Below, piece by piece: positions 1-38,424 of a stretch of DNA of 38,424 bases. Position 1 is the stretch's first letter. The number at the start of each line of letters is the position of its first letter. Where the stretch lies: assembly GCA_019233415.1 (NCBI GenBank), contig JAFAMK010000192.1:1-38424 (forward strand), written 5' to 3'. This stretch comes from Vulcanimicrobiota bacterium (lineage in GTDB: Bacteria; Vulcanimicrobiota; Vulcanimicrobiia; Vulcanimicrobiales; Vulcanimicrobiaceae). A program made the position numbers and the translations under genes. A model generated the notes under the pieces. It had not been told where the DNA came from. It worked only from the letters and a program-made list of their open reading frames with translations, and searched no databases.

Positions 1-1544
1 GGTGTGCGGACGACGATCGCGTCGCCCTGGCCGACGTCGAGCATCGTGATCGTCAGCCGCCCGTCGGGCAGCCGCAGTGTCGTCAGGAGGACGCCAACGC
101 TCGCGAGCGCGAGCATCCCGATCGCGAGGAAGACGTATCTCCGCAACGTCCACGCGGCGAGTCCTGCGGCGACGTCGTAGGCGACGATCGCTGCGGCCGG
201 TGGCGGCGCGACGCGGACGTGCGCGCCGGGCAGCCCAGCGACGGCGGCGACGACGTGGAGGATTGCGCCCACGTCCCAAGTCGCGAGCGTCGCAGCCGTG
301 CGGTCGAGGACGGGAACGTCCGCAAGCACCAAAGCGGCGATCCCGGCGAGCATGGCGATGCCGGTTGCCGGGACGACGATGGCGTTTGCGAGGATGGCGT
401 ACGGTGCGACCAGGCCGAATGTCGCCGCACTCAGTGGCCACACCCCGATCTGCGTCGCGATCGTCAGCGAGAGCGCTTCGTGGATGCGTTCAGGAAGCGA
501 CCAGTGCGCCAGCACGTGTTCGAGAGGCCGCGCGAACAGCAGGATCGCGCCGACGCACGAGAACGACAGCGCGAAGGAGACCGTCGTTACCGAGGCCGGC
601 CACAGCACGGCGACGACGAGCGCCGCGAGCGCAAGTGCGTTCCACGAGAGAAGCCGTGCGCCGTACGCGCGTGCGAGTAGCGCCACGCTCACCATCACCG
701 CGGCCCGCTGCGAGGGCAGGTGTGCGCCGCTGAGCCACGCGTACGCGACGACGCACGGGATCGCCGCCAGCGACGCGGCGACGCGTGGAACGCGCGCGAG
801 CCGCAGCAGGCCCGCGACGAGCGCCGCGATGACGCCGAGGTGCAGGCCGGCCGTGACGAGGACGTGCACCGTGCCCGTTGCCTGGAAGTCGTCGCGCAGG
901 TCGTGCGGGAGCGTTCCGCGCTCGCCCCACAGCGCGCCGGCGATCACCGTCGCCTCGGGCTCGCGCACCGTGGCTCGCAAGCGCGCCGAGAGGCGCGCGC
1001 GCAGCCGCGCCGCCCACGTGCGCGCGTCGCGCGGGTCGGGTGCCACGCGTGCCAAGACGCGGTCGGCGAGCAGCTCGCCGGCGAGACCCTCGCCGAGCGC
1101 GATCGCCCGGCGCGACGGTTCGCCCGGATTCCGCGCCTCGTCGAATGGTACGAGCCGCCCGCGCAGCACGAGGCGTTCGCCGGAAACGATCGCGCCGTCG
1201 TGCACGCGTGCTTGTATGACGAGTCCGTCCGCGAGCGCGAATGCGAACGTCGCGCCGTTCTCGTCGGCGCGCACGTCGGAGATCACCGTCCCCATGAAGC
1301 GCCCCGTGCGCGACTCTTCGATCAGCATCGGCGGATGCCCGTACCAGCGCGCGATCACCAGGCCCGCGAGCCCGAATGCAGCGATCGTGCTCATGCTGCG
1401 CCCAACGATCGCGCTCGTTCTGCACCCCGCGAGCACGACCAGCACGACCGCGAGCACGCACGCGAGTACGGCAAGGCCGTGCGCGTCCGCGACGATTACG
1501 GCGGTGAATGCGACGGCGGGGATGAGGAGCGGAGCGCGCGGCAC
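1..1544 (-). CDS. comEC: ComEC/Rec2-like DNA uptake membrane protein, N-terminal part (runs off left edge)
   Basis: Frame not in the ORF track because it is open to the edge. From GTG at 1544 (preceded by GGAGGAGT): VPRAPLLIPAVAFTAVIVADAHGLAVLACVLAVVLVVLAGCRTS...GRFMGTVISDVRADENGATFAFAL...VLRGRLVPFDEARNPGEPSRRAIALGEG, typical of the ComEC N-terminal domain. Confidence 0.8.
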   Translation of the reverse strand, partial: MPRAPLLIPAVAFTAVIVADAHGLAVLACVLAVVLVVLAGCRTSAIVGRSMSTIAAFGLAGLVIARWYGHPPMLIEESRTGRFMGTVISDVRADENGATFAFALADGLVIQARVHDGAIVSGERLVLRGRLVPFDEARNPGEPSRRAIALGEGLAGELLADRVLARVAPDPRDARTWAARLRARLSARLRATVREPEATVIAGALWGERGTLPHDLRDDFQATGTVHVLVTAGLHLGVIAALVAGLLRLARVPRVAASLAAIPCVVAYAWLSGAHLPSQRAAVMVSVALLARAYGARLLSWNALALAALVVAVLWPASVTTVSFALSFSCVGAILLFARPLEHVLAHWSLPERIHEALSLTIATQIGVWPLSAATFGLVAPYAILANAIVVPATGIAMLAGIAALVLADVPVLDRTAATLATWDVGAILHVVAAVAGLPGAHVRVAPPPAAAIVAYDVAAGLAAWTLRRYVFLAIGMLALASVGVLLTTLRLPDGRLTITMLDVGQGDAIVVRT

Positions 1545-1681
1545 ACTCCTCCATCACGCGCTTTGGTGCGGTCCGCTAGGGTTGTGTACGGTCGTGATGC
1601 GTGCGCGACCGTCAAAAAGCAGGCAAGCAGGTTGCATTTCCGCGGGAGAGCGCGCGAGAAGGCCGAACCCTGGGGGCTCGC

Positions 1682-2620
1682 ATGCGAATCGTCGTCACCG
1701 GCGGAGCCGGATTCATCGGATCTCATCTCGTCGATGCGTACATCGCCGAGGGGCACGAGGTCGTCGTCGTCGACAGCCTATGGGCGCACGGCGGCGGGCG
1801 GCGCGAAAACATTCCGCACGGCGTCACCTTCGTCCACATGGACATTCGGGACGACGGCATCCAGCGAATCTTCTCCGAGTTCAAGCCGGAAGTCGTCTCG
1901 CACCACGCGGCGCAGCATTCGGTCGCGATCGGTGCGCGCGATCCGAAGCTGGACGCGAACGTCAACGTCGTCGGGATGCTCAACGTGCTCGAAGCGGCGG
2001 TGAAGGCCGGAACGCGCAAGGTGATCTTCGCGTCGAGCGCGGCGACGTACGGCGATGCGGCGAAGATGCCGGTCGACGAGGGTTCGCCGCAGCGACCCGT
2101 CTCGCCGTACGGCATCACCAAGATGGTGACCGAGCACTATCTGCGCTTCTTTCAGTCCGAGCACGGGCTCGACTTCACCGCGCTGCGCTACGGCAACGTC
2201 TACGGCCCGCGCCAGGACCCGAACGGAGAAGCCGGCGTGATCGCGATCTTCCTCGGTAAGTTCTTGCAGCGGCAGGGCGTGCGAATCGACTGGGACGGTG
2301 AGCAGACGCGCGACTACGTCTACGTCGGCGACGTCGTGCGCGCGAACGTCGCCGCGCTGAACAAGGGAAACGCGGACATCTTCGTGATCGGAACCGGCAA
2401 GAAGACGTCGGTGAACGAAATCTACCGCGCGATGGTCGACGTGACCGGCTTCGAGGCCCCGGTCACGAATGCACCGCGCCGGCCGGGAGACGCGCGCGAG
2501 GTCTACTTCGACCCCGCGCACGCCAAACGCGGCCTCGGCTGGGAAGCCGAGGTCGCGCTCGTCGACGGAATGCGGAAGACCTACGAGTTCTTCCGCGACA
2601 AGGAGAAGACGCTGGCCTGA
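1682..2620 (+). CDS. NAD-dependent epimerase/dehydratase (UDP-glucose 4-epimerase-like)
   Basis: MRIVVTGGAGFIGSHLVDAYIAEGHEVVVVD Rossmann motif, YGITK catalytic motif, NVYGPRQDP. Confidence 0.93.
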   Translation: MRIVVTGGAGFIGSHLVDAYIAEGHEVVVVDSLWAHGGGRRENIPHGVTFVHMDIRDDGIQRIFSEFKPEVVSHHAAQHSVAIGARDPKLDANVNVVGMLNVLEAAVKAGTRKVIFASSAATYGDAAKMPVDEGSPQRPVSPYGITKMVTEHYLRFFQSEHGLDFTALRYGNVYGPRQDPNGEAGVIAIFLGKFLQRQGVRIDWDGEQTRDYVYVGDVVRANVAALNKGNADIFVIGTGKKTSVNEIYRAMVDVTGFEAPVTNAPRRPGDAREVYFDPAHAKRGLGWEAEVALVDGMRKTYEFFRDKEKTLA

Positions 2621-2628
2621 AAAACCGC

Positions 2629-3267
2629 TCAGGCGTGTGCCGGTTCGGCGACCGGCGGCCCCGTCACGGGCACGGTGACGCGTTCGACGGTGACCGAGGT
2701 CAGGGTCATCGGGACGATTCCGCCGGTCAGCAGTTCCGTCTTGATGACGCGGACGTGCGTGATGAAGTCGATCGGCGTGACGGTCGGGCCCAGCCGGTCG
2801 ACCGCGTCCTGGAACGCCGCGTCGAAGTCGTAGCCGGGTGCATAGCCGGTCGCCTGGTTTGACGGCTGCACGAGCGCGGGCTCGCGCGTGTCGCTGGGGA
2901 TGATCGCGACGGGAACCGTCTTCGTTCCGTCGGCGGTGTGGACGAGGATTTCCCGAACGTTCGCGAGCGCCGGGAAGACTCCGAAGGCGGGGATGTCGGT
3001 CACGACGTCCGGCCAGATCCCCGGTTTTGCGCGAATTTCGACCGCGTACTGCGGCGGGAAAATCAGGATCGGCAACTGGACGACGCGTGCCTCGTAGCCC
3101 GGCGTCGGTGCGATCACGACCGCGTTGATGAAGAGGCGGTGGAAGGCGAGGGAATTGACGGCGTGCAGCGTGCCGTCTTTGACGTGCGCGAGATGCCAGT
3201 CCAAGGGAACCTCCTCGATGCGAGAAGACGTCGAGTGCACCTTGCACGGTCTTCGATGCGTGCGCAT
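2629..3267 (-). CDS. Hypothetical protein
   Basis: ORF 2629..3546 with likely internal start MRTHRRPCKVH at 3267; coherent protein (LAHVKDGTLHAVNSLAFHRLFINAVVIAPTPGYEARVVQLPILIFPPQYAVEIRAKPGIWPDVVTD). Family not recognised. Confidence 0.65.
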   Translation of the reverse strand: MRTHRRPCKVHSTSSRIEEVPLDWHLAHVKDGTLHAVNSLAFHRLFINAVVIAPTPGYEARVVQLPILIFPPQYAVEIRAKPGIWPDVVTDIPAFGVFPALANVREILVHTADGTKTVPVAIIPSDTREPALVQPSNQATGYAPGYDFDAAFQDAVDRLGPTVTPIDFITHVRVIKTELLTGGIVPMTLTSVTVERVTVPVTGPPVAEPAHA

Positions 3268-3392
3268 GTTCTCGTCAGCGTCCACCCGGAGAACGACGAG
3301 GTGCCCGCCTGATAGGCGGGAGCGGCATGTTCTTGCTAGTTCGGTCGTATCCTGTCGTGCGAAGCGAAGCGCACGGGCGCCTGCTCGAGCGC

Positions 3393-3851
3393 TTATGGAA
3401 TGGGATGGACGTCGGTCGCGGCTTGCGGTGGCGTCTTGAACGCGACGATCTTCAGGTTCGGATCGGTCGTGCCGGCGTGTGGCGTTCCGGCCGGGATGAT
3501 CAGCATCGTGCCAGGCTTGAGCGTCACTTGCTTGTCGCCCAGCCATTCGGTGCCGGAACCCGAGATCACGATCTGAATCTCGTTCGCGTCGGCATGGTAG
3601 TGCTTGAAGACCGTGCCGATCTGGATTTGTCCGGTCGCGCCGTCGGCGCTGACCAGCAGCTTGCTGCGCAGCTTCGGTGAGGCCGGCGTCGGTGTCGGTA
3701 GGTCGTCCGGCGTCAGCGCGGCGAGGTCGATGACGGCCGGCTGGAGCGGCGCGCTCGCGGCGCGCGCGGGGAGTGGGAGGCGAGCGACGGCCAGGCCCGC
3801 GACGAACGCGAGGCTGGCGACCGCCGCCGTGCGGAGAGCGGTATGCGTCAT
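3393..3851 (-). CDS. Secreted cupin-domain protein
   Basis: Signal-like N-terminus MTHTALRTAAVASLAFVAGLAVARLPLPARAA; cupin pattern KHYHADANEIQIVISGSGTEWLGDKQVTLKPGTMLIIPAGTPHAG. Confidence 0.85.
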   Translation of the reverse strand: MTHTALRTAAVASLAFVAGLAVARLPLPARAASAPLQPAVIDLAALTPDDLPTPTPASPKLRSKLLVSADGATGQIQIGTVFKHYHADANEIQIVISGSGTEWLGDKQVTLKPGTMLIIPAGTPHAGTTDPNLKIVAFKTPPQAATDVHPIP

Positions 3852-3897
3852 GGCCGAGGGTGCGTCACCTTCCGGTGCCGGTCCTCGTCTGAGAGGT

Positions 3898-4389
3898 ATG
3901 AGCACCGAACAACGTATCGAATTTGCCTCCGTCTCGCCGCAGAGCATCGCCTCGCTCCATGCCGCCGGACGGCACCTCGCCACCTCGGCGCTCGAGCCAC
4001 AGCTACAGGTGTTGGTTGCGCTGCGCGCGTCGAACGTCAACGGCTGCGCCTTCTGCCTCGAGCTGCACCGGCTCGAAGCGGGCGCGGTTGGCGTTTCACC
4101 CGAACGCATCCAAGGTATCGCCGCGTGGCACGAGACGTCATGGTATTCCGACCGCGAGCGGGCCGCGCTGGCGTGGACCGACGCGCTGACCAACATCGCG
4201 ACGACGCACGCGCCGGACGACGTGTACGACGAGGCTCGGCGCGCGTTCAGCGAACAGGAGCTGGTTGACCTGACGCTCGCGATCACCACGATCAACGCGT
4301 GGAACCGTTTCGCGATCGGCTTCCGCGCCGACCCGCGCAGCGCCGCGCAGCTCTTCCAGTCGTTGCAAAAGCAGCCGGCGCACGCCTAG
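3898..4389 (+). CDS. Carboxymuconolactone decarboxylase / AhpD-like protein
   Basis: LRASNVNGCAFCLELHRLEA with CxxC; ALAWTDALTNIA; DLTLAITTINAWNRFAIGFR. Confidence 0.88.
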   Translation: MSTEQRIEFASVSPQSIASLHAAGRHLATSALEPQLQVLVALRASNVNGCAFCLELHRLEAGAVGVSPERIQGIAAWHETSWYSDRERAALAWTDALTNIATTHAPDDVYDEARRAFSEQELVDLTLAITTINAWNRFAIGFRADPRSAAQLFQSLQKQPAHA

Positions 4390-4397
4390 CACACCAT

Positions 4398-4438
4398 ACG
4401 GCCGTTGCGCGGCGCGATGAACGCCGCGCAACGGTCGT
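4398..4438. terminator. Long hairpin between convergent genes (possible bidirectional terminator)
   Basis: ACGGCCGTTGCGCGGCG-CGATGAA-CGCCGCGCAACGGTCGT: 13 perfect bp extended to about 17 with one G.U; no T tract. Confidence 0.6.
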
Positions 4439-4443
4439 GCGCG

Positions 4444-5790
4444 TTAGCTGCAGTTCAGCGAGAGATAGGACTGGCCGCCCGTTGACGGGCTCCCGACGTC
4501 GACCGTGTTGTTGCCGCCGAGCGTTGCCGCGGGGAAGGTGAGGCTGTTGCCCGACGGCGTCGCCGGACCGATGCGCTGCACCCAGCTCGGGGTGCCACCG
4601 ACCACTCCCTGGAGCACCCACAGATAGCAGGTCGTGCCGCCGAACGTCGCCGGGCTATTGACCGTCAGGGTCGCGCTCGGCGTCTGCGTGAACCGCACGA
4701 CCGGGTTCGCCGTGAACTCGATGTAGGTCACCACGTGCCCGTTGCCGCTATTGGTCGGGAACGTGTTCGGCGTGATGTCGCCGCTCCCGGTCGCGAGGCT
4801 CGCCGTGAACGCGACGCTGCCGCTCGCGTTGTTCGCACCCCAAGTCGTGTTCAGGGTGACGCCCTGATACGGCCCGACCGCGATCGTCCCACCGGTATAG
4901 CTGAACGTCTGCATGGCCGTGGCGCCCGTCCCGGTGAAGACGTAGTTCGTCGGAGTCGCCATCGGGGTCGGTGTCGGCGTAGGCGTCGCAGTCGGCGTGG
5001 GTGTCGGCGTCGGCGAGGGCGTCGGGTTACCGGACGGCGTCGCGGTCGCGGTCGCCGTTGCCGTCGGTGTGGCGGTGAGCGTACCGGTCGCTCCCGACGT
5101 CGGCGTCGCCGTCGGCGTGGCGGTTGGTGTCCCGGCCGGTGACGGCGTCGGCGACGGCACGCCGTTCAACACGTAGTAGAACTGGAACAGGTATGTGTGA
5201 CCGGTCGCGATCAGCCCGCTGCCGCCGCTGCTCCCGCTGTTCGTATACTGCGCAACGAGGTTCGCGACAGTCGCCGGACCGAACGAGGCGATCTTCGTTC
5301 CCGGCGCGGATGTGATGTCGTCGATCTCGACGTAGTAAAACGCGTTACTTGGCAGCGAGTTTGCAAGCGTGAGCGCTTCACCGGTGATGTACTGCGCCGA
5401 AAACGATTGCGAGACGGTCACCGTCACGTAGAAGAAGTTCGTCGCGCCGACGACTGACTGCCGCAGGCGCGACGAAGGCGCCGGCGCGTTCGGCGGCGCG
5501 GTGAGCGACTCGCTGGCGGTGATCGTCGTTCCGGCCGGGGCGCCGGCGCCGATTTGAAACGACGTAGACATGCCGGACAAACTCGGCAGAACGATCGAAC
5601 CGGCCGAGGTTGGCACCGGCAGCGTCGTCGAGGCCGACGCGGGCGTCGGCGTCGGTGTGGGCGTTGGTGCCTTCGTTCCCGTCGAGATCACCGGCGCCGT
5701 TGTGCCCCCGCCGTTGCACGCGGCGAGGACTGCCGCCAGGCCGATTGCGGCTGCGGCGGCGACGAAAAAGGGTGCCGGACGCGAGCGCAT
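4444..5790 (-). CDS. Lipoprotein with long Pro/Thr-rich linker
   Basis: MRSRPAPFFVAAAAAIGLAAVLAACNGGG lipobox; central (P/A)T-rich low-complexity stretch; C-terminal globular region. Confidence 0.8.
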   Translation of the reverse strand: MRSRPAPFFVAAAAAIGLAAVLAACNGGGTTAPVISTGTKAPTPTPTPTPASASTTLPVPTSAGSIVLPSLSGMSTSFQIGAGAPAGTTITASESLTAPPNAPAPSSRLRQSVVGATNFFYVTVTVSQSFSAQYITGEALTLANSLPSNAFYYVEIDDITSAPGTKIASFGPATVANLVAQYTNSGSSGGSGLIATGHTYLFQFYYVLNGVPSPTPSPAGTPTATPTATPTSGATGTLTATPTATATATATPSGNPTPSPTPTPTPTATPTPTPTPMATPTNYVFTGTGATAMQTFSYTGGTIAVGPYQGVTLNTTWGANNASGSVAFTASLATGSGDITPNTFPTNSGNGHVVTYIEFTANPVVRFTQTPSATLTVNSPATFGGTTCYLWVLQGVVGGTPSWVQRIGPATPSGNSLTFPAATLGGNNTVDVGSPSTGGQSYLSLNCS

Positions 5791-5857
5791 CCTCTCATCT
5801 CCTGAAGAGCAAATAAAGGCAGGGTGTTCCCCTGGCCGGACAGTTCAGGAGTTGCTC
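5791..5857 (-). promoter_or_regulatory. Candidate structured leader upstream of the lipoprotein gene (pseudoknot-capable, covers an SD-like GGAG)
   Basis: Two contiguous pairs of complementary segments in crossing order (CTCCTGAA/TTCAGGAG and GAGCAA/TTGCTC) around a CAGGG-CCCTG hairpin. Confidence 0.4.
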
Positions 5858-5900
5858 GTTATGCCCCTATGAGCAGTCAAGTGTTTGTTTGGCAAACACC

Positions 5901-8393
5901 TCAGGCCGCGACGATGTTGAGCAGCTTGTCCGGGACGAAGATGCGCTTGCGAACGTGCTTGCCGTCGATCTGCGTCATCACGTTCGGCTCGCGCATTGCG
6001 AGCGCGAACGCGTCCTCTTCGCCGATCCCCGGCGCAGCCTGAATCCGCGCGCGCACCTTGCCGTTGACCTGCACGACGAGCGTGATCTCGTCGACGGTCA
6101 GCGCCGCGGGATCGGGCTCGATCCAGCGTTCGAGGTGCACGCTGCGCTCGTGGCCCATCCGCGACCACAGCTCGTCGGCGAGGTGGGGCGCGAATGGCGC
6201 GAGCACGATCGGCAGCGCGTGCACGACGTACATCGCCGCGGGGTCCGACGACGCGTTCGGTTCGCGCAGCGCGACCGCGAGCACGTTGATCAGCTCGTCG
6301 AGCTTCGCGGTCGTGACGTTGTAGTGGAAGCGGCGCGTCAGCGTCTCGCTCTTCCCTGAGTCGAGTGCGACGTGGAGCGCGCGCACCAGCTCGCGCTGCG
6401 CGTCACCGCGCATCTCCGGCAGACGGTCGAGCGGGACGTTGCGCGCGGCGGCGGCGAACGGTTCGGCGGCGCGCCAGACGCGCTGCACGAAGCGCACGCG
6501 TCCGACGATTCCCTCGTCCGTCCAGTCCATCACGTCTTCGGGCGGCGCGGCCTTGAGCAGGAACAGCCGCATCGCGTCGACGCCGTGCTTCTCGACCGTG
6601 TCGTCGATCCCGACGACGTTGCCGCGCGACTTCGACATTTTCTCGCCGTAGTACAGCAGCATTCCCTGGTTGAAGAGGCGCGTGAACGGCTCGGGCTCGT
6701 CGTCGCCGCTGAGATACCCCTGGTCGACCATGAACTTGTAGAAGAAGCGGGAGTAGAGCAGGTGCAGCACGGCGTGCTCCGCGCCACCGATGTACTGGTC
6801 GACGGGCATCCACTTCGACGCGATCGCATGATCGAACGGCGCGTTCGCGTTGTGCGGATCGAGGTAGCGCACGAAGTACCACGACGAGTCCATGAACGTG
6901 TCCATCGTGTCGGGGTCGCGCGTTGCGGGTCCGCCGCAACGCGGACAGGTCGTCTGCATGAACGCCGCGTCGTTTGCGAGCGGTGAACCTTGCCCGGTGA
7001 ACGCGACGTTCTTCGGCAACAGCACGGGCAGCTGGTCGTCGGGAACCGCGACGGTGCCGTCGGCCGGGCAGTAGACGATCGGGATCGGCGTGCCCCAGTA
7101 GCGCTGGCGCGAGACCAGCCAGTCCCGGATGCGGTAGTTCACCGTCGTTTTGCCACGGCCCATCGCTTCGAGCCGCGCGGCGATCGCGCGCCGCGCCGGC
7201 GCCGACTTCATCTCGCTGTACTCGCCCGATGCAATCAGCTTACCGTCCTCGACGTACGCTTCACTGAGCGGCGCGCGCAGCGAATGATCCGGCGTCGTGA
7301 TGACCTGCGCGATCGAGAGCCCGTGCTTCTTCGCGAAGTCGAAGTCGCGCTCGTCATGCGCGGGAACGCCCATCACCGCGCCGGTTCCGTACTCGGCCAG
7401 CACGTAGTTCGTCACCCAGATCGGGACGCGCTCGCGCGAGAGCGGGTTGATCGCATATGCGCCCGTCGGAACGCCGGTCTTCTCCATGAGCTGCGTGCGT
7501 TCGAGCTCGCTCTTGCTCTTGAGCGACGCCGCGAACTCTTCGATCCGCCGGCGCGACTTCGAAAACTTCTCCACGATCTTCGCGACGGCCGGGTGCTCTG
7601 GTGCGACCGCGACGAACGTCACGCCGAAGACCGTGTCGATGCGCGTCGTGAAGACGTCGATCTGCGCGTCGACGTCCTCGACGTCGAACGAGAACGTGAC
7701 GCCTTCGCTCTTCCCGATCCAGTTGCGCTGCATCGTGCGAATGCGGTCGGGCCAGCCGTCGAGCCGGTCCAGACCTTTCAGGAGACGTTCGACGTAGTCG
7801 GTGATCTTGAAGAACCATTGCGCGAGGTTGCGCCGCTCGACCGCCGCGCCGCAGCGCCAGCAGCGGCCGTTCTCGACCTGCTCGTTGGCGAGGACCGTGT
7901 TGTCGACGGGGCACCAGTTCACCGGCGCTTCGCGCTTGTACGCCAGCCCCTGCTCGAACATCCGCACGAAGAACCACTGGTTCCAGCGGTAGTACGCGGG
8001 ATCGCAGCTCGCGATTTCGCGCGTCCAGTCGTAGCTCGTCCCGATCAGCCGCAACTGGCGTTCCATGTTGCGGATATTGTCGAGCGTCCACGTCTCGGGA
8101 TCGATCCCGCGCTGAATCGCCGCGTTCTCGGCCGGCAGCCCGAACGCGTCCCAGCCCATCGGGTGAACGACGTTGAAGCCCTGCATCCGCTGGAGCCGTG
8201 CGATCGCGTCGCCGAGCGTGTAGTTCTTGGCGTGCCCGACGTGCAGATCGCCCGACGGATACGGCAGCATCTCGAGGACGTAGTACTTCGGGCGCGGATC
8301 GTCGTCGTGCGCGAGGTAAATGCCGTCGCGCTCCCAGCGTTCTTGCCAGGAACGTTCGACGGCGCGGAAATCGTAGGCTCGGTCCTCGGACAT
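5901..8393 (-). CDS. leuS: Leucyl-tRNA synthetase
   Basis: PYPSGDLHVGHAKNYTLGD (HIGH region), GEKMSKSRGN (KMSKS), QRYWGTPIPIVYC, C-terminal VQVNGKVRARI. Confidence 0.98.
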   Translation of the reverse strand: MSEDRAYDFRAVERSWQERWERDGIYLAHDDDPRPKYYVLEMLPYPSGDLHVGHAKNYTLGDAIARLQRMQGFNVVHPMGWDAFGLPAENAAIQRGIDPETWTLDNIRNMERQLRLIGTSYDWTREIASCDPAYYRWNQWFFVRMFEQGLAYKREAPVNWCPVDNTVLANEQVENGRCWRCGAAVERRNLAQWFFKITDYVERLLKGLDRLDGWPDRIRTMQRNWIGKSEGVTFSFDVEDVDAQIDVFTTRIDTVFGVTFVAVAPEHPAVAKIVEKFSKSRRRIEEFAASLKSKSELERTQLMEKTGVPTGAYAINPLSRERVPIWVTNYVLAEYGTGAVMGVPAHDERDFDFAKKHGLSIAQVITTPDHSLRAPLSEAYVEDGKLIASGEYSEMKSAPARRAIAARLEAMGRGKTTVNYRIRDWLVSRQRYWGTPIPIVYCPADGTVAVPDDQLPVLLPKNVAFTGQGSPLANDAAFMQTTCPRCGGPATRDPDTMDTFMDSSWYFVRYLDPHNANAPFDHAIASKWMPVDQYIGGAEHAVLHLLYSRFFYKFMVDQGYLSGDDEPEPFTRLFNQGMLLYYGEKMSKSRGNVVGIDDTVEKHGVDAMRLFLLKAAPPEDVMDWTDEGIVGRVRFVQRVWRAAEPFAAAARNVPLDRLPEMRGDAQRELVRALHVALDSGKSETLTRRFHYNVTTAKLDELINVLAVALREPNASSDPAAMYVVHALPIVLAPFAPHLADELWSRMGHERSVHLERWIEPDPAALTVDEITLVVQVNGKVRARIQAAPGIGEEDAFALAMREPNVMTQIDGKHVRKRIFVPDKLLNIVAA

Positions 8394-8464
8394 GGAACTC
8401 CCAGTCTACACCACCGCCCGGCCCACCCCTAGCCGCCCCGGTTGCACCGCGTGATAGACCCGAT

Positions 8465-9196
8465 GTGAAACGCCTACTCCTCATCCTCGGCGCCGCCCTG
8501 ATCGGCGCCCTCGCCCTGTTCCACCCGCTGCCGCGCCCGGGCCCCGTCGCTTCGGCTCGGTCTGCCCACGCGTCTTCGGTTCCTGCGTCTCCGGCGGATG
8601 CTGTGCCGAGTGCCTGGTCAGTGGTTCCCGGAGGCCGGCCTCAACCGCACGACCGTCGCACGCCTGCGTCGCAGACGCTCGTCTACGTCGCGGGCGACGT
8701 CTTCCGCCCCGGTGTCTACGCGGTCGATCCGCTCGGACGAGTCCGCGATGCGGTCGCGCGCGCCGGCGGGACTCGCCCCGACGCCGACCTGGTCGCGATC
8801 AACCTGGCCGCGCACCTTGCCGACGGCGACGAAATCGTCGTTCCGCGTCGCGGCGAAGCCGCGCCGGCTCGCGATGTGCGCGGCAGTGCCCGCTCTGGCG
8901 CCAAGCACAGCAGCCACGGCAGTCACCGGAAGCGCGGCCATCGCCGGCGCAAGCCCGCCGCCGACGGACCGCCGCCCGTCGCCGACGGGCCTCCACCGGT
9001 TGCCGAGGTCGACATCAACAGCGCCGACGCCGCGATCCTGGCGACCGTCCCCGGGATCGGTGACGGCCTCGCCGAGCGGATCGTCGCCTACCGCGCCCAG
9101 AACGGCGCCTTCGCCTCCGTCGACGAGCTGCTGGACGTCGCCGGAATCACCGAACACCGGCTCGACGCCCTGATCCCTTACGTCGTGGCACGCTAG
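8465..9196 (+). CDS. comEA: ComEA-like competence protein (SLBB + helix-hairpin-helix)
   Basis: GTG start; [31 protein letters not shown] (SLBB) and [47 protein letters not shown] (HhH). Confidence 0.92.
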
Positions 9197-9254
9197 CGGC
9201 CGCTGGCCCGGCGGCGCTCGTTGGTACGAAAGCGGACGCACCGGCGTCGGCACG

Positions 9255-10010
9255 GTGTCCTATCGGGGTAGGAAGCGAAGAATGCTCCTCGCTGCGCTCA
9301 TGACCGGCCTTGTCCTCGCCGCTACCGCAGCGGCGGTCCCCACACGGTCGGGGACAGGGAACGTTCGCGCGACAGTCGACGCTCCCGCGGACGAGTACTT
9401 CGGCCCGTTCAAGTACAGCGCGCTCTCCGTGCGGACGAAGATCGACTTTCTCGCTCGCTCGTATAATGAGCGCTGGCAGGACGACGACGCGATCATCCAC
9501 GACGCGGAGATGCTCGAGACGGCGCTCCGGGCCTGGGCGCAACGCTATCCGCGGGATCACTGGCTTCCGCCGACCGCCTTCCACCTCGCGCAGCTCTACC
9601 AGAACCTGCAGACCCAATCCGGCCGCAACCACGCTACCGCGGCATACCGCTACCTCGCCCAGACCTTCCCCGGCTCGCCCCAAGCGCACCTCGCCCGCGT
9701 GCGCCTCCAGCAGGGCTTCCCGCCGCTCCATGCCGAGTCGCCCGTCTCCCCAACCCCAAACCCGTACGCCCCCACGCCCACCCCGACGCCAACACCCACC
9801 CCGACGCCGACCGCCACCCCAATCCCGACACCCACACCCAGCCCGACGCCGATCCCCGCACGCGGCCGCCACCGCGCACAGCCGACGCCAAGCCCAACCC
9901 CCACGCCACCGCCACCGAGGCCGACCATGACGCCGACGCCGCCGGCCGAAATGCCGACGCCGTCGGCCGCACCCACGCCGTCACGGTCACCGGTCAGGAG
10001 GGGTTCCTAG
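9255..10010 (+). CDS. Secreted tetratricopeptide-like protein with Pro/Thr-rich tail
   Basis: [21 protein letters not shown] signal-like segment; [44 protein letters not shown] repeat-like helices; C-terminal PTPTPTP. Start could be 9255 or the internal ATG. Confidence 0.75.
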
Positions 10011-10342
10011 AGATCGAGCAGCGGCGCGATGAGGTCCGTGATGTGCGCCATCAGGCTGGTATCGACGGCGCCGAGTCGTTCGGCGCGGCGTGCAATCCAG
10101 TCGAGGCTTCGTAACTGGTCGGCGAGCACGACTCCCGTCGCGCCACAGCCGTCCGGGAGCGGCACTTCGAACGGGTAGCCTTTTGCGCGGCTCGTGATGG
10201 GGCAGCAGATCGCGAGGCCGGCCCGTTCGTTGTAGACCCGCGGCGATAAAACGACGGCCGGTCGTCGACCGGCCTGTTCGTGTCCCGCCTGCGGGTTGTG
10301 GTCGAGCCAGACCAGGTCGGCTCGATCGGGGACATATTGCAT
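10007..10342 (-). CDS. mazF: MazF/PemK-family toxin
   Basis: [63 protein letters not shown]...[15 protein letters not shown] overlaps the antitoxin stop by 1 nt (TGATG). Confidence 0.93.
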
Positions 10343-10575
10343 CACCACGCCTCGTTGCCGACCGCCGTGTCGAGGATTTCGGCGTGCCGGTTCTCTGGCG
10401 TAATGCCCGCGACCAGGTCGTCTAACGATCGCCGGTGCGTTCGAGTAACGATGAGGTTGCCGCCCTCGGGGCGCACGTCGACGAGGTCGCCTTCAGCGAG
10501 CCGCGTCGCTTCGAGCACGCCCTTCGGAAGCCGGATCGCGAGGCTGTTACCCCAGCGCGAAATCGTCGCTCGCAT
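10342..10575 (-). CDS. mazE: MazE-like antitoxin (AbrB/SpoVT fold)
   Basis: MRATISRWGNSLAIRLPKGVLEATRLAEGDLVDVRPEGGNLIVTR. Confidence 0.93.
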   Translation of the reverse strand: MRATISRWGNSLAIRLPKGVLEATRLAEGDLVDVRPEGGNLIVTRTHRRSLDDLVAGITPENRHAEILDTAVGNEAW

Positions 10576-10584
10576 AGGATATAC

Positions 10585-10619
10585 ATTGTAGATCAAGCTG
10601 GCGGCTTTTCGCAAGCCGC
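10585..10619 (-). promoter_or_regulatory. Candidate mazEF promoter with inverted repeat over the -35
   Basis: Minus strand TTGCGA-18 nt-TACAAT, 9 nt before the mazE ATG; GCGGCTT-GCGAA-AAGCCGC overlaps the -35. Confidence 0.5.
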
Positions 10620-10680
10620 AAACAACGAACGCCCGGGATTGCTCCCGAGCGCTCGTGCTCGCTGTTGCGTCGGGGGTCGG

Positions 10681-11709
10681 CTACCAGCCGCCGCCGCCGC
10701 CGCCGCTGTCTCCGCCGCCGCCGGAGTCGCCGCCGCCCCAGCCTCCGCCGGAATCACCGCCGCCGCCGGAGTCGCCCCAGGACGAGCCGCCGATGTTCGA
10801 GGTGTCGATTTGGCCGGGGTCATTCTGCCAGCCGCTCGCGTCGGCTTGCTGGCCGGGGTCGACGCCGCCGGTACCAGCGTAGTTGCCGCCCTCGCCGCCG
10901 CCCCAGCCGCCGCGGTTGCCGAACAGCTCGTTGCCGAGCCAGGCGCCGCCGAGGCCGCCCAGGAGGCCGCTCCAGAAGCCGCCGCCACCGCCGCCGTATC
11001 CGCCGTAGCCCGGACCGTACCCGGGGCCGCCGTACCCGGGGCCGCCGTACCCGGGACCCGGGCCGTAGCCGGGACCGGAGCGCGGGCCGACCATCGCGCG
11101 GAAGAGTCCGCGGATCACGAAGAAGATCACGGCGAGGATGATGAGCCACCAGATCCAGCCCATGCTGAAGCCTCCGCCCGTCTGGCTGCGCTGCACGTTT
11201 CCGGAAGAGATGGCGCCGACGGGCTGACGACCGCGGTTGAGCGACGACTCGTGTCCGCGGTAGGTGTTGATGATGACGCTGACCGCGTTCTGCACGCCGC
11301 CGTCGAAATCGCCGGCCTTGAACGACGCGCGCATCGTCTGCGCGATTGCCTGGTACGAGCCGGACGGGAAGAAGCGCGACGACGCGCGGTCGCCGGCGAT
11401 GCGAATCGCGTGCTCGTTCTTGGCGACGAAGATCTCGACGCCGTTGACCTGCTGCTGCGCGAAACTGCGCTCGATCGCCGCGTCGGGCGACGTGCCGTTC
11501 AGCGAGGTCGTCGTGACGACGACGACTTCTTTGCCGGTCTGCGCGTTGAAGTCGCCGACTTGCTGGTTGATCTGCGTGATCGCGTTCTGCGAAAGCAGGC
11601 TCGCGTCGTCGATCACGTAGCTGCTGCGCGCGGCGAGCGCCGGTGCGACCGCGCTGGCGAGCGCGACGCTGAGGGCTGCGAAGGCAGCGAGCGCTGCCGG
11701 AGCTTTCAT
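10681..11709 (-). CDS. TPM-domain secreted/membrane protein with Gly-rich tail (YgcG-like)
   Basis: Signal peptide, YVIDDASLLSQNAITQINQQVGDFNAQTGKEVVVVTTTSL...GVEIFVAKNEHAIRIAGDRA; TM WIWWLIILAVIFFVIRGLF; GGPGYGGPGYG and GGGDSGGG tail. Confidence 0.88.
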   Translation of the reverse strand: MKAPAALAAFAALSVALASAVAPALAARSSYVIDDASLLSQNAITQINQQVGDFNAQTGKEVVVVTTTSLNGTSPDAAIERSFAQQQVNGVEIFVAKNEHAIRIAGDRASSRFFPSGSYQAIAQTMRASFKAGDFDGGVQNAVSVIINTYRGHESSLNRGRQPVGAISSGNVQRSQTGGGFSMGWIWWLIILAVIFFVIRGLFRAMVGPRSGPGYGPGPGYGGPGYGGPGYGPGYGGYGGGGGGFWSGLLGGLGGAWLGNELFGNRGGWGGGEGGNYAGTGGVDPGQQADASGWQNDPGQIDTSNIGGSSWGDSGGGGDSGGGWGGGDSGGGGDSGGGGGGW

Positions 11710-11779
11710 CGGTGGGTGGTCCTCCGGAGTGTCGGTACCCGGACCCGCCCGGGAAGTTACGAGAAGGGGGACGGTGCCT

Positions 11780-11911
11780 TCAGTGCGCGACGGTGACGAC
11801 CAGCGCGACCCCGACCGAGGTGACCACGAAGATCGCCAGCACGACCCAGACGAATGCTTTGGTGAGGAGGCGGCCGGTCCCGCGCGAGCGGCGGTAGGGT
11901 TTCGGCCTCAC
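11780..11911 (-). CDS. 43-aa single-TM small protein coupled to rsfS
   Basis: GTG start overlaps the rsfS TGA (GTGA): MRPKPYRRSRGTGRLLTKAFVWVVLAIFVVTSVGVALVVTVAH. Below the ORF-track length cutoff. Confidence 0.55.
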   Translation of the reverse strand: MRPKPYRRSRGTGRLLTKAFVWVVLAIFVVTSVGVALVVTVAH

Positions 11912-12252
11912 TGCGCTTCCGCCCGCACCTCGGCGACCCGGCCCCAGAGCCGTTCGAGGTTGTAGAACTGGCGCTGGTCGGGCGTGAAGACATGGACGAC
12001 GACGGCGCCCAGGTCGATCAGGATCCAGCCGCCGTCGGCGTGGCCCTCCAGCCGCGGGCGCAGCCCGGCCGCCTCGGCCTTCTCGACGATCGCGTCGGCG
12101 ATCGAGCGCGTCTGGATCGCCGAGCGGCCCGTCATCACGACGAAGGCGTCGGCGACGATGGTCCGTCCGGCCAGGTCGAGGACGGCGATCTCCTCGGCCT
12201 TCTTGTCCTCGGCGGCTTCGCGCACGAGCGCGACGAGATCGGTCTCAGGCAG
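11908..12252 (-). CDS. rsfS: Ribosomal silencing factor RsfS (apparent CTG start)
   Basis: LPETDLVALVREAAEDKKAEEIAVLDLAGRTIVADAFVVMTGRS...GGWILIDLGAVVVHVFTPDQRQFYNLERLWG. Confidence 0.92.
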   Translation of the reverse strand: MPETDLVALVREAAEDKKAEEIAVLDLAGRTIVADAFVVMTGRSAIQTRSIADAIVEKAEAAGLRPRLEGHADGGWILIDLGAVVVHVFTPDQRQFYNLERLWGRVAEVRAEAQ

Positions 12253-12835
12253 GGTGCAGCTCCTTCGGGGTCGGGGCGATACCGTAGTGTTCGGCGGCGG
12301 CGAGCGTCTGCGGCGCGACGGCCAGGCCCCGCGCGCGCAGGTACGCGATCGACGAGGCGAGGACGGCGCGCATCGCCGCGTCGAGATCGCGCAGCGCGAG
12401 CGCCGCAAGCTCGGCGCGGTCGGCGAAGTCGCGTCCGGGTTCGAGCCCGTCGGCGAGGTAGACGACCGCGTCCAGCGGTCCCATGACCGCGTCGGCGACG
12501 GTGTGTTTGCGGATCGCCGAGAGCACGCCTTCGTCCTCGACGCCGAAGCGCTCCCGCGCCAGCTCGGCGCTGAGCCGGGCATGGAGCACGATCGGGTTCG
12601 CGCGCTCGAAGTCGTCGATCGGCATCCCGCGCTCCGCGCATTCGCGCAGCAGCCGTTCGGCGGGGTGGAGCCGCGCGAGGTCGTGCAGCAGCCCGGCGAC
12701 GCGCGCGCGAACCGGATCGAGTTCGTGCGCGCGCGCCACGTCCGCGGCCATGCGCGCGACCCGCACGACGTGCGCGTGGCGGTGCCGCTGGCCGAGCGCC
12801 TCGCGCACGTGCCGCGCGGCGCGCGCGAAGCGCAC
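12245..12835 (-). CDS. yqeK: YqeK-like HD-domain hydrolase
   Basis: HRHAHVVRVARMAADVARAHELDPVRARVAGLLHDLAR; IRKHTVADAVMGPLDAVVYLADGLEPGRDF. GTG start at 12835. Confidence 0.9.
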   Translation of the reverse strand: MRFARAARHVREALGQRHRHAHVVRVARMAADVARAHELDPVRARVAGLLHDLARLHPAERLLRECAERGMPIDDFERANPIVLHARLSAELARERFGVEDEGVLSAIRKHTVADAVMGPLDAVVYLADGLEPGRDFADRAELAALALRDLDAAMRAVLASSIAYLRARGLAVAPQTLAAAEHYGIAPTPKELHPA

Positions 12836-12858
12836 GCCGTCCCAGTCGCGCCGGACGG

Positions 12859-13560
12859 TCAGTGGCGCACCTCGCGCAGCACGCTCGCGCCGATCGCGCG
12901 CCCGCCGAGCTTCGCCGGCGCGTACGCGTCGCGCGCGAGCCGCACCAGCAGTTGCTGATCGAACGCGGCGTCGGCGCTCGGCACGACGAGCGTCGCGTTG
13001 CGCACCGCGCCGCCGCGGTCGAGGTCGAGCCGCACGACCGTCGCCTGCGCGCCGCTCCCGTCGGGGACGCCGGTGTGCTTGAGCACCGGCGCGCTGAACG
13101 GGAACCGGCTCTGGACCGGCGTTGGATCGGGCACGTAGCCCAGGCGCAGCATCGTCGCGCGGTCGCCGACGATCACGTGCGCGAGCGTCGCGGTCTTCGG
13201 GTCGAAGACGAGCACGAGGTCGGAGTCTTCACCGCGCCGGAAGACGCGGAAGCTCGCGCCTTCCGTCTCAGCGTCGGCGGCCAGCTCGTCACGCGCGGCC
13301 TCCGAGGTCGTCTTGCCGAACGTGAGCGTGTGCGTCTTGCCGTCGAGGTCGAGCGCGTACGTCGTGCCGGCGGGGAAAGCGAGGTCGACCGCGTGGACGT
13401 TCGCGTCGTCGTCGACGATCGCCGCGACGCTCGCCGACGCGTCGCCGAAGACGACGTGCTGGCCGTCATCGCGCGTCGCGACCGACGCCGGCGCGCCGTA
13501 CGCGCGCACCAGCGCCGCAACGGGCCGGTGCAGCACATCGAGAGCAGGCGGTACAATCAC
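12859..13560 (-). CDS. Hypothetical protein
   Basis: Coherent 233-aa ORF in the rimI-yqeK-rsfS gene order; C-terminal VRLDLDRGGAVRNATLVVPSADAAFDQQLLVRLARDAYAPA vaguely TonB-C-like. Confidence 0.65.
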   Translation of the reverse strand: MIVPPALDVLHRPVAALVRAYGAPASVATRDDGQHVVFGDASASVAAIVDDDANVHAVDLAFPAGTTYALDLDGKTHTLTFGKTTSEAARDELAADAETEGASFRVFRRGEDSDLVLVFDPKTATLAHVIVGDRATMLRLGYVPDPTPVQSRFPFSAPVLKHTGVPDGSGAQATVVRLDLDRGGAVRNATLVVPSADAAFDQQLLVRLARDAYAPAKLGGRAIGASVLREVRH

Positions 13561-13635
13561 AACAGCCCCGTCATCCTGAGCTTCAGTTCCCCGTCATCCT
13601 GAGCTTCGGTTCCCCGTCATCCTGAGCTGGTCGAA
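13561..13635. repeat. CTTCGAC-capped tandem repeat, 3 units of about 23 nt
   Basis: Minus strand: CCCTTCGACCAGCTCAGGATGACGGGGAACCGAAGCTCAGGATGACGGGGAACTGAAGCTCAGGATGACGG. Confidence 0.85.
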
Positions 13636-14192
13636 GGGCGGCGCCGCGCGATCTCCGCGTCGAGCGCGCGGCGCAGCACGCGCAGCCGCGCACCGTACAG
13701 CTCGCCTTTGAGGTTACCGGCCCACATCACGAGCGCGTTCTCGCCGTTGTCGCTGTAGTAGCCGCGCCGCGTCGAGACGGTCGTGAAGCCGTACTTGCGG
13801 TAGAGCCGCTGCGCGGATTCGTTCGACTCGCGCACCTCGAGCGTGATCCACGACGCGCCCTGCGCGATCGCTTCGTCGAGCAGCTTCAGGAGCATCTCCT
13901 CGCCGAGCTTGCGGCCGCGGTAGTCCGGGTGAACGGCGATCGTCGTGACGTGCGAGTCTTCGAGAATCACCCAGATGCCGCCGTACGCAACGACCGCGTC
14001 GCCGACGCGCCCGACGAAGTAGTGCGCGAGCTTGTTGTCGCGAATCTCGTTCGCGAACGCGTTCTGCGGCCACGCCGTCGTGAACGAGAGCTCCTCGATC
14101 CGCAGCACCGCGGTCAAATCGGCCGGCGTCATCACGTCGATGCGCATCGCCTTCGGCTCGTCCGAGCCAGGCGGAAAGAGTTCCGCCTTCAC
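13617..14192 (-). CDS. rimI: Ribosomal-protein alanine N-acetyltransferase (RimI)
   Basis: MRIDVMTPADLTAVLRIEELSFTTAWPQNAFANEIRDNKLAHYFVGR...VTTIAVHPDYRGRKLGEEML...LEVRESNESAQRLYRKYGF. Confidence 0.92.
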   Translation of the reverse strand: MKAELFPPGSDEPKAMRIDVMTPADLTAVLRIEELSFTTAWPQNAFANEIRDNKLAHYFVGRVGDAVVAYGGIWVILEDSHVTTIAVHPDYRGRKLGEEMLLKLLDEAIAQGASWITLEVRESNESAQRLYRKYGFTTVSTRRGYYSDNGENALVMWAGNLKGELYGARLRVLRRALDAEIARRRPSTSSG

Positions 14193-14833
14193 GGCTTGCG
14201 CTGCGTCACGGCCGGGGCTTCGCCGTAGTCGGGGGCGAGCGCGTGCGGCGTAGGGCTCGGCGCGCGGTGGTGGGCCAGCTGGGCGATCGCGACGGCAGGG
14301 ACGTCCGCTCGGGGCGGTAGCGCGCGCACGGTCCAGCCGCGTTCGGCGATCTCCGAGAGCACGTCCTCTGTATTCCCGACCACGTGCAGCATACCGGGGT
14401 CCGCCGGAAGCAGCCGGTCGAGGACCTCGGCGGTCGCGCCGCAGGCGGTCGCGCCACCGTCGGCGGTGTGCAGCCGGGCGCAGATAACCCCGCGCCGGCC
14501 CTGGACGACGGCCAGCACCGGGAGCGGCGCTGCGTCGGGTTCGAGCGCGTCGTACGAGGAGACGCCGACCAGCGGGAGCCCGCTCCCGTAGGCCAGCGAC
14601 TTCGCATAGGACACCGCGATCCGGACTCCGGTGAACGAGCCGGGGCCGAGGCCGACGGCAAGCACGTCCAGGTCGCGCAGCCGCAGCCCGGCCTCGCCGA
14701 GGAGCCCTTCGATCCGCGCAAGCCCGGCTTCGAGCGCGTCCTGCCGGCCGCTCGCCGAGACGTGCAGGCGCACGCCGTCGTCGAGCGCCGCGGAGAAGCC
14801 CCCGAGCGCCGCGTCGAGCGCGAGAACCTTCAC
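14189..14833 (-). CDS. tsaB: tRNA t6A biosynthesis protein TsaB
   Basis: GTG start; VKVLALDAALGGFSAALDDG...AVGLGPGSFTGVRIAVSYAKSLAYGSGLPLVGVSS; 4-nt overlaps with tsaE and rimI. Confidence 0.93.
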   Translation of the reverse strand: MKVLALDAALGGFSAALDDGVRLHVSASGRQDALEAGLARIEGLLGEAGLRLRDLDVLAVGLGPGSFTGVRIAVSYAKSLAYGSGLPLVGVSSYDALEPDAAPLPVLAVVQGRRGVICARLHTADGGATACGATAEVLDRLLPADPGMLHVVGNTEDVLSEIAERGWTVRALPPRADVPAVAIAQLAHHRAPSPTPHALAPDYGEAPAVTQRKP

Positions 14834-15288
14834 GGCCGCCGGCGTGGCGGGGCGCTGATGCGGACGGTGCGCGGGTCGTCGCCGGCTCCGGCGATCGTCA
14901 CCTCGATCCGGTCCGGCGGAAGCCAGCCCGGCGCGCGCTCCGGCCACTCGACCAGCGCGATCCGGTCGGGCGCGAACGCCTCGTCGAGCGCAAGGTCGGG
15001 CAGCTCGGCGGCGGCGTCCTCGATTCGGTAGAGGTCGACGTGCTCGATCGGCGGCGCGTCGGCGCCAGGCGGCGGGTCGTAGCGCTGGCGGAAGACGAAC
15101 GTCGGGCTGCTCACCCCCGCGTCCGAACCGTGGAGCGCCGCGACGACGGCGCGCACGAAGGTCGTCTTTCCCGCGCCGAGCGGGCCCGCGAGTGCGACGA
15201 CATCGCCGCGCCGCAGCGTGCGGGCGAACGCGCGCGCCCGAGCGTCGAAGGCGGGCAGGTCGTCGAGGACGTCTTCCGTTGCAGTCAG
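14830..15288 (-). CDS. tsaE: tRNA t6A biosynthesis ATPase TsaE (apparent CTG/ATT start)
   Basis: Frame upstream of the tracked ORF: LTATEDVLDDLPAFDARARAFARTLRRGDVVALAGPLGAGKTTFVRAVVAALHGSDAGVSSPTFVFRQRYD...HVDLYRI. Confidence 0.9.
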   Translation of the reverse strand: MTATEDVLDDLPAFDARARAFARTLRRGDVVALAGPLGAGKTTFVRAVVAALHGSDAGVSSPTFVFRQRYDPPPGADAPPIEHVDLYRIEDAAAELPDLALDEAFAPDRIALVEWPERAPGWLPPDRIEVTIAGAGDDPRTVRISAPPRRRP

Positions 15289-15299
15289 AATGGTGTCAG

Positions 15300-15536
15300 G
15301 TGCTCTTGCGAACGAGTGACGTCCTCGTCGGGATCATCGCCGGCGCGGTCTGCTCGGTGATCGCCGCGATCTTCGAGACGGTCGTCCTGACCGCGCGCTT
15401 CTTCTCACTCGGGCACGTCGGCGGCGGGCTCGGAAGCAAGCTACTGATCATCGCGCTCGTCGGCGCCGTCGTCGGGGGATTGGTCGGCTTCCTCGTCGGC
15501 GCGCTCTTCAAGCAACGCGACCCCGCTCCGCGGTGA
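15300..15536 (+). CDS. Small membrane protein
   Basis: GTG start: VLLRTSDVLVGIIAGAVCSVIAAIFETVVLTARFFSLGHVGGGLGSKLLIIALVGAVVGGLVGFLVGALFKQRDPAPR, two hydrophobic segments. Confidence 0.65.
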   Translation: MLLRTSDVLVGIIAGAVCSVIAAIFETVVLTARFFSLGHVGGGLGSKLLIIALVGAVVGGLVGFLVGALFKQRDPAPR

Positions 15537-15742
15537 ACGCCGAGACCGCCGCGCACCTCGCGGAGCTGGAGGCGCGCTACGACGCGCACCTCGGCGCGCT
15601 GCGACACCACGCCGAGTCGCTCGGCGCCGCGGTCGACGCGGAGGCGAGCGCACTCGCCGAACGCGCCGGAACCCCGCCGGAATCGACCGCGAAGCCGCTG
15701 ATCCCCGACGGAGCGCTGCTCCCGGCCGACGACGACCTCTAG
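15533..15742 (+). CDS. Small helical protein, coupled to the upstream membrane protein
   Basis: GTGA overlap; MNAETAAHLAELEARYDAHLGALRHHAESLGAAVDAEASALAERAG. Confidence 0.55.
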   Translation: MNAETAAHLAELEARYDAHLGALRHHAESLGAAVDAEASALAERAGTPPESTAKPLIPDGALLPADDDL

Positions 15743-15763
15743 CGAACCCAGAAGAAAGAACCC

Positions 15764-18388
15764 GTGAACAACGACCCTCGCATGACTCCGATCGCCGTCG
15801 AAGACGAGATGCGGGAGAGCTACCTCTCCTATGCCATGTCGGTCATCGCGTCGCGCGCGCTGCCCGACGTGCGCGACGGCCTGAAGCCCGTCCAGCGCCG
15901 CATCCTCTATGCGATGCGCGAGATGGGGATGGACCCCTCGAAGCAGCACCGCAAGTGCGCCGGTGTCATCGGCGAGGTTCTCAAGAGCTTTCACCCGCAC
16001 GGCGACTCGTCGGTCTACGACGCGCTGGTCCGCATGGCGCAGGACTTCACGCTGCGCTACCCGCTCGTCGACGGCCACGGCAACTTCGGTTCGATCGATC
16101 CCGACCCGCCGGCCGCCTACCGCTACACGGAAGCACGCCTCGCGCGCATCGCGCTGGAGATGCTGGCGGACATCGACAAAGAGACCGTCGACTTCGTCCC
16201 CAACTTCGACAATCAGACCGAAGAGCCGGTCGTGCTGCCGGCGCGCCTTCCGCAGCTGCTCGTCAACGGCAGCTCGGGGATCGCGGTCGGCATGGCGACG
16301 AACATCCCGCCGCACAACGTCGGCGAGATTTGCGATGCGGTGACCTTCCTGATCGACAGCGACGGGAAGAACCTCAGCGACGACGAGATCTACGACGGCT
16401 TGCTCGAACGCGTGCACGGACCGGATTTTCCGACCGGCGGCGTGCTTCTCGGGCGCGAAGCGATACGGACGGCGTACAAGACCGGGCGCGGTTCGGTCGC
16501 GTTGCGCGGCAAGGCCGAGATCGTCGAAGAACGCGGCAAGTACAAGATCGTCATCAGCGAGGTCCCGTTCCAGGTCTCGGTCAATCGCATCCTGGAGGCG
16601 ATCAACGACGCGTACCAGGAGAAGCGGATCACCGGGATCACCGCGCTCCACAACGAGTCGAACCGCAAGGGGATGCGGATCGTCGTCGAGCTGCACCGCA
16701 GCGCGACGCCGCAAGTCGTGCTGAACCAGCTCTACAAGCAGACGCCGCTGCAGTCGAGCTTCGCGTTCAACATGCTCGCGCTCGTCCCGCCGCAGGGCGA
16801 CTTCCGCATGCAGCGCACGACGGGGACGCTGACGCCGCTCGAACCGCAGGTGCTCTCGCTGCACGACATGCTGCGGCACTTCATCCAGCACCGTCGCAGC
16901 GTCATCTACAAGCGCACGCTGTACGAACTGCGCCGCGCCGAAGAGCGCGCGCACGTCGTGCTCGGCTTTCTCACGGCGCTGGACAACATCGACCGCGTCA
17001 TCACGATCATCCGCGAGAGCGACACGGTCGAGGTCGCGCGCGAGCGGCTCGTCGCCGAGCCGTTCGTCCTCTCCGACGCGTTCCGCCGGATGGTCGGCAA
17101 CGCGAAGGGCACGTTCAAACCGGAAGTCGTCCCGCCCGACCTCAACGCGTTCCGGCTCTCCGAGACGCAGGCCGCGGCGATCGTCGACATGCGGCTGCGC
17201 ACCTTGGTCGGCCTCGAACGGCAAAAGCTCGAGACGGAGTACGGCGGACTGCTCGGCGAGATCACGGCACTCACTGCGCTGAAGTCCTCGGACAAGCTGA
17301 TCGACGCCGAGGTCAAGCGCGAGACCGAAGACCTGAAGAAGCGCTATGCCGACGAGCGCCGCACGCCGGTCGAGGCGCTCGAAGGCGAGCTCGCGATCGA
17401 GGACATCATCGCGAACACCGACGTCGTCGTCACCGCGACGGTCGGCGGCTACGTCAAGCGCGTCTCGGTCGACACGTTCCGCGCGCAGAACCGTGGCGGG
17501 CGCGGCGTCATCGGGATCGCGAACCTGAAGAAAGAAGACGTCGTCCGCAACTTCTTCGTCGCGAAGACGCACGACTACGTCCTGTTCTTCACCAACAAGG
17601 GCCGCGCGTTCCGGCTGCGCGCCTACGAGATCCCGGACTCGACGCGCCAGGCGCGCGGAACGGCGCTGGTCAACCTGCTCCAGCTTCCGCCGGGCGAGAA
17701 CGTCACCGCGGTCTTCACCGTGACGGGCTTCGACAGCGAGGCCTATCTCGTGATGGTGACGCGCCGCGGCGTCATCAAGAAGACGAAGCTCGCCGAGTTC
17801 GAGAACGTGCGCCGCAATGGGCTGATCGCCATCGGCTTGGACGAAGGCGACGAACTGCTCGCGGTCGACTTGAGCAGCGGCGAGCGCGACGTGCTGCTCG
17901 CGACGCACGACGGGATGGCGGTCCACTTCAGCGAGAAGGACGTGCGCCCGATGGGGCGTCCGGCGCGCGGCGTCAAGGCGATCACCCTCGCCGAAGGCGA
18001 TGAGGTCGTCGCGATGGACATCGTCGAGGACGACCGCAGCGAGGTCCTGATCGTCACCTCGCACGCGTACGGAAAGCGCACGCCGATCGAGGACTACCGC
18101 CACACCTCGCGCGGCGGCAAGGGCGTCAAGGCGTTCGCCAAGGAGAAAGAGATCGGCTACGTCGTCGACCAGATTCTGGTCTCGCCCGACGACGAGCTGC
18201 TGATGATCACCTCGGGGAACCAGGTCATCCGCATCCCCGTCGGTCAGATTCGCCGCGCCGGGCGCTCGACGAAGGGCGTGCGGCTGCAGCGGCTCGCGGA
18301 GGGTGACGAGGTCATCGCGATCGCGAACCTCGGGCAGCTCTCGAAGCGCGTCGCCGACATCTCGGGAGAGGAGCCCGCGAAGAGCTAG
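15764..18388 (+). CDS. gyrA: DNA gyrase subunit A
   Basis: [64 protein letters not shown]-terminal [10 protein letters not shown]. Confidence 0.97.
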
Positions 18389-18467
18389 CGCCGATCCCAG
18401 GATTCATGCTCTCGTCACACCTTCGTGCGAGCGTTTCGAGGTACAATCGAGGCCGCGAGGTAGGGAG

Positions 18468-20450
18468 ATGATGAGGCTGGTCCGCATTTTGGCGGTCGCC
18501 GCATGCGCGGCGACCGTCGCCGCGTGCTCGTCGTCGCTGCATGCGACGACCGCGCCGGGCACGCCGCCGACCGCCGCGGGCGCGCCGCGCGGTACCAGCG
18601 GGACGACGATGAATGCCGGGCAGTACCCGCACGCGGTCCTCGCCGACGGGCCGGTCGCGTACTACCGCCTCGGCGACACCGGCGCGATGGTCGCCGACAG
18701 CACCGGGAACGGGCTCACCGGAAGCGTCAGCACGTCCGGCTTGACCGAAGGCTCGCTGCCGATGATCGCCGGCGACGCCGAGACGGGGATTCGGTTTCGC
18801 GGCGTCTCCGCCGGACACGTCACCGTCCCGCGCAACGCCATGCTCGAGCCGGCGAACGCGCTGACGCTCGAAGCGTGGGTGAAGCTGGCGCCGCCGAGCC
18901 CGACGGTCGATCAAGGTCTCGCGCTGTACGGCGTCAACGGTTCGTCCACGCCGTACACGGGCTACGGCATCAAGTACACGATGGACCGGTTCGTCTTCAA
19001 GCTCGCCTTGCCGAGCGGGATCGTGCGCGTGCAGCCCAGCTCCGGGCTCGGCGTGCACATCAGCGGCGGCGTCCCGTACCATCTCGTCGCGACGTACGAC
19101 GGGATGAACGCGAAGCTGTACGTGAACGGACAGCTCGTCGGTTCCCAGCCGGCGAGCGGCGCGATCGTCTACGACAGGACGAACATGTTCGGCCTCGTGC
19201 TCGGGAACAACGCGTTCGGCGGAACTCCGGCCAACGCCGCGATGCAGGAGGTCGCAATTTACCCGATGGCGCTCAGCGCGGCTCGGGTCGCGGCGCACTT
19301 CGGGATCGGCGCCCCCGCGCCGGCGCCGACCGCACCGCCGCAGCTGACCGTACCCCCCGGCTTCCGCGTCGAGGCGATCGCGAACGTCGGCAACGCGCGC
19401 GAACTCGCCGCCGCGCCGAACGGCGATCTCCTCGTCGGAACCGGCGGCGCACAGGTCTGGGTGATCCCGAACGCCGAGGGCCCCGCCCTTCCGCTCCCGC
19501 CGACGATCCTGGTGAACCTGCCGATCCCGCCGTCGGGCGGCGTCGCGCAGAGCGCCGCGGTCGGGCCGAACGATACGCTCTACGTCGCGACGAACAAGGC
19601 GGTGTTCAAGGTTCCGTACATCCCCGGCGAGACGCTCGAGACGAGCTGGACGCAGATCGCGTCGGTGCGGACCGGTCCCGTCGCGCCGAACAGCGACGGC
19701 GACGTGCACATCACCTCGTCGGTCGCGGTCGGCACGAACACCGTCTACGTCGGCGTCGGCTCGTCGTGCAACGCCTGCACCGAGGCCGACCCGACGCGCG
19801 CGACGATCCAGTCGATGGGGCTCAACGGCGAGAACATGGCGACGCTGGCCCGCCGCATCCGCAACCCGATCGCGCTCGCGGTCAACCCGGCGACGGGAAC
19901 GCTGTGGGCCGGCGGCGCGGGCCAGGACAACCTCCCGTGGGGCCACCCGTACGAGTACTTCGACGCGGTGACGCTGCAGGGGACGCCGCCGATCGACTAC
20001 GGCTGGCCGGCCTGCGAGGAGAACCACCACGCGTACGTGGCCGGCTCCGACTGCTCGATGCAGGCGGTTCCGCGCGTCGAGTTCCCGGCCTACTCGACGC
20101 TCCTCGGCGCCGTCTTCTACCCGGCGAACCAGATGGGGCAGTACACCTTCCCGCCCGCGTACCGCGGCGGCGCGTTTATCTCGATGCACGGTTCGTGGCA
20201 CGCGCTCAACGGCGTCCCGGTCGACGCGCCGCACGTCGCGTACGTTCCGATGAACGGCGACGTCCCGGTGACGCCGGTGAACTGGAACGACCCGACCGCG
20301 CAGTGGAGCGAGTTCTTCACCGGCTTCCAGGACGCGAGCGGGAACCGCATCGGCCGCACCGCGGGGATCGCGGTCGGCGTGAGCGGGAGCCTGTTCGTCG
20401 CCGACAACCAGACCGGGACCATCTACCGCATCCGCCCCACCGGGACGTAG
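18468..20450 (+). CDS. Lipoprotein with LamG-like domain and sorbosone dehydrogenase-like beta-propeller
   Basis: MMRLVRILAVAACAATVAACSSS lipobox; AVLADGPVAYYRLGDTGAMVADSTGNGLTG...LTLEAWVKL (LamG-like); PPGFRVEAIANVGNARELAAAPNGDLLVGT...RIRNPIALAVNPATGTLWAGGAGQDNLP. Confidence 0.87.
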   Translation: MMRLVRILAVAACAATVAACSSSLHATTAPGTPPTAAGAPRGTSGTTMNAGQYPHAVLADGPVAYYRLGDTGAMVADSTGNGLTGSVSTSGLTEGSLPMIAGDAETGIRFRGVSAGHVTVPRNAMLEPANALTLEAWVKLAPPSPTVDQGLALYGVNGSSTPYTGYGIKYTMDRFVFKLALPSGIVRVQPSSGLGVHISGGVPYHLVATYDGMNAKLYVNGQLVGSQPASGAIVYDRTNMFGLVLGNNAFGGTPANAAMQEVAIYPMALSAARVAAHFGIGAPAPAPTAPPQLTVPPGFRVEAIANVGNARELAAAPNGDLLVGTGGAQVWVIPNAEGPALPLPPTILVNLPIPPSGGVAQSAAVGPNDTLYVATNKAVFKVPYIPGETLETSWTQIASVRTGPVAPNSDGDVHITSSVAVGTNTVYVGVGSSCNACTEADPTRATIQSMGLNGENMATLARRIRNPIALAVNPATGTLWAGGAGQDNLPWGHPYEYFDAVTLQGTPPIDYGWPACEENHHAYVAGSDCSMQAVPRVEFPAYSTLLGAVFYPANQMGQYTFPPAYRGGAFISMHGSWHALNGVPVDAPHVAYVPMNGDVPVTPVNWNDPTAQWSEFFTGFQDASGNRIGRTAGIAVGVSGSLFVADNQTGTIYRIRPTGT

Positions 20451-20458
20451 GCGGCGCG

Positions 20459-21211
20459 CTACTTCTTCGCGGGTGCCGGCGCGGGCGGGGCGGCTTCGAC
20501 GTAGTCGCCGACGCGCGGCGTTCCCGCGCCGGTGACGCTCGCGCGCACGTACTTGCCGCCGACGTCGAGCACGACCAGCTCGATCGGCGCGTGCGTGTGC
20601 GCGTCGCCGTCGGCGAAGTCGCGCAAGACCTGGCTGATCGAGAACCCGCCGCCGCTTTCGAGCAAGACGACGCCGCCGTCGATGCTGACGACGCGCGCGA
20701 CCGCGGCGAGCAGCAGCGGATCGCGCGCCAGGTCGGCGCGCACCGACCGGTCCCACGTGCGCTCGGCGTTCGGCTCGAAGTCGCCGCGGTCGGCGTCGGA
20801 GAGCGGATCGCTCTGCAGTCGCACGGTCTTCGCCGGTGAGACGAGCCCGGTCACGCAGTTGCGCACGGTGAAGCGCGCCAGCGCGTACGCGCGGTCGGGC
20901 TCCTGCGCGAGCCCCGGCAAGCGCGGCGCGCGCTCGAACGAGGCGAAGACGGCGTAGAGCGCGTGCGCGGCGCGGCAGCGGTCGCTCTCGGGCAGCGCGG
21001 TCCCGTCCTCGGCGGTGCTCGACCGCGCGCCGACGTAGTCGACGACGATCCGGCGCCAGAGCGCGGCCGGCATCGTCTGCTGCGCGTCCTCGACGACGTC
21101 GGTCACGATCAGGACGCTGACCGGCAGTTTCGGCCGCGACGCGGCGGCGGCCGGGGCGGTGACCGAGAGGGTCGCCACCAGGGCGGCCAGGAGGGTCGGG
21201 AGCGAGCGCAC
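20459..21211 (-). CDS. Secreted hypothetical protein
   Basis: VRSLPTLLAALVATLSVTAPAAAA signal peptide then SRPKLPVSVLIVTDVVEDAQQTMPAALWRRIVVDYVGA; family not recognised. Confidence 0.7.
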   Translation of the reverse strand: MRSLPTLLAALVATLSVTAPAAAASRPKLPVSVLIVTDVVEDAQQTMPAALWRRIVVDYVGARSSTAEDGTALPESDRCRAAHALYAVFASFERAPRLPGLAQEPDRAYALARFTVRNCVTGLVSPAKTVRLQSDPLSDADRGDFEPNAERTWDRSVRADLARDPLLLAAVARVVSIDGGVVLLESGGGFSISQVLRDFADGDAHTHAPIELVVLDVGGKYVRASVTGAGTPRVGDYVEAAPPAPAPAKK

Positions 21212-21270
21212 GCCGCGTCCTTCCGGGCCGAAACCGCCGCTCCTACGGCCGGGTCGAAGCGCTCGGAGGT

Positions 21271-21618
21271 ATGAATCCAAAAGACATGAGCGCACTCCCC
21301 GACGTCACGCAGAGCACCTTCCCGACCCAGGTGCTCGGGTCCGACAAGCCCGTCCTGGTCGATTTCTGGGCCCCGTGGTGCGGCCCGTGCAAGATGCTCT
21401 CGCCGGTCGTCGAGAAGGTCGCCGCGAAGCTCGGCGGCCAGATCAGCTTCGTCAAGCTGAACACCGACGAGAACCCGTCGATCGCCGGCCAGTACGGCGT
21501 CTCGGGGATTCCGTGCCTGATCCTGTTCAAGGGCGGCCTGGCCGTGGACCGGATCGTCGGCTTCGTCCCCGAGCGCGACATCGTGTCGATGCTCGACAAG
21601 CATCTCCTCGCGGCGTAA
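21271..21618 (+). CDS. trxA: Thioredoxin
   Basis: PVLVDFWAPWCGPCKMLSPVVEKVAAKLGGQISFVKLNTDENPSIAGQYGVSGIPCLILFKGG. Confidence 0.96.
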   Translation: MNPKDMSALPDVTQSTFPTQVLGSDKPVLVDFWAPWCGPCKMLSPVVEKVAAKLGGQISFVKLNTDENPSIAGQYGVSGIPCLILFKGGLAVDRIVGFVPERDIVSMLDKHLLAA

Positions 21619-21634
21619 CGCCCGCGTAACCTAG

Positions 21635-21676
21635 CCGCCGCGACGGAGAGTTCGCGGCGGCGCGCGAAATCGCGCG
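21635..21676 (+). promoter_or_regulatory. Two adjacent hairpins between trxA and the SelB-C-like gene
   Basis: CCGCCGCGA-CGGAGAGT-TCGCGGCGG (9 bp) and CGCGCG-AAAT-CGCGCG, ending 3 nt before the ATG at 21680. Confidence 0.5.
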
Positions 21677-21679
21677 TCG

Positions 21680-22300
21680 ATGCACGACGAGAGGGCAGCC
21701 TCCGACGTCGACGCGCTTTCCACGCGCATCCTCGTGGCGCTCGCGCGCCACGAGGCCGAGGCGCCGTGGATGCTCGGCGCGACCTCGCTCGCGCTCGCGC
21801 GCGCGCTCGGCACGGACGAGGCGCTGCTGATTCGCGTGCTCGCCGGCGAGGTCGACGAGGGCCGGATCGCCGCGCAGGCCGGCTACTACGCGACGCTTGG
21901 GCATCGCCCGCAGCTCTCGGACGAGCAGCGTGCCTTCTTCGAACGGGCCGTTCCGGTCGATCCCACGCTGCCGCTCGTCCCCGCCGCGCTCGACGCCGTC
22001 GTCGGCGAGCTGCGCCGAACGAAGACGCCGGGGCTCGCGCAGGCGTTCGACATGCTCGTCGCGACCGGCGCGCTGGTCAAGGTCGGCGCCGACGTCTACC
22101 GCGGCGAGCAGGTCGACGAGATTCGTGCGCGGCTCGAAGCGGCGATCCGGCGCGACGGCCCGATCACGATGGCGCGCTTCCGCGACGCGGTCGGTACGTC
22201 GCGCAAGTACGCGGTTCCGCTGATGGAGTGGTTCGACGCGACCGGTGTGACCGTGCGGGACGGGGACGTGCGGGCGCTTCGGCAGAATGCCGCGTCGTGA
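21680..22300 (+). CDS. Stand-alone SelB C-terminal winged-helix-like protein
   Basis: C-terminus RLEAAIRRDGPITMARFRDAVGTSRKYAVPLMEWFDATGVTVRDGDVRAL resembles the terminal winged helix of SelB; no GTPase domain. Confidence 0.8.
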   Translation: MHDERAASDVDALSTRILVALARHEAEAPWMLGATSLALARALGTDEALLIRVLAGEVDEGRIAAQAGYYATLGHRPQLSDEQRAFFERAVPVDPTLPLVPAALDAVVGELRRTKTPGLAQAFDMLVATGALVKVGADVYRGEQVDEIRARLEAAIRRDGPITMARFRDAVGTSRKYAVPLMEWFDATGVTVRDGDVRALRQNAAS

Positions 22301-25259
22301 GAACGGGGGGAACCCGTTGACCGTGCCGATTCTCGACGGCGAGCTGCGCGCGTTCTTGGAGACGCTTCCGCAGATCGTATGGCGAACCACGCCCGACGGG
22401 CGCAACGACTACTTCAACGGCGTCTGGTACGAGTACACGGGGCTGACGCCGGAGGCCTCGATGGGCGCGCGCTGGTCGGACAGCGTCCATCCCGACGACC
22501 GGGCGCGCGCGGTCGCGGCCTGGACGGCGGCGACGAACGAAGAAGGCCCGTACGAGATCGAGTTCCGGCTGCGCGCGCGCGACGGTTCGTACCGCTGGTT
22601 CCTCACGCGCGCGACGCCGCTGCGCGATGCGAGCGGCGCGATCGCGCACTGGTACGGAACGTCGACCGACATCGACGCGCAGAAGCGCAGTGAGGACCAG
22701 TTCCGCGCGATCGCCGAGGCGATTCCGCAGATGGTCTTCACCGCGCTGCCGAACGGCCGCATCGACTACGCGAACTCGCAGGTGTACGACTACACCGGCT
22801 CGCCGCGCGGCGACTTCGCCGCCTGGGCGTGGGACGAGGTCGTGCACCCGGACGACTTCACCGACGCGTTCGACATGTGGCGGCGCGCGGTTGCGACCGG
22901 TGAACCGTTCGAGGGCGAGGTGCGGCTGCAGCGCCGCGACGGGAGCTACCGCTGGTTCATCGTCCGCGCAAGCGCGGTGCGCGACCCGGCGAACGGTGAC
23001 GTCACGCGCTGGTTCGGCACCTGCACCGACGTCGACGACTTGCACGGCGCCGCCGACCGCGACGCGTTCCTCGCCGGCGCCGACGAGCTGTTCGCGGTCG
23101 AGCTCGACAGCGGCGCGATCTTGCGCGCGGTCTCGCGCGCCGCGGTGCAGTCGTTCGCCGACTTCGTGCTGCTCGATCTCGCCGACGAGGGCGGCCGGCT
23201 CGTACGCGCGGTCGTCGAGCACCGCGACCCGCGCCGGCGCGGGCCGTTCCAGCGCTCGATCGGGTCGTACACGCCGGTCGACCATCCGGTCCACCCGATC
23301 GCCGCGGCGTGGCGCAGCGGCGAAGGCGTCCTCGTGCCGCGGATCGACGAATCGTGGTGGGTGCGCGCGGCGGCCGACGAGGCGCACCTCACGCGCATGC
23401 GCACCGAAGGACTCTCGTCGCTGATCACGGTCGTCATCGTTTCGCACGGGCGGCGCTACGGCGTGCTGACGTTCTGCCGCAACCGCAACGCGCACCCGTA
23501 CGGCGACGCCGACCTCGCGACCGCGGAAGAACTGGCGCGCCGGATCGGCGCCGCGCTCGAAAACGCGCGCCTCTATCAGGAAGCGCGCGTCGCGGTCGAG
23601 ACGCAGCGGCGCATCGCGGAGCGCGAGGCGTTCTACGCGCGGCTGGGCGAATCGCTCGCGGAGACGCTCGACCTGCGCGAGACGCTCGAGGCCGCGACGC
23701 GTCTGTTGGTCCCGCTGTTCGCCGACTGGGCGGTGGTGAACTTGATCGACGAGGACGACGCGCTGTTCCTCGCCGCTTCGCACCACCGCGACGCCGACTT
23801 GGACAAGCGCACGAGCACGCTGCTCGACCTGCGCTACCTCGCCACCGACGCCGGCGGCGGTTCGCCGGCGGTCGTGCGCACGAAGCGACCGCTGCTGTAC
23901 GAGCACCTCCCCGAAGGCGGGATCGGCGCGGTGACCGGTCCCTACCGCGAGGCGATTCGCTCGCTCGGCGTCGTCTCGGCGGTGATCGTGCCGATCGCGT
24001 TCGGCGGCGCGGTGCGCGGGACGGTCGCGATCATGTACGACCGCACCTCGGGGCGGCACTACTCGGCCGACGACCTGCCGTTCTTCGTCGAGGTCGCGCG
24101 CCGGCTCTCGCCGGCGATCGGGAACGCGGAGGCGTACGAGCGCGAGCGGCGCGTCGCGCGCACGTTCCAAGCCGCCGCGCTGACGACGGAGCTGCCGCGC
24201 GTCCCCGGCACCTCGTTCGACGCGCTGTACGAAGCCGGCCGCAGCGAGGCGCTGATCGGCGGCGACTGGTACGACGCGTTCCGCGTCGCCGACGGCCGGA
24301 TCGTCATGTCGGTCGGCGACGTCGCAGGCAGCGGGCTCGACGCGGCGGCGACGATGGCGGCGATTCGGCAGAGCTTGCGCGGCGCGGCGGCGATCAACCC
24401 CGACCCGTCGGTAATGCTCGACGCCGCCGACAAGGTGCTGCGCTCGCAGGTGCCCGACACGTTCGTGACCGCGTGGGTCGGCGTGATCGATCCGGTGTGG
24501 GCGACGCTCGCGTGCGCCGGCGCCGGGCATCCGCCGCCGCTGCACCGCAACGTGCTGTACGAGGTCGAGCAGCTTCCCGGCGGCGGGCTCCCGCTCGGTC
24601 TGCGCGAGCGCGGCCAGGACGTCACGCGCTCGTTCGAGATCGAACCGGACACGACGGTGCTGCTCTACACCGACGGCCTCGTCGAAGCGGGGCGCGACTT
24701 GATCGCAGGCGAGGCCGCGCTCGCCGCGGCGCTGCGCGAGGCCGACCTGCAGGCCGCGCCGGCGCAGGCGATCCACGAAGCGGTTCTCGACGGGCGCGGC
24801 GCGAGCGACGACGTCGCGCTACTCGTCGTCGCGTTCCGCCGCTCGCTGGTCGACGTCGGCGGTGACCGCGGTGCGCTGCGCTGGACGTTCGCGGTCGACG
24901 ACGGAACGGCCGCCGGCGCGGCGCGCCACGCGATGGTCGACGCGCTCGAGCGGCGCGGCGTCGGCGAGACCGACCGGACCGTCGCGGAGCTGGTCTACGC
25001 GGAGCTGGTCGGGAACGCGAAGCGCTACGCGCCCGGCGCGGTCGACGTCGCACTCGACCTCAGCGGCGAGTACGCCGTCCTGCACGTGCTCGACCGCGGC
25101 AGCGGCTTTCAGCACAATGCCCGCCTCCCGGCCGACGCGCTCGCCGAGAGCGGCCGCGGCCTCTTCATCGTCGCCTCGATCGTCGAGGAGTTCGCCGTCA
25201 CCCGCGGCATTCGCGCCGGTGCCCACGCCCGCGCCGTCCTGAAAGGCCGCCTCGGGTAG
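22287..25259 (+). CDS. PAS-PAS-GAF-GAF-SpoIIE phosphatase-HATPase regulatory protein
   Basis: Two PAS repeats (VHPDD, DGSYRWF, STDIDAQKR), two GAF-like regions, GGDWYDAFRVADGRIVMSVGDVAGSGLDAAATMAAIRQSLR, C-terminal ATPase (ELVGNAKRYAPG, DRGSGF, SGRGLFIV). True start may be TTG 22317 or GTG 22323. Confidence 0.92.
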   Translation: MPRRENGGNPLTVPILDGELRAFLETLPQIVWRTTPDGRNDYFNGVWYEYTGLTPEASMGARWSDSVHPDDRARAVAAWTAATNEEGPYEIEFRLRARDGSYRWFLTRATPLRDASGAIAHWYGTSTDIDAQKRSEDQFRAIAEAIPQMVFTALPNGRIDYANSQVYDYTGSPRGDFAAWAWDEVVHPDDFTDAFDMWRRAVATGEPFEGEVRLQRRDGSYRWFIVRASAVRDPANGDVTRWFGTCTDVDDLHGAADRDAFLAGADELFAVELDSGAILRAVSRAAVQSFADFVLLDLADEGGRLVRAVVEHRDPRRRGPFQRSIGSYTPVDHPVHPIAAAWRSGEGVLVPRIDESWWVRAAADEAHLTRMRTEGLSSLITVVIVSHGRRYGVLTFCRNRNAHPYGDADLATAEELARRIGAALENARLYQEARVAVETQRRIAEREAFYARLGESLAETLDLRETLEAATRLLVPLFADWAVVNLIDEDDALFLAASHHRDADLDKRTSTLLDLRYLATDAGGGSPAVVRTKRPLLYEHLPEGGIGAVTGPYREAIRSLGVVSAVIVPIAFGGAVRGTVAIMYDRTSGRHYSADDLPFFVEVARRLSPAIGNAEAYERERRVARTFQAAALTTELPRVPGTSFDALYEAGRSEALIGGDWYDAFRVADGRIVMSVGDVAGSGLDAAATMAAIRQSLRGAAAINPDPSVMLDAADKVLRSQVPDTFVTAWVGVIDPVWATLACAGAGHPPPLHRNVLYEVEQLPGGGLPLGLRERGQDVTRSFEIEPDTTVLLYTDGLVEAGRDLIAGEAALAAALREADLQAAPAQAIHEAVLDGRGASDDVALLVVAFRRSLVDVGGDRGALRWTFAVDDGTAAGAARHAMVDALERRGVGETDRTVAELVYAELVGNAKRYAPGAVDVALDLSGEYAVLHVLDRGSGFQHNARLPADALAESGRGLFIVASIVEEFAVTRGIRAGAHARAVLKGRLG

Positions 25260-25283
25260 GAAGGATCGAGCGGCGCCGCGGTA

Positions 25284-25299
25284 GGATTGTATACAATCC
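25284..25299. promoter_or_regulatory. Perfect 16-bp palindrome, candidate GntR-family operator
   Basis: GGATTGTATACAATCC, 16 nt before the mutase ATG. Confidence 0.7.
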
Positions 25300-25315
25300 G
25301 ATCCGGAGGTTGCCC

Positions 25316-26988
<1,673 letters not shown>

Positions 26989-26992
<4 letters not shown>

Positions 26993-27912
26993 TCGCGCAC
27001 CGCGTGCAGCGCGACCTCGCGCGCGCGATCTCGGCGGTCGAGAACGGCCACACCGACGTCCGCGGCGCGCTGGCGCAGTTCGCGGCGCTCGGCCACGCGC
27101 AGCGAAACGGTGCGCGCGCCGACGTCATCGGGATCACCGGGCCGCCCGGCGCAGGAAAATCCACGCTGGTCGACCGCCTTATCGAGGGCTTTCGCGCGAA
27201 CGGCGAGACGGTCGCGGTGATCGCGGTCGACCCGTCGTCGCCGTTCACGCACGGCGCGGTGCTCGGCGACCGCGTGCGCATGCAGCGCCACGCCGGCGAC
27301 CGCGGGGTCTTCATTCGCAGCATGGCCTCGCGCACGGCGGGCGGCGGGCTCGCCCCGGCGACGCGCGACGCGGTGCGGCTCGCCGACGCGGCGGGGTTCG
27401 ACGTCGTCATCGTCGAGACGGTCGGCGTCGGCCAAGTCGAGCTGGAGATCGTCGCGGTCGCCGACGTCATCGTCGTCGTGACGGTTCCCGCGCTCGGCGA
27501 CAGCGTGCAGACGATCAAGGCCGGGCTGACGGAGATCGCGGACATGTTCGTCGTCAACATGGCCGACCGGCCCGGCGCGAACGCGACCGCGCTCGACCTC
27601 AAACACATGGTGCGCGAGGGCGCGCGCGAGATCCCCGTCCTGCAGACGGTCGCGCAGGACGGGACCGGCCTTCCGGCGCTGCTCGACGCGCTCGCGGCGA
27701 AGCGCGGCGCCGGCGACTCGAACGCGGTCCGCGCCGTGCGCTTCGAGGTCGTGCGCCGCGCGCGCGACGCGGCCGTGCGCGCCGCGCTGGCGGCGCTCGA
27801 CTCGGACGACGCGTCCGCGGTCCTCGACGGCCTGCGCGACCATACGATCTCCCGCAACGACGCGGTCGATGCGCTGCTCGCGATCCTCGGAGGACCGGCC
27901 CATGCCCATTAA
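26989..27912 (+). CDS. MeaB/ArgK-family GTPase, mutase chaperone
   Basis: [52 protein letters not shown]...[18 protein letters not shown] start overlaps the mutase TGA. Confidence 0.94.
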
Positions 27913-28327
27913 AGTGCTCGTCGCCAAGCCCGGGCTCGACGGCCACGACCGTGGCGCGAAGATCGTCGCGCGCGCACTGCGCGACGCGGGGATGGAGGTC
28001 GTCTACACCGGCCTGCACCAGACGCCGGAGATGATCGTGAACGCCGCGATCCAGGAAGACGTCGACGTGGTCGGCGTGAGCATCCTCTCGGGCGCGCACA
28101 TGACGGTCTTCCCGAAGATCATGGACCTGCTGCACGAGCGGGAGGTCGACGACATCGTCGTCGTCGCCGGCGGCGTGATCCAGGAGAACGACGTGCCGAA
28201 GCTGCGCGCGCTCGGCGTGCGCGAGGTCTTCAACGCGGAGGCTTCGACGCAGGACCTGATCGAGGGGATCGAGCGGATCGTCGCCGCGCACGGGCGCGAC
28301 GCGGCGCGCCGCGCGGCGCAGGCATGA
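27902..28327 (+). CDS. hcmB: B12-binding small subunit of acyl-CoA mutase
   Basis: [37 protein letters not shown] with DxHxx[20 protein letters not shown]. Confidence 0.88.
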
Positions 28328-29721
28328 TCGCCTCGCCGGCCGCCGCGTGGCCGCCGGTCTACGACCCGGCATACCGCCCGCGCGACGACCAACCGTACTG
28401 GGACCGCGCGCGCGAGACGATGTCGGCCGACGAGCGCGCCGCGCACATCTTGCAGAAGGTTCAGGCGCTGATGGCGTGGGCGTGGGAGCGCGCGCCGTTC
28501 TATCGCGCGCATTGGCGCATGGCGGGGCTCGAGCCCGGCGACGTGCGATCGCTCGACGACTTCGCGCGCGTCCCGACGATCAGCAAGGCCGATCTGCGCG
28601 CCGATCAAGCCGTCCACCCGCCGTTCGGCTCGTACCTGTGCGTCGAACCGCACGAGGTCGCGCGCGTGCACGGCACGTCGGGCACGAGCGGCCGTCCGAC
28701 CGCGTTCGCCTGGACGCGCGACGACTACGCGCGGATCGCCGAGGCGCATGCGCGGATCATGTGGAGCTTCGGGCTGCGCCCGAGCGACCTCGTCTTCGTC
28801 GGCTCGATCTTCTCGCTGTATGTCGGCTCGTGGGGAACGCTTGCGGGCGTCGAGCGGCTCGGTGCGGCGAGCTTTCCGTTCGGTGCCGGCGTTCCGGGTA
28901 TGACGCTGCAGGCGCTCTCGTGGATGCAGCAGATGCGCCCGAGCGCGTTCTACGGGACGCCCTCGTACGCGTTGCGGCTCGCGGAGACCGCGCGCGCGGA
29001 GGGGATCGACCCGCAGGGGCTCGGCCTGCGGCTGATGTTCTTCTCCGGCGAGCCCGGCGCCGGCATCCCCGCGATGAAGCAGTTGATCCAAGAGACATTT
29101 GGCGCCGCGTGCATCGATACCGGCAGCATGGGCGAGGTCACCCCATGGATGAACGTCGCCGAGTGCGCGCACCGCACCGGGATGCACCTGTGGCAAGACC
29201 TCGTGTATGCCGAGCTGCTCGACCCGCAGACGCTGCGCCCGCTGCCGTTCGGCGCGACGGGGACGCCGGTCTACACGCAGCTCGAACGGCGCGGTCAGCC
29301 GATGATCCGTCTCGTCTCAGGCGACCTCGCCGAATGGACCGACGCGCCGTGCCCGTGCGGGCGCACGTACCCACGCTTCCCGCGCGGGATCGTCGGCCGC
29401 ATCGACGACATGCTCGTCATCCGCGGCGAGAACATCTATCCTAGCGCGGTCGAAGAGGTGCTGCGCGCGTTCGCCGAGGTCGGGACCGAGTTCGAGATCG
29501 TCGTGACGCGCCCGCGCGCGCTCGACGAGCTGACCGTGCGCGCCGAACTGGTCGCGCCGTGCGACGAGGACGCGCTGCGCGAACGGATCGTCGCGCGGAT
29601 GAAGCGCCAGCTCGGGATTCGTCCGGAGATCGCGTTCGCGCCGGCCGGGACGCTGGCGCGCACCGACCTCAAGTCGCGCCGCGTCCGCGACGAGCGCGAT
29701 CACATCGCGCCGACCGCATAG
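28324..29721 (+). CDS. PaaK-like acyl-CoA ligase, candidate 2-hydroxyisobutyrate-CoA ligase
   Basis: [79 protein letters not shown] overlap with hcmB. Confidence 0.9.
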
Positions 29722-29770
29722 GGGCGCCCGGAGAGCGTCCGGAAAGGGGCTGCGGCGCGAGCGCCACGCA

Positions 29771-30412
29771 ATGGAATCCGTCACCACGTACGACCGCGTC
29801 CTCGCCGAATTGCGCGGGGCGATTCTCGCCGGCCTTCACCCGCCGGGCAGCCGCCTGCGCCAGGTCGAGCTGGCCGAGCAGTACCGGACGAGCCGCATCC
29901 CGCTGCGCGAGGCGCTGCGCACGCTCGAAGCCGAGGGGCTCGTCACCAGCGAGGCCAACCGCGGCGCGACCGTCGCGCCGCTCGACGCGCAGGACCTGAG
30001 CGAGCTGTACGTCTTCCGGCTGGCGCTGGAGCGCGTCACCGCGCGCGCCGCGGCGGCGCGCCGCGTCGACCTGCGCCCGCGGGTCGCGGCCTGGCGCGCC
30101 GAGGCGCGCGCCGCCCTGCGCCAGGGCCGGATCGAGCCGCTGATCGCCGCCGACGCGGCGTTCCACATGGCGATCGCCGAGGTGGCGGGGAACCGCCACG
30201 TGCGGGCGGCGCTCGACGGCCGCTGGGCGCACATCGCGCGCGCGATGCGGCTCTACCTGCGCACGTCGAGCTACCGCGACACCGTCTGGGACGAGCACAT
30301 GGAGATCGCCGAAGCGATCGCCGCCGGCAACGAAGACCTCGCCGAAACGCTGCTCGGCGCGCACGTCCAGCAAAGCGAAAACGTCGTCCTCTCGCGCCTT
30401 GGCACGACATGA
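29771..30412 (+). CDS. GntR-family regulator with FCD-type domain
   Basis: YDRVLAELRGAILAGLHPPGSRLRQVELAEQYRTSRIPLREALRTLEAEGLV wHTH, then alpha-helical effector domain (FRLALERVTARAA...). Confidence 0.92.
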   Translation: MESVTTYDRVLAELRGAILAGLHPPGSRLRQVELAEQYRTSRIPLREALRTLEAEGLVTSEANRGATVAPLDAQDLSELYVFRLALERVTARAAAARRVDLRPRVAAWRAEARAALRQGRIEPLIAADAAFHMAIAEVAGNRHVRAALDGRWAHIARAMRLYLRTSSYRDTVWDEHMEIAEAIAAGNEDLAETLLGAHVQQSENVVLSRLGTT

Positions 30413-30413
30413 C

Positions 30414-30476
30414 GAGGGCCCTTCGACAAGCTCAGGGTGACAGAGTCCCGTCACCCTGAGCCTGTCGAAGGGCCTC
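30414..30476. repeat. CTTCGACA-family repeat, inverted-pair form
   Basis: GAGGGCCCTTCGACAAGCTCAGGGTGAC-AGAGTCCC-GTCACCCTGAGCCTGTCGAAGGGCCTC, about 27-bp near-perfect hairpin. Confidence 0.92.
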
Positions 30477-31563
30477 AGTGCCGCAATGCGAGGATGCCGA
30501 TGATCGCTTCGAGCGCGACTAGGACGATGATGATGATCTCCAGCGTCTCGCTGCGCGCGTACTGTGCCTGGTCCTGGAAGACGCGGTAGATCTCGCTGAC
30601 GCTGCGCAGCTTCGTGTCGATCTGGCGCTGCCAGTCGGCGAGGCCGAGCCGGCCCGCGACCGCGCGGTAGAGCCGCGCGTAGTACGCGTCGCCGATGATC
30701 TTCAGCGCGTTCGCGGTGCGATCGGTCAGTTCGAGCACGTCGACGAGGAGGAAGCGCACGCGTGCCGCATGTTCGGCGGCGCCGTGGCGGAGAAAGCGCC
30801 GCGCCGGACGGCCCGGTTCGAGCCGGTAGATCGCATCCAGCTCTTCGTCGAGCCGCGCGTCGTAGGTGCGGAACTCGACCAGCTGTGAGTTGGCGAACTC
30901 GAGGATGTCTTCGACCGCTTCGGCGCCGTCCTCGCGGTCGTAGACGAATGCCGCGTCCCACTGCACGACCGTCAAATCGTCGGGGTAGTACGAGAATGCG
31001 AGCCGCAGCGCTTCCTGCTGCTCGCCCGCGACGAGGTCGCGGTCCTCGAACAGCAAGAGCCGTGCCAGGTCCGCGCCGTACTCGCCGGTGAGCCGCCCGG
31101 CGGCAACGGGCGTTTCGAAGCGCTGCACTTCGAGCACGAAGTAGTCCTCGACCAGCGCCGGATGCGGGTCGTCGAGCATCCCCGCGATCTCGGCCAGCAC
31201 GTCGTCGAGCGCGGCGTGCGCCTGCGCTTCGAGCGCGGGATTTCCGCGCAGCGTGCGCGTGAGCGCCGCGAACTCGTCCCACGGCCCGGCGAACGGGACG
31301 CTGACGCGCAGCGAAACGACGCCGAAGTCGAAGATCTTCGCGCGGACCGTCGCGCGCGGGCTCTCCAAGTCGGAGAGCCGCACGATCATCGGCGCGACGG
31401 GGTACTGGATGAATTCCGACGACGCTTCGCGGCGCAGTTGCAGCGGCGCGCGCGCGACGCCCTCGCCGCGCACCGTGCGCAGCTGGGCGAGGTCGATCGT
31501 GTCGGCGACGTCGTAGACGAACAGCGCGCGAAACGCGCCGCGCGCGATCGCGGGCAACTCCAC
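30475..31563 (-). CDS. RMD1/DUF155-like protein with C-terminal TM
   Basis: C-terminus RVRFLLVDVLELTDRTANALKIIGDAYYARLYRAVAGRLGLADWQRQIDTKLRSVSEIYRVFQDQAQYARSETLEIIIIVLVALEAIIGIL; KIFDFGVVSLRV. Confidence 0.65.
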   Translation of the reverse strand: MELPAIARGAFRALFVYDVADTIDLAQLRTVRGEGVARAPLQLRREASSEFIQYPVAPMIVRLSDLESPRATVRAKIFDFGVVSLRVSVPFAGPWDEFAALTRTLRGNPALEAQAHAALDDVLAEIAGMLDDPHPALVEDYFVLEVQRFETPVAAGRLTGEYGADLARLLLFEDRDLVAGEQQEALRLAFSYYPDDLTVVQWDAAFVYDREDGAEAVEDILEFANSQLVEFRTYDARLDEELDAIYRLEPGRPARRFLRHGAAEHAARVRFLLVDVLELTDRTANALKIIGDAYYARLYRAVAGRLGLADWQRQIDTKLRSVSEIYRVFQDQAQYARSETLEIIIIVLVALEAIIGILALRH

Positions 31564-31584
31564 CTTCCCGCGGTTCCCTCGCGG

Positions 31585-32526
31585 TTACGCGGCTCCCGCT
31601 CGGGCGCCGAGCGCGAACGTGGGCAGAAGGGCCTTGCCCTCCTCGCGCGCGGCGTTCAGCAGCGCCTGAACCGGGGCGGTGACCGTCGCCGGGCGCCAGG
31701 TCACGACGATGACGAACTCGCCCGGCGGACGGATCGGCAGCTCGACCAGTGTCCCGGCGGCCAGCTCGTCGTCGACGACGACCTGCGGCAGGATCGCCGC
31801 GCCGGCGCCCAGGCGCACGAGCTGCCGGATCGCCTCGAAGTTGTCGAAGTCCAGCCGCGCGCCGATCCGCACTCCCGCCTCGTCGAGCAGGGCGGCGAAC
31901 GCCTCGCGGTAGCTGCAGCCGGGCTCCGTGTCGAGCAGCGTCTCGCCGGTGAAGTCGGCGGGTGCGACGCGCGTCAGCGACGCGAGCCGGTGCTGCGGCG
32001 CGACGACGACCGCGATCGGCACGGCAGAGAGCTCCTCGGTGGCGAGCGACTCGTCGCGCAGGTGGTCGAGCATCTCGCCGCGCCGCTCGATCGTCAGGGC
32101 GAGGTCCAGCTCGCCGTCGCGGACGCCGGCGACCTGGTCGCAGCACGAGCCGTGGCGGGTCGAGACCGACAGGTTCGGCTCGCGCAGGCGTGCCCGGGCG
32201 AGGATGCGCGGCAGAAGGCAGGAGGCCAGGCTCGCGGCCGAGCCGAGCGAGACGGCGCTGGCGGGAACGACCGCCGCGCGCACGTCGGCGATCGCGCTGC
32301 GCTCGGCGTCGACGATCCGCTTCGCGTGGACCAGGAAGGCGCGGCCGGCTTCGGTCAGCGCGATCCCGCGCCCGACCCGCTCGACGAGCGCGACGCCGAC
32401 TTCCTGTTCGAGCGCGTGGACGTGCGCGGCGATGCTCGACGGCGCGTAGTCGAGCCGCTCGGCGGTTCTCGTCACCGTACGCGCTTCCGCGAGTGCGACG
32501 AACGTCTTGAGATTGCGCACGTCCAT
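31585..32526 (-). CDS. LysR-family transcriptional regulator
   Basis: MDVRNLKTFVALAEARTVTRTAERLDYAPSSIAAHVHALEQEVGVALVERVGRGIALTEAGRAFL. Confidence 0.95.
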   Translation of the reverse strand: MDVRNLKTFVALAEARTVTRTAERLDYAPSSIAAHVHALEQEVGVALVERVGRGIALTEAGRAFLVHAKRIVDAERSAIADVRAAVVPASAVSLGSAASLASCLLPRILARARLREPNLSVSTRHGSCCDQVAGVRDGELDLALTIERRGEMLDHLRDESLATEELSAVPIAVVVAPQHRLASLTRVAPADFTGETLLDTEPGCSYREAFAALLDEAGVRIGARLDFDNFEAIRQLVRLGAGAAILPQVVVDDELAAGTLVELPIRPPGEFVIVVTWRPATVTAPVQALLNAAREEGKALLPTFALGARAGAA

Positions 32527-32599
32527 CGTTCGGCAAAACCGCAACGTTCGGGCGGAAGTTCCGTGCGCTCGTTCGGCGGCACGGCGCTATCGTAGGGGC

Positions 32600-32746
32600 A
32601 TGGAAGTCCTGATCCCCCTCTCGCTCTTCGCGCTCGCCGCGGTCCTCGCGCCCTTCCTCGGCTACGACTCCCCTCCGGGGGCCGGCCCGACCTGGCCCGA
32701 CGCTCCGACGACCGGGAAGGAAGCCCGCCGCCTGCTCCGCTTCTAG
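32600..32746 (+). CDS. Small hydrophobic protein (48 aa)
   Basis: MEVLIPLSLFALAAVLAPFLGYDSPPGAGPTWPDAPTTGKEARRLLRF, preceded by TAGGGGC. Confidence 0.5.
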   Translation: MEVLIPLSLFALAAVLAPFLGYDSPPGAGPTWPDAPTTGKEARRLLRF

Positions 32747-32797
32747 GAACCGGCGGCCTTTGCTCGGTACGGGGACCGAGCTGACGAAACCCCGGCG

Positions 32798-32823
32798 TTA
32801 GCACTCTCGGTTATGGAGTGCGA

Positions 32824-32824
<1 letters not shown>
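32798..32824 (+). promoter_or_regulatory. CIRCE element (HrcA operator)
   Basis: TTAGCACTC-TCGGTTATG-GAGTGCGAA; one mismatch to TTAGCACTC-N9-GAGTGCTAA. Confidence 0.93.
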
Positions 32825-35460
<2,636 letters not shown>

Positions 35461-35465
35461 TACCA

Positions 35466-35500
35466 ACCCCGCTGTCGCGTGCGCCAGCGGGTTTTCTTTT
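35466..35500 (+). terminator. Rho-independent terminator after clpB
   Basis: CCCGCTG-TCGCGTGCGC-CAGCGGG followed by TTTTCTTTT. Confidence 0.85.
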
Positions 35501-35550
35501 CCAGCGGCGGAACACTCCGGGATCATTGCACTCGTAACCGGAGGGTTTCT

Positions 35551-35739
35551 ATGCGTAGACTCTTCATTGGCGCGCTCGCGCTTGCTTCACTTGCCTCGAC
35601 GCTCGTGTTCGCTGCGCCGGCTTCGGCCGCACACGACTCGATGAGCAGCCATCCGCGCTGCCCGCGCGGCTCGCACTGGGTCCCGCCGCACCGTGACAAG
35701 CACGGCAAGTGGGTCCCGGGGCACTGCCGCAAGACCTAA
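35551..35739 (+). CDS. Small secreted protein
   Basis: CGGAGGG SD; MRRLFIGALALASLASTLVFAAPASAAHDSMSSHPRCPRGSHWVPPHRDKHGKWVPGHCRKT. Confidence 0.75.
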   Translation: MRRLFIGALALASLASTLVFAAPASAAHDSMSSHPRCPRGSHWVPPHRDKHGKWVPGHCRKT

Positions 35740-35742
35740 CCG

Positions 35743-36435
35743 GTGGCCGTCGGCGACGATCTCAAGCGCGCGGCGGGGTTCGCCGCGGTCGACCGCTACG
35801 TGCGGGCTGGAACGTGCATCGGTCTCGGGACCGGGACGACGGCGCACTGGGCGATCGTGCGGGTCGGCGAGCGGGTCGCCGCCGGTGAAGAGATCGTCGC
35901 CGTCCCGACCTCGGAGGCGACCGCGGCGCTCTGCCGCGAGCTTCGCATCCCATTGGCCGCGTTCGGCGCCCGCGCGATCGACGTTGCGATCGACGGCGCC
36001 GACGAGGTCGCGGCGGACTGGTCCCTGACGAAGGGCGGCGGCGGCGCGATGTTCCGCGAGAAAGCGGTTGCGCTCGCCGCCCGCACCTTCGTCGTCATCG
36101 TCACCCCGGAAAAACTCGTCGACCGCCTCGGCGCCTTCCCGACGCCCGTCGAAGTCGTCCCCTACGCGCTCCCCTACGTCGAACGCGAGATCGCAACCCA
36201 CCTCGGCGCAACCATCGCCCGCCGCGGCGGCGAAACCCCGTACGTCACCGACAACGGCAACGCACTCCTCGACTGCGCCTTCGGCCTGATCGCCGACCCG
36301 GTTGGCTTGGACCGCGCCCTGCGCGACATCCACGGCGTCGTTGCGACGGGCCTCTTCGCCTCGTCACTCACCGCCGCCGTGATCGTCGCCGCACCGGACG
36401 GCGTGCGCGAGCTGCAGAAGCCTGAGCTAGACTAG
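35743..36435 (+). CDS. rpiA: Ribose-5-phosphate isomerase A
   Basis: GLGTGTTAHWAI; VAIDGADEVAADWSLTKGGGGAMFREKAVA; YVTDNGNALLDCAFG. Confidence 0.95.
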   Translation: MAVGDDLKRAAGFAAVDRYVRAGTCIGLGTGTTAHWAIVRVGERVAAGEEIVAVPTSEATAALCRELRIPLAAFGARAIDVAIDGADEVAADWSLTKGGGGAMFREKAVALAARTFVVIVTPEKLVDRLGAFPTPVEVVPYALPYVEREIATHLGATIARRGGETPYVTDNGNALLDCAFGLIADPVGLDRALRDIHGVVATGLFASSLTAAVIVAAPDGVRELQKPELD

Positions 36436-38114
36436 ATCGCGTATTCCCAGGTGTTCCAGAAGGTTGTTACGGCGTGGGCGGGTTTGTAGTTTTTTAGGTC
36501 GTTGTTGACGACGTCGAAGCGGCGGTTGAACCACATCGTGAGCATCGGGAGCTGGTCGATGAGGATTTCCTGGATGCGGGTGTAGGCGGCTTTGCGGACG
36601 GATTGCTCGTTGGAGGTGAGAGCGATCTTTTCTTGGGCATCCAGCGTTTTGTCGCAGAAGCGGAACTGGTTCTCGCCGTTCGGTGGGAACCGGTCACACA
36701 TGAAGTTCAGCGCATCGTCGGGGTCGACGCCGGGGATCCACGCCGAGAACTCGACGTCGAACTTGCCGCTCTGCAGGATGCCGCCGGACTGCGCGACCGC
36801 GAACATCAGGCTCGACGTGTAGGCTTTCACCTCGGCCTCGACGCCGACGTCCTTCCACGCCGCCTGCAGGATGACGGCGACGCGGTTGCCGAGCGCGTTT
36901 CCGCTCGTCGTGACGATCTGCACGTGCAGGCGCTTCCCGTTCTTCACGCGGATGCCGTCGCCGCCGGCGCGCCAGCCGGCTGCGTCGAGCAATGCGCGCG
37001 CCTTGGCCGGATCGTACGGGATCGGCTGCAGCGACGCGTCGTAGGCCCACGAGAACGCCGGCTGGTCGCCCTCGCCCAGGATGTTCACGCCGTAGGTGGC
37101 GACGTCGATCAACCGTTTGCGGTCCGTCGCGTAGGCGAGCGCACGCCGCACCGCGAGCTCCGACGTCGGCTCGCGCTGCAGGTTGAAGCCGAGCAGCGAG
37201 TACTGCGCGAACGGCGTGAGCAGCGCGTGCGTCCCTTCGATCTTCGACGCGCTTGCGTAGTTCGTCGCCGAAGCGTAGTACCACATGTCGATCTCGTGCG
37301 TCTGCAGGCTCGTCACGATCGTGTTCTCGTCCGGGATCACGCGGTATTCGACCTCGCGCAGCTTCGGTGCGCCGCGCCAGTAGTGCGGGTTCGCGACCAT
37401 CCGCAGCGTCTGGCCGCGGTGCCACTCCTGCACGATGAACGGCCCGGTTCCGACCGGCTTGCTGTTGTACGGAATCTGGTTGAGGTCGTGATACTTCGCC
37501 AGCAGATGTTTCGGATAAACGGGATACGGTGTCGGCCCCATCGTGAAGAACGTGTTCACGAATGGCGCGTACGGCTTCGCGAGGTGCACGACCGCGGTGT
37601 ACTGGTCGGGCTCGTCGATCGCGCGAATGAGGTCGTATCCGAGGCGGGTCGGCACGTTGGTGTTCGGGTTCATCACCGCGTGCCAGCTGAACACCACGTC
37701 GTCGGCCGAGAACGGCGCACCGTCTTGCCACGTCACACCACGGCGCAGATGGTACGTGATCGTGAGGCCGTCCTTCGAGATGCCGCCGTTCGCGAGCGTC
37801 GGCACGTCGGTCGCAAGCTCGGGGACGAGCGCGTTCGCGTCGCTGAAGTTGAACAAATAACCCGCCCAAAACATCGACAGATCGACGTCGACCTGGAAGT
37901 TCCCGACCAGCGGGCTGAGCGAGTCGGGATCGTTCAGGCTCGCGATCCGCAGCACGCCGGGCTGCGTCCAGCTGTGGCGCGTTTCCGCGCCCGGCGTGGT
38001 CTGCGTCGTTGCGACGCGCGTGCAGGCGGGGAGGGCGAACGCGGCTACCGCGGCGAGGAAGGCGAGCAGACGTCTCACGGCCGGGCGCTTCTCGGTCGGG
38101 GGTCGCCGGACCAC
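36432..38114 (-). CDS. ABC transporter peptide-binding lipoprotein (SBP family 5)
   Basis: VRRLLAFLAAVAAFALPACTR lipobox; SLNDPDSLSPLVGN; YHLRRGVTWQDGAPFSADDVVFSW; GTGPFIVQEWHRGQTLRMVANPHYW. Start may be 38078. Confidence 0.94.
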   Translation of the reverse strand: MVRRPPTEKRPAVRRLLAFLAAVAAFALPACTRVATTQTTPGAETRHSWTQPGVLRIASLNDPDSLSPLVGNFQVDVDLSMFWAGYLFNFSDANALVPELATDVPTLANGGISKDGLTITYHLRRGVTWQDGAPFSADDVVFSWHAVMNPNTNVPTRLGYDLIRAIDEPDQYTAVVHLAKPYAPFVNTFFTMGPTPYPVYPKHLLAKYHDLNQIPYNSKPVGTGPFIVQEWHRGQTLRMVANPHYWRGAPKLREVEYRVIPDENTIVTSLQTHEIDMWYYASATNYASASKIEGTHALLTPFAQYSLLGFNLQREPTSELAVRRALAYATDRKRLIDVATYGVNILGEGDQPAFSWAYDASLQPIPYDPAKARALLDAAGWRAGGDGIRVKNGKRLHVQIVTTSGNALGNRVAVILQAAWKDVGVEAEVKAYTSSLMFAVAQSGGILQSGKFDVEFSAWIPGVDPDDALNFMCDRFPPNGENQFRFCDKTLDAQEKIALTSNEQSVRKAAYTRIQEILIDQLPMLTMWFNRRFDVVNNDLKNYKPAHAVTTFWNTWEYAI

Positions 38115-38116
38115 CT

Positions 38117-38266
38117 CGCCCCTTCGACAAGCTCAGGATGACAGGGAATCGGGCTCAGAGTGATCGGGAATCAGGCTCAGGGTGACAGGGGATCAAGCTC
38201 AGGGTGACAGGGAATCAAGCTCAGGGTGACAGGGAATCGCCGTCATCCTGAGCCTGTCGAAGGGCG
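38117..38266. repeat. CTTCGACA-capped tandem repeat with 22-nt units
   Basis: Cap CTTCGACA, then units [RGCTCAGRGTGAYMGGGRATCR]n (GGCTCAGAGTGATCGGGAATCA, GGCTCAGGGTGACAGGGGATCA, AGCTCAGGGTGACAGGGAATCA, AGCTCAGGGTGACAGGGAATCG), closed by inverted cap CCGTCATCCTGAGCCTGTCGAAGGG. Confidence 0.92.
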
Positions 38267-38424
38267 CTACGGGAGCGGGCGGACGGCGAGGACGGCGAGG
38301 TCGTCGTCGATTCGGCCGCGTGTGTAGCGTTCGACCGAGGAGACGAGATGGCCGATGAGCCGCTGTGGGGTGCGGTCGTCGGCCTCGGCGATCCAGACCG
38401 TGACCAGCTCGGCGCCGGCGAAGC
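38267..38424 (-). CDS. SpoIIE/PP2C-type phosphatase, C-terminal end (runs off right edge)
   Basis: FAGAELVTVWIAEADDRTPQRLIGHLVSSVERYTRGRIDDDLAVLAVRPLP*, typical terminal DDLAVLAVR motif. Confidence 0.65.
   Translation of the reverse strand, partial: FAGAELVTVWIAEADDRTPQRLIGHLVSSVERYTRGRIDDDLAVLAVRPLP

Follow-up and report, generated by a model that had tools for sequence, protein, structure and literature searches.

A conserved palindrome proposed as the GntR/FCD operator of a 2-hydroxyisobutyryl-CoA mutase operon in uncultured Eremiobacterota

Operators of the FadR subfamily of GntR regulators follow a consensus in which TKGT and ACMA boxes form a palindrome with 2-3 nt between GT and AC, and constant spacing has been reported for double sites that act jointly on both genes (PMC4494728). 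A recognition code has been described for the same subfamily, in which A/T at the K of TKGT is avoided when residue 28 is Arg, G/C is avoided when residue 40 is Pro and Asn at position 59 leans to A/T, the last without statistical significance (PMC4494728). Metal-binding FCD pockets with Asp/His ligands take organic acids (PMC7674646). A linked GntR gene is usual beside hcm-hcl-meaH gene sets, and in actinobacteria 2-hydroxyacyl-CoA lyase converts 2-hydroxyisobutyryl-CoA to acetone and formyl-CoA (PMC7176365). The papers we consulted on 2-hydroxyisobutyryl-CoA mutase (HCM) clusters mention adjacent GntR genes, and we found no description of an operator in them. Here we analyse a palindrome in a 38,424-nt stretch of DNA (the window) which, judging from sequence comparison, is very probably the operator through which a FadR-subfamily (FCD) GntR protein controls an HCM operon.

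The mutase operon and its regulator

The genes that follow the palindrome were called a mutase operon in the first-pass annotation, and homology of the mutase subunits and the ligase bears this out and sharpens it to an HCM operon (Table 1). Genes for HcmA, HcmB, HCL and MeaH-type proteins all occur together, in the order mutA-meaB-mutB-ligase-gntR; mutA overlaps meaB, meaB overlaps mutB, mutB and the ligase gene overlap by ATGA, and gntR starts 49 bp after the ligase gene, a gap in which neither a promoter nor a terminator was found. In the alignment, the large subunit carries RQIAGF and STDFDMPT as in HcmA (4r3u), whereas human methylmalonyl-CoA mutase has RQYAGF and SVAFDLAT; HcmA Ile90 and Asp117 are the HCM-type substrate-site residues that replace those of methylmalonyl-CoA mutase. 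Among solved structures, both mutase subunits are matched best by those of HCM (4r3u_A and 4r3u_C) and the ligase by 2-hydroxyisobutyryl-CoA synthetase (6hdw). By homology, the operon is the known hcm-hcl-meaH set, with predicted activity on 2-hydroxyisobutyryl-CoA.

Table 1 Features of the proposed operator and the operon downstream, in window coordinates
Feature	Position	Strand	Evidence
Proposed GntR/FCD operator, 16-bp perfect palindrome GGATTGTATACAATCC	25284..25299	.	Sequence; genome scan
Conserved 12-bp operator core ATTGTATACAAT	25286..25297	.	Once per genome in 10/11 genus genomes
TACAAT, possible -10 within the operator	25292..25297	+	Sequence
Shine-Dalgarno GGAGG of the mutase gene	25305..25309	+	Sequence
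HcmA-like large subunit, 2-hydroxyisobutyryl-CoA mutase	25316..26992	+	4r3u_A 735 bits, against 475 for human methylmalonyl-CoA mutase
MeaB/MeaH-type G-protein chaperone	26989..27912	+	PF03308; TIGR00750 above cut-off
HcmB-like B12-binding small subunit	27902..28327	+	Best structural match 4r3u_C
2-Hydroxyisobutyrate-CoA ligase (HCL)-like	28324..29721	+	6hdw 536 bits; next, phenylacetate-CoA ligase, 229
GntR/FCD regulator, last operon gene	29771..30412	+	Pfam domains; metal-ligand and DNA-contact residues as in linked homologues
Long hairpin after gntR, possible transcript end	30415..30475	+	-54.9 kcal/mol, z -8.0

As claimed at first pass, the GntR/FCD gene is the last of the cluster, 4.47 kb downstream of the palindrome. 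Its product contains the domains PF00392 GntR (59.5 bits, cut-off 27) and PF07729 FCD (75.4 bits, cut-off 24.3), and is assigned by this domain content to the FadR/FCD subfamily of the GntR superfamily. The FCD metal ligands D128, H132, H176 and H198 align with the D/H/H/H of mutase-linked homologues, and two unlinked GntR proteins carry N for D at the metal-ligand position. At the positions that correspond to the DNA contacts of E. coli FadR, the window GntR has V, S, R, I, P, R, A and N; of these, S, R, I, P, R and N recur in the phylum's mutase-linked homologues (G004 has H for N). We mapped code positions 28, 40 and 59 to FadR residues 35, 47 and 66; since the window GntR has no Arg at 28 and has Pro at 40 and Asn at 59, it is predicted to read TTGT rather than TGGT, and TTGT is the sequence present at the site.

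A consensus scan found no intrinsic terminator after gntR. The hairpin there (GGCCCTTCGACAAGCTCAGGGTGAC...) is an inverted repeat and one copy of a very abundant repeat, one arm of which appears again at 38121-38137; the repeat CCTTCGACAAGCTCAGG has 93 plus 83 matches in its own genome (one mismatch allowed), often as inverted pairs.

The palindrome, its rarity and its conservation

The self-complementary 16-bp sequence GGATTGTATACAATCC is present and perfect as first described, and its core TTGTATACAA matches the GntR-type pattern T-N-GT-N2-AC-N-A that had been proposed for it; it is a TKGT/ACMA palindrome whose GT-AC gap falls within the 2-3 nt of FadR-subfamily operators. It sits in a 56-bp gap directly before the mutase operon, between the stop of a PAS/GAF/SpoIIE-type phosphatase gene (22287-25259) and the mutase ATG at 25316, with its 3' end 16 bp short of that start codon. 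Perfect palindromes of at least 16 bp number 4 in this 70% GC window, against 4.8 expected under a first-order Markov model, and 16-bp perfection was dropped as evidence by itself because about five such palindromes are expected in so GC-rich a window. An AT-rich perfect palindrome is expected 0.01 times in the window, and the inner 12-mer ATTGTATACAAT 8e-6 times per window and 7e-4 times per 3.3-Mb genome; the length is therefore not beyond chance, and what is remarkable is the AT-rich sequence together with its conservation. A genome scan for other copies, proposed in the first-pass annotation, returned GGATTGTATACAATCC as the sole copy in its own genome with up to two mismatches allowed, and ATTGTATACAAT is likewise found there once. 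The looser pattern TNGTATACNA exceeded its reversed control by too little for a regulon to be defined, so the analysis was limited to the TTGTATACAA form. Palindrome matches in G079 and G081, whose neighbours are a glycosyltransferase and other unrelated genes, are probably due to chance.

Upstream of orthologous operons, where conservation had been put forward as a check and absence as a refutation, ATTGTATACAAT precedes the mutase in 10/10 operon-bearing genus genomes. Of the ten same-genus relatives, nine have it exactly once, in each case a short distance before the mutase start, and its reversed-pattern control gave 0 matches in the genus genomes. The one genus genome without the operon (G002, best mutase match 53% identical) is also without ATTGTATACAAT. 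Across ten loci the 12-mer is 100% identical, while flank identity is 40-44% over the 32 bp upstream and 43-45% over the 20 bp downstream; a core fully identical amid diverged flanks is a clear footprint and no by-product of recent descent. In six relatives with the mutase and without a linked gntR (G013, G015, G032, G049, G065 and G067) the site is absent as well. In other phyla, no such site was seen ahead of most HCM operons.

In eight genus mates the mutase and the GntR/FCD gene are arranged divergently, and a second, near-symmetric site near gntR (ATTGTATACACC, CTTGTATACGAG and similar) lies exactly 44 bp from the first in 8/8, a constant spacing set against site-to-gene distances of 22 to 28 bp across these divergent loci. 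In other genera and families, the site or a symmetric variant precedes gntR-mutase. The sister-family genomes G061 and G062 have site, gntR and mutase on one strand (with one mismatch in the site of G062), G025 has two copies of the altered but symmetric AATGTATACATT, its bases changed in step, and in Aquisalimonas, from a different phylum, gntR and the mutase operon are preceded by TTCTGTATACAGAA. A further site in G061, the 20-bp palindrome GAATATTGTATACAATATTC, lies before a gene that scores above the curated 2-hydroxyacyl-CoA lyase cut-off and, within L159 3938-6972, between that gene and a divergent gene for a nickel-pincer-cofactor-dependent isomerase (group 22), a location that would be compatible with a possible wider 2-hydroxy-acid regulon. 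The lyase gene lies within the mutase operon in G004 and G005 and directly after the ligase gene in G062.

At L162 (G071) 7530 and L163 (G077) 6975, GATTGTATACAATC adjoins another GntR/FCD gene; the G071 protein has the same SRIP recognition helix, with no mutase nearby, and a second regulon perhaps reads the same site.

Proposed switch and competing explanations

Conservation before orthologous operons, co-occurrence with linked GntR genes and the paired 44-bp sites support the operator reading. From the site, its conservation, this co-occurrence and the identity of the operon by homology, all observed, we infer binding, its sign and its ligand. A GntR dimer would read the two half-sites TTGT and ACAA and, when bound, would cover the likely -10/start region and block RNA polymerase; because the site lies over this region, 16 bp before the start codon, repression would be the simplest outcome of binding. 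The likeliest inducers are 2-hydroxyisobutyrate, its CoA ester and 3-hydroxybutyryl-CoA; a compound of this kind, bound in the metal-centred FCD pocket, would free the repressor, so that the operon is probably kept off until the substrate or the corresponding CoA ester is present. As gntR comes last in the operon and would lie on the transcript that its product controls, negative autoregulation from one site with one target is expected in the window, while in the genus mates the two sites 44 bp apart would serve both the mutase promoter and that of the divergent regulator. The switch would be of an ordinary bacterial kind, unusually well preserved and apparently with one target in the genome.

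The site could instead serve a different GntR/FCD protein encoded at another place in the genome, with the window's last gene controlling something else or having lost its role. The window GntR has diverged and relocated, G007 keeps the operon and a perfect site without a linked GntR gene, so that another protein might bind there, and the window's own genome has further GntR genes, one of which (G000:C349) is 54% identical to the genus-type DNA-binding domain and has the SRIP recognition helix. We nevertheless consider this improbable, because, within its genome, the window GntR comes closest to the genus-type DNA-binding domain (60%), its gene is linked to the operon and it has Asn at the FadR-66 position as in the genus type, where the C349 paralogue has Ser. 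The orphan operator of G007 lies at L149 9422-9433, and the gene upstream of it appears by eye to be DJ-1/PfpI-like.

It is less probable still that the palindrome is only a strong extended -10 or promoter element, kept for RNA polymerase and not for a repressor. TATACAAT is spaced from the start codon as a promoter would be, and the genus mates G001, G003 and G008 have TTGACC upstream about where a -35 would be expected, but a -10 box has no need of perfect symmetry, genus mates have a further near-symmetric site close to gntR at 44 bp, the site is missing where the mutase stands without gntR, and symmetry is kept in G025 despite changed bases. The earlier suggestion that TACAAT could also be the -10 is plausible by sequence, but a consensus scan showed neither a -35 for this promoter nor a full sigma-70 promoter at the site. 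An RNA hairpin that terminates or attenuates transcription of the upstream phosphatase gene, or that forms a leader structure, we regard as the least credible explanation and very nearly negligible: the leader can fold (6-bp stem, z -2.2), but loci with a divergent gntR upstream conserve the site equally, and the known GntR half-site grammar is satisfied. Terminator, riboswitch and other RNA readings were rejected as unsupported, the palindrome having no T-run, no terminator and no Rfam match.

Under the preferred reading, an operator of the linked GntR protein, the window differs from its genus mates in the regulator. Its GntR shares 41-44% identity with the regulators of the genus mates, which share 67-98% among themselves, and its mutase is 85-91% identical to theirs; gntR stands at the operon end and not divergently upstream, and the window holds no second operator. 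Regulator displacement, in which the divergent genus-type GntR and the second operator were lost and a distant operon-end GntR now reads the unchanged 12-bp site, is a tentative and rather doubtful explanation. In the tree, a test against one clade of the window GntR with the genus mates gave p = 0.067 and the grouping of all mutase-linked GntR proteins is weakly supported (63/79), and a firm claim of foreign replacement was dropped on these grounds. If displacement is true, the locus would be a natural case of a regulator swap under a frozen operator.

Comparison with known systems

The analysis offers a precise predicted operator for an HCM cluster and couples it with a regulator and the class of ligand likely to act on it; the relatives form a natural set for comparison. 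The finding also points to metabolism of 2-hydroxyisobutyrate (or of acetone and formyl-CoA) in uncultured Eremiobacterota, as suggested by the clusters of some relatives, which contain or adjoin 2-hydroxyacyl-CoA lyase, and such a switch could act as a 2-hydroxyisobutyrate sensor.

Known hcmAB/rcmAB-hcl-meaH operons are likewise linked to a GntR gene (PMC7176365; Methylibium petroleiphilum PM1 plasmid RPME01, L197), but the gene order of the window differs and its GntR gene is downstream. The proteobacterial HCM clusters compared here have other palindromes (of the CTGAATTCAG type) or none, with the exception of Aquisalimonas, which has a TGTATACA core. Three of these clusters (L096 3066-3079, L198 4030-4112 and L199 4005-4152) encode a differently built GntR helix, SRQPVTHAL, and have a common motif, CTGAATTC(A/T)G, in the gntR-hcmB gap, which is possibly a separate operator class of those clusters; Methylibium and Piscinibacter clusters (L197 3988-4106; L103 2966-3116) have repeated CGCATGT units between gntR and hcmB and no palindrome. 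With metal-binding FCD regulators of the DgoR/TM0439 type, whose effectors are organic acids, the window GntR has in common the FCD domain and the conserved Asp/His ligands (PMC7674646).

The closest known operator system resembles the window in its A/T-rich palindrome of TKGT/ACMA boxes with 2 nt between GT and AC, and in the placement of single or double sites near the regulated operon or within a divergon of regulator and structural genes. The window differs in having a regulator of another group, one target per genome and the regulator at the operon end, and in belonging to Eremiobacterota (WPS-2), a placement made by way of named relatives. The kind of system is already known; this member of it is new.
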